Below, in pieces: positions 1 through 39,544 of a stretch of 39,544 nucleotides of DNA; position 1 is the first letter of the stretch; each line of letters begins with the position of its first letter. Source of the DNA: an uncultured Eubacteriales bacterium (GTDB taxonomy: Bacteria > Bacillota > Clostridia > Oscillospirales > Oscillospiraceae); the NCBI GenBank assembly GCA_900317375.1, contig ONGJ01000037.1, forward strand, positions 1 through 39,544, read 5' to 3'. Made by a program: the position numbers and the translations under genes. A model generated the notes under the pieces. It did not search any database, had not been told where the DNA came from, and saw only the letters and a list, made by a program, of their open reading frames with translations.

Positions 1-540
<540 letters not shown>

Positions 541-608
541 TTTAATAATCCTCCTGAATTAATAATGTCTTTTTCAAACTGATGCGGAATGTAAAATCCG
601 CAGGCTGT

Positions 609-2693
609 TTACCGGCCGAAGCCGGGTCTGCTGTTTACGAGCGCTTCCTGCAGATTCTTCGGAAGCTCAACAAAGTGGCTGGGCTCCATGCTGTAGGTCG
701 CCCGGCCCTGCGTCTTGCTGCGCAGGTCGGTTGCATAGCCGAACATGGTGGAAAGCGGCACGCTGCTGGTGATGATCGCGGTGCCGTTGTGGATATCCGT
801 TCCCGTGATCTGGCCGCGCCGGGCGTTGATGTCGCCGATGACGTCGCCCATATAATCGTCCGGAGCTGTAACCACAACCTTCATGATCGGCTCCAGCAGG
901 GTGGGATCCGCCTTCTCGCAGGCCTCCTTGAAGGCCATGCTGCCGCAGATCTTGAATGCGAGCTCGGAAGAGTCGACCTCGTGGAAGGAACCGTCGATCA
1001 GGGTGCACTTGACGTCCACGACCTGATAGCCGGCGAGCACGCCCGAGAGCATGGCGCCCTGGATGCCCTGATCCACGCAGGGGATGTATTCCTTGGGGAT
1101 CGCACCGCCCGTGATCTTGTTGACGAACTCGTATCCCTTGCCGGTTTCGTTCGGCTCGATCGTGAGCTTGACATGGGCGAACTGGCCCTTGCCGCCGGTC
1201 TGCCGGACATAGCGGGTATCCACCGTCGCCGACTTGCGGATGGTCTCCTTGTAGGAAACCTGAGGCTTGCCGACGTTGGCCTCCACCTTGAACTCGCGGA
1301 GCAGTCTGTCCACGATGATTTCCAGATGCAGCTCACCCATGCCGGCGATAATGGTCTGGCCCGTCTCCTCGTCCGTATAGGTCTTGAAGGTCGGGTCCTC
1401 CTCTGCCAGCTTCTGCAGGGCGATGGCCATCTTTTCCTGGCCGGCCTTCGTCTTGGGCTCAATCGCCACGCGGATGACCGGTTCGGGGAATTCCATCGAT
1501 TCCAGAACAATGGGATGCTTCTCATCGCAGAGGGTATCGCCCGTCGTCGTGTTCTTCAGGCCCACCGCTGCCGCGATGTCACCGGAAAAGACGTGGTCGA
1601 TGTCCTCTCTGTGGTTGGCATGCATCTGCAGGATGCGTCCGAGCCGCTCGCGCTGGCCCTTGGTCGAGTTCATAACCGTCTTGCCTGTTTCCAGGTTGCC
1701 GGAATACACCCGGAAGAAGCCGAGCTTGCCGACGAAGGGGTCGGTCATGATCTTGAAGGCGAGTGCCGAGAAAGGCGCCTCGTCGTTGGCTTCGCGGGTT
1801 TCGAGCTCGTCCGTCTTGGGATTCTTGCCTTCCACCGGAGGGACATCCAGCGGGGAGGGCATGTAATCCACGATTGCATCCAGAAGCTTCTGTACGCCTT
1901 TGTTTTTATAGGAAGTGCCGCAGGTCACGGGAACCATTTTCACCGCAACCGTGGCTTTGCGGATGGCATTGCGGATTTTTTCCGCCGGTACCTCCTCACC
2001 CGACAGATAACTCTCCATGATGTCATCGTCGAAATCGGAGACCGCCTCCAGGAGTTTGTCGCGATATTCTGCCGCCAGCTCGCGCAGGTCTTCCGGAATC
2101 TCCTCGTCTCGCTGATCCTTGCCGAGGTCATCGTAGTAGATGCGCGCCTTCATATCCACCAGGTCGATAATACCCTGGAAGCTTTCCTCCCTGCCGATCG
2201 GAAGCTGAATGGGAACCGCATTGCACTTCAATCTGTCATGTACCATATCCAGCACATGATAGAAATCGGCGCCCATGATATCCATCTTGTTCACGTAAAT
2301 CATACGGGGAACATGATAGTGGTCCGCCTGCCTCCAGACAGTCTCGGACTGAGGCTCCACGCCGCCCTTTGCACATAGCACGGTCACGCATCCGTCCAGC
2401 ACCCGCAGAGAGCGCTCGACCTCAACGGTAAAGTCTACGTGGCCCGGGGTATCGATGATGTTGATGCGGGTATCACGCCAGAAGCAGGTGGTCGCCGCAG
2501 AAGTGATGGTGATGCCTCTCTCCTGCTCCTGCGCCATCCAGTCCATGGTCGCGGTCCCCTCATGCGTCTCACCCAGCTTGTAATTGACGCCGGTGTAGAA
2601 CAGAATCCGTTCCGTCGTGGTGGTCTTGCCGGCATCAATGTGAGCCATGATTCCGATATTTCTCGTTTTTTCCAGTGAATACTTTCTGGGCAT
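609..2693 (-). CDS. fusA: Elongation factor G
   Basis: EF-G is the translational GTPase that drives translocation and helps recycle ribosomes. The 694-residue length is normal for the family. The P-loop AHIDAGKTT is at residues 17-25, DTPGHVDF at 81-88 and NKMD at about 135-138, followed by the usual domains II to V, including the domain IV region with GKGQFAHV and [17 protein letters not shown]. The ATG at 2693 has an AGGAG box 8-9 bases upstream. It lies between rpsG (21-base gap) and tuf, as in the classical str operon, so it is expected to be co-transcribed from the promoter before rpsL. A family member conferring ribosome protection (TetM-like) is excluded by the housekeeping context and sequence. 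Confidence 0.98.
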
Positions 2694-2714
2694 ATTATGC
2701 TGCTCCTGAAATGA

Positions 2715-3185
2715 TTACCATCTGAAATGCGCGAAGGCCTTGTTGGCTTCGGCATTCTTGTGCATATCCTCGCGCTTCTTGACAGCAGCGCCGAGGTTGT
2801 TGCATGCGTCCATGATTTCGCCTGCAAGGCGTTCCTTCATGGTCTTTTCGCTGCGCTTGCGGGAATAATCCACCAGCCAGCGAAGTGCCAGCGTCTGACG
2901 TCTGGCAGGCCGAACCTCGATAGGCACCTGATAGGTTGCGCCACCGACACGGCGTGCCTTGACCTCGAGAGCGGGCATGATGTTGTTCATGGCTTCGGTG
3001 AAAGCATCAAGGGGTTCCTTTCCGGTCTTCTCCTTGATGATGTCAAAAGCACCGTAAACAACCTTCTGAGCAACACCCTTTTTGCCGTCCAGCATAACAC
3101 CGTTGATGAGCTTGGTCACCAGAACGCTGTTGTAAACAGGATCAGGCAAAATTTCTCTCTTGGGAACATTACCTCTTCTGGGCAC
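2715..3185 (-). CDS. rpsG: 30S ribosomal protein S7
   Basis: S7 nucleates assembly of the head of the 30S subunit and contacts the E-site tRNA. I place the start at the GTG at 3185, giving 156 residues, the usual S7 length, beginning (M)[19 protein letters not shown]. An AAGGAGG box lies 8 bases upstream of this GTG. An ATG six codons further upstream overlaps that box and would add a non-conserved extension. The conserved block [16 protein letters not shown] and the segment [20 protein letters not shown] are intact. It sits between rpsL and fusA. A 177-base gap separates it from rpsL, longer than usual, in which I see no gene. Confidence 0.97.
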
Positions 3186-3362
3186 GTTGCTTCCCTCCTT
3201 CATTAAAAAATGGAATCACAGGTACTCGAACGCGCACTGCGCGTCCGCTGCGCCCTGAGGTTTACATTCCGGCTTTCCGCCTTCTCCGCCGTCATGCGGG
3301 AAGCGCGTTGGAAAGCCTTTCATCTATATAAACGACAGGGCAGTTTGCCGCCGTAGAAATCT

Positions 3363-3788
3363 TTACTTTTTCTTTGCAGCTTTCGGTCTCTTCGCGCCGT
3401 ACTTTGAACGTCCCTGCATACGGCCCGTGACGCCCTGGGCATCCAGAGTCCCGCGGATGATGTGGTAACGCACACCGGGAAGGTCCTTGACACGGCCGCC
3501 GCGGATCATGACCACAGAGTGCTCCTGCAGGTTGTGGCCGATACCGGGGATGTAAGCAGTGACCTCGTAGCCGTTCGTGAGACGGACACGCGCGATTTTC
3601 CGCAGAGCAGAGTTCGGCTTCTTGGGGGTCGAGGTACGCACCGCGGTGCAGACGCCTCTCTTCTGGGGCGAGCTCTGGTTGGTCTCCTTGTTGCGCAGGG
3701 TGTTCATGCTCTTCTGCAGTGCAGGAGAGGTGGACTTGTAGGTGACCTGTTCTCTGCCTTTTCTCACCAGCTGGTTAAAGGTTGGCAT
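3363..3788 (-). CDS. rpsL: 30S ribosomal protein S12
   Basis: S12 lies at the decoding centre and affects translational accuracy; it is the classic streptomycin-resistance locus. The start at 3788 gives 141 residues beginning [14 protein letters not shown], with AAAGGAGG about 6 bases upstream. An open frame continues further upstream but is not conserved in sequence. The signature [20 protein letters not shown] and the loop [26 protein letters not shown] are intact. Lysines occupy the [11 protein letters not shown] block where resistance substitutions fall, so no resistance change is evident by eye. It is the first gene of the str operon, about 90 bases downstream of a near-consensus promoter. 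Confidence 0.98.
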
Positions 3789-3882
3789 TGTTTTCCTCCT
3801 TTCTTCCGTACTTTTTCCGGCCCCCTGCCGGGGTGCCGAAGTGCGCAGTACGCCCCTCATGGGCAAATCCACGCAATTGGTG

Positions 3883-3911
3883 ATTATAGCAAAAGAAAAG
3901 GGAGACGTCAA
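3883..3911 (-). promoter_or_regulatory. Sigma-A promoter of the rpsL-rpsG-fusA-tuf operon
   Basis: Read on the minus strand there is TTGACG (3906-3911), a 17-base spacer, and a perfect TATAAT (3883-3888) preceded by TGC, an extended -10. Transcription would start near 3876, leaving a leader of roughly 90 bases before rpsL. The -35 and spacer lie inside a hairpin that could terminate the upstream esterase transcript. Confidence 0.9.
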
Positions 3912-3927
3912 GAATTTTCTCCCTTTT
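3892..3927 (-). terminator. Probable terminator of the esterase operon, overlapping the rpsL promoter
   Basis: On the minus strand AAAAGGGAGA (3918-3927) pairs perfectly with TCTCCCTTTT (3896-3905) around a 12-base loop, followed by a T-rich run. It sits 71 bases past the esterase stop. The -35 box of the rpsL promoter is in the loop and spacer, so the same bases may end one operon and start the next. Confidence 0.65.
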
Positions 3928-3998
3928 CTACAAAATTTTTTATTGGTTTTTGTAAGTTTTGCCGAGGTGCCGTTTTTGGCCTTCCGGCACTCTCGCCG

Positions 3999-5153
3999 TC
4001 AGCTCGTCGTCAGGGGATTCTCGTCCCGGAAAAACAGCTGCAGCGAGTTGAAAAGCCCGCAGAGATAGCTGTGATCTTCGTGCCCCCAGCCCGTAATCAT
4101 TGTAAACAGGATATTGTCCTCGGTAAACGGACCGCCGCAGTATTTCAGATTGTAAACCGAGCGCTGCGCCGCCATGCAGTCATCATATTCACCCATCGAG
4201 AGGTACAGCAGCTTCAGCGGCAGATCCTGCGTGCCGGTATTTGTCCATCCGTTCATGAGATAGCCCGGGTCGATCTCACCCCCGCCGCAGAAGGTGTACC
4301 AGGCCGCAAGGTCATAGTTATCGGCGATCACGCTGAGATAGCCGGCATAGGCGCCGAAGCTGGCACCCAGCACGCCGAAATGCTCTCGGGCCGCGCGGAG
4401 CGCTTCCCGGCTTCCGTCGGAAGCATAGGTGGCATAGTGCTCGGCCACATAGGGCAGCAGGTCGTTCCCGACCTCATGCATGAACTGGGTATAATCATAG
4501 CTGTTGCCTGTCCAGTGCGGCTGGTGATCGATCAGATAGATGCAGGGCGCAATGACGATCAGCGGACGGCACCAGCCCTCCTCGAACATCCGGTCCAGCA
4601 TATTCGGCACCGAGACCGGGATCACATCATCCTCCGTGCGGTATTCGCGGGGCTTGAGCAGCCAGAAGCGGTGGTCCGCCCCGGCGCAGTGCAGCAGCAT
4701 CAGCACGTCATACTCTTTGTTCTCATCATAGCCCCAGGGAAGGTAGACGGCCAGATCCTTTTCGATCTCATCCGGGCTGCCGGACTGATAGTCGCGCGTT
4801 TTGTACTGTACGACCTCCACCGTACCCCTGTGCTCAGCCGGGCTGAAAAGATTCTCGTCCAGATTGTCGGTGCACAGACTCAGCTCCCGCAGGGGCGGCA
4901 GGGTGGGCTCCGGTGTCGGTTCCGGCGTGGGTTCGGGTGTCGGCTCCGGCGTCGTTTCCGGCGCCGAAACTGCCTCCGGAGAAGCCGGCGCTTCCTCCGC
5001 CGCAGCGGTCGGCGTCCCAGCTCCTTCCGGCGGGCTTTCTTCCGCCGTTCGGGTTCTCTGAATCCGAACCGCTGTCAGGGCGGCCAGCAGAAGCACCAGA
5101 AAGACCAGCAGCAGAGCGCCTGCGATTTTCCGGAGTTTAGAGGAAGATGTCAT
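3999..5153 (-). CDS. Membrane-anchored CE1/esterase-D-like alpha/beta hydrolase
   Basis: This 384-residue protein is a predicted extracellular esterase. A single hydrophobic segment at about residues 9-29, without a lipobox, suggests an N-terminal membrane anchor. Next comes a Pro/Thr/Glu/Ala-rich linker (about 35-88) with four PEPT repeats, then an alpha/beta-hydrolase domain. The nucleophile elbow is GASFG with Ser265, and the likely catalytic His lies in GWGHEDHSYL (His358 or His361). The fold resembles feruloyl/acetyl xylan esterase-type CE1 enzymes and S-formylglutathione hydrolase. The substrate is unknown. Its start overlaps the glycosyltransferase gene by 17 bases and has a GGAGGAG box, so the two are probably translated together. 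Role in a cell-surface glycan or glycolipid is an inference. Confidence 0.8.
   Translation of the reverse strand: MTSSSKLRKIAGALLLVFLVLLLAALTAVRIQRTRTAEESPPEGAGTPTAAAEEAPASPEAVSAPETTPEPTPEPTPEPTPEPTLPPLRELSLCTDNLDENLFSPAEHRGTVEVVQYKTRDYQSGSPDEIEKDLAVYLPWGYDENKEYDVLMLLHCAGADHRFWLLKPREYRTEDDVIPVSVPNMLDRMFEEGWCRPLIVIAPCIYLIDHQPHWTGNSYDYTQFMHEVGNDLLPYVAEHYATYASDGSREALRAAREHFGVLGASFGAYAGYLSVIADNYDLAAWYTFCGGGEIDPGYLMNGWTNTGTQDLPLKLLYLSMGEYDDCMAAQRSVYNLKYCGGPFTEDNILFTMITGWGHEDHSYLCGLFNSLQLFFRDENPLTTS
4903..4953 (-). repeat. PEPT tetrapeptide repeat in the esterase linker
   Basis: Four tandem 12-base units encode PEPT repeats between the membrane anchor and the hydrolase domain. Such linkers commonly span the cell wall, and unit number can vary by slippage. 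The third-base changes between units show the repeat is not freshly duplicated. Confidence 0.7.
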
Positions 5154-6510
5154 AGAACTCCTCCAGGTTCTCTTCCAGGGCGCTGCTGAGGCGGCTGCGC
5201 AGTTCCTTCCGCCGGGCGTCGCCGGTGCCGATGGCGTTCATCAGCTCTCCGATTCCGTTCAGCAGTTCGTCCCGCGGTTTTTCATGCTTCGGGTACCTGC
5301 CTGCGCGATAGTTTTCGATTACAATTCGGTAGCGCTCCACCGCGGTTTTGACCGCGGCGTCCCAGGAGATGTAAAGATCCCGCAGGGCTCCTTCGCCGAT
5401 CTGCTTCATCTGTTCCGGAGAGCGGCATACCCGGCGGAGGCAGGCCGCCATCGAGGCTGCATTTTCCTCGATCAGGAGGCCGTTGACGCCGTCCGTCACA
5501 CCCTCGGATGCACAGCTGCCCCGGACCAGGACGCTGCCGAGACTGCAGGCCGCCGCCTCGCGAACAACCAGGCCGTTGGTATCGAAGGTCGAGGGGAAGA
5601 GGAACAGGTCCGCCCGGCAGTACCAGGCCCGTATGCGGTCGCGGTTCTGGATCGGTTCACAGAAGAACAGCTTTCCGTCCAGGCCGAGCTTCCGGCTGTA
5701 GGCGACGATTTCCTTCTTGTCCGTGCCGCCGCCGACAAACACCATCCGGAAATCCTCTCTGGCCTCGTCCAGCAGCTTCAGGGCATCCAGGGTGATGCGG
5801 ATTCCCTTGTACCACATCATTCTGCCGACAAACAGAAACACCGGAACCCCGTCCGGCAGATCGAAGCCCTCCGTCACGGCACGGACCAGCCCGTCCGGCA
5901 CCCGGCCGGTGGGAAAATCCACCCCGTTCGGCATGACCAGATAATCGCCCTGGTACCCCAGCTTCCGCAGGTTTTCTCCGGCGCCGTTGGAAACGGTCCA
6001 GACCTCATCGCAGGCCGAGATGTTCTCCGCCAGGATTTTGGCCGCTTCCCCGCGCAGGATTTTCAGGCGGATGGCGTTGGCGATGTCGATATCGAATTTC
6101 GTGTGGTAGGTGAACACCAGCGGGACATCCAGGCGCTCACGCACCGAGCGCGCCAGCATCGTCGAGGTGATCGGGCAGTGGCTGTGGATGATGTCAAACT
6201 GCGATTTTTCGAGTCTGGCCGCAATCTCGGGCGAGAACGGAAGACCCGCCCGGTAGCCGACCAGCCTGGTCACATCGACGCTGGGGTAGCGGATGACCGG
6301 GAACGGGTAAACGCTGTCATCGGCTTTCGGATAATACGGGGTGACGACCGTCGCTTCGCCGTAATCCCGCGCAATGATCCGGGCGTAATTGGTCACGGCG
6401 TTGGACACGCCGTCGATGGCCGGCGGGAACGAATCGTTGATCAGGCAGACATGCAGGCTTTCCCCGTTGTCGCTTACGGAAGGAGTCTCAGAGGAAGGCA
6501 GCGCGCTCAT
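5137..6510 (-). CDS. GT4-family glycosyltransferase
   Basis: This 457-residue protein has the GT-B fold organisation of family GT4. The N-terminal Rossmann domain opens with LHVCLINDSFPPAIDGVSNA, a donor/acceptor-site motif typical of alpha-monoglucosyl-diacylglycerol synthases and related enzymes. DIIHSHCPITSTMLAR and VFTYHTKFDID follow. The nucleotide-sugar domain has FLFVGRMMWYKGI and the EX7E-like region FDTNGLVVREAAA. It probably glycosylates a membrane lipid or surface polymer; the exact acceptor cannot be read. The start shares an ATGA overlap with the end of the NUDIX gene, and its 3' end overlaps the esterase start by 17 bases. It therefore belongs to the folC-nudF-GT4-esterase operon. 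Confidence 0.88.
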   Translation of the reverse strand: MSALPSSETPSVSDNGESLHVCLINDSFPPAIDGVSNAVTNYARIIARDYGEATVVTPYYPKADDSVYPFPVIRYPSVDVTRLVGYRAGLPFSPEIAARLEKSQFDIIHSHCPITSTMLARSVRERLDVPLVFTYHTKFDIDIANAIRLKILRGEAAKILAENISACDEVWTVSNGAGENLRKLGYQGDYLVMPNGVDFPTGRVPDGLVRAVTEGFDLPDGVPVFLFVGRMMWYKGIRITLDALKLLDEAREDFRMVFVGGGTDKKEIVAYSRKLGLDGKLFFCEPIQNRDRIRAWYCRADLFLFPSTFDTNGLVVREAAACSLGSVLVRGSCASEGVTDGVNGLLIEENAASMAACLRRVCRSPEQMKQIGEGALRDLYISWDAAVKTAVERYRIVIENYRAGRYPKHEKPRDELLNGIGELMNAIGTGDARRKELRSRLSSALEENLEEFYDIFL

Positions 6511-7073
6511 CCTTCATTTTCCTTCTGTTTTTTCAGCAGCGCCGCCGCCTTTAAAATACCCGCCTGGGTCTTTCCGTCGGTGATGCGGCCCTGCAGAATC
6601 TCCTCGATCAGCTCGTCCATCGGGACAAAGGAGACGTTCAGAAACTCGCCCTCATCCAGATGCTGTTCGCCCCTGTGCAGTCCCTGCGCCAGGTACATGG
6701 TGATCTTCTCGTCGGAATAGGCGGCCGCGGGGTAATAGAGCCCCATATCCGTCCAGCGGTCGGCGGTAATGCCGGTCTCCTCCTTCAGCTCGCGCTGGGC
6801 GGCATGCAGACGATCTTCCTCCCGGCTGTCCAGTTTTCCGGCAGGGATCTCGGTAATCACCTGATCGATCGGGTAGCGGTACTGGCGCTCGACGACAACC
6901 TTCCCGTCGTCCGTCACCGGCACCACGCAGACGGCGCCCACATGACGGATCAGTTCGCGGAAGCTCTCCTGGCCGTTCGGCAGACGTATCTGGTCCCGCT
7001 TGACATTCAGAATCACCCCGTTGAACAGATCTTCGCTCGAGATCTGTGTTTCTCTCATTTTCTTTTCTTCCAT
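6507..7073 (-). CDS. nudF: NUDIX hydrolase, ADP-ribose pyrophosphatase type
   Basis: This 188-residue protein probably hydrolyses ADP-ribose to AMP and ribose 5-phosphate. The NUDIX box is GKLDSREEDRLHAAQRELKE followed by ETGI. It carries one more residue between the first Gly and the Glu than the textbook G-x5-E-x7-RE spacing, but the catalytic REL-x-EE-x-G helix is intact. The upstream segment VVVERQYRYPIDQVITEIPAGK is typical of the ADPRase subgroup. AGGAAGGA precedes the ATG at 7073. It lies 37 bases after the folC fusion and overlaps the glycosyltransferase start by four bases (ATGA). The gene symbol follows the Bacillus enzyme and is by family resemblance only. Confidence 0.9.
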   Translation of the reverse strand: MEEKKMRETQISSEDLFNGVILNVKRDQIRLPNGQESFRELIRHVGAVCVVPVTDDGKVVVERQYRYPIDQVITEIPAGKLDSREEDRLHAAQRELKEETGITADRWTDMGLYYPAAAYSDEKITMYLAQGLHRGEQHLDEGEFLNVSFVPMDELIEEILQGRITDGKTQAGILKAAALLKKQKENEG

Positions 7074-7110
7074 GATATCCTTCCTCGCAGAAATCTGTTT
7101 TCTCTCGTAT

Positions 7111-8985
7111 TTATTCCGTCTTTTCGGTAATCATTCGCCGGATCGGGAAATCGGTTGGGACCGTTTTGACTTCCGGCAGGCGCTGGGCCTCAAAGGCGAT
7201 CAGAATCTTTTCGGCGTCCGGCCGGAGCTGCGGCAGGTATCGGTCATAAAAGCCTTTCCCGTGTCCGATCCGTCCGCCGTGTCCGTCAAAGGCCACGCAG
7301 GGCACGACCACGAGGTCGATGTCCTCCGGCCTGACAGGACGTGAACAGTCTTCCTTCGGTTCACGGATTCCGAAGGCGCCGGGCTTCAGCATGCATGCAA
7401 AGCCGACCCCGCTGTCTGCGGTACGGGCTTCCATGCTCCCGTCACTTCGGCAGAGAGGGAAGGCGACCTGCATGCCTTCCTCCTCTGCCCAGCTGTTGAA
7501 CGCATCCACATTCACCTCGTCCCAGGCTGCCGCATAGGAGAAGATGTGCCGGATCTCCTTTTCCGTCCGGAGTTTCTGTACCGTCTCCTTCAGCTTTGCG
7601 CAGATGGCGCGGCCGGCCTCTTCGCGCTGAGAAAGGCTCAGCGCCCGGCGCGCGCTGAGCGCCTGCTTTCGCTGAAAGCGCTTGACGACATCGGCGGCCT
7701 CGGTCCGAATGCGGCCGGCAGAATAGAGCGAACCGAAGGCGACCACCGGCCTTTCGAGCTCCAGCGCCGCTGCAATGGCGTCCGGGATTTCCTCCACACT
7801 GACAACCGGCAGGCCCGTCCTCTCGCTGCGGATAAGCTCCGCCAGTTTTTCTGCAGGCAGGGCGCGGGGGCTTTCGGGGGTGATGCAGACATAGGCGGCG
7901 CCGTAGGGGGCCAGCAGCTCGAGCGTCCGGCGGTAATCCTTGTCCGCCAGCATGCCGAAGAGGAAGGTCACCCCGGCCCGGCCGTTCTCATCGGCCAGGT
8001 ATTCCCGGATATTCTCGGCCAGAGCCTCAGCGCACTGCGGGTTGTGGCCGCCGTCCAGGATCAGGATCGGCTCGCGGCTCAGCACCTCGAAGCGGGCCGG
8101 CCATTCCGTCAGGGCAAGGCCGCGTTCCACCGCCTCATCCGGCAGGACGATACCGCGGTCCCGCAGAGCTTCCACGGTCTTCAGGGCCGTTGCGGCATTG
8201 CGCAGCTGATGCCCGCCCAGCAGCGAAAGCCGGTATTCCCTTCCCCGATACCGAAAGCGCTGTCCGTCCAGACCGTGCCCGAGGGGTTCCAGCACGTCTT
8301 CTCCATCCTGTGCATCGGATGCAACAGCCGGTGCCTCGTAGAGAGGGATCATCCTGTCGCGGCAGATTTCGCGGATCACTGCCATGGCCTCCGGCGCGCT
8401 GCGGTAGCTGACGGCAGCGGAGCCGCGTTTCAAAATGCCGCATTTGGTACGGGCAATCTCTTCCAGGGTGCTGCCAAGATACTCTGTATGGTCCAGGCCG
8501 ATGTTGGTAATGACGGCAGCCTCGGGCGGATCAATGATATTGGTGGAATCCATCGCGCCGCCCATGCCCACTTCGAGCACAACATAGTCGCAGCGCATCT
8601 GGCGGAAATAGAGCATGCCGATGGCCGTGATTATCTCAAATTGGCTGGGGTGGTCCTCCATGGCGTCGGCCTGAACGGCGACCAGCGCGGTGATGGCGGC
8701 AAGTGCTGCCTCGGTGATATATTCTCCGTTCACCTGGATACGCTCGCGGAAATCCTGCAGGTGCGGCGACGGATAAAAGCCGGTACAGAAGCCAGCCTCC
8801 CGCAGGATCCGCTCGATCATGGCACAGGTGCTCCCCTTGCCGTTTGTTCCGGCCACGTGGATGAATCGCAGATCCTTCTGGGGATTGCCCAGCCTCTCGA
8901 GCAGCTCCCGGGTTCTGTCGAGGCCCAGGCGCGTGCTGCTCCAGGTATAGTCGTTGATATAGGCAATTGCCTCCTGAACAGTCAT
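7111..8985 (-). CDS. folC: Fusion of folylpolyglutamate/dihydrofolate synthase with 5-formyltetrahydrofolate cyclo-ligase
   Basis: One 624-residue frame joins two folate enzymes. Residues 1 to about 425 are FolC, which adds glutamate to folates (and may make dihydrofolate from dihydropteroate): the P-loop is VAGTNGKGSTCAMIERI, with SPHLQDFRERIQVNG, YVVLEVGMGGAMDSTN, NIGLDHTEYLG and ILDGGHNPQCAEALAENI. Residues from about 430 to the end are an MTHFS/FAU1-like domain, which converts 5-formyl-THF to 5,10-methenyl-THF: KRFQRKQALSARRALS at its start and VVVPCVAFDGHGGRIGHGKG followed by FYDRYL near the end. The start at 8985 (MTVQEAIAYINDYTW) has AAGGAAG 6 bases upstream. The frame is open further upstream but there it runs antisense to cca. 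It leads the operon with nudF. Confidence 0.9.
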   Translation of the reverse strand: MTVQEAIAYINDYTWSSTRLGLDRTRELLERLGNPQKDLRFIHVAGTNGKGSTCAMIERILREAGFCTGFYPSPHLQDFRERIQVNGEYITEAALAAITALVAVQADAMEDHPSQFEIITAIGMLYFRQMRCDYVVLEVGMGGAMDSTNIIDPPEAAVITNIGLDHTEYLGSTLEEIARTKCGILKRGSAAVSYRSAPEAMAVIREICRDRMIPLYEAPAVASDAQDGEDVLEPLGHGLDGQRFRYRGREYRLSLLGGHQLRNAATALKTVEALRDRGIVLPDEAVERGLALTEWPARFEVLSREPILILDGGHNPQCAEALAENIREYLADENGRAGVTFLFGMLADKDYRRTLELLAPYGAAYVCITPESPRALPAEKLAELIRSERTGLPVVSVEEIPDAIAAALELERPVVAFGSLYSAGRIRTEAADVVKRFQRKQALSARRALSLSQREEAGRAICAKLKETVQKLRTEKEIRHIFSYAAAWDEVNVDAFNSWAEEEGMQVAFPLCRSDGSMEARTADSGVGFACMLKPGAFGIREPKEDCSRPVRPEDIDLVVVPCVAFDGHGGRIGHGKGFYDRYLPQLRPDAEKILIAFEAQRLPEVKTVPTDFPIRRMITEKTE

Positions 8986-9005
8986 ATCCAACTTCCTTTT
9001 CCGTG

Positions 9006-9033
9006 AGGGGCGGAGGCTTCCCTTCCCGCCCCT
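9006..9033 (-). promoter_or_regulatory. Hairpin in the folC leader
   Basis: AGGGGCGG (9006-9013) and CCGCCCCT (9026-9033) form a perfect 8-bp GC-rich stem between the folC promoter and its ribosome binding site. On the minus strand it is not followed by a T-run, so it is not an obvious terminator of folC. On the plus strand it is followed by TTCTTTTT, but no plus-strand gene ends here. Confidence 0.5.
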
Positions 9034-9049
9034 TCTTTTTACCTGCTGC

Positions 9050-9078
9050 ATCATATCACACCCGCCGTCATCCTGCAA
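9050..9078 (-). promoter_or_regulatory. Promoter of the folC-nudF-GT4-esterase operon
   Basis: On the minus strand TTGCAG (9073-9078), a 17-base spacer and TATGAT (9050-9055) match sigma-A spacing, with three and five of six consensus bases. The leader would be about 60 bases and contains a GC-rich hairpin. Confidence 0.6.
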
Positions 9079-9102
9079 GGAAAGAAAAGGAGCCCTCGGC
9101 TC

Positions 9103-9131
9103 TTTACGGAGGAGGGAGCCTGGGTTATAAT
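9103..9131 (+). promoter_or_regulatory. Promoter of cca
   Basis: TTTACG (9103-9108), a 17-base spacer and a perfect TATAAT (9126-9131) lie 44 bases before the cca start. It is divergent from the folC promoter, and the two -35 boxes are about 25 bases apart. Confidence 0.75.
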
Positions 9132-9174
9132 TGGGCGGGAAGCTATCATCATATGGAAAGGCGGTGAGCAGGAG

Positions 9175-10536
9175 ATGAACGACGCGGAAATGGCGGTAAG
9201 GATCGCAGAACTGGTCAGGGAAGAGGGCGGAAGGGCTTTCTTCGTCGGGGGTTATGTGCGTGACCGTCTGCTGGGCAGGGAGAACAAGGACATCGACATC
9301 GAGGTTCACGGCATCACGCCGGAGACGCTGACCCGGCTTCTCGGAACACTGGGCGAGGTGACCGCCTTTGGGAAGAGCTTCGGCGTTTTCGGTCTGCGGC
9401 ACTGCGGTCTGGACATCGCCATGCCCCGCTCGGAGCGTGCCGTCGGGCCCGGACACCAGGATTTTGACTGCACCCTCGACCCCTTCATCGGAACGCGGCA
9501 GGCCGCCATGCGCCGTGACTTTACGGTCAACGCGCTGATGGAGGATATCCTCACCGGCGAAGTACTCGACCACTTCGGCGGGCTCCGTGATCTGGAAGAG
9601 CGCGTCATCCGGCATATCGACGATGAGCGCTTTGCAGAGGATCCGCTGCGGGTGCTGCGCGGCGCGCAGTTTGCCGCGCGCTTTGGCTTTGCGGTCGCGC
9701 CGGAGACCGTCGCGGTCTGCCGGAGGATGGATCTGTCTGCGCTCTCGTCGGAACGGATTTTCGGCGAGCTGGAGAAGGCCCTGCTGAAGGCGGAGCATCC
9801 CTCGGTTTTCTTCCGGGTTCTCCGTGAGATGGATCAGCTGAGCTGCTGGTTCCCGGAGATCCGGGACCTGATCGGCGTTCCGCAGCCGGAGAAGTATCAT
9901 CCGGAGGGGGATGTCTGGAACCATACGATGCAGGTGCTGGATCAGGCGGCGGCACTGCGCGGTATGGCGGAAAACCCTCTCGGCCTCATGCTGTCCGCGC
10001 TCTGTCACGATCTGGGGAAGCCCGCCGTAACCCGCGTGGAGAGTGATGGCCGCCTGCATTCCTTCAACCATGAGCAGGTCGGCACCGCCGTCGCCGAATG
10101 CTTTCTCTCGCGCATCACGCATGAAAAGAAGCTGAAGCAGTATGTGAAAAACATGGTCCTGCTGCACATGGGGCCAAACATGATGGCGGCGCAGAACGCC
10201 GGGCAGAAGGCCTTCAACCGGCTCTTTGACCGTGCGGTCTCGCCCGGGGACCTGCTGCTGCTGTGCAGGGCGGACCTGCTCGGCAGCTGTATGACGGCGG
10301 AGGATTACGCGGTCCTGGAGGACCTGCTTCAGGAGCGGCTTTCGGTCTACCGCAGCCTGATGGCGCAGCCCGGCATCACCGGTGCCGACCTGATTGCCGC
10401 AGGGTTTTCACCGGGTGAGGCATTTCATGAAGCATTGAACCTTGCCCACCAGCTGCAGCTGTCCGGTGTTCCGCGCGGGCAGGCCCTCCCGCAGGTCCTT
10501 GCCTTTCTGCGAAGAAAAGAAGAACCGCGCGCCTGA
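9175..10536 (+). CDS. cca: CCA-adding tRNA nucleotidyltransferase with HD domain
   Basis: This 453-residue enzyme adds or repairs the 3' CCA end of tRNAs. The class II nucleotidyltransferase head has FFVGGYVRDRLLG (22-34) and the catalytic DID at 39-41, then RRDFTVNAL (113-121) and the RNA-binding region AEDPLRVLRGAQFAARF. A C-terminal HD phosphohydrolase domain has WNHTMQVLD and HDLGKP (278-283). The HD domain is found in several Firmicutes and proteobacterial homologues. The start at 9175 is preceded by GGCGGTGA at 7 bases. A poly(A) polymerase cannot be fully excluded from sequence, but the PAP-specific C-terminus is absent. It is divergent to folC and convergent with xpt. Its TGA stop lies in the loop of a two-way terminator. 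Confidence 0.9.
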   Translation: MNDAEMAVRIAELVREEGGRAFFVGGYVRDRLLGRENKDIDIEVHGITPETLTRLLGTLGEVTAFGKSFGVFGLRHCGLDIAMPRSERAVGPGHQDFDCTLDPFIGTRQAAMRRDFTVNALMEDILTGEVLDHFGGLRDLEERVIRHIDDERFAEDPLRVLRGAQFAARFGFAVAPETVAVCRRMDLSALSSERIFGELEKALLKAEHPSVFFRVLREMDQLSCWFPEIRDLIGVPQPEKYHPEGDVWNHTMQVLDQAAALRGMAENPLGLMLSALCHDLGKPAVTRVESDGRLHSFNHEQVGTAVAECFLSRITHEKKLKQYVKNMVLLHMGPNMMAAQNAGQKAFNRLFDRAVSPGDLLLLCRADLLGSCMTAEDYAVLEDLLQERLSVYRSLMAQPGITGADLIAAGFSPGEAFHEALNLAHQLQLSGVPRGQALPQVLAFLRRKEEPRA

Positions 10537-10549
10537 CGGCGCGTGGTTC
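10522..10549. terminator. Two-way terminator between cca and xpt
   Basis: A 12-bp stem (10522-10533 with 10538-10549, one G-T pair) closes a TGAC loop that contains the cca stop codon. Read on the minus strand it is followed by TTCTTTTCTTC, a good terminator tail for xpt. On the plus strand the T-run is poor. Confidence 0.65.
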
Positions 10550-10555
10550 CGTGTC

Positions 10556-11125
10556 TCAGCAGAAGGTGATGCTGTCGTCGGTCATGGAGGCGATGCGGGC
10601 AAGCGACTCGACGCGCATACCCTCTTTGCGAAGGAGGTCTCCGCCGCCCTGAAAGACCTTTTCGATGGCGATCCCCGCCCCGGCGACGCTGCCGCCCGCC
10701 ATTTCCACCAGTTCCTTCAGGCCGCGGAGCGCAGCGCCTGTCGCAAGAAAGTCGTCCACGATCAGGACACGGTCCTCCGGCCCCAGATATTCTTTGGAAA
10801 CCATCACGGTGTTGGTATTGCCGTGGGTGAAGGATTCCACCTCGACCGACCAGACATCCCTGGATATGTTTTTCGATCTGCTCTTCTTGGCAAACACCAT
10901 CGGGCAGCCGAACACATAGCCCGTCATGATGGCCAGAGAGATGCCGGAGGCCTCGATCGTGAGGATCTTATTGACCCCTTCGTCCCGGAAGCGGCGTTTC
11001 AGCTCCTCCGCCATGTCATAGAAGAGCTGCGGATCGATCCTGTGGTTCAGAAAGCCGTCCACCTTCAGAATGCCGCCGGGCAGAACCTGTCCGTCTTTCA
11101 ATATTCTATCTTCCAGCAGCTTCAT
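10556..11125 (-). CDS. xpt: Xanthine phosphoribosyltransferase
   Basis: Xpt salvages xanthine by converting it with PRPP to XMP. The start at 11125 gives 189 residues beginning MKLLEDRILKDGQVLPGGIL, matching the family N-terminus, with AAAGGAGG 6 bases upstream. The upstream in-frame extension overlaps a terminator and is not used. The PRPP-binding motif is RVLIVDDFLATGAALRGL, and the xanthine-specific family features KILTIEASGISLA and VFAKKSRSKN are present. In Bacillus xpt is controlled by a guanine riboswitch; here only about 30 bases separate the gene from the rpmB terminator and no aptamer is seen. Transcription probably reads through from rpmB or uses a promoter I cannot recognise. Confidence 0.93.
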   Translation of the reverse strand: MKLLEDRILKDGQVLPGGILKVDGFLNHRIDPQLFYDMAEELKRRFRDEGVNKILTIEASGISLAIMTGYVFGCPMVFAKKSRSKNISRDVWSVEVESFTHGNTNTVMVSKEYLGPEDRVLIVDDFLATGAALRGLKELVEMAGGSVAGAGIAIEKVFQGGGDLLRKEGMRVESLARIASMTDDSITFC

Positions 11126-11152
11126 ACTCTGCCTCCTTTTCTGCAGAAATAC

Positions 11153-11188
11153 CGAAAAAGCCCGTCGCGGAATCACTACGACAGGCTT
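11153..11188 (-). terminator. Terminator after rpmB
   Basis: On the minus strand a 10-bp stem (11179-11188 with 11158-11167, one G-T pair) with an 11-base loop is followed by five or more T. It lies 18 bases past the L28 stop and just before xpt. Confidence 0.85.
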
Positions 11189-11205
11189 GATCGGGTAATG
11201 TTTAA

Positions 11206-11394
11206 TTACACAGCGCGGGTGACCTTGCCGCTGCGCAGGCAGCGCGTGCAGACATAAACGTGTTTGGGCGTTCCGTCAACAATGGCCTTGACGCGCTTCA
11301 CATTCGGCTTCCAAGTACGGTTGGAGCGTCTGTGAGAATGGCTGACCTGAATCCCGAAGGCTACGTCCTTATCACAGAACTGGCACTTTGCCAT
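11206..11394 (-). CDS. rpmB: 50S ribosomal protein L28
   Basis: L28 is a small 50S subunit protein. The start at 11394 gives 62 residues, MAKCQFCDKDVAFGIQVSHS onward, with AAGGAGG about 10 bases upstream. Two CxxC pairs (Cys4/Cys7 and the CTRC near the C-terminus) make this the zinc-binding (C+) form. Firmicutes often carry a second, zinc-free paralogue under Zur control, not seen in this window. The longer upstream frame would run through the promoter and is rejected. It is divergent to hprK and monocistronic, or read through into xpt. Confidence 0.96.
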   Translation of the reverse strand: MAKCQFCDKDVAFGIQVSHSHRRSNRTWKPNVKRVKAIVDGTPKHVYVCTRCLRSGKVTRAV

Positions 11395-11443
11395 ATCTGA
11401 AGCACCTCCTTGCTCGTGTTCGCTGTAAAAAGACAGCTTAGAT

Positions 11444-11472
11444 ATAATAGCAGACCGCGTTTGGAAAAGCAA
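11444..11472 (-). promoter_or_regulatory. Promoter of rpmB
   Basis: On the minus strand TTGCTT (11467-11472), a 17-base spacer and TATTAT (11444-11449) preceded by TGC form an extended -10 sigma-A promoter about 50 bases before the L28 start. Confidence 0.7.
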
Positions 11473-11497
11473 GAACTTTTTTAACGTTTCCAGCACT

Positions 11498-11521
11498 TTT
11501 TACACCCGGGTGCGTGTAAAA
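11498..11521. promoter_or_regulatory. Dyad between the rpmB and hprK promoters
   Basis: TTTTACAC and GTGTAAAA form a perfect 8-8-8 inverted repeat centred between the two divergent promoters, upstream of both -35 boxes. The size and place suit a dimeric repressor or activator. No T-run follows, so it is not a terminator. Confidence 0.5.
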
Positions 11522-11527
11522 TTCTGC

Positions 11528-11556
11528 TTGCCAAAAGGAGCGGGCAACTTTATAAT
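11528..11556 (+). promoter_or_regulatory. Promoter of the hprK-murB-rapZ-whiA-dnaE cluster
   Basis: TTGCCA (11528-11533), a 17-base spacer and a perfect TATAAT (11551-11556) lie about 45 bases before hprK. Confidence 0.85.
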
Positions 11557-11601
11557 AAATAATAGGATACTTTATCTGAAATATACCTCAGGAGGACGCC
11601 G

Positions 11602-12543
11602 ATGATGCAAAGCAACTATACGGTCCCGCTGAAAACCATCGTGGAAGAGATGAAGCTGCAGCCCCTGCACCTTTCGAAGAATTACGACACTGCCCTGCTG
11701 ACGATGGCGGACGTCAACCGGCCCGCCATGCAGCTGACCGGCTTCTACGATTACTTCGATCCGAAACGCATTCAGGTTATCGGCCGGGTCGAGACGACCT
11801 ATCTGGAGACGCTCAGCCACGAAGCGCGGCTGGAAGCCTTTGACCGATTCATGACCTATGACATTGCCGGTCTTGTCATCTGCCACGAGTGCGAGCCCTT
11901 TCCCGAGTGCCTTGAGATGGCGGAGAAATACGACCGGAACGTGTTCTACATTGAGACCGACACTTCGGAGTTTCAGGCAAGGATCATCTTCCTGCTGCAT
12001 GATTATCTCGCGCCGCGGCTGACAACCCACGGCGTGCTGGTGGAGGTCTACGGCGAGGGCGTGCTGCTGACGGGCGACAGCGGCATCGGAAAAAGCGAAA
12101 CCGCCCTTGAGCTCATCAAGCGCGGCCACCGCCTGGTGGCGGACGACGCGGTAGAGATCAAGCTGATCGGTGAGAACATTCTGATCGGCTCTGCCCCGGA
12201 GATCATCCGCTATTACATGGAGCTGCGCGGCATCGGCGTCATCAACGTGCGCCACATCTACGGTGTGGGTGCGGTGAAGCCTTCCACCGGCATCGACCTG
12301 GTCGTCAAGATGGAAAACTGGATCAACGGCAAGGCCTATGACCGGCTTGGTCTGGAGAGCGAGACCGAGGAGATCCTCGGGGTCCGCCTGCCGGCCGTCA
12401 CGATCCCCGTCACCCCCGGCAGAAACCTGGCCGTGATCCTGGAGCTGGCAGCCATGAACAACCGCCAGAAAAAAATGGGCTACAACGCCGCCGAGATGCT
12501 CGCTGCCGAGCACGATCACGCCATTGACCACGGCATGATCTGA
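11602..12543 (+). CDS. hprK: HPr kinase/phosphorylase
   Basis: HprK phosphorylates and dephosphorylates Ser46 of HPr and so controls carbon catabolite repression in Firmicutes. The 313-residue protein has the usual N-terminal domain, then the P-loop GDSGIGKS (158-165) and the family signature ELRGIGVINV (about 207-216). Adjacent ATG codons at 11602 and 11605 both suit the AGGAGG box, and I give the first. It opens a tight cluster with murB (13-base gap), rapZ, whiA and dnaE. HPr itself (ptsH) is not in the window, although in many Clostridia it lies near whiA. Confidence 0.97.
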   Translation: MMQSNYTVPLKTIVEEMKLQPLHLSKNYDTALLTMADVNRPAMQLTGFYDYFDPKRIQVIGRVETTYLETLSHEARLEAFDRFMTYDIAGLVICHECEPFPECLEMAEKYDRNVFYIETDTSEFQARIIFLLHDYLAPRLTTHGVLVEVYGEGVLLTGDSGIGKSETALELIKRGHRLVADDAVEIKLIGENILIGSAPEIIRYYMELRGIGVINVRHIYGVGAVKPSTGIDLVVKMENWINGKAYDRLGLESETEEILGVRLPAVTIPVTPGRNLAVILELAAMNNRQKKMGYNAAEMLAAEHDHAIDHGMI

Positions 12544-12556
12544 GGGAGAGCGGGCA

Positions 12557-13552
12557 ATGGAAAGCGTTGAAAAAGCCGTTCAGGCCGTCAGGGAGCAGCT
12601 TCCCGGCATGAAGCTGCTGGAAAACGAGCCGATGTCGCGGCACTCGTCCTTCCGCATCGGCGGGCCTGCCCGGGCCCTTGCCTTTCCTTCGGATGTGACC
12701 GGCATGACAAAGCTGTGCGCCATTCTGAAAGAGCACGGGGTGGCCCCCTACATGCTGGGAAACGGCACGAACATCCTCTTCCCGGACGAGGGCCTGCAGG
12801 ACCTGTTTCTCGTCAGCACGGAGCGCCTGCAAAAGATCTTTCTGCTTCCGGACGGCGCCGTCTATGCCGAGGCCGGCGTTTCGCTGGCGCGCCTGGCGGC
12901 TTTTGCGCAGGAAAACGGGCTCGGCGGTCTGGAATTTGCCGGCGGTATTCCCGGGACCGTGGGTGGCGGCTGCATCATGAATGCCGGCGCCTACGGCGGG
13001 GAGCTGAAGGATGTCGTGGAAAGCGTCGTCTTTCTCTATGTTCCCGATCAGGGCCTGTACGAGATTGCCAACGCCGACTGCGGCTTCGGCTATCGGCAGA
13101 GCGTCTTCCAGAAGAAAGCCGGCTGTGTCCTTCTCAGCGCCGTCTTCCGGCTGACTCCGGACGACAGGCAGGCGATCTCCGAACGGATGCAGGAGCTGAG
13201 CGAAAAACGGCGGGAAAAGCAGCCGCTTGACCTGCCATCGGCCGGCAGTGCTTTCCGTCGGCCGGAAGGGCATTTCGCCGCAAAGCTGATTGAGGATGCC
13301 GGGATGAAGGGCTATGCAGTCGGGGATGCGCAGGTGTCCGAGAAACATGCCGGCTTTGTCGTCAACCGCGGGAATGCCTGTTCGCACGATGTCTACGACC
13401 TGATGATGCACGTACGAAACGAGGTGTACCGGCAGAGCGGGGTTTTCCTCGAGCCGGAGATCATCATTCTTCCGCCGGAGTACCATCTGGAGGATAAGAG
13501 CCCGAAGCTGAAGGGGAATGTTGTTTTCCCAACGGCACATGCCGCTGAATGA
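12557..13552 (+). CDS. murB: UDP-N-acetylenolpyruvoylglucosamine reductase
   Basis: MurB reduces UDP-GlcNAc-enolpyruvate to UDP-MurNAc in peptidoglycan synthesis. The 331-residue FAD enzyme shows SSFRIGGPA, the FAD-binding LGNGTNIL and the block GLEFAGGIPGTVGGGCIMNA. The catalytic set is probably Arg180 in FGYRQSVFQ, Ser231 in SAGSAF and Glu299 in FLEPEI. FGYRQS is typical of the type II MurB found in Firmicutes. The proton-donor motif reads GSAFRRP rather than the commoner GSVFKNP, a conservative variant. It lies between hprK and rapZ in a conserved order. Confidence 0.96.
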   Translation: MESVEKAVQAVREQLPGMKLLENEPMSRHSSFRIGGPARALAFPSDVTGMTKLCAILKEHGVAPYMLGNGTNILFPDEGLQDLFLVSTERLQKIFLLPDGAVYAEAGVSLARLAAFAQENGLGGLEFAGGIPGTVGGGCIMNAGAYGGELKDVVESVVFLYVPDQGLYEIANADCGFGYRQSVFQKKAGCVLLSAVFRLTPDDRQAISERMQELSEKRREKQPLDLPSAGSAFRRPEGHFAAKLIEDAGMKGYAVGDAQVSEKHAGFVVNRGNACSHDVYDLMMHVRNEVYRQSGVFLEPEIIILPPEYHLEDKSPKLKGNVVFPTAHAAE

Positions 13553-13565
13553 AGGAGCGTCTTTC

Positions 13566-14423
13566 ATGGAATTTCTGATTATCACCGGGCTTTCCGGGGC
13601 GGGAAAAACCCGTGCAGCCGACGTGTTGGAAGACCTTGACTATTACTGCGTCGACAACATGCCGGTGGCGCTGATGCCCCGCTTTGCCGAGCTGTGTCTG
13701 GACACGCGCGGACGTTATGAAAAGGTCGCACTGGTGACCGACACGCGGGATCGGGACGGCTTCGGCGAACTGCTGAGCACCATCGAGGAGCTGCGGAAAA
13801 TGGACTGCCGCGTGCAGATCCTGTATATGGACGCGGACATCCCGACGCTGGTGCGGCGGTACAAGGAATCGAGACGTCCGCACCCGCTGGCCGAAGCCGG
13901 CATGAGCATGGAGGATGCGGTCAGGAAGGAAGAAGAACTGCTGGCACCGATCAAGGCGGCGGCAGACCATGTCGTCAACAGTTCGGGCATGACCCTGGGG
14001 GCGCTGCAGAACCGGCTGTTCTCGCTCTTCGCCGGGGAGGACCGCAGGCGGGAGCTGGCGGTTACGGTCATGTCCTTCGGCTTCAAGCACGGCATTCCTC
14101 TGGAGGCGGACCTGGTATTCGATGTGCGTTTTCTGCCGAACCCGTACTATGTGGAATCGCTGCAGCCGCTGAGCGGGCTGGACCGGCCCGTGGCGGAGTA
14201 CGTGTTTCAGCACACGCAGACCCGGGAATTCCTGGAGAAGCTGGAGGATATGATCGCCTTCCTTCTCCCATATTATAAGGAAGAGGGGAAAGTGGCCCTG
14301 ACGGTTGCCATCGGCTGTACCGGCGGACGCCACCGCAGTGTTGCCATTGCCGCGGCCCTGCACCAGCACCTTGTGGCCAACGGGGTCAATTCCGTCAACG
14401 TCAATCGGGATATTCACAAATAA
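13566..14423 (+). CDS. rapZ: RapZ/YvcJ-family nucleotide-binding protein
   Basis: Family members are P-loop proteins. In E. coli RapZ is an RNase adaptor controlling glmS through small RNAs, while in Bacillus YvcJ affects competence. The start at 13566 gives 285 residues beginning MEFLIITGLSGAGKTRAADV, with AAGGAG 8 bases upstream; the longer frame overlaps murB. The Walker A is GLSGAGKT, followed by YYCVDNMPVALMP, and the C-terminal domain has VLTVAIGCTGGRHRSVA-like residues (VALTVAIGCTGGRHRSVAIA) of the RNA-binding part. It follows murB by 13 bases and precedes whiA by 12 bases. The usual yvcK gene between rapZ and whiA is absent. Confidence 0.94.
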   Translation: MEFLIITGLSGAGKTRAADVLEDLDYYCVDNMPVALMPRFAELCLDTRGRYEKVALVTDTRDRDGFGELLSTIEELRKMDCRVQILYMDADIPTLVRRYKESRRPHPLAEAGMSMEDAVRKEEELLAPIKAAADHVVNSSGMTLGALQNRLFSLFAGEDRRRELAVTVMSFGFKHGIPLEADLVFDVRFLPNPYYVESLQPLSGLDRPVAEYVFQHTQTREFLEKLEDMIAFLLPYYKEEGKVALTVAIGCTGGRHRSVAIAAALHQHLVANGVNSVNVNRDIHK

Positions 14424-14435
14424 GGGGTGCCGGTT

Positions 14436-15341
14436 ATGTCCTTTTCATCGGAAGTAAAAGCAGAATGCTGTCAGATCCGATTTGACAGGCGCAGTCTTGC
14501 CATTGCAGAATGCTACGGCATTCTGCTTTATTGCAATACCTTCCGTGCGTCGGAAATCCGTATCATCACGGCCTGTCCGGATTTTGCCGAGCGGCTTCCC
14601 AGGCTGTTCCGCAAAGCCTTTTCCGTAAGCTTTGACCAGGTGCCGCCGGAGGATGCCGCGGGAAAGCGCAGCTTCTGCATCCGCGATCACGAAAAAATCC
14701 TCCGCATTCTCGACAGCTTCGGTACGGATGAGAAGAGCCTGCTGTCTCACCATGTAAACCTCGGCATCCTGGAGGAGGAGGGCTGTCCGGAGGCCTTTGT
14801 ACGGGGCGCCTTTCTCGCCGGCGGCAGCGTAACGGATCCGGAAAAGCGCTTTCATCTGGAGCTGGCAACCAGCCACCGCAGCGTCTGCGGAGAGATGCGG
14901 TCCATCCTGCTGGAACTGGAGCTGGAGCCGAAGGAAGCATCCAGAGGGGCACATGCCCTTCTGTATTTCAAGAAGGCGGATCAGATCTCCGATTTTCTGG
15001 CCAGGGTCGGGGCGCAGGTCTCGTCCATGCACATCATCACGGCAAAGGTTGAAAAGGAGATGCGCAACACCGTAACCCGGCAGATCAACTGTGACTCTGC
15101 CAACGCCGACAAAACGGTCTCGGCCGCCATACGCCAGAACGAGGCCATCCGAAAGGTATTGAAGCGGGACGGCATGGATGCGCTGCCCGAACCGCTGCGG
15201 GACGCGGCGCTGCTGCGCCTGGCCAATCCCGAGGCCAGCCTCTCGGATCTGGCTCTGCTCTCGAACCCGCCTGTCACGAAGAGCTGCCTCTCCCACCGTC
15301 TGAATAAAATCATCTCGCTTGCCGGGGAGGAGGAATCATGA
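14436..15341 (+). CDS. whiA: WhiA DNA-binding protein
   Basis: WhiA is a conserved Gram-positive protein needed for sporulation in Streptomyces and linked to chromosome segregation and division in Bacillus. The start at 14436 gives 301 residues beginning MSFSSEVKAECCQIRF, like most homologues, with AAGGGG upstream. A GTG three codons earlier is an alternative. The N-terminal half has the LAGLIDADG-like fold (RGAFLAGGSVTDPEKRFHLE), and the C-terminal half a helix-turn-helix near LSDLALLSNPPVTKSCLSHR, with the conserved NxxxxNCDSAN-type block (INCDSANADKTVSAA). It overlaps dnaE by four bases (ATGA). A strong hairpin lies in its early coding sequence. Confidence 0.95.
   Translation: MSFSSEVKAECCQIRFDRRSLAIAECYGILLYCNTFRASEIRIITACPDFAERLPRLFRKAFSVSFDQVPPEDAAGKRSFCIRDHEKILRILDSFGTDEKSLLSHHVNLGILEEEGCPEAFVRGAFLAGGSVTDPEKRFHLELATSHRSVCGEMRSILLELELEPKEASRGAHALLYFKKADQISDFLARVGAQVSSMHIITAKVEKEMRNTVTRQINCDSANADKTVSAAIRQNEAIRKVLKRDGMDALPEPLRDAALLRLANPEASLSDLALLSNPPVTKSCLSHRLNKIISLAGEEES
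14505..14526 (+). other. Stable UACG-loop hairpin inside whiA
   Basis: GCAGAATGC (14505-14513) and GCATTCTGC (14518-14526) pair perfectly around TACG, which with the closing C-G pair makes a cUACGg tetraloop, one of the most stable known. It lies about 70-90 bases into the whiA coding sequence. A further copy of GCAGAATGC is at 14460-14468, so an alternative pairing is possible. Confidence 0.5.
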
Positions 15342-18300
15342 GCTTCGTTCACCTCCACGTCCACACGGAATACTCGCTGCTGGACGGTTTCTGCCGCATT
15401 GACCAGGTGGCAAAGCGGGCCAGAGCGCTTGGCCAAAGCAGCATCGCCGTCACCGACCACGGGGTCATGTACGGAGCGGTGGCCTTTTACCGTGCCTGCC
15501 TGCAGGAGGGCGTCCGGCCGATCATCGGCTGCGAGGTCTATGTCGCGCCCCGCAGCCGCTTCGACAAGGAACACGGCATCGACGGGAACTATTCGCACCT
15601 GATCCTTCTGTGCAAGGATGAGACCGGCTACCGGAATCTCTGCGCGCTGGTGAGCGCCGGGTTTACGGAGGGCTTTTACGTAAAGCCCCGGATCGACTGG
15701 GAGCTGCTGCACAGCCACGCAGAGGGCCTGGTATGCCTGTCGGGCTGCCTCGCAGGGGAAATACCCCAGGCCCTTCTGAGCGGGAACACCGAGAAGGCCA
15801 GAAGCCGGGCACTGAAACTGAAGGAGCTCTTCGGCGAGGACTTTTTCCTGGAGATCCAGAACCACGGGATTCCCGAGGAACAGAAGGCGGCGGAGGGCCT
15901 GATCGCCCTCAGCCAAGACACCGGGATCCCCCTGGCGCTGACCAACGACGCCCATTATCTGGAAAAGGAGGATGCCTATTATCAGGACGTCCTGATGTGC
16001 ATCCAGACCGGCAAGACCGTCGATGAGCCGAACCGCATGCGCTTTGAAACGCAGGAATTCTATCTCAAGAGCGAGGCCGAAATGCGCAGCCTCTTCCCTT
16101 CTCTTTCGGAAGCCGCGGACAACACCGCCGTCATCGCGGAGCGCTGTCACTACGACTTTGAATTCGGAAACTATCACCTGCCGCGCTTTCACCTGCCGAA
16201 GGGGGAGAGCGACAGCAGCGCCTATCTGAAGAAGCTCTGCGAGGAGGGCTTCTCAAAGCGTTATCCGACCCGCCCCGAGGTGCATGAGCAGCTGGATTAC
16301 GAGCTGAGCATGATCGAAAAGATGGGGTTTGTCGACTATTTTCTGATCGTCTCGGACTTTATCGCCTTTGCGAGGCGAAACGGCATCCCCGTCGGCCCGG
16401 GGCGCGGCAGCGCCGCGGGCAGCGTGGTGGCCTACTGCCTGTATATCACCGATGTGGACCCCATCAAATACTCCCTGTTCTTTGAACGCTTTCTGAATCC
16501 CGAACGTGTCTCGATGCCGGATATCGACGTGGACTTCTGCGTCAACCGCCGCGGCGAGGTCATCGACTATGTCAACCGGTTTTACGGCTCGGACCATGTG
16601 GCCCAGATCGTCACCTTCGGGACCATGGCCGCCCGCGCGGCCATCCGCGATGTCGGGCGCGTGCTCAACATGAGCTACGCCGAGACGGATGCCGTGGCCA
16701 AGCAGATCCCCACCGCCCTGAACATGACCATCGAGGAAGCCCTGCGTCTTTCCCGTCCGCTGAAGGAGATGGTGGAGAGCAGCGAGGCGACCCGCCGCCT
16801 GATCGACGTGGCGAAAGCGCTCGAAGGCACGCCCCGGCATGCCTCAACCCACGCCGCCGGGGTCGTCATCACCGAGCGGCCGGTCTGTGAATACGTCCCG
16901 CTGGCAAAGAACGACGAGTCGGTCGTCTGTCAGTACCCGATGACGACGCTGGAGGAACTCGGCCTGCTGAAGATGGACTTTCTCGGGCTTCGAAACCTGA
17001 CGGTGCTGGAGGGCGCGGCCGAGCTCGTCCGCCAGAAGGACCCGGATTTCCGGATTGAAGAGATTCCCGAGGAGGACCCGGCCGTGTTTGAGATGCTCTC
17101 CGCCGGTCAGACCGTCGGTGTCTTTCAGCTTGAGAGCGTCGGCATGACGGGCGTCTGCACCAACCTCAGGCCGAAGAGCATCGAGGACATCACGGCCGTC
17201 GTGGCGCTCTACCGCCCCGGCCCGATGGACAGCATCCCCCGCTTCATCGAGTGTTCGCGCCATCCGGAGCATGTGCGCTACAAGCATCCCCTGCTGCGCC
17301 CGATCCTGGAGGTCACCTACGGCTGTATCGTCTATCAGGAGCAGGTGATCGAGATTTTCCGTCAGCTGGCAGGCTTTTCCCTCGGGCAGGCGGATATGAT
17401 CCGCCGGGCGATGAGCAAGAAAAAGCACGCAGTCATCGATGCCGAGCGCGTGGCCTTTGTCCACGGGGACCCCAAGCGGCAGATTGCCGGGGCGGTCAGA
17501 AACGGCGTCCCAGAGGAGATCGCCAACAGCATCTATGACGAGATCCTCGATTTTGCCAGCTATGCTTTCAACAAGGCCCACGCGGTATGCTATGCCATCG
17601 TGGCGTACAGGACCGCGTATATGAAATGCCACTATCCCGGCGAATACATGGCGGCGCTGCTCTCGTCGGTGCTGGACAACGGCCAGAAGATCGCCGAGTA
17701 CACCGCTGAGTGCCGCGAACGCGGCCTGAGCCTGCTGCCGCCGGATGTGAACGAATCGCAGGCCGGGTTCTCGGTCTCGGGCAGCAACATCCGCTTCGGT
17801 CTTGCGGCCATCAAGGGCATCGGCCGCAGCGCCGTGAACCAGCTTGTCCAGGAGCGGGAAAGCGGCGGCCCCTTCCGCAGCTTTGAAGACTTTCTGCGCC
17901 GCATGAACGGCAGGGATTTCAACCGCCGCGCGGTGGAGAACCTGATCCTCTCCGGCGGCTTCGATTCTTTCGGATACAAGCGCAGGGCACTGGTCCTGGT
18001 GGCCGGCAGCATGATGGACAGCATCGCCCGGGACGCCCGCGACAACCTGTCCGGTCAGATGGATCTGTTCGGCGCCTGGGAGGAGGAGTCCGGAGGCAGC
18101 GAAGAGAGCATGATCCCGATTCCCGATGTGGAGGACTATCCCCCGCGGGAGCGCATGGCAAAGGAAAAGGAAATGACCGGCCTTTATCTCAGCGGGCATC
18201 CGATGGACGAATACCGGCAGGCTGTCCGCCGCGCCGGCGCGGTCCCTGCCGCAGCCATCGTCAGCGCCTTCTCGGGTGAAAACGGCGAGGACGGCGGGCA

Positions 18301-18835
18301 GGCTGCCTTTCATGACAACCAGAATGTTCTCGTTGCCGGCGTCATCAACTCTCACCGAACCCGCACAACGAAGAACAATTCCCTCATGTGCTATGTCCAG
18401 CTGGAGGATGACAGCGGCAGTATCGAGCTGATCGTCTTTCAGAAGGCGCTGGACAGCTGCGGCGCATACATTGTGGATAACGCCGCCGTCCTGGTCCGAG
18501 GCCGCATCTCGGTCCGCGACGAAAAGGAAGCACAGATCATGGTTGACTCGCTGCGTCCCCTCTCGGACCTGAACAGTCCGGCCGCAGAAGCCGCAGAAGC
18601 GCCGGCGCTCTCACCGGCGCCCGTCCGGAACAAGCTCTATATTCGGCTTCCTTCGGAGGACTCCCCGGAATTCCGGCGGATCGGTCTGATCCTGACCATG
18701 TTCCCGGGAAACGACCCGCTGGTCATCTGGTGCGAAAAGGAAAAAAAGCGCCTCGGCACCCACTGTCTCCTGCATGAAGGTCTGCTGCTGGAGCTGACGG
18801 AAATGCTGGGTGAAGAAAACGTGGTGCTGAAGTGA
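15338..18835 (+). CDS. dnaE: DNA polymerase III alpha subunit, DnaE type
   Basis: This is a 1165-residue C-family replicative polymerase subunit. The N-terminal PHP domain begins FVHLHVHTEYSLLDG and keeps IAVTDHGVMYG and other likely metal ligands. The palm has GPGRGSAAGSVVAYC and PDIDVDF (about 394-400). A C-terminal OB-fold, about residues 995-1075, starts at VLVAGVINSHRTR. In Firmicutes DnaE works beside PolC, extending primers mainly on the lagging strand; PolC is not in this window. The start overlaps the whiA stop by ATGA with GGAGG upstream. The insertion CQYPMTTLEELGLLKMDFLG is also family-typical. No frameshift is evident. Confidence 0.97.
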   Translation: MSFVHLHVHTEYSLLDGFCRIDQVAKRARALGQSSIAVTDHGVMYGAVAFYRACLQEGVRPIIGCEVYVAPRSRFDKEHGIDGNYSHLILLCKDETGYRNLCALVSAGFTEGFYVKPRIDWELLHSHAEGLVCLSGCLAGEIPQALLSGNTEKARSRALKLKELFGEDFFLEIQNHGIPEEQKAAEGLIALSQDTGIPLALTNDAHYLEKEDAYYQDVLMCIQTGKTVDEPNRMRFETQEFYLKSEAEMRSLFPSLSEAADNTAVIAERCHYDFEFGNYHLPRFHLPKGESDSSAYLKKLCEEGFSKRYPTRPEVHEQLDYELSMIEKMGFVDYFLIVSDFIAFARRNGIPVGPGRGSAAGSVVAYCLYITDVDPIKYSLFFERFLNPERVSMPDIDVDFCVNRRGEVIDYVNRFYGSDHVAQIVTFGTMAARAAIRDVGRVLNMSYAETDAVAKQIPTALNMTIEEALRLSRPLKEMVESSEATRRLIDVAKALEGTPRHASTHAAGVVITERPVCEYVPLAKNDESVVCQYPMTTLEELGLLKMDFLGLRNLTVLEGAAELVRQKDPDFRIEEIPEEDPAVFEMLSAGQTVGVFQLESVGMTGVCTNLRPKSIEDITAVVALYRPGPMDSIPRFIECSRHPEHVRYKHPLLRPILEVTYGCIVYQEQVIEIFRQLAGFSLGQADMIRRAMSKKKHAVIDAERVAFVHGDPKRQIAGAVRNGVPEEIANSIYDEILDFASYAFNKAHAVCYAIVAYRTAYMKCHYPGEYMAALLSSVLDNGQKIAEYTAECRERGLSLLPPDVNESQAGFSVSGSNIRFGLAAIKGIGRSAVNQLVQERESGGPFRSFEDFLRRMNGRDFNRRAVENLILSGGFDSFGYKRRALVLVAGSMMDSIARDARDNLSGQMDLFGAWEEESGGSEESMIPIPDVEDYPPRERMAKEKEMTGLYLSGHPMDEYRQAVRRAGAVPAAAIVSAFSGENGEDGGQAAFHDNQNVLVAGVINSHRTRTTKNNSLMCYVQLEDDSGSIELIVFQKALDSCGAYIVDNAAVLVRGRISVRDEKEAQIMVDSLRPLSDLNSPAAEAAEAPALSPAPVRNKLYIRLPSEDSPEFRRIGLILTMFPGNDPLVIWCEKEKKRLGTHCLLHEGLLLELTEMLGEENVVLK

Positions 18836-18868
18836 AAGCCGAAAGAACAAACGCGGGGGAAGAATGAG

Positions 18869-19459
18869 ATGAGACTGCTGCTGATATCCGACGAAGAGGA
18901 CCGCTATCTGTGGGACTTTTACAGACCGGGCTGTCTGGATGGTTTCGATATCATTCTTTCCGCCGGGGACCTGAAGGCAGAATACCTCAGCTTTCTGGTC
19001 ACGCTGTCCAACCTGCCGCTTCTGTATGTTCACGGCAACCACGATGTGAGATACGACCAGGCGCCGCCGGAAGGCTGTGAATGCATAGACGACCGCCTGG
19101 TCACCGTCAAGGGCCTGCGTATTCTCGGGCTGGGCGGCTGCATGGACTATAACGGCGGCAAATATCAGTATACGGAAAAGCAGATGCAGCGGCGGATCCG
19201 CCGGGTCACCAGGCAGATCCGAAGAGCCGGGGGCGTCGACCTGGTCCTGACCCATGCGCCGGCGGCCGGGCTGGGCGATGACACAGCCCTCGCTCACCGC
19301 GGCTTTGAGGCCTTTCTCCCCCTCCTCGACCGATGGCATCCCGCCGTCATGGTCCACGGCCATGTCCACAGGAGCTATCGCCCCTCTGTCCCGCGCGTCC
19401 TGCAGTACGGCGAGACACGCATCATCAACGCCAGCGGGAAATATTATCTGGATCTGTAA
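18869..19459 (+). CDS. Calcineurin-like metallophosphoesterase
   Basis: This 196-residue protein has the calcineurin-like metallophosphoesterase motifs: LLISDEEDRYLWDF at the N-terminus, AGDLK, the GNHD box (YVHGNHDVRYD), LTHAPAAG and VHGHVH. The first motif reads SDEED where most relatives have SDxHG, so one usual histidine metal ligand is replaced and the active site may hold metals differently. The substrate is unknown; cyclic nucleotides, phosphoproteins or cell-wall intermediates are all possible. The start at 18869 has GGGGGAAG 6 bases upstream. It lies 33 bases after dnaE and is the last gene before a two-way terminator. Confidence 0.85.
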   Translation: MRLLLISDEEDRYLWDFYRPGCLDGFDIILSAGDLKAEYLSFLVTLSNLPLLYVHGNHDVRYDQAPPEGCECIDDRLVTVKGLRILGLGGCMDYNGGKYQYTEKQMQRRIRRVTRQIRRAGGVDLVLTHAPAAGLGDDTALAHRGFEAFLPLLDRWHPAVMVHGHVHRSYRPSVPRVLQYGETRIINASGKYYLDL

Positions 19460-19465
19460 AAACAG

Positions 19466-19492
19466 GGATCAGGTGCGAGCCGCACCTGATCC
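19466..19492. terminator. Two-way terminator between the metallophosphoesterase and reductase genes
   Basis: GGATCAGGTGC and GCACCTGATCC form a perfect 11-bp stem with a 5-base loop. On the minus strand it is followed by CTGTTTTT, a good tail for the reductase transcript; on the plus strand the tail is weak. Confidence 0.85.
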
Positions 19493-19531
19493 TCTGCGTT
19501 ATGATGTCTGCCTGTGCCGTGACGCTGCTTT

Positions 19532-21601
19532 TCAGATTCTTCTCGCGGCAATGTTGCCGGCGGCGATGGCTTCGGCAATGTTGTAGGGGGCATTGCAGTC
19601 GCCGACAGCCACGCAGGGAATGCTGAGGCCGTCGATCAGCTCGGTGTTCGGCAGCATGTCGCGGGCGTCAATGACTGTCTCGCAGGGAATAACAATGTCA
19701 CACCCGGTCTCGCCGTCGATGACGATCTCGCCGTCGCGGACCTCTTTGATGGAGGCGTTCGGCCAGAGACGCATGCCGTTTGCATACAGCATGGGAATGG
19801 TAAACTGTTTGACCCAGGAAGACTGGCCCTTGTCAAGCTTTTCCTTCCCCTCGGGAGAAACCATCGTGACGTGCCTGCCCTGGGCAATCAGATACTGTGC
19901 CGTATCCACCGCCTGGGCATTGCTGCCGAGAATGGTCACATGGTCGCCGACCTTGGCAGCGGCAATATCGTCAAGCGAGATCACCTCGGTCCTGCCGTTG
20001 GAAGCGAGCTCGAGTTCGGGGCGTTTGCCGCCGACAGCGAGGACAACGTAGTCCGGCGCTTCCTTCTCAATCATCTCACGGGTCACTTCGGTCCCGGTAA
20101 CGACGTTGACGCCCTTGACCTCCTGCTGACGGATCAGATACTTGCGGAGATCGTCGAGGTTTTCATGCGGCCCCTTGATGACATTTGCGAAAATCAGAAG
20201 GCCGCCGAGGTATCCGTTCTTCTCATACAGCGTGACATCATAGCCGCGTTCGGCAGCGATGCGGGCCGCTTCCATACCGGCAGGGCCACCGCCGATGACC
20301 ATGACCTTCTTGTCTCCGTCTGCGGGCAGCGGGGTCGCGCCTTCGGGCATCTCTTCATGCCAGGCACGCTGGGTGGCGGCGTTGACACGGCAGTGCTCGT
20401 AGGTCTTGCCTTCGTCATCATAGTCGAAGTGGCAGTGCAGGCACCTGGTGCAGGGCGCGATTTCGTCGAGGCGGCCCTCGCGGAGCTTGTTGACATATTC
20501 GGTGTCAACGGTGAGCGGGCGGTTCATAATGAAGTAGTCGCACATCCCGTTCTTGATGGCATCGTTGAAGAACTTCGGCGCATGGGCCGGGTTCATGCAG
20601 GTGACGGTGCCGACGGGGATGGAGACCGCCTGTTTGATCTCTTTGGCGACATTGAGCATCATGCCGTATGCATCGTGATTGGCAAGCAGTTTGCCCTCAA
20701 AGTGACGGGAGAAATCGAAGCGGGTGCCGTTGGCGGATGTGCCGATGATGCCGTTGCCGGTGAAATACAGGTCGGAGGCAAACTGGCAGACATGCATGCG
20801 GAACACGCCGAGACGGACATGGAGCGCATCGGCGCCGAAGTCTTCAAGCGCCTTGCAGATCTTGCAGTTCTCTTCCACGGTGGTGGACAGATCCGCCTCG
20901 CCGATGTCGATGTCGTTTTCCTCGATACCGTTGATGAGGACCTGAACCGGGAAGTCCTTGCCGCAGACCTCCTTGATGCCGGTGATGATCTCGCCGACGA
21001 AGCGGGCGCGGTTTTCAAAGCTCTGGGGACCGTACTCGTCGTCGCGGTGGTTTCTCTGGCGGGAGAAGAAGGCCTGGCCGATGTTGTTGCCGGCAGCATT
21101 GATCTCCACAGCATCAAAACCGAGATCCTGCATCTTTTTGGCACCGTTGATGAAGTCTGCCTGCACCAGCTTGACTTCTTCCGCTGTCAGATGCTCGGCA
21201 AAGGCAGAGGCATACATCGGCGCAGTCGCGGCATCGAAGCCGCTGAAGGAACGGCCCATGCAGCTGAGCTGATAGCCGATATAGCCGCCGGCGGCATGAA
21301 CGCCGTCCACAACCGCCTTGACATGCGAATCTGCGATCTCGGTGGCACGGGCACTCGGGAAATTGTCGTGGAACTTCAGAAAGTCCTCCACCCAGACCAT
21401 CTCTACGCCGCCTTTGGCAAAGTTGGCATAGTACTCGACCGCTTCCTCCTCGCTGCCCTTCTGGGTATCGGAACCGGCAGCAGACTTCACCATGCGGTGG
21501 CTGAGCTTGAGCCCGCCGAACTGCCACGGGCTGAACACCGCGGAAAGATCGGAATCCGGGTCGCGGAAATCGTAATCCTGCGGATTCATCTGCGCGGCCA
21601 T
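19532..21601 (-). CDS. OYE-type NADH:flavin oxidoreductase / 2,4-dienoyl-CoA reductase-like
   Basis: This 689-residue reductase has an FMN-binding Old Yellow Enzyme barrel (about 20-375), an iron-sulfur cluster motif and an FAD/NAD(P) module. FSPWQFGGLKLSHRMVKSAA opens the barrel, and the OYE signature continues FFSRQRNHRDDEYGPQSFEN. The cysteines are C384-x2-C387-x2-C390-x13-C404, nearer to trimethylamine dehydrogenase/BaiH spacing than to FadH. VMVIGGGPAGMEAARIA (423 onward) binds FAD and VTILGSNAQAVDTAQYL the second nucleotide. The substrate is probably an enoate, dienoate or steroid-like alkene. The ATG at 21601 lacks a ribosome binding site; a Tat signal with a strong one lies just upstream, one frame off. 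A divergent LysR gene probably regulates it. Confidence 0.88.
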   Translation of the reverse strand: MAAQMNPQDYDFRDPDSDLSAVFSPWQFGGLKLSHRMVKSAAGSDTQKGSEEEAVEYYANFAKGGVEMVWVEDFLKFHDNFPSARATEIADSHVKAVVDGVHAAGGYIGYQLSCMGRSFSGFDAATAPMYASAFAEHLTAEEVKLVQADFINGAKKMQDLGFDAVEINAAGNNIGQAFFSRQRNHRDDEYGPQSFENRARFVGEIITGIKEVCGKDFPVQVLINGIEENDIDIGEADLSTTVEENCKICKALEDFGADALHVRLGVFRMHVCQFASDLYFTGNGIIGTSANGTRFDFSRHFEGKLLANHDAYGMMLNVAKEIKQAVSIPVGTVTCMNPAHAPKFFNDAIKNGMCDYFIMNRPLTVDTEYVNKLREGRLDEIAPCTRCLHCHFDYDDEGKTYEHCRVNAATQRAWHEEMPEGATPLPADGDKKVMVIGGGPAGMEAARIAAERGYDVTLYEKNGYLGGLLIFANVIKGPHENLDDLRKYLIRQQEVKGVNVVTGTEVTREMIEKEAPDYVVLAVGGKRPELELASNGRTEVISLDDIAAAKVGDHVTILGSNAQAVDTAQYLIAQGRHVTMVSPEGKEKLDKGQSSWVKQFTIPMLYANGMRLWPNASIKEVRDGEIVIDGETGCDIVIPCETVIDARDMLPNTELIDGLSIPCVAVGDCNAPYNIAEAIAAGNIAARRI

Positions 21602-21620
21602 TGCCTGATGGACACTCAGC

Positions 21621-21713
21621 TCATGCCGCTGCCGGAGCGATCAGGCTGGACGCGGCAAGGCCCAATGCGCCTGCGGCTGTCCCTTTCAGAAAGTCGCGTC
21701 TGGAAATGTTCAT
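21621..21713 (-). pseudogene. Out-of-frame Tat signal peptide belonging to the reductase
   Basis: From the ATG at 21713, with a GGGAGGGG box 5 bases upstream, 30 codons read MNISRRDFLKGTAAGALGLA then ASSLIAPAAA before a TGA. SRRDFLK is the twin-arginine consensus and is followed by a hydrophobic stretch and an Ala-rich end. The reductase frame opens in the same place, one base off: HELSVHQAMAAQ would join if one base were skipped near the TGA. This is most simply the true N-terminus of the reductase, split by a one-base change or sequencing error. A short leader peptide translated just before the reductase is a less likely alternative. Confidence 0.75.
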
Positions 21714-21755
21714 AAAAACCCCTCCCTTATTTTTTGCCGTTTCTGGCTTGACGAA

Positions 21756-21761
21756 ATTATA
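21756..21761 (-). promoter_or_regulatory. -10 box for the reductase gene
   Basis: A perfect TATAAT on the minus strand lies 43 bases before the Tat-signal ATG. No good -35 is seen at 16-18 bases, which fits a promoter needing an activator such as the divergent LysR protein. Confidence 0.5.
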
Positions 21762-21776
21762 ACACATGATGCTCAA

Positions 21777-21807
21777 AAAGGGCTTTGCGCAACTTGCAAA
21801 GCCCTTT
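21777..21807. promoter_or_regulatory. 12-7-12 inverted repeat between reductase and lysR genes
   Basis: AAAGGGCTTTGC (21777-21788) and GCAAAGCCCTTT (21796-21807) are perfect inverted copies separated by 7 bases. The right arm covers the -35 end and spacer of the lysR promoter. It lies about 15 bases upstream of the reductase -10 box. This is where a LysR protein would bind to repress itself and activate the divergent gene. Confidence 0.7.
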
Positions 21808-21822
21808 GCGTTTTGCTATAAT
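21794..21822 (+). promoter_or_regulatory. Promoter of the lysR-family gene
   Basis: TTGCAA (21794-21799), a 17-base spacer and a perfect TATAAT (21817-21822) preceded by TGC lie 33 bases before the LysR start and overlap the right arm of the inverted repeat. Confidence 0.75.
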
Positions 21823-21855
21823 GGCTGCTGTGATCTTTACATCAGGAGCAGGCAG

Positions 21856-22746
21856 ATGGATATCAATCAGCTGAAGATTCTTGACGTGATTGTCAACATG
21901 AAAAGCTTTAACAAAGCGGCCGAGCTCTGTTTTGTCTCAACCTCTACGCTTACGCGCCAGGTGACGGCATTGGAAGCGGAGATCGGATTTCCCATCTTTG
22001 AGCGATCTTCTTTTGGGGTCAGCCTCACCCCGCAGGGAGAGATTTTTTACCGGCAGACGCAGAGCATCCCCTGGCTTTATGAAAGTGCCGTCAATGCAGC
22101 ACGCAGCACAGGACTCGGGAAAAGCAAGGTCCGCATCGGCATCTTCAGCTACACGCGAAAAGCGGTTGCCCATGCCTGTGAAATTCTGAAGGAAGAGAAT
22201 GCGAACATCGATTTTTCTTTCGTTTCCTGCCGGTTTCGGGACAGCCGCGCCACGCTGAACAGCCATCGGGCAGATCTTGTTCTGCTCGCGGAAATCCAGA
22301 ATACTGACGATCGGCTCTTTGTCCTGCCTGTTTTCCGATGCTCCAACTCGGTCATCGTCCCGGAGTCGCATCCGCTGGCGCGGAGGAAAGGGATTCGGAT
22401 CAGCGAGCTGGACGGGCAGACCATCCTCGTCAGTGCCCAGACAACAGATTCCAGAAACTTCCGGACAATGAGACGCCTGCTGGAGGAAAGATGCGAGCAC
22501 AGCACCCTGCTGGAGTATCAGCATCCGGATCAGGCGGATGCGCTGTGTCAGCTCAACGGGCATCCGATCCTGTCCCTTGATTTTCTGGAGACGAACGAGG
22601 GCTTTGTGCATCTCCGCCTTCTTGACGCGCCTGCGGTTCTGATCGGCGCCGCCTGCAGGAAAGAAGACTGCCTGCAGTATCGGCCTCTGATGGAACGTTT
22701 CCGCAATCATTTCATCCGCAGCGGCGGGTTTGAGATCATTCTGTAA
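21856..22746 (+). CDS. LysR-family transcriptional regulator
   Basis: This 296-residue protein has the N-terminal winged helix-turn-helix of LysR regulators: MDINQLKILDVIVNMKSFNK, then AAELCFVSTSTLTRQVTALE and a wing ending GVSLTPQGEIFYR. The rest is the two-lobed effector-binding domain, with the RIGIFSYT and DLVLLAEIQN segments at the expected places. The start at 21856 has AGGAG 7 bases upstream; an upstream in-frame ATG would include the promoter. It is divergent to the OYE-type reductase with a 12-7-12 dyad between them, the classic LysR arrangement. The effector is unknown and may be the reductase substrate. The frameshifted membrane-protein gene follows by 20 bases. Confidence 0.93.
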   Translation: MDINQLKILDVIVNMKSFNKAAELCFVSTSTLTRQVTALEAEIGFPIFERSSFGVSLTPQGEIFYRQTQSIPWLYESAVNAARSTGLGKSKVRIGIFSYTRKAVAHACEILKEENANIDFSFVSCRFRDSRATLNSHRADLVLLAEIQNTDDRLFVLPVFRCSNSVIVPESHPLARRKGIRISELDGQTILVSAQTTDSRNFRTMRRLLEERCEHSTLLEYQHPDQADALCQLNGHPILSLDFLETNEGFVHLRLLDAPAVLIGAACRKEDCLQYRPLMERFRNHFIRSGGFEIIL

Positions 22747-22766
22747 GCTGTAAAGGACTGGCTGAC

Positions 22767-23347
22767 ATGAAGACAAGACGTATTGTAATGAGTGCGCTGG
22801 GCGTGGTGATCTGCGGGATCAGCGTAGGCATGTTCAAGCACGCCTCGCTGGGCGTGGATCCTTTTCAGTCCCTGATGAGCGGACTGGATGCGGTCATACC
22901 GATACGATTCGGCACGCTTTATGTCATTGTGAATCTTCTCCTTCTGACGTTTGCCCTGGTCTTTGACCGCCGAAAAATCGGCTTGGCGACGTTGATCAAC
23001 CTTTTTTCGGAAGATTCGTTCTTTTGCTGACCGCCATTGTGATCATGTGTCTTGCTTCTGCATTTTACTTTACCGCCGATCTCGGTGTTTCAACCTATGA
23101 CGCCGTCTCTTTGATATGGTCTGAAAAACAAAAGCGTATTCCGTTTCAATACTGCCGGATCATCTGTGACCTGGTCTGTGTATGTCTGGGCGCTGTGCTC
23201 TGCAGGATCGGAGGCGTCAATGTTTTCGGAGAGGTGAACATCGGGACGATCATAACCGCTTTCTTTATGGGGCCGCTGATCGCGCTCTTTAACCGGAAAG
23301 TCGCAGAACCCTTCCTGTACGGTCTGAAAAGGGAACAGGATCTCTGA
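22767..23347 (+). pseudogene. YczE/YitT-like membrane protein, frameshifted
   Basis: Two overlapping frames make up one family protein of about 190 residues. The first reads MKTRRIVMSALGVVICGISV, then GMFKHASLGVDPFQSLMSG, a typical start of YczE/YitT-like multi-pass proteins. It runs off family after LATLINLF and stops at 23030. The second frame continues with GRFVLLLTAIVIMCLASAF and TADLGVSTYDAVSLI to 23347. The break falls at a run of six T at 23002-23007; one extra T would join both frames cleanly as INLFFFGR-like sequence. The cause may be real inactivation, slippage-based switching or a base-calling error. Function of the family is poorly known. It follows lysR and precedes the Fic-like/STAS/kinase gene by 43 bases. 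Confidence 0.8.
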
Positions 23348-23390
23348 CAGGACCGTTCCCATGACAGGGGTTGAATCGGAGGGATAAACG

Positions 23391-25250
23391 ATGACGCTGT
23401 ATGATTACCGCAGGCAGTTCAGAGATAATTTGATGATCATGTCGCGCACAGCCAACAGCAGGCTGGATCTGTCTGCAAGCGGCACCAAAAGCGATTCGAT
23501 GGCTGTAGACAGCGCCGCGGATGCCCAAAAGCTCGCTTTCGAGAACACGGAGCGGGCGCTCAGGTTCCTTTTCGACAACCGCAGGCGGACTTTCAGGTCG
23601 GCAGAGGAACTCGAGGAGCTGGTGCTTGAAACCGCGAAGATCACAAACGAAGGGATTACCAGGGAGGGCTGCCTTTTCAGAAGCGGCGAGGACAGCACCA
23701 AGTACAATTATGCAAGGATAAAGGATATCCCCGTCATGTGGGACCGGTACGTCAGAAGCTTTTCCTGGATGCTGAACTCACAATGCTTCGAGGTAGAGGA
23801 GATCGCCGCGTTCTGCGAGTATGTCATTAATATTCTCGGGCATTTCTTTGCAGACGGCTGCGGAAAGATCTCCATGCTCATCAGCACATACGTGTTCATG
23901 CGCTTTGATCTGCCATGTCCCCAATACACTTCCAGAGAGGAGTATTACCGCTTCGCTGTGCGCAGGAAGATCCCGTCGGTGAATGACCTGCGTCAGCTTC
24001 CGGCTGACCCTGAATTCTGGGACTTTGTTTCCTACTATCGGCGTCTCTGCCCGAGCAGCGGCCCGGACCTTTGCTGTGTCATGGAAAATGCGGAGGGCAA
24101 TTCGTATATCTGTCACCTGACCGCGCACCAGACAGGAGCGGGGAGCGGTGTGTTCCGCCAGAATATTGAGCTCTTTTATGAAACGCACGGAGATGTCCTG
24201 GTGCTGTTCGACTGCAGCGCACTGTCCTGGATTGACAGGGAGAGCATCCGCGTTCTGGCAGACCTGAAAGCATCCGGAAGGCGGTTTGTGCTGAAAAACC
24301 TCAATGCCGACTGCACGGTACTGTTCATAGTCGAAGGATTTGAAGCATGCCTGGAGGGGGAGGGCAAGCTCCCGAAGATTGATCTGAGCAGCTGCAAAAA
24401 AATCAGCGAGGGGGCAAACGGTGCCATTTACAGAGTATCCGACGAGGTGGCTGCGAAGACGTTCAAAAATGAACCGGATTATTACGATCTTGTCAGGCAG
24501 CGGATCTCCATGAGGAATGCGCTTGTCTGCGGTGTCCCCGCGCCGCTCTCTCTGGGTTATGCTGTCTGCGGCGGCAAGATCGTCATACTCATGGAACTCA
24601 TCCGCTTTCATTCTCTCATGAAGGTTTTCGCCTCGGAGGAGGACTGCGACGAGTATGTCATCCGCTATGCGCAGTTTATCAAACAGCTCCACGAAATCCG
24701 GGACGAAAAGAGGCTCAGCGCATTTATGCGGGACCTGCCCGGTCAGGAACTGCTCTCCAAAGCTGACCGCTGTGACCGCGTCCTGCCGGAGGCGTACCGG
24801 GGCAGAGCGCGGGCGATCCTTGAGGCGGCAGACGGGCCCGAATGCCTTGTGCACGGCGATATTCAGCCGAATAATATATTGATCAGCGAAGACGAGATGC
24901 TGTTCATCGACTTTGATTCGTTCTCGACAGGCAGGGCTGTCTATGATCTGGGTTCGCTCTACCGAACGCTTCTGTGCAACGAAAACAGGGGCGTCTCGGA
25001 TGTCAATTCTTTCCTTTCCCTGTCCTTCGGCAAGTGCCAAAGAATATGGGACCTGTTTACCGATGAGTACTACAGAGGCGAGCAGGAAGCGGTCAGGCAG
25101 AAAAGCATCGCACAGGCCGAGCTGATCGGGACTGTGCTTGCCCTTGCGAAGCTAATCAAAAGCGGAGACGATCCCTCGCTTATTTCCCGATGGGCCGGGG
25201 AGCTGGAGCGGCTGACAGATCAGGCGGGTGCGGATGATAACATGAAATGA
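23391..25250 (+). CDS. Three-domain protein: Fic-like, STAS-like and APH-kinase-like
   Basis: This 619-residue protein joins three regions. Residues about 40-200 resemble a Fic AMPylase fold: GCLFRSGEDSTKYNYARIKD leads to HFFADGCGK (151-159), aligning with HPFxDGNGR. The catalytic His, Asp and glycines are kept, while Asn is Cys157 and Arg is Lys159. Residues about 222-320 resemble a STAS domain: VLVLFDCSALSWIDRESIRV, with Glu284 where SpoIIAA has its phosphorylated Ser. Residues about 335-515 are an aminoglycoside-phosphotransferase-like kinase: EGANGAIYRV, Lys356, HGDIQPNN (488-495) and IDFD (506-509). No signal peptide or membrane segment is seen. GGAGGG lies 7 bases before the start. Function is unknown; signalling by protein modification is an inference. 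Confidence 0.72.
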   Translation: MTLYDYRRQFRDNLMIMSRTANSRLDLSASGTKSDSMAVDSAADAQKLAFENTERALRFLFDNRRRTFRSAEELEELVLETAKITNEGITREGCLFRSGEDSTKYNYARIKDIPVMWDRYVRSFSWMLNSQCFEVEEIAAFCEYVINILGHFFADGCGKISMLISTYVFMRFDLPCPQYTSREEYYRFAVRRKIPSVNDLRQLPADPEFWDFVSYYRRLCPSSGPDLCCVMENAEGNSYICHLTAHQTGAGSGVFRQNIELFYETHGDVLVLFDCSALSWIDRESIRVLADLKASGRRFVLKNLNADCTVLFIVEGFEACLEGEGKLPKIDLSSCKKISEGANGAIYRVSDEVAAKTFKNEPDYYDLVRQRISMRNALVCGVPAPLSLGYAVCGGKIVILMELIRFHSLMKVFASEEDCDEYVIRYAQFIKQLHEIRDEKRLSAFMRDLPGQELLSKADRCDRVLPEAYRGRARAILEAADGPECLVHGDIQPNNILISEDEMLFIDFDSFSTGRAVYDLGSLYRTLLCNENRGVSDVNSFLSLSFGKCQRIWDLFTDEYYRGEQEAVRQKSIAQAELIGTVLALAKLIKSGDDPSLISRWAGELERLTDQAGADDNMK

Positions 25251-25319
25251 TCGCGCCGGCACAGAAAACCGTCCCTGTGCCAAAAAAAGAGTATTCCATT
25301 TGGGGAGGCCTTCTTTATC

Positions 25320-26756
25320 ATGACAAAACAATCTCTCAAACTGCAGTCCCTGCACTTTTTTGCGGCCCTGCTTCTCGGCCTTCTGATTCTGTTTTTCCTG
25401 AAGCCCGGAGAGCACCTGACCGCAGTCGGCGTACGGGTCATTGCGGTGATGATCCCGATGCTTTATCTTTGGTTGACCGCAAACACGCACTGGACCTGCC
25501 TGCTGGCGCTGGCCCTGCTGGTTACCACGGGGGCGATGAGCGCAAATGAAGTCTGGGCAGGCTCACTGGGCAGCTTTGTGGTCATGACCGTCCTCGCATA
25601 TATGATCCTGAACGTCTGCCTGAAGGAAACAGGCGTCATCGACCGGATCGCGATCTGGTTCATTACACGCCCCTTTGTCCGTGGCCGGCCATATCTGTTT
25701 ATGGCGATGTTCTTTGCGTCCAATCTGCTGATCGGCATGTTTATGGAAAACCTGACGCTGGCGATCATCTATATCGGCATCACGGAGGGAATTGCCCGGC
25801 ATCTGAAGCTGGAAAAGGGAGACCCGATGTATACCGTACTGTTTACCGGCGTCATGTGGGGGAACGTCCTGGTCGCCTGCTGTTCGCCGGTGGCGCATGT
25901 TTTGCCGAACGTCCTGATGGCTCTGCTGGAAACACAGGCCGGAATCCGCGTGTCCTATGCCTCGTGGTTTGCTTACGGTACCATTTTCAGCGCCATAATG
26001 TTCGGCATCATGATGCTGATCATCCGTATCTGGAAGCCCGACACCTCTGCCTTTCAAAACTACGATCCCGACGAGATCCGCGCTTCAGCCGCGCCTCTCG
26101 GCAAGGCCGGCGTGATTGCGGCAGCCGTGTTCCTTGCCGTCATTCTGTTTGCCCTGCTCCCCTCCTCCCTCAGCTTTCTGCCTGTGTTTTCCGTCATCAA
26201 CAGCTGGGGTGCTGCCGTACCGGCTCTTTTTGCCATCTGTCTGCTGGCTCTGATCCATATCGACGGGCGGGCGGTTCTGGATGTCCCGGCCGCCATGAAG
26301 CAGATTCCTCTGCCCTCTGTCATTTTTGCCGGCACGGTTTCGGTTTTTGCGGTACCGCTTTCGTCCGAAGGCACGGGTATTACGCCCTGGCTCGGCGAGA
26401 TTCTGGTACCCGTGCTGGGCGGACATTCGGTCTGGTTTGTGCTGGTCATCCTGATTGCGCTGGCCATCCTGATGACCAATTTTCTTTCCAATATGGTCAC
26501 GCAGATCCTTTTCTTCAACATCGGTTTTATTCTTTTGAGGGACAGCTTCAGCATGGGGGCATTCTGCATTCTGATCGGGGTCGCGTCCGGCATTGCCGTC
26601 GCCACCCCCTCCGCCAACATCCCCTCCCCGCTGTTTTTCGGCCCGGGGCATATCACCATGCGCGGCACATGGAAAGCGAATCTTGCCTTCGTTCTGGCCG
26701 GGTTTCTCCTGTCTGTCGTCCCCGGTATCGCACTGGCCGCGGCTTTGACCGCCTGA
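25320..26756 (+). CDS. SLC13/DASS-type anion permease
   Basis: This 478-residue, very hydrophobic protein has about 11-12 membrane segments and resembles the ion-transporter superfamily with DASS/SLC13 and related carboxylate or anion permeases. Family-like features are the two helical-hairpin regions, the first around SNLLIGMFMENLTLAIIYIG and the second around NFLSNMVTQILFFNIGF, where Asn and Thr residues would bind substrate and sodium, and the late segment VATPSANIPSPLFFGP. Di- or tricarboxylates are the likeliest substrates but cannot be read. GGGGAGG lies 11 bases before the ATG, slightly far. It follows the three-domain gene by 69 bases in the same direction and ends at a very strong hairpin. 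Confidence 0.82.
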   Translation: MTKQSLKLQSLHFFAALLLGLLILFFLKPGEHLTAVGVRVIAVMIPMLYLWLTANTHWTCLLALALLVTTGAMSANEVWAGSLGSFVVMTVLAYMILNVCLKETGVIDRIAIWFITRPFVRGRPYLFMAMFFASNLLIGMFMENLTLAIIYIGITEGIARHLKLEKGDPMYTVLFTGVMWGNVLVACCSPVAHVLPNVLMALLETQAGIRVSYASWFAYGTIFSAIMFGIMMLIIRIWKPDTSAFQNYDPDEIRASAAPLGKAGVIAAAVFLAVILFALLPSSLSFLPVFSVINSWGAAVPALFAICLLALIHIDGRAVLDVPAAMKQIPLPSVIFAGTVSVFAVPLSSEGTGITPWLGEILVPVLGGHSVWFVLVILIALAILMTNFLSNMVTQILFFNIGFILLRDSFSMGAFCILIGVASGIAVATPSANIPSPLFFGPGHITMRGTWKANLAFVLAGFLLSVVPGIALAAALTA

Positions 26757-26774
26757 GGCCGGCAGCGTCTCTGT

Positions 26775-26818
26775 CATGAAAAGGAGCGGCCGTCACGGGA
26801 CGGCCGCTCCTTTTCATG
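26775..26818. terminator. Two-way terminator with a 20-bp perfect stem
   Basis: CATGAAAAGGAGCGGCCGTC (26775-26794) is the exact inverse of 26799-26818, with an ACGG loop. It lies between the permease gene and the convergent AlkZ-related gene, with TTTT at the base of each arm, so it should serve both strands. Confidence 0.9.
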
Positions 26819-26869
26819 CTCAACTGTCAGGCTTTCTCTTCCGGATGCTCGGCAGGCAGTTTCGCTTTG

Positions 26870-27565
26870 TTATTTCAGGAATTTCTTCAGCTTCTCCGAA
26901 GAGACAGCCGGAAAGAGAGACGCCAGGTGCGACAGCAGACGGTCATAGGACTCTTCCGGCGTTCTTTCATATACATGATCTGTAAACATAGCACCGAACC
27001 ATTTTTCCGGCGTACTGTATTCCGCCGCACCCCAGCCGCGCCGGCTGCCTTTCTTGTCCACGGTATAGACAAAGTCGCTGGTAACGACGTAGCAGAGTTC
27101 CTGCAGTCTCGTAATCGAAGTATCAAAGCCCTTTTTGCCGTCCGTCTTCTGCCAGCGGCCGCTGTAGGCGTAGCCGCCGGTTTTCCTCAGGTCCTTTGAC
27201 ACCACAGGGGCCAGACGGTCGATCAGTTCAAACAGTTCTTTATCGGAATACTTTGCAAGGCCGTCATCATAGCGGGCATCAAAATCATACCCGTCCCGCC
27301 GGTAATTCGCAAGGTCCAGGAAAAGATCCGAACGGACATAGGCAGCCTTCTTCTCGAAGAACTTGCCATAAGCGCAGCGGGTCTCCCGTATGACCGGTCC
27401 TTTCCAGAACCAGGTGTTTTCGTCATCCTCGGAGAACAGAACGGAAGGATGGCAGTGCTCTTCCAGGGAAAAGCCCGGAATGGACGTGGAAAAATAGGGT
27501 ACGATCCCAAAAGTCTGTACGACATCGATCAGGTCCGATTTGCTGTTTACGCGGAAATCATACAT
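26870..27565 (-). CDS. AlkZ-related protein
   Basis: This 231-residue protein resembles a Clostridia family named AlkZ-related, after the winged-helix DNA glycosylase that unhooks interstrand crosslinks. The conserved block WFWKGPVIRETRCAYGKFFE is followed by NYRRDGYDFDARYDDGLA and KGFDTSITRLQELCYVV. It is shorter than true AlkZ/YcaQ (about 400 residues), and I cannot see the catalytic QxQ motif, so glycosylase activity is doubtful. Recognition is from memory of the family and unchecked. The start at 27565 follows GGTGAG at about 10 bases, and an extended -10 TATACT lies at 27611-27616. It follows the PstS-like lipoprotein gene on the same strand. Confidence 0.7.
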   Translation of the reverse strand: MYDFRVNSKSDLIDVVQTFGIVPYFSTSIPGFSLEEHCHPSVLFSEDDENTWFWKGPVIRETRCAYGKFFEKKAAYVRSDLFLDLANYRRDGYDFDARYDDGLAKYSDKELFELIDRLAPVVSKDLRKTGGYAYSGRWQKTDGKKGFDTSITRLQELCYVVTSDFVYTVDKKGSRRGWGAAEYSTPEKWFGAMFTDHVYERTPEESYDRLLSHLASLFPAVSSEKLKKFLK

Positions 27566-27610
27566 AAGCTGTCTCTCACCGCCAATCCTGTCCGGCAGTT
27601 TTCTCTCTGC

Positions 27611-27616
27611 AGTATA
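27611..27616 (-). promoter_or_regulatory. Extended -10 box before the AlkZ-related gene
   Basis: TGTGCTATACTG on the minus strand gives TGn plus TATACT about 46 bases before the start codon. The -35 is weak. The identical 12 bases occur before the response-regulator gene. Confidence 0.5.
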
Positions 27617-27673
27617 GCACAGTGCCCGGCAAAAAGGTAATCGACCGTCCCGTCCGGGGAAAGCAGCTTCGGT

Positions 27674-29497
27674 TTACTGTGATGCCTGTTCCCCGTCATC
27701 GCTCAGGGGCGTGACGCCGTTTCGCGTGAGGATCACGTCGCTGAGCGGAGAGCCAAAGAAGTTGAAAAGCCGCCGCGCAGGGCTGTCCGCGGGCTCATCG
27801 CTGCGAATGACCACATAGCCCTGCGTGCCCAGCGGGTAGTTCCGGGCTGCAACGTTTTCCGGCGTTGCCGCATAGCCGTTCAGAGAAAAGGTGAGCAGGT
27901 CCTCGCTGCCGTAGACGTCGTTCAGGTACGTCATGATGCTGTAGCCGATGGCGTAGGGATCGCGCAGGCATTCGGAGACGATGGTGCTCATCTCGTCCAG
28001 GCGGTCATAACCGAGCGCCTCAAAATCCGGGACGGGCTCCTCCTTCCAAAGCATTCTCTCAAACAGGCGCTGGCTGCCCGACTGATCGTCGCGGTAAAGA
28101 ACACGGATGGGCCGGTCCGCCCCGCCGAGCTGGGACCAGTTGGTAATCTCGCCGCGGTAGATCGCGCGGACCTGGTCGAGGCTCATGTCTTCCACGCCGC
28201 AGGCACGGTTTCCGATAAACACAAGGCCGTCGCCCCCGTAAAGCTTCATCTCGACGCTTACGCCGCGCTCATCAAGGTAGTCCTGTTCCTCCTGCGTGGG
28301 AGCGGCAAGCAGCGCAATATCCGCAGCGCCGTCTGCGATGTTCAGCCAGGCCCCGTGCGTTGTGGAGCAGAGCGGCATCTTCCCGCCTGCACCGGTGCTC
28401 TCGCAGAAGAAGGCATAAAGCTCGGCCGTGACAGGCTTGCGGGCGGTGGAGGAGTCCATAAGGGGGAAGTCCCCGGAGGCGAAGAGCGCGCCGTACTGTC
28501 CGTGCACCGGAAAGTCGCTGATCTCACCGCTCTCCAGGTCGAGCACCTTGTAGCGGTCCGTTCTGTACCAGACGTTTTCACCCGCGGCACTCTGACCGCC
28601 CTCAAAGTACTTCAGCAGGGCCTTACTCCCGCACAGGTCCATCAGAGAGACGAAATCGGGCAGGCTTTCGTCCAGCAGGCTGCGGGAATCGCCCTGAATG
28701 AGATAATACCGATAATTGTCACTCCAGTTGCCCTGGACAAGATAGTTGCCTCTGTATGCGGCAAGCAGTTCGCAGTCGTCCTTCGCCAGAGGGGCACTGA
28801 CAGGCACAAGAGCGTGCGCATCCTCATCAAGGCGGGAAAGCTTCCCGCTGTTCGGGACAAAGCAGAGAATCCCCTCTTCGTCGCGCAGCAGCTCGACCGT
28901 GGAATCCACCGGAACCTCCCAGAGGCTCTCGAGGCTCTCCGGGTCAAAGGCGGCGAGGCGGCTGCCGCTGACCCCGTCGTAACGGCGGGAATAGATGTAT
29001 TTGCCGACCGTGCAGGTCATAAGCGCAGGCTCCCCCTCGAAGAGTGCAACCGGCGTCCGGGAGCCTTCTCTGTAAAGATCATAGCCGGCTCCCTCGCGGA
29101 GGGAATAGTGCGCGCCGATGACCCCGCCGTCAAAAGGAATCAGCTCGCGGTAGCTGCGGCTGCCTGCCGGGACCAGCTCCGTGGCGCTGCTGCCGTCCAG
29201 AGAAAGGCGCATGATGCTGCCGTCCTCAAAAGCGGCATAGAGCCACTCACCCCAGCGCGCGGTGCAAAGCGTGCTGCTGTCGGCCACAAGGCGGGGAGAG
29301 GAACCGTCAAGGGGGGCAAAGTACAGGCGATCATATTCTGCGGTAAGGAAAAACCCGGGCGCCCCGGTTTTCTGTTCCGCCGTACCGGCTGCCGAAGCAG
29401 CCTCCACAGACTGGGCGCAGCCCAGAAGGGCAAACGTGAAGGCAAACACGAGAAGAAGGCAGAGAAACTGCCGTCCGGAAATCCATTCTTTCATCAT
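27674..29497 (-). CDS. Lipoprotein: propeller-like region fused to a PstS-like solute-binding domain
   Basis: This 607-residue protein has a lipoprotein signal with lipobox LLGC (Cys27). Residues about 45-360 hold repeated strand-turn blocks such as YDRLYFAPLDGSSPRLVADS, then LYAAFEDGSIMRLSLDGSS, like a beta-propeller (DUF5050-like). The C-terminal part (about 370-600) resembles the phosphate-binding PstS family: LCSTTHGAWLNIADGAADIA, LVFIGNRACGVEDMSLDQVR, AIYRGEITNWSQLGG and RDDQSGSQRLFERML. No PstC/PstA/PstB genes adjoin, so it may sense or capture a ligand rather than feed a transporter. Adjacent ATGs at 29497 and 29494 follow GGGGG; I give the first. The N-terminal extension of the frame overlaps the promoter and is rejected. 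Confidence 0.8.
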   Translation of the reverse strand: MMKEWISGRQFLCLLLVFAFTFALLGCAQSVEAASAAGTAEQKTGAPGFFLTAEYDRLYFAPLDGSSPRLVADSSTLCTARWGEWLYAAFEDGSIMRLSLDGSSATELVPAGSRSYRELIPFDGGVIGAHYSLREGAGYDLYREGSRTPVALFEGEPALMTCTVGKYIYSRRYDGVSGSRLAAFDPESLESLWEVPVDSTVELLRDEEGILCFVPNSGKLSRLDEDAHALVPVSAPLAKDDCELLAAYRGNYLVQGNWSDNYRYYLIQGDSRSLLDESLPDFVSLMDLCGSKALLKYFEGGQSAAGENVWYRTDRYKVLDLESGEISDFPVHGQYGALFASGDFPLMDSSTARKPVTAELYAFFCESTGAGGKMPLCSTTHGAWLNIADGAADIALLAAPTQEEQDYLDERGVSVEMKLYGGDGLVFIGNRACGVEDMSLDQVRAIYRGEITNWSQLGGADRPIRVLYRDDQSGSQRLFERMLWKEEPVPDFEALGYDRLDEMSTIVSECLRDPYAIGYSIMTYLNDVYGSEDLLTFSLNGYAATPENVAARNYPLGTQGYVVIRSDEPADSPARRLFNFFGSPLSDVILTRNGVTPLSDDGEQASQ

Positions 29498-29537
29498 GGC
29501 AACCCCCTGTAAACAAACATCATTGAAACGCAGAACC

Positions 29538-29566
29538 ATCATATCACAGGAAACCGCCCCGAACAA
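29538..29566 (-). promoter_or_regulatory. Promoter of the PstS-like lipoprotein gene
   Basis: On the minus strand TTGTTC (29561-29566), a 17-base spacer and TATGAT (29538-29543) lie about 40 bases before the start codon. Confidence 0.6.
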
Positions 29567-29702
29567 GTCTTCACACAGGTGAAAGCAAAGGAAACATGCC
29601 GGGCGATTTGTCAATACCGTAATGTTCCACAAAAAGAAGCGCCTGTTTTCCCGGGCAGTCTCTCAGAAGGCATGTCTAACTGCGGCGAAAAGCGCCTGAA
29701 AT

Positions 29703-29756
29703 CCATATCTTGTAGCTTTGGCGACTCTGACAATTGCCGGGCGATACAAGATATGG
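29703..29756. repeat. 12-bp inverted repeat around a -35 box
   Basis: CCATATCTTGTA (29703-29714) and TACAAGATATGG (29745-29756) are perfect inverted copies separated by 30 bases. The right arm fills the promoter spacer and the -35 lies between the arms. A dimeric regulator or DNA looping site would fit. Confidence 0.6.
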
Positions 29757-29762
29757 TAAAAT
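29734..29762 (+). promoter_or_regulatory. Promoter of the two small genes
   Basis: TTGCCG (29734-29739), a 17-base spacer and TAAAAT (29757-29762) lie about 70 bases before the zinc-ribbon gene. Confidence 0.65.
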
Positions 29763-29831
29763 CAGGATCGCTTTGGGAAAACAAAATGAGGCATTTTGAA
29801 AGAAAGAATACGCCCTTGAAGGCGTGGAGGA

Positions 29832-30062
29832 ATGATGATCACCTGTAAACTCTGCAATACCAGACTCGAGAAAAAGCATCTTCGCCGCGACGGTTCCATG
29901 CTGTGCCCGGAATGCGGCCAGATATACTGGAAGGCCGCCGTGGAAAAGGCCCTGCGGGAAACGACAGACACCGACGCTCTGAGACAGCAGATCGAGAAAA
30001 GATACAGACGCGAAAGCAAAGACAGCACAGAATATATTGCAAGGAGGGTAAAGGTAGCCTGA
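29832..30062 (+). CDS. Small zinc-ribbon protein
   Basis: This 76-residue protein has two CxxC pairs, Cys5/Cys8 (TCKLCNT) and Cys25/Cys28 (LCPECGQIYW), as in a zinc ribbon. A charged helical tail follows (KAALRETTDTDALRQQIEKR-like and RRESKDSTEYIARR). Adjacent ATGs at 29832 and 29835 lie 1 and 4 bases after GGAGG; the second has the better, though still short, spacing. I do not recognise a named family, and the role could be nucleic-acid binding or protein contact. A 56-residue gene follows one base after its stop, so the two form a unit with its own promoter and terminator. Confidence 0.7.
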   Translation: MMITCKLCNTRLEKKHLRRDGSMLCPECGQIYWKAAVEKALRETTDTDALRQQIEKRYRRESKDSTEYIARRVKVA

Positions 30063-30063
30063 G

Positions 30064-30234
30064 ATGTATGCCGTAATCAGGAAAACGGATGATTCCGTCA
30101 TCTACACCTGCAATTCGAAAGAGGCCGCCATTGTTGCTGCCCAGCTGGAGAAATCCAAGGTCGGCATCGCTGATCGCCAGAATATCACCGCTGTGGTCAT
30201 GGACGACGGCGGATTCTCGGATATCATGTTCTAA
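30064..30234 (+). CDS. 56-residue protein of unknown function
   Basis: The frame begins MYAVIRKTDDSVIYTCNSKE and ends GGFSDIMF, with an alternating strand-helix look (AAIVAAQLEKSK as a helix). There is no signal peptide or cysteine pair. Its ATG lies one base after the stop of the zinc-ribbon gene, with AAAGGT about 10 bases upstream, and a strong terminator begins 18 bases after its stop. I do not recognise it. The tight coupling, intact frame and promoter-to-terminator setting support a real gene. Confidence 0.65.
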   Translation: MYAVIRKTDDSVIYTCNSKEAAIVAAQLEKSKVGIADRQNITAVVMDDGGFSDIMF

Positions 30235-30251
30235 ACCGGTCAAACCGGTTC

Positions 30252-30292
30252 AAACGGCAGTTCCCCGCTGAAAAAGCGGGGAACTGCCGTTT
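30252..30292. terminator. Two-way terminator with a 17-bp stem
   Basis: AAACGGCAGTTCCCCGC (30252-30268) pairs perfectly with 30276-30292 around a TGAAAAA loop. It lies between the small genes and the convergent alpha-galactosidase gene, ending one base before the latter's stop codon. Confidence 0.9.
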
Positions 30293-32593
30293 TCAGGTCC
30301 TTTCTTTGATGCAGAAGACGCTGGAGCCGAAATCGCCCTGCACGCGCAGCGCGGCATCGTAGCCCGTGCCGGAAAAGCGCTTGCTGAGCGGGATCCCGGA
30401 GCGCAGCGCGGCACCGGAGCACTCGGCAGAGAAGCCGCCGTCGCGCATCGGATAATGCCGGTCCGCCAGGCGGAGCGCCGGCCCGTCCGCATTCAGCTCC
30501 ACGGGGGTGACATGCCGGAGAAGGTCCCCGAAAGCCGCCAGGCGAAGCAGCTGGGGTCGGGCCTCGACACGGTAGATCCGGGCCGGGTCCAGCCCGTTCA
30601 CGCTGAGCCATTCGATTTCCGGTCCTGCAGGGATCAGCTTATGAAACAGCCCGCAGAGCGTCTCATCCTCGTCGCCGGCCTGCCAGCACAGGGCGTCTTT
30701 TTCGGCGCGGTTCCGGCGGAAGCAGCCGAACTGGAAGTCTTTCCGGTGCTGTTTATACCAGGCGACGGTCTCCCGCAGTTCTTTGACCTCAATGGGCTTC
30801 AGCCGGTCGAGGTCGAGCTCGATGCCGAAGGCACCGAAGAAGGAGACATTGGCCCGGGTGGACATGGGCGTCGTGCGGAGCGTCTGGGCATGGGGCGCAG
30901 CAGAGATATGCGCGCCCACCGTGCTCTGGGGATAGAGGGAGAAGAGCCCGTCCTGGATCTCCAGGCGCTCAATGGGGTCGGTATCGTCGGATGCCCAGAT
31001 CTGGGGAGCGAAGCAGAGCATGCCGAGATCGAAGCGGTTTCCGCCGGAGGCACAGCCCTCCAGCAGGATCTGCGGGCGCGGATCAAAGATCCGATGCAGC
31101 ACCTCGTAAAGACCGAGGATATAGGCATAGGCCTTGTTCCCGGTCACGGGGGAATGCCGGTTCATATCCCACTTCACATATTGGATCTCCGCCCGGTCGA
31201 GGATCCCGGACACGGACTCGACGATATAATCCCGCACTTCGGGCTTTGTCAGATCCAGCAAAAGCTCATTGCGTCCATAGAAGGCATCGGCGCCGGGCGA
31301 GGAGAGCACCCATTCGGGATGCCGGCGGAAGCACTCGGAGTCGGGATTCACCGCCTCGGGTTCAAACCAGAGACCGAACTGCATGCCGAGTGCACGGATC
31401 TTTTTGGAAAGGCCTTCCAGACCGTTCGGGAGCTTTCGCAGATTGACGCTGTAATCTCCGAGGCCGGCGGTATCGCTGTCACGGTCGCCGAACCAGCCGT
31501 CGTCAAGCACGAAGAGTTCGCAGCCGATTTTTTTCGCCTTTCCGGCGAGGGAGAGGAGCTTTGCCTCGTTGAAATCAAAGGTTGTGCCCTCCCAGTTGTT
31601 GAAGAGCACGGGGCGTTCCCGGTACTGCCATGCCGCGGGAATGATGCAGGCATTCACAAAGCGGTGCATCTTCTTCATCATGCCGTTTCGGCCGCGGTCA
31701 GACCAGGCGACAACGGCCTCGGGCGTCTCGAGTCTGCCGCCGGGCAGCAGGTCGAGACACAGGCCTTCCGGACTGATCCCCTGCAGCACCCGGGTAAAGC
31801 CGAGGGCGGAACGCTGAACGGAGGAACAGTGATTCCCGGACCAGAGCAGGTTGAAGCCGTAAACCACACCGCTGTCCTCCCCCGCTCCGGTCTCGGAGAG
31901 AAGGAAGCCTGGATTGTGTCGGTTGGAGGAAAAGCCGTTCGTGCTCTCGTTCACCGTACGGGACCGGGTCACCGGGACGGTATGCATATGGGTCTCCCGA
32001 ATCCAGCCGCCGTCAAAGGTGCTGACCGTAAAGCAGCCGTGCAAGTCGGCGCAGGCGCTCATCAGTCTGGTAACCTGAAGGGGCTTGTCCGAATCGTTGA
32101 TCAGAACCGTCTGGCGCACGAGCGCCGTTTCAAACAGCGAGAAACGCAGCTCCAGGCTCAGGCCCTGCAGAAGTCTGTTGGCGGACCGGAACACGAGCTT
32201 TACCGTCTCCTGTGCCCCTCGGGCATGCGGAAGCACCGGGTCAAGCTCTTCGCGCTTCAGCGAGCCGGAGCAGGAATAGACGAAGTCCGGGCAGATATCC
32301 GTTCCTTCGTAAAGCAGCTCCATCGGGGTCTCACGGTAGTCGCCGGTACCGCGCTCGGACCAGGCAAGGGGAAGGTCGTCCAGGCAGGAGCGCGGGTCGC
32401 CCTCCCTGTAGCGCACGTCACAGCCCCAGCCGAGCAGGGTATCGCCGCAGAGCGCCTCACAGTCCTCCTCCGCAAGCGGCGCCCCGAGGTGCAGAAGTTC
32501 GGCCTTGCCGCAGCTGATCTTCAGGATGCAGCTGAGCGCCGTGTTTCCGATATAGAGAAAGTGGCCGTTCGGATTGTCAATATGCTTGATCAT
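30293..32593 (-). CDS. GH36 alpha-galactosidase
   Basis: This 766-residue enzyme removes alpha-1,6-galactose from melibiose, raffinose-family sugars and galactomannans. The N-terminal beta-sandwich leads to the barrel with FVLDDGWFGDRDSDTAGLGD. The nucleophile is the Asp of YVKWDMNRH (about residue 476) and the acid/base the Asp in WASDDTDPIERL (about 536); LLEGCASGGNRFDLGML is between them. It is full length for group I enzymes and lacks a signal peptide, so it acts in the cytoplasm. The start at 32593 (MIKHIDNPNGHFLYIGN) has AAAGG 8 bases upstream. It lies 20 bases after the histidine kinase gene on the same strand and is probably co-transcribed with the two-component system. Confidence 0.94.
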   Translation of the reverse strand: MIKHIDNPNGHFLYIGNTALSCILKISCGKAELLHLGAPLAEEDCEALCGDTLLGWGCDVRYREGDPRSCLDDLPLAWSERGTGDYRETPMELLYEGTDICPDFVYSCSGSLKREELDPVLPHARGAQETVKLVFRSANRLLQGLSLELRFSLFETALVRQTVLINDSDKPLQVTRLMSACADLHGCFTVSTFDGGWIRETHMHTVPVTRSRTVNESTNGFSSNRHNPGFLLSETGAGEDSGVVYGFNLLWSGNHCSSVQRSALGFTRVLQGISPEGLCLDLLPGGRLETPEAVVAWSDRGRNGMMKKMHRFVNACIIPAAWQYRERPVLFNNWEGTTFDFNEAKLLSLAGKAKKIGCELFVLDDGWFGDRDSDTAGLGDYSVNLRKLPNGLEGLSKKIRALGMQFGLWFEPEAVNPDSECFRRHPEWVLSSPGADAFYGRNELLLDLTKPEVRDYIVESVSGILDRAEIQYVKWDMNRHSPVTGNKAYAYILGLYEVLHRIFDPRPQILLEGCASGGNRFDLGMLCFAPQIWASDDTDPIERLEIQDGLFSLYPQSTVGAHISAAPHAQTLRTTPMSTRANVSFFGAFGIELDLDRLKPIEVKELRETVAWYKQHRKDFQFGCFRRNRAEKDALCWQAGDEDETLCGLFHKLIPAGPEIEWLSVNGLDPARIYRVEARPQLLRLAAFGDLLRHVTPVELNADGPALRLADRHYPMRDGGFSAECSGAALRSGIPLSKRFSGTGYDAALRVQGDFGSSVFCIKERT

Positions 32594-32613
32594 GATAAAA
32601 GCCTTTCTGTGAT

Positions 32614-33942
32614 TCAGATTGGAAGGAGGAAGCCGGCGGAGAAGCGGCTGCCCTTCCGTTCGGTCGAGAAGGAGCCCCCCAGGCCTTCCAGGATCTTGCT
32701 GCAGGTGCGAAGGCCGATCTTTGTGCTCTCGGTTCCCGCCACGCGCTGGGCCACGGCATTGGAGACCGCAACCGCGATCCATCCGTCCTTTTCCTCCGTC
32801 AGGATCGTCACCGGCCGCTCGCGGTCGGCATACTTTTTGATATTGGAGACCAGGTTGTCAATCACGCGTTTGAGCATGGCGGCATCGGTGTTGATCAGCC
32901 TGCCTTCCTGCAGACGGTCGATGCGCCGGACCTTCAGGCCGGCATCGGCCAGATCAAACTCGGCCTCGCTCAGAAGCTGCATCAGCAGCATCTGGGCGTC
33001 GTAATCCTCGCGGTGAAATTCCAGGCCGGAGCTTCCGAAGACGAGAAAGTATTTGAACAGCTCGTCCGTGAGCTCTTTTAGCGCCAGAGATTTCCCGTAG
33101 GCGCGTTCGAGATAACGCTTTTTCTCTTCCTCGGAGAGGGACTCGGGCCTGTTCAGCAGGCCGAGATAGCCGATAAGCGAGGTCATGGGTGTCCGGATAT
33201 CATGGCTCATGGCAGTGATCAGCTCGCTGTTGGACTCCCATGCGCGCTTTTCACTCAGCATCTGCTCGATGATGGCATGGCGCATGCTGTCGATGTCCTC
33301 GGCAAGGACCGCAATCTCATCCTCGCCGTCCACGGTGATCGTGCCCTCCAGATCCCCCGCCCCGACGGTGGCCGTCTCTTCCGACAGGCGGATGATGCGC
33401 ACGGTCAGATGATTGGTATACCAGAAAAGGACAAGCAGCAGGACAACGGCCGCAACCAGAAAGGCCATGCCCCGGTTCAGCATGTCCTCCCGCGTCCGCG
33501 AGTTGTCCGTGATGGAAATATAATAGATGCCGTCGGCAAAGCGCATCGGATACAGCTTTCCTCCGACGTCGCCGCTGGGCGGCAGCACATAGTTTTCAAC
33601 ACCCGGGCTCGGAGATGCAGGCCTTCGGATGGCCGGGAGCTCGAGATCCTCGGCAGAATAGACCGTAATCGAGACATAGCTCTCCTGAGACAGAAAACGC
33701 TGCAGCGCCTCTGCGTCGTTGCCGGCAGCCTGATTGGCCGTGATATAGCGGTTGAAGGTCGTGTAAATCTCGGCCTTCCGCCGGGCGACCGCCTCGGCGC
33801 TCATATAAAAGCGGTTTACGATCTGGGTACCGATGCCGTAAACCACCATATAGGCAGCCAGCGCGCAGACCAGACTCAGCAGCGTCGCCAGAAACAGCTT
33901 GGCGCTCAGCGAGCGGGATACCGGCAGCGCACGCTCAGTCAA
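32614..33942 (-). CDS. Sensor histidine kinase (VanS-like)
   Basis: This 442-residue kinase has two membrane segments, near the N-terminus (LFLATLLSLVCALAAYMVVY) and before the HAMP domain (FLVAAVVLLLVLFWYTNH). Between them is an extracytoplasmic sensor of about 120 residues. HAMP follows, then the H-box AMSHDIRTPMTSLIGYLGLL, the N-box RVIDNLVSNIKKYAD and a reduced G-region, IGLRTCSKILEGLGG. The usual DxGxG is replaced around VSNAVAQRV, as in some Clostridial kinases with atypical G1 boxes. I take the TTG at 33942 as start, overlapping the regulator stop, with AAGGGA 7 bases upstream; an ATG at 34002 would add 20 residues of non-family sequence. The signal is unknown, perhaps a galactoside given the neighbouring GH36 gene. 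Confidence 0.88.
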   Translation of the reverse strand: MTERALPVSRSLSAKLFLATLLSLVCALAAYMVVYGIGTQIVNRFYMSAEAVARRKAEIYTTFNRYITANQAAGNDAEALQRFLSQESYVSITVYSAEDLELPAIRRPASPSPGVENYVLPPSGDVGGKLYPMRFADGIYYISITDNSRTREDMLNRGMAFLVAAVVLLLVLFWYTNHLTVRIIRLSEETATVGAGDLEGTITVDGEDEIAVLAEDIDSMRHAIIEQMLSEKRAWESNSELITAMSHDIRTPMTSLIGYLGLLNRPESLSEEEKKRYLERAYGKSLALKELTDELFKYFLVFGSSGLEFHREDYDAQMLLMQLLSEAEFDLADAGLKVRRIDRLQEGRLINTDAAMLKRVIDNLVSNIKKYADRERPVTILTEEKDGWIAVAVSNAVAQRVAGTESTKIGLRTCSKILEGLGGSFSTERKGSRFSAGFLLPI

Positions 33943-34627
33943 TTTGGTATCCCTTGCCCCAGGCTGTCCGGACGATCTTGGGCGAAGACGGGTCCTCCTC
34001 AATTTTCCTGCGCAGATTCAGGACATGCACCATAATGGTGTTGCCGGAGCCGGGGAGGAACTTCTCATTCCAGATCGTTTCATACAGCTCCTGGGTGGTG
34101 ACGACCCTCCCGCGGTTTTTCAGCAGGCATTCCAGAATGGCGTATTCCGTCTCTGTCACAGGCACCGTTACGCCGGCGTTGTACACCATACGGTTTTTCA
34201 TGTCCACTTCCAGTGTCCCGAAGGTATAGGTCGACGGCGCCGGCTTGCCCCGGTACAGAACATAGCGGCGCAGCAGCGAATTGACCTTTGCCAGCAGCTC
34301 AGGCCGCGAGAAAGGCTTGGAAAGAAAGTCATCCCCGCCGCTTCGGTACGCCGCCAGGCGATCCTTTTCGGCACTCTTGGCCGTCAGGAACAGGATCGGC
34401 GCATTTGAGAAGACGCGGATTTTTTCACAGGTCTCGATGCCGTCCATCTCGGGCATCATCACGTCCAGAATCATCAGATCCGTTTCCGGGTTTTCCTTCA
34501 TATAGGCGATTGCGTCTGCGCCGTTGGATACCGCGGCCGTTTCATACTCCTCCCGCAGGAGAAGGGTCAGAACGTTGCGAATATCGGGGTCATCGTCAAC
34601 AATCAGAATTTTCGTCTTTTCACTCAT
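33935..34627 (-). CDS. OmpR/PhoB-family response regulator (VanR-like)
   Basis: This 230-residue regulator has a receiver domain with ILIVDDDPDIRNVL, the phospho-acceptor Asp in LMILDVMMPEMDG, the conserved Thr in LFLTAKS and the Lys in LSKPFSRPELL. A winged-helix DNA-binding domain runs from about 130 to 230, with TEYAILECLLKNRGRVVTTQ and TIMVHVLNLRRKIEEDP, then GKGYQID. GGAGGAG lies 5-6 bases before the ATG at 34627. It overlaps the kinase start by a few bases. Likely targets are its own operon with the alpha-galactosidase, and the divergent solute-binding lipoprotein gene about 245 bases away. Confidence 0.93.
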   Translation of the reverse strand: MSEKTKILIVDDDPDIRNVLTLLLREEYETAAVSNGADAIAYMKENPETDLMILDVMMPEMDGIETCEKIRVFSNAPILFLTAKSAEKDRLAAYRSGGDDFLSKPFSRPELLAKVNSLLRRYVLYRGKPAPSTYTFGTLEVDMKNRMVYNAGVTVPVTETEYAILECLLKNRGRVVTTQELYETIWNEKFLPGSGNTIMVHVLNLRRKIEEDPSSPKIVRTAWGKGYQID

Positions 34628-34657
34628 GGCGCTCCTCCATATGAAAACCTAGAATAC

Positions 34658-34663
34658 AGTATA
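34658..34663 (-). promoter_or_regulatory. Extended -10 box before the response-regulator gene
   Basis: On the minus strand TGTGCTATACTG gives TGn plus TATACT, about 30 bases before the start codon. No strong -35 is at the right distance; a TTGACG is 24 bases away. Confidence 0.5.
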
Positions 34664-34717
34664 GCACAAACCATCCTCTTTTTTCCACGTCAAGTTTGAA
34701 CTTTAAGAAAAACTTCA

Positions 34718-34746
34718 GAGACAGATTCCGATTCCTGTGATACAAT
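34718..34746 (+). promoter_or_regulatory. Promoter of the solute-binding lipoprotein gene
   Basis: GAGACA (34718-34723), a 17-base spacer and TACAAT (34741-34746) lie about 125 bases before the start codon. The leader that follows is rich in stem-loops. Confidence 0.6.
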
Positions 34747-34752
34747 AGGGGC

Positions 34753-34860
34753 GTTTCCGATCCCCGGGGCAGAATCGTCCCGCGCAGGAGCGGGAAAAAC
34801 AAGCCCGCTCAGGGCTGAACAGAACCCCGAAAGGGTCTGTGAATGCGTGTTCACCTCAGA
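34753..34860 (+). promoter_or_regulatory. Structured leader before the solute-binding lipoprotein gene
   Basis: Between promoter and start codon the RNA can form at least four short hairpins in a row: CCCGC/GCGGG, GCCC/GGGC, ACCC/GGGT with a CGAAA loop, and GTGAA/TTCAC just before the ribosome binding site. I do not recognise a known riboswitch class. The last hairpin is close enough to the GGAGG box to affect translation. Confidence 0.4.
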
Positions 34861-34872
34861 AGGAGGACCTCA

Positions 34873-37290
34873 ATGAAAAAAACAGTTTTCCGATTTCTGT
34901 CACTGATGCTGTGTCTTGTCATGGCGGCGTCTCTTGCCGCCTGCGGAAAGACCGGCGGAGAAGAAAGCCGGCCGGAGCCCGGCAATACCGCCTCGGAGCC
35001 CGTCAGCTATGCCTATAAGAGCGACTTTCTTTCCATCGACTCCGATTCCAAGTGGGGCCTCTCACCGGTCATCTATACCGACGACGGTTTTTATGCCACC
35101 GGCACTGTCCTCGTCGGCCGGAAGGAGCCGCCGGAAGGAACCACCGAGGAATACGAAGGCCAGTTTGACATTTACGGCACCATGCTCTATTTCGTCGGCA
35201 ACGACGGCAAAGGGCAGCGCCTTCCGAACTATGTTCCCTCGGCGCCGGCTGAAAACCCCGAAAACTACCGTGAGTTCTCATCCTACTGCAATCTCGGCCG
35301 TCCCGTTCTGAATGCGGACGGAAAGCTCGTCGCCCTCGAACAGCAGGGGACAAGCTGGTACGACGGGCCGGATTCCGCCTATGGCAACCAGGAAGAGATG
35401 TACAAGTATTATCACAACGAAAACCGGTATGACATCGTCGTGCTGGATCTGGACGGCAGCGAACTGAGCCGCGCGCCTGTCGACATCGACACCAACAATT
35501 CCTGGCTGAACGCCTACAGCACGGCCATCACGCCCGACGGCTGTCTGCTGGCGATCCTGGACCAGGCCATTCTGGCCATCCGTCCGGACGGCAGCATTGC
35601 CTGGCAGATTCAGGCCGACGACTATGTGAACACCCTGATCAATCTCTCGCCCGATTCCATCGCCGCGGTGCTCTACGGCATGAACGGTCCGGAAATGCGG
35701 ATGATCGACCTGGCGGAAAAACGCTTCGGCGATGCGCTCAGCATTCCGGAATCGGCCTGGTCCTTCATTCCCGGCGATGACCTCTATGACTTCTATTACA
35801 CCAGCGGCCAGTTCCTCTACGGCTTCAAGTTTGATGAGGAGCCGGTTCAGATTCTCAACTGGATGTCCTGCGACATCAACGGGCAGTCCCTGGACAATTC
35901 CGCCCTGAACATCCGCCCGGACGGGTCGATTCTGGGCATTATCACAGACTACAACGGCGATCAGGCCGACAACCAGCTCTTCACCCTGCACCGGGTTCCG
36001 GCAGACAGCCTCCCCAAAAAGGAGGTCATCACCGTGGCCCAGCTGGAGTACTATCCCGATTACCAGTTTGCCAACCGGATCATCCGCTTCAACCGCAGTC
36101 ATGACGATGTCCGCATCGAATATAAGGACTATACCCAATACAACACCGAGGACAACGCCCAGGCCGGTCTGACCAAGCTCATGACGGAACTCGGTGCCGG
36201 CAACGTGCCCGACATTCTGCCGGTCTCTCAGCTTCCGTATAAGCAGCTGGCGGCAAAGGGCATCCTGGAGGATCTGTATCCCTATATCGACGCAGACCCC
36301 CAGCTTGACCGGAACGACTTCTTCCCCAACGTCCTGACGGCCCTTGAGTCTGACGGCGGCCTGTATCAGGCCGTGCCCGGATTCTCGGTCGAGACGCTGG
36401 TCGGCGCGGCCAGCGTTGTCGGGGACACCCCGGGCTGGACCTATGATGCGTTCAACGCCGCCCTCCAGAAGATGCCCGAAGGCTGCACGCCGCTTGAGCC
36501 GTATACCACACGAGACATCGTGCTCAATTCCCTGCTGGCCTCGGATATGGACCGCTATGTGGACTGGAACACCGGCGAGGTGCATTTCGACAGCGATGAA
36601 TTCAAGCAGCTGCTGACCTTTGCAGCCCAGTTCCCGGCCGATTATGACTGGGAATCCCACGACAGTGAAGAGAACAGCCAGGACCTGATCCGTCAGGGCC
36701 GTCAGATGCTCGCCCGCACCTATCTCTACAGTATAGATGCCCAGATGTGGAGCGACACCGACTTCGGCGGCAAGTCCACCTATATCGGATGGCCGACGGT
36801 ATCGGGGGTCGGCAGCATCATGCGCACCGACTCGGGCTATGCCATGAGCCGCACCGGCACGCACAAGGATCAGGTCTGGGAGTTCCTGCGCGGCATGCTG
36901 ACGGAGGAAGGCCAGGCAGAGGTCTATACCATCCCCACCAACCGCAGGGTCTTTGAAAAGAAGCTGGAAGAGCTGATGACCCCGAACTACCGCAAGGACA
37001 CGGAGGGGAACTATGTTCTGGATGAGAACGGCGAACGCATCCAGCAGGCCCGGGGCAGCTGGATCGATGAAAACGGCGAGGAGCACTTCATCTATGCCAT
37101 GACGCAGGAGCAGGCGGACGAAGTCATGAACGTGATCACCACCTGCACCCGCGTAGCCGATTACAACTCCAGCATCTATGACATCGTTGCCGAGCAGGCC
37201 GAGGCCTTCTTCAGCGGCCAGAAAAGCGTGGATGATGTTGCCCGCCTGATTCAGAGCAAGGCCAACATCTATGTCAACGAGCAGCGATAA
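34873..37290 (+). CDS. Lipoprotein: propeller-like region fused to a sugar-type solute-binding domain
   Basis: This 805-residue protein has a lipoprotein signal with lipobox LAAC (Cys24). Residues about 40-375 contain repeated strand blocks ending in LAIRPDGSIAWQIQAD, IVVLDLDGSELSRA and LNIRPDGSILGIITD, like a beta-propeller. Residues about 380-800 resemble family 1 extracellular sugar-binding proteins: ITVAQLEYYPDYQFANRIIR, MTELGAGNVPDILPV, YIGWPTVSGVGSIM and KDQVWEFLRGMLTEEGQAEV. No ABC permease or ATPase genes are near, so it may be a receptor or use a distant transporter. GGAGG lies 6 bases before the ATG at 34873; the longer frame adds only leader sequence. It is divergent from the two-component system. 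Confidence 0.82.
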   Translation: MKKTVFRFLSLMLCLVMAASLAACGKTGGEESRPEPGNTASEPVSYAYKSDFLSIDSDSKWGLSPVIYTDDGFYATGTVLVGRKEPPEGTTEEYEGQFDIYGTMLYFVGNDGKGQRLPNYVPSAPAENPENYREFSSYCNLGRPVLNADGKLVALEQQGTSWYDGPDSAYGNQEEMYKYYHNENRYDIVVLDLDGSELSRAPVDIDTNNSWLNAYSTAITPDGCLLAILDQAILAIRPDGSIAWQIQADDYVNTLINLSPDSIAAVLYGMNGPEMRMIDLAEKRFGDALSIPESAWSFIPGDDLYDFYYTSGQFLYGFKFDEEPVQILNWMSCDINGQSLDNSALNIRPDGSILGIITDYNGDQADNQLFTLHRVPADSLPKKEVITVAQLEYYPDYQFANRIIRFNRSHDDVRIEYKDYTQYNTEDNAQAGLTKLMTELGAGNVPDILPVSQLPYKQLAAKGILEDLYPYIDADPQLDRNDFFPNVLTALESDGGLYQAVPGFSVETLVGAASVVGDTPGWTYDAFNAALQKMPEGCTPLEPYTTRDIVLNSLLASDMDRYVDWNTGEVHFDSDEFKQLLTFAAQFPADYDWESHDSEENSQDLIRQGRQMLARTYLYSIDAQMWSDTDFGGKSTYIGWPTVSGVGSIMRTDSGYAMSRTGTHKDQVWEFLRGMLTEEGQAEVYTIPTNRRVFEKKLEELMTPNYRKDTEGNYVLDENGERIQQARGSWIDENGEEHFIYAMTQEQADEVMNVITTCTRVADYNSSIYDIVAEQAEAFFSGQKSVDDVARLIQSKANIYVNEQR

Positions 37291-37295
37291 GCCAC

Positions 37296-37324
37296 TTGAT
37301 TTCTGCTTCCGGTTGCGCTACAAT
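37296..37324 (+). promoter_or_regulatory. Promoter of the DUF1292 gene
   Basis: TTGATT (37296-37301), a 17-base spacer and TACAAT (37319-37324) begin six bases after the lipoprotein stop codon and lie about 33 bases before the start. Confidence 0.75.
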
Positions 37325-37356
37325 AGCAGCAGCTGAATCAGGAGGAGGGCTTGCAG

Positions 37357-37644
37357 ATGAGTGAAGATTTCGGAAGCGATTTTGTCACGATCATCGATGA
37401 CGAGGGCAACGAGTTTGAGCTGGAGGTCATCGAATCGATGGATTACAACGGCCACAGCTATATGGCCTTTCTTCCCGCCGACATGAGCGAGGATGATCCG
37501 GATTACGGCTTCGTTCTGCTGCGCGTTGTTGAGGATGAAAACGGCGACGAGGTCTTCGAATCCATCGACGACGAGGACGAGCTTCAGGATGTGTACGAGC
37601 GCTTCATGGTTCTCCTCTACGACGATGAGGAAGACGAAACCTGA
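37357..37644 (+). CDS. DUF1292-family protein
   Basis: This 95-residue, very acidic protein matches DUF1292, a small family common in Firmicutes. It reads FVTIIDDEGNEFELEVIESM, then DYGFVLLRVVEDENGDEVFE and a tail of Asp/Glu. The start at 37357 has GGAGGAGGG 7 bases upstream; a TTG two codons earlier is not needed. In many Firmicutes a DUF1292 gene lies near the Holliday-junction resolvase ruvX and alaS, which is not so here. Function is unknown. A probable 6S RNA gene starts about 35 bases downstream. Confidence 0.9.
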   Translation: MSEDFGSDFVTIIDDEGNEFELEVIESMDYNGHSYMAFLPADMSEDDPDYGFVLLRVVEDENGDEVFESIDDEDELQDVYERFMVLLYDDEEDET

Positions 37645-37668
37645 ACCTGAATTTTACTGCTGTGCGCG

Positions 37669-37674
37669 TGTAAT
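37669..37674 (+). promoter_or_regulatory. -10 box of the probable 6S RNA gene
   Basis: TGTAAT lies about 7 bases before the 5' end suggested by the RNA fold. The -35 match (CTGAAT, 16-base spacer) is weak. Confidence 0.4.
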
Positions 37675-37680
37675 CCCGTA

Positions 37681-37880
37681 GGATTTCACGGCCCATAAAA
37701 CCCACATCTCTCATAAGGGATGCCGATTTGAGTCTGCGGATTGCAGGCCTCCCGGGCTCCGCCCGGAAGTTGGAAGCAGCGAAACAGAACTTAGGCGACC
37801 CACCTGCTCTTTTGTGCAGGTTGTTACTGGGCCGGCACGGCATAAGCGGGCGCAGCCCCGGATTTCCGGGGCTGCGTTTT
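37681..37880 (+). ncRNA. ssrS: Probable 6S RNA
   Basis: 6S RNA mimics an open promoter and binds RNA polymerase holoenzyme. The 269-base gap has no coding sequence but folds as a long rod. GGCCCA (37690-37695) pairs with TGGGCC (37828-37833). AACC then CACA (37699-37706) pair with GGTT and TGTG (37813-37822). A large central bubble follows (37707-37716 against 37802-37812). GGG-GCC (37717-37724) then pairs with GGC-CCC (37794-37801), a bulged stem continues (to 37785), and CCGGGC/GCCCGG caps the rod (37752-37766). The bubble and rod match 6S architecture, and a terminator ends it. No primary-sequence search was possible. Another structured RNA remains possible. Confidence 0.68.
37851..37880 (+). 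terminator. Terminator of the probable 6S RNA gene
   Basis: CGCAGCCCCGG (37851-37861) pairs perfectly with CCGGGGCTGCG (37866-37876) around ATTT, followed by TTTTAT. Confidence 0.9.
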
Positions 37881-37913
37881 ATCCTGCCTGTATGAAGCTG
37901 TCGGTTCTGCCGT

Positions 37914-38318
37914 TTACATGAACTTGTCAATCGCGTCATTCAGCGCCCGGAGCTGTTCCTCTGCACCGCTGCCGTCCTCGCTGATGCAGTGCTCCAGATG
38001 ATCCTTCAGGATGACCTTGGCCGTGCTGCTGAGGGCGCTGCGCACGGCGGCCAGCTGGATCAGCACCTCGGTGCAGTCCCGGCCGTTTTCCACCATGCTC
38101 TTGACAGACTCCAGGTGCCCGATTGCGCGGGCAAGGCGGTTCACCACGGCCTTCGTCTGGGTATGGGTGTGGGCATGGGCATGGCTGTGCCCCGCCGGGA
38201 TCACCTCGGTCTGGCCGTCATGATGGTGGCAGTGTATGCTGCCGTCCGAATGCCGGTGATAGCCCGGCGGCAGCGGTTCTGTAAGGTCGGGTTCGGTTTT
38301 CTTCAGGCTTTCTTCCAT
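37914..38318 (-). CDS. CsoR/RcnR-family metal-responsive repressor with His-rich extension
   Basis: This 134-residue repressor carries the all-helical CsoR domain from about residue 55: KAVVNRLARAIGHLESVKSM, then ENGRDCTEVLIQLAAVRSAL. Cys82, His107 and Cys111 are spaced exactly as the copper ligands of Mycobacterium CsoR (36, 61, 65), so Cu(I) sensing is likely, though other metals or sulfur species are possible. Residues 20-53 form an unusual extension with 11 His and one Cys (HCHHHDG and HSHAHAHTHT), probably an extra metal-binding tail. GAGGAG lies 5 bases before the ATG at 38318. No copper exporter or chaperone gene is near, so it must act on distant genes, itself, or the divergent GH25 gene. 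Confidence 0.88.
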   Translation of the reverse strand: MEESLKKTEPDLTEPLPPGYHRHSDGSIHCHHHDGQTEVIPAGHSHAHAHTHTQTKAVVNRLARAIGHLESVKSMVENGRDCTEVLIQLAAVRSALSSTAKVILKDHLEHCISEDGSGAEEQLRALNDAIDKFM

Positions 38319-38327
38319 ATTGACTCC

Positions 38328-38453
38328 TCAAATCCCCGGCGGAAAAGCCGGGCCTGATCCGGACGGCAGCGGCAGCCGGTTTTCCGGCGGATACTGATCC
38401 GGGCCGTCCTTCCCACGGAAGGCAAGACCGCTGAGCGGCAGATGCCATTTCAT
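38328..38453 (-). CDS. Possible 41-residue leader gene before csoR
   Basis: A frame begins MKWHLPLSGLAFRGKDGPDQ and ends PAFPPGI. It has AAGGA about 6 bases before its ATG at 38453, and its TGA lies in the ribosome binding site region of the CsoR gene, 9 bases before that start. It is Pro- and Gly-rich, and I recognise no family. It could be a real small protein or a leader peptide coupling translation. Part of the sequence can also fold (CCCGGC/GCCGGG at 38335-38352). Evidence is only placement and the ribosome binding site. Confidence 0.4.
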   Translation of the reverse strand: MKWHLPLSGLAFRGKDGPDQYPPENRLPLPSGSGPAFPPGI

Positions 38454-38483
38454 CAATTTCCTTCTTCCGGGCTGTTTTCCCGC

Positions 38484-38513
38484 TTGTCACGCCCGGCCTG
38501 TCTGTATTATAAT
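38484..38513 (+). promoter_or_regulatory. Promoter of the GH25 gene
   Basis: TTGTCA (38484-38489), an 18-base spacer and TATAAT (38508-38513) lie 53 bases before the GH25 start. The -10 overlaps that of the opposite promoter. Confidence 0.75.
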
Positions 38514-38534
38514 AGGCTCCGCGTCGGACGTCAA
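38506..38534 (-). promoter_or_regulatory. Promoter of the csoR-side transcript
   Basis: On the minus strand TTGACG (38529-38534), a 17-base spacer and TATAAT (38506-38511) form a near-consensus promoter. Its -10 shares the palindrome TATTATAATA (38505-38514) with the GH25 promoter. Confidence 0.75.
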
Positions 38535-38566
38535 ATAAAAACGCAGCTGTCCCGCCGGAGGAAACT

Positions 38567-39430
38567 ATGAGCGAATCCCGCAACGGAAAACTGAAATACC
38601 TGCTGATCGGCGCCGTTCTGATTATTGCCCTGTTCGGCATTCTTTTTCTGATCGTACCCGAGAAGGTGGATGAGCATGCAGGCCAGGTCTTCATCAACGA
38701 CGGCTTCGAGGATGTCTGGATGACGCCCTATGAGAACGTCCCTGCCTCTGCTCTGACGCGGGAGGAGTTCCGCACCGTGGACGGCATTCCCGTCTACACG
38801 GGCAGCGCCTTTGCCACCGAGCTCGGCGTGGATGTCTCGGAGCATCAGTGGGGGGTGGACTGGCAGGCAGCAGCCCAAAAGCTTGACTTTGCCTATGTCC
38901 GTCTGGGTTACCGGGGCTATACCGAAGGCGGGCTCTTTCTGGACCCCTGGTATGAAACCAACATCACCGGTGCCGCCGCCGCGGGTCTGGACACCGGCGT
39001 CTACTTCTTCTCTCAGGCCGTCAATGTCGGCGAGGCCATCGAAGAGGCTGAGTTCGTGCTCGAAAACCTGAAGGGCCATCAGGTCAATCTGCCGGTGATC
39101 TTTGACTGGGAGCACGTGGAGGAAGAGGCCCGCACCGACGGCGTCAGCGAGCAGACCATGACCGACTGTGCCGTGGCCTTCTGCCGCACCGTTACCAACG
39201 CCGGCTATGACGCCGGGGTCTACTTCAACCGAAAGCTCGGCTATCACGGCTTTGACCTCTCGCGCCTGAGCGACTATGCCCGCTGGGTTTCGGTGCCCGG
39301 CGACTTCCCCGATTTCTATTATGCCTGTGATTTCTGGCAGTTCACGTTTGAGGGCACGGTCCCCGGCATTGAAGGCAATGCCGATCTAAACCTTCGCTTC
39401 ATCCCGGTTTCCGGGACAGAGAAGAATTAA
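38567..39430 (+). CDS. Membrane-anchored GH25 muramidase
   Basis: This 287-residue protein is a predicted cell-wall lysozyme. One N-terminal membrane segment (YLLIGAVLIIALFGILFLIV, about 11-30) anchors it outside the cell. A linker of about 50 residues follows, then the GH25 barrel from GVDVSEHQ (87-94, Asp89). The catalytic pair is Asp180 and Glu182 in FDWEHVEEE, and VYFNRKLGY and FWQFTF are typical of the later strands. It could act in growth, division or remodelling of peptidoglycan cleaved at MurNAc-GlcNAc bonds. GGAGG lies 6 bases before the ATG. It is divergent from the csoR side with overlapping promoters, and its stop codon overlaps the end of a convergent gene. Confidence 0.92.
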   Translation: MSESRNGKLKYLLIGAVLIIALFGILFLIVPEKVDEHAGQVFINDGFEDVWMTPYENVPASALTREEFRTVDGIPVYTGSAFATELGVDVSEHQWGVDWQAAAQKLDFAYVRLGYRGYTEGGLFLDPWYETNITGAAAAGLDTGVYFFSQAVNVGEAIEEAEFVLENLKGHQVNLPVIFDWEHVEEEARTDGVSEQTMTDCAVAFCRTVTNAGYDAGVYFNRKLGYHGFDLSRLSDYARWVSVPGDFPDFYYACDFWQFTFEGTVPGIEGNADLNLRFIPVSGTEKN

Positions 39431-39544
39431 GCACGCCGGCTCCGGCGCAGGGCCTTTTCCCGGCCGACGCCGCAGCCCGGATTGGAAAGGAAGCAGTTGT
39501 GGCCGCATCCGCCGCAATGGGCTTCCTTTTCTGATATGACGAAC
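39427..39544 (-). CDS. C-terminal end of a Cys-rich protein (cut by window edge)
   Basis: The last 38 codons of a minus-strand frame enter from the right edge and end with a TAA at 39427-39429, which overlaps the GH25 stop. The readable part is FVISEKEAHCGGCGHNCFLS followed by NPGCGVGREKALRR. Cysteines at CGGC, C and C suggest a metal or iron-sulfur site at the C-terminus. I do not recognise the family. The compact convergent arrangement and clustered cysteines support a real gene, but the fragment is short. Confidence 0.5.
   Translation of the reverse strand, partial: FVISEKEAHCGGCGHNCFLSNPGCGVGREKALRRSRRA

What the first reader, a model, noticed from the sequence alone, without database searches (positions are those of the whole stretch)
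23391..25250. Fic-like + STAS-like + APH-kinase-like domains in one protein
The sequence shows three signalling-type modules in order: a HxFxDGxGK motif in a Fic-like helical context, a STAS-like segment and a complete APH-type kinase catalytic set (Lys356, HGDIQPNN, IDFD). Fic proteins transfer AMP or phosphate groups, STAS domains bind partners in partner-switching, and APH-like kinases phosphorylate small molecules or proteins. I know of STAS plus APH-like pairings, but not of this triple. It lies among a LysR gene, a broken membrane-protein gene and an anion permease, so it could be a stand-alone signalling or defence-like switch.
Basis: partly seen in the sequence, partly recalled or inferred. 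Interest (0 to 1): 0.85.

Follow-up and report, generated by a model that had tools for sequence, protein, structure and literature searches.

The report
Divergent Fic domain fused to kinase
A clostridial protein joins an unusual relative of the Fic protein-modifying enzymes to a degenerate STAS domain and a kinase, and the few relatives of its Fic part found elsewhere mostly sit beside kinase-like genes too, which points to an unstudied enzyme family that works together with kinases.

Summary
The 619-aa ORF (23391-25250, +) has a Fic-fold N-terminus, a STAS segment and an APH-type kinase. Residues 1-225 fold confidently (pLDDT 85.3); the six structures matched at E<=0.001 are all Fic proteins. 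A family profile finds a FICD homologue at 5.7e-6. The kinase catalytic set is invariant in nine aligned proteins. STAS is clear in relatives but degenerate here.

The main point lies beyond the finding. The N-terminus belongs to a small Fic subfamily with HxFADGCGK in place of HxFx(D/E)GNGRxxR. I found nine members: three Fic-STAS-APH fusions in two same-genus genomes, five in Saccharibacteria, one in Gemmatimonadetes. In eight, a kinase or zeta-like P-loop protein is fused or within two genes: APH (Clostridia), TCAD9 kinase (Gemmatimonadetes), zeta-like with an HD_4 gene (Saccharibacteria); in the ninth the contig ends first. HD_4-APH fusions exist in the window's genus.

Best reading: a Fic-fold transferase, probably not a canonical AMPylator, working with a kinase in a chromosomal signalling module. 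The chemistry is untested. Apart from weak PADLOC matches, nothing links it to phage defence, plasmids or viruses. Novelty: new variant of a known kind.

The parts
23391..25250 (+). Fic-STAS-APH protein, 619 aa
   Evidence: ORF; full-length paralogue in own genome; third copy in G475
23391..24050 (+). Fic-fold domain of the HxFADGCGK subfamily, residues 1-220
   Evidence: AlphaFold, Foldseek, profile match to FICD, 9-member alignment
23442..23450 (+). Invariant Ser18-Arg19-Thr20 of the family-specific N-terminal segment
   Evidence: 9 of 9 rows
23841..23867 (+). Fic motif HFFADGCGK, residues 151-159
   Evidence: 9 of 9 rows have HxFADGCGK; aligned to HPFxDGNGR of FICD
24054..24365 (+). Degenerate STAS segment, residues 222-325
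   Evidence: Pfam STAS above cut-off in L002, L041, L006, below it here; alignment
24231..24248 (+). IDRESI (281-286) where most relatives have ISSAGL: the conserved Ser position is Arg283
   Evidence: 27 of 29 rows have Ser there
24369..25247 (+). APH-type kinase domain, residues 327-619
   Evidence: Pfam APH 1.3e-16 (374-532), TIGR02172 7.2e-21 (330-560)
24852..24875 (+). Catalytic loop HGDIQPNN (488-495)
   Evidence: H, G, D and last N invariant
24906..24917 (+). Metal-binding IDFD (506-509)
   Evidence: I and first D invariant
25320..26756 (+). CitMHS-type permease directly downstream (gap 69 bases); in the other two fusions a MATE-type transporter follows instead (Pfam for L070, by eye for L069)

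Best explanation
It is a chromosomal signalling enzyme with two catalytic ends. The N-terminal Fic-fold domain keeps the catalytic His, the metal-binding Asp and the glycine phosphate nest, so it most likely transfers a phosphate-containing group to a hydroxyl. Loss of the motif's Asn and both Arg residues makes standard ATP-driven AMPylation unlikely and suggests another donor, for example a diphosphate such as a CDP-, UDP- or ADP-linked one, or another orientation, as in AnkX or Doc. The C-terminal APH-fold kinase, with an intact catalytic set, phosphorylates a small molecule or a protein hydroxyl. The degenerate STAS segment is a docking or linking module. The two activities work on one pathway: in other lineages the same Fic subfamily sits beside a different kinase-like protein, and in Saccharibacteria also beside an HD_4 hydrolase that could remove the mark. 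Shown: domains, conservation, purifying selection in two copies, contexts. Inferred: catalysis, donor, target, coupling.
For: Fic fold and sequence link to FICD. H151, F153, A154, D155, G156, C157, G158 and K159 invariant in 9 of 9 members from three phyla. dN/dS (my Nei-Gojobori script, L002 against L041) about 0.19 for Fic, 0.26 for STAS, 0.18 for APH. Kinase motifs intact. Contexts: Clostridia fusion in 3 of 3 copies; Gemmatimonadetes TCAD9 1e-19, 3 bases downstream; Saccharibacteria Fic, HD and zeta-like genes in this order in L037, L038 and L039, and a zeta-like/Fic fusion in L068 (Zeta_toxin 9.7e-7). HD_4-APH fusions L009 and L030 in the window's genus. Roles of Asn, R1 and R2 and AnkX's HxFxDANGRxxV motif: passages of PMC3667792 and PMC5033356.
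Against: No biochemical evidence exists. Loss of Asn and both Arg could mean loss of catalysis. The family is tiny (nine members), and five were found by a scan whose patterns included the motif, so their motif conservation is partly selected. There is no single conserved partner: in Saccharibacteria the neighbour is a P-loop protein, and in L037 it is below the Zeta_toxin cut-off, so calling it a kinase is itself an inference. The HD gene of L068 is below the HD_4 cut-off. No locus holds Fic, APH and HD together. The kinase tree does not settle whether the fusion arose once (p-AU 0.459 for one clade).
Confidence: 0.45

Rival explanations
1. The Fic part is a pseudoenzyme: a nucleotide-sensing or docking module that regulates the attached or neighbouring kinase without transferring anything.
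For: Three of the defining motif positions are changed (Asn to Cys, R1 to Lys, R2 to Met, Lys or Thr). The type of kinase-like partner varies while one recurs.
Against: The catalytic His and metal Asp are invariant in 9 of 9 members, which are 25-38% identical to the window copy; a dead enzyme would be expected to lose them in some lineages. Five of the nine were partly selected on the motif.
Confidence: 0.25
2. It is an ordinary AMP-transferring Fic whose Cys and Lys stand in for Asn and Arg, acting on the kinase or its partner.
For: Fic fold nearest to BT_2513 and FICD; FICD also leads the profile search. Lys might replace Arg for the beta-phosphate (inference); the anion nest is made of backbone amides (PMC3667792 passages).
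Against: R2, which binds the gamma-phosphate (PMC3667792 passages), is Met in all three clostridial copies. No [ST]xxxE[GN] inhibitory motif (motif recalled, not from a call) in 9 of 9 domain rows; a separate inhibitor protein was not sought.
Confidence: 0.15
3. It is part of a toxin-antitoxin or defence system: Fic and zeta-like parts are toxins held in check by partners.
For: Fic and zeta families include toxin-antitoxin toxins (abstracts in the listings); TCAD9 is, as I recall, named after ternary conflict systems. The Fic part of L068 matches PADLOC SoFic at 4.5e-5 and the Gemmatimonadetes kinase PD-T4-6 at 1e-4. Patchy distribution: 2 of 102 genus genomes, 4 of 294 class genomes, 1 of 249 Gemmatimonadota genomes for the GCGK type.
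Against: No match in plasmids; none in viral contigs, where the scan depends on short peptide patterns; one weak kinase-only phage match. PADLOC hits of the window protein are weak and in the kinase part only, best 0.0028; stand-alone P0002 has none. The neighbours scanned in the window are a LysR regulator, membrane-protein pieces and a permease.
Confidence: 0.12

Closest known systems
Fic/Doc superfamily (FICD/HYPE, BT_2513 3cuc)
   Same: Fold; His, Phe, Asp, Gly and Gly of the motif; C-terminal R-x-x-Y-Y-like stretch
   Different: GCGK replaces GNGR; second Arg absent; no inhibitory motif in the domain rows; family-specific N-terminal segment with invariant S18-R19-T20 and K33
AnkX and Doc, Fic proteins with non-AMP chemistry
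   Same: Deviating motif without the last Arg (PMC3667792 passages for AnkX; PMC4454073 section 6 for Doc)
   Different: Both keep the central Asn and an Arg; here Cys and Lys. None of the five motif groups in PMC4454073 section 6 is GCGK
STAS-APH and STAS-APH-HATPase proteins of the window's genus (near TIGR02172)
   Same: STAS plus APH arrangement
   Different: No Fic domain; the STAS Ser is kept in all non-fused rows except L006
TCAD9 (ternary complex associated domain 9, Pfam PF19974)
   Same: Kinase neighbour of the Gemmatimonadetes copy scores 1e-19; the window kinase gives a weak match, 1.5e-6, 28.1 bits against a cut-off of 40
   Different: The window protein is below the cut-off; PMC7159879, on ternary conflict systems with some APH kinases, has 0 occurrences of 'fic' and of 'tcad9' in its main text

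Membership tests
Fic superfamily (fold level) | Fic helical core | tested here: met
   (6 of 6 hits with E<=0.001; 107 hits with E<=10, of which the first 50 were listed; rmsd 7.3-9.1 A for the six)
Fic superfamily (fold level) | Profile similarity to solved Fic proteins across the motif | tested here: met
   best E 5.7e-6; 13 of the 15 listed sequences are Fic-annotated, the other two are an enolase (0.0011, other residues) and a spike chain (5.2)
Fic family PF02661 | Pfam gathering score | tested here: not met
   no match for the window domain, L002 or P0003; 16.1 and 16.9 bits against 24 for P0002 and L041; 17.7 for L068
Canonical AMP-transferring Fic | HxFx(D/E)GNGRxxR | tested here: not met
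   HFFADGCGKISM
Canonical AMP-transferring Fic | Inhibitory motif [ST]xxxE[GN] (recalled) in the chain | tested here: not met
   0 of 9 domain rows; regions outside the rows and separate inhibitor proteins were not searched
Canonical AMP-transferring Fic | Beta-hairpin flap that docks the target | tested here: inconclusive
   DSSP shows only single bridge residues at 87, 90 and 96; coordinates not available
STAS domain | Pfam gathering score | tested here: not met
   0.19 here; above the PF01740 cut-off in L002, L041, L006
STAS domain | Fold | tested here: inconclusive
   Strand-strand-helix-strand-helix-strand order is predicted, but pLDDT is under 60 in every ten-residue block from 221 to 330
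Partner-switching STAS | Phospho-acceptor Ser (position recalled from SpoIIAA/RsbV) | tested here: not met
   Arg283; Ser in 27 of 29 rows, Cys in L006
APH-type kinase PF01636 | Gathering score and catalytic residues | tested here: met
   61.6 bits against 23.2; residues invariant
TIGR02172 | Curated cut-off | tested here: not met
   75 bits against 228.2
Known anti-phage systems (PADLOC) | Strong match to a defence protein model | tested here: not met
   Window protein best 0.0028; among 5 related proteins, L068 SoFic 4.5e-5 (21 bits) and the L040 kinase PD-T4-6 1e-4 (19.3 bits), both weak
Fic-fold transferase | Catalytic activity | not testable with these tools
   needs biochemistry

The most novel reading that the evidence does not exclude
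The GCGK Fic subfamily is a new catalytic class of the Fic fold with its own donor, and it forms a writer-kinase module, with an HD_4 eraser in Saccharibacteria, that was assembled separately with APH, TCAD9/APH-like and zeta-like kinases in three phyla.
Probability: 0.3. Interest if true: 0.8.

Novelty: new variant of a known kind. Interest (0 to 1): 0.58.

Why it matters
Fic proteins have repeatedly turned out to make different protein modifications (AMPylation, phosphocholination, phosphorylation; PMC5033356 passages). A small, conserved subfamily with a rewritten active site, tied to kinase-like proteins of different folds and to an HD hydrolase, gives a defined place to look for another one, and the stand-alone versions of about 245 residues should be easy to test.

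Tried and rejected
Pfam, NCBIfam, PHROGs and PADLOC on the whole protein did not detect the Fic part; phmmer against the PDB did not either. Only the family profile and the fold model did.

Phage, plasmid or virus origin: not supported. The viral fold search had no hit with E<=0.001; its weaker hits include known viral Fic proteins (nudivirus 0.065, Fusobacterium phage 0.24) and an unnamed one at 0.043, as expected from a shared fold. The one phage match (MT835655, kinase region only, E=1e-3) was not followed.

One against two fusion events: undecided. The kinase of the window copy groups with non-fused L006 (93/88), but one clade for the three fused kinases is not rejected (p-AU 0.459). Long branches make this unsafe.

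Domain arrangement from a full-length model: not usable (mean pLDDT 59.0).

Literature: Fic domain with STAS domain, 0 papers; Fic domain with anti-sigma factor antagonist, 0; Fic domain, zeta toxin, HD domain and aminoglycoside phosphotransferase together, 0; TIGR02172, 0. Searches were seen as listings with starts of abstracts. Four papers were opened: PMC4454073 (section 6 whole, plus passages), PMC3667792, PMC5033356 and PMC7159879 (passages only). One paper search of ten was left unused.

Full report
The ORF. Window 23391-25250 (+) encodes 619 residues with an ATG start. It is unbroken and has a full-length paralogue (29% identity, residues 1-571) elsewhere in the same genome, C73:740-2431, and a third copy in another genome of the genus, G475. 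In a first search with the whole protein, 28 of 99 related genomes had a match at E<=1e-20; of the 32 places listed only the two of the own genome reached the Fic part, the others starting at residue 224 or later (G475 was not in that sample). L002 and L041, the paralogue and the G475 copy, are 72% identical. Their estimated dN and dS by domain (my own Nei-Gojobori script) are Fic 0.191 and 1.02, STAS 0.23 and 0.89, APH 0.136 and 0.74, so none of the three parts is drifting freely in that pair. The window copy itself was not tested this way.

The Fic part. No family library detects it in the whole window protein, and the window domain alone has no Pfam match. Of the four relatives, two give sub-threshold Fic matches (16.1 and 16.9 bits against 24) and two none; the L068 fusion gives 17.7. 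A profile of eight family members finds a FICD homologue in the PDB at 5.7e-6 and FICD itself at 7.5e-6, with the motif aligned. An AlphaFold model of residues 1-225 on six sequences has pLDDT 85.3 and pTM 0.88. Its six Foldseek hits at E<=0.001 are all Fic proteins, led by 3cuc (BT_2513) and FICD; TM-scores by model length are 0.51-0.67, with large rmsd (7.3-9.1 A). I conclude that the fold is Fic, in a divergent form.

The motif. All nine members read H-x-F-A-D-G-C-G-K. Caveat: five came from a genome scan whose patterns were [GC]H[FL]FADGC or an N-terminal peptide, so the motif was partly selected in those. L002 (protein search), L041 and L048 (profile searches) did not depend on that pattern. 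As a control, the 20 other Fic-like ORFs brought in by the same profile and scored all carry GNGR (two of them, L056 and L057, have the same length and score and may be near-copies). The one other Fic match of the own genome (E<=0.01) reads HPLKNGNGRLSA. In canonical Fic proteins the Asn contacts the alpha-phosphate, the first Arg the beta-phosphate and the second Arg the gamma-phosphate, while four backbone amides of the nest hold the phosphates (PMC3667792 passages; PMC5033356 passages). Here these residues are Cys, Lys and, in Clostridia, Met (Lys in Saccharibacteria, Thr in Gemmatimonadetes). The second Arg is also missing in AnkX (HxFxDANGRxxV, a phosphocholine transferase) and in Doc-type motifs (PMC4454073 section 6). 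None of the five motif groups of that survey is GCGK. The His and the Asp are kept in all nine.

The family-specific segment. Residues 13-33 carry invariant N13, L14, S18, R19, T20 and K33, in a Ser/Thr-rich stretch whose model confidence dips to 60 for residues 21-30. It does not hold the inhibitory motif [ST]xxxE[GN] (motif recalled): 0 of 9 domain rows have it. Whether the segment fills in for the lost arginines, covers the pocket or is a kinase target cannot be told without coordinates.

STAS and kinase. STAS is above the Pfam cut-off in L002, L041 and L006 but not in the window copy. In an alignment of 29 STAS-APH proteins (L003, L009 and L030 were left out beforehand) the conserved Ser of the ISSAGL stretch is Ser in 27, Arg in the window copy and Cys in L006. 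That this Ser is the phosphorylated one is recalled from SpoIIAA/RsbV. The window copy has a Ser two residues on (Ser285). The APH domain scores 61.6 bits (cut-off 23.2), with K356, E402, H488-G489-D490, N495 and D507 invariant in 9 of 9.

Distribution of the Fic subfamily. Genus: 2 of 102 genomes. Order: 1 of 394, the own genome. Phylum: 1 of 348, the own genome. Family of G495 (Saccharibacteria): 2 of 199 for the GCGK type, a third match being a GNGR Fic. Class of G496: 4 of 294. Gemmatimonadota (phylum of G499): 1 of 249 for the GCGK type; the other 17 genomes with a match carry GNGR. Family of G499: 1 of 21. These samples overlap, and most are drawn from larger groups. One genome-contig scan gave 53 pattern stretches, 5 of them relatives: 4 Saccharibacteria and 1 Gemmatimonadetes. 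Viral contigs: 0, all limited by short peptide patterns. Plasmids: 0. Phages: one kinase-only match for the window protein and none for the stand-alone Fic.

Contexts. Clostridia: Fic-STAS-APH in one chain, followed by a CitMHS permease in the window and by a MATE transporter in L070 (Pfam) and, by eye, in L069. Gemmatimonadetes L040: a gene that I read by eye as ThiL/PurM-like (not scanned) overlaps the Fic start by 4 bases, and a TCAD9 protein (1e-19) with HGD...N and LIDFA motifs starts 3 bases after the Fic stop. Saccharibacteria: in L037, L038 and L039 the order is Fic, HD, zeta-like P-loop protein, with gaps of -20 to +10 bases by mechanical start codons; in L036 the contig ends inside the HD gene, so the third gene cannot be seen. 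In L068 the zeta-like and Fic parts are one ORF and the HD gene follows. Pfam was run on L037 and L068 only: HD_4 8.5e-9 and 0.0024 (the latter below cut-off), Zeta_toxin 0.0014 (below cut-off) and 9.7e-7. The L036, L038 and L039 genes were placed by BLAST likeness (HD; zeta-like of L038 and L039), and all four zeta-like proteins have a GxxxxGKT loop. In the window's genus, HD_4-APH fusions exist (L009, L030: HD_4 1.1e-19 and 1.4e-23, APH 4.9e-17 and 5.9e-14), as do STAS-APH (L011) and STAS-APH-HATPase (L007). The two HD groups are only distantly alike (best E 1.75e-7). Fic with APH, HD with APH, and Fic with HD are thus each seen fused or adjacent. This triangle is the best evidence of a shared pathway, but no single locus holds all three, and no test against random neighbours was made.

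How it most likely works. A Fic-fold transferase with a rewritten donor pocket and an APH-type kinase act on the same pathway or on each other; HD_4, where present, may reverse one of the marks (that HD_4 is the RelA/SpoT type of hydrolase is recalled). Confidence 0.45 for this mechanism and about 0.9 for the anatomy, the STAS of this copy being its weakest part. The pseudo-Fic regulator is the main rival (0.25).

Novelty. Fic, STAS and APH are each known. Searches for Fic together with STAS, with anti-sigma factor antagonist, or with zeta toxin, HD and aminoglycoside phosphotransferase returned no paper in a library of open-licence papers only; no search for the GCGK motif itself was made beyond reading the motif survey in PMC4454073. 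I rate it a new variant of a known kind.

Noticed in passing
window 22767-23347 (+): A YitT-like membrane protein gene is split over two reading frames (Pfam YitT 0.0076, below cut-off, on the first piece only); probably a decayed gene.
   Followed up: partly
L009 1408-2889 (-), L030 913-2388 (+): HD_4 domain fused to an APH kinase in two genomes of the window's genus.
   Followed up: partly
L007 1378-2964 (+): STAS-APH-HATPase_c_2 in one protein; several loci have similar length and C-terminal sequence, but this is the only one shown to have it by Pfam. It resembles a whole partner switch in one chain, with a kinase in the middle.
   Followed up: partly
L037 8654-10551 (+): HD_4 hydrolase and zeta-toxin-like P-loop gene following the stand-alone Fic in Saccharibacteria, with no epsilon-type antitoxin recognised by eye among the listed neighbouring genes; no search for one was made.
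   Followed up: partly
L070 704-3929 (+) and L069 4558-7816 (-): The MATE-type transporter ORF overlaps the end of the Fic-STAS-APH gene by 26 bases (mechanical starts) in both relatives, against a CitMHS permease after the window copy.
   Followed up: no
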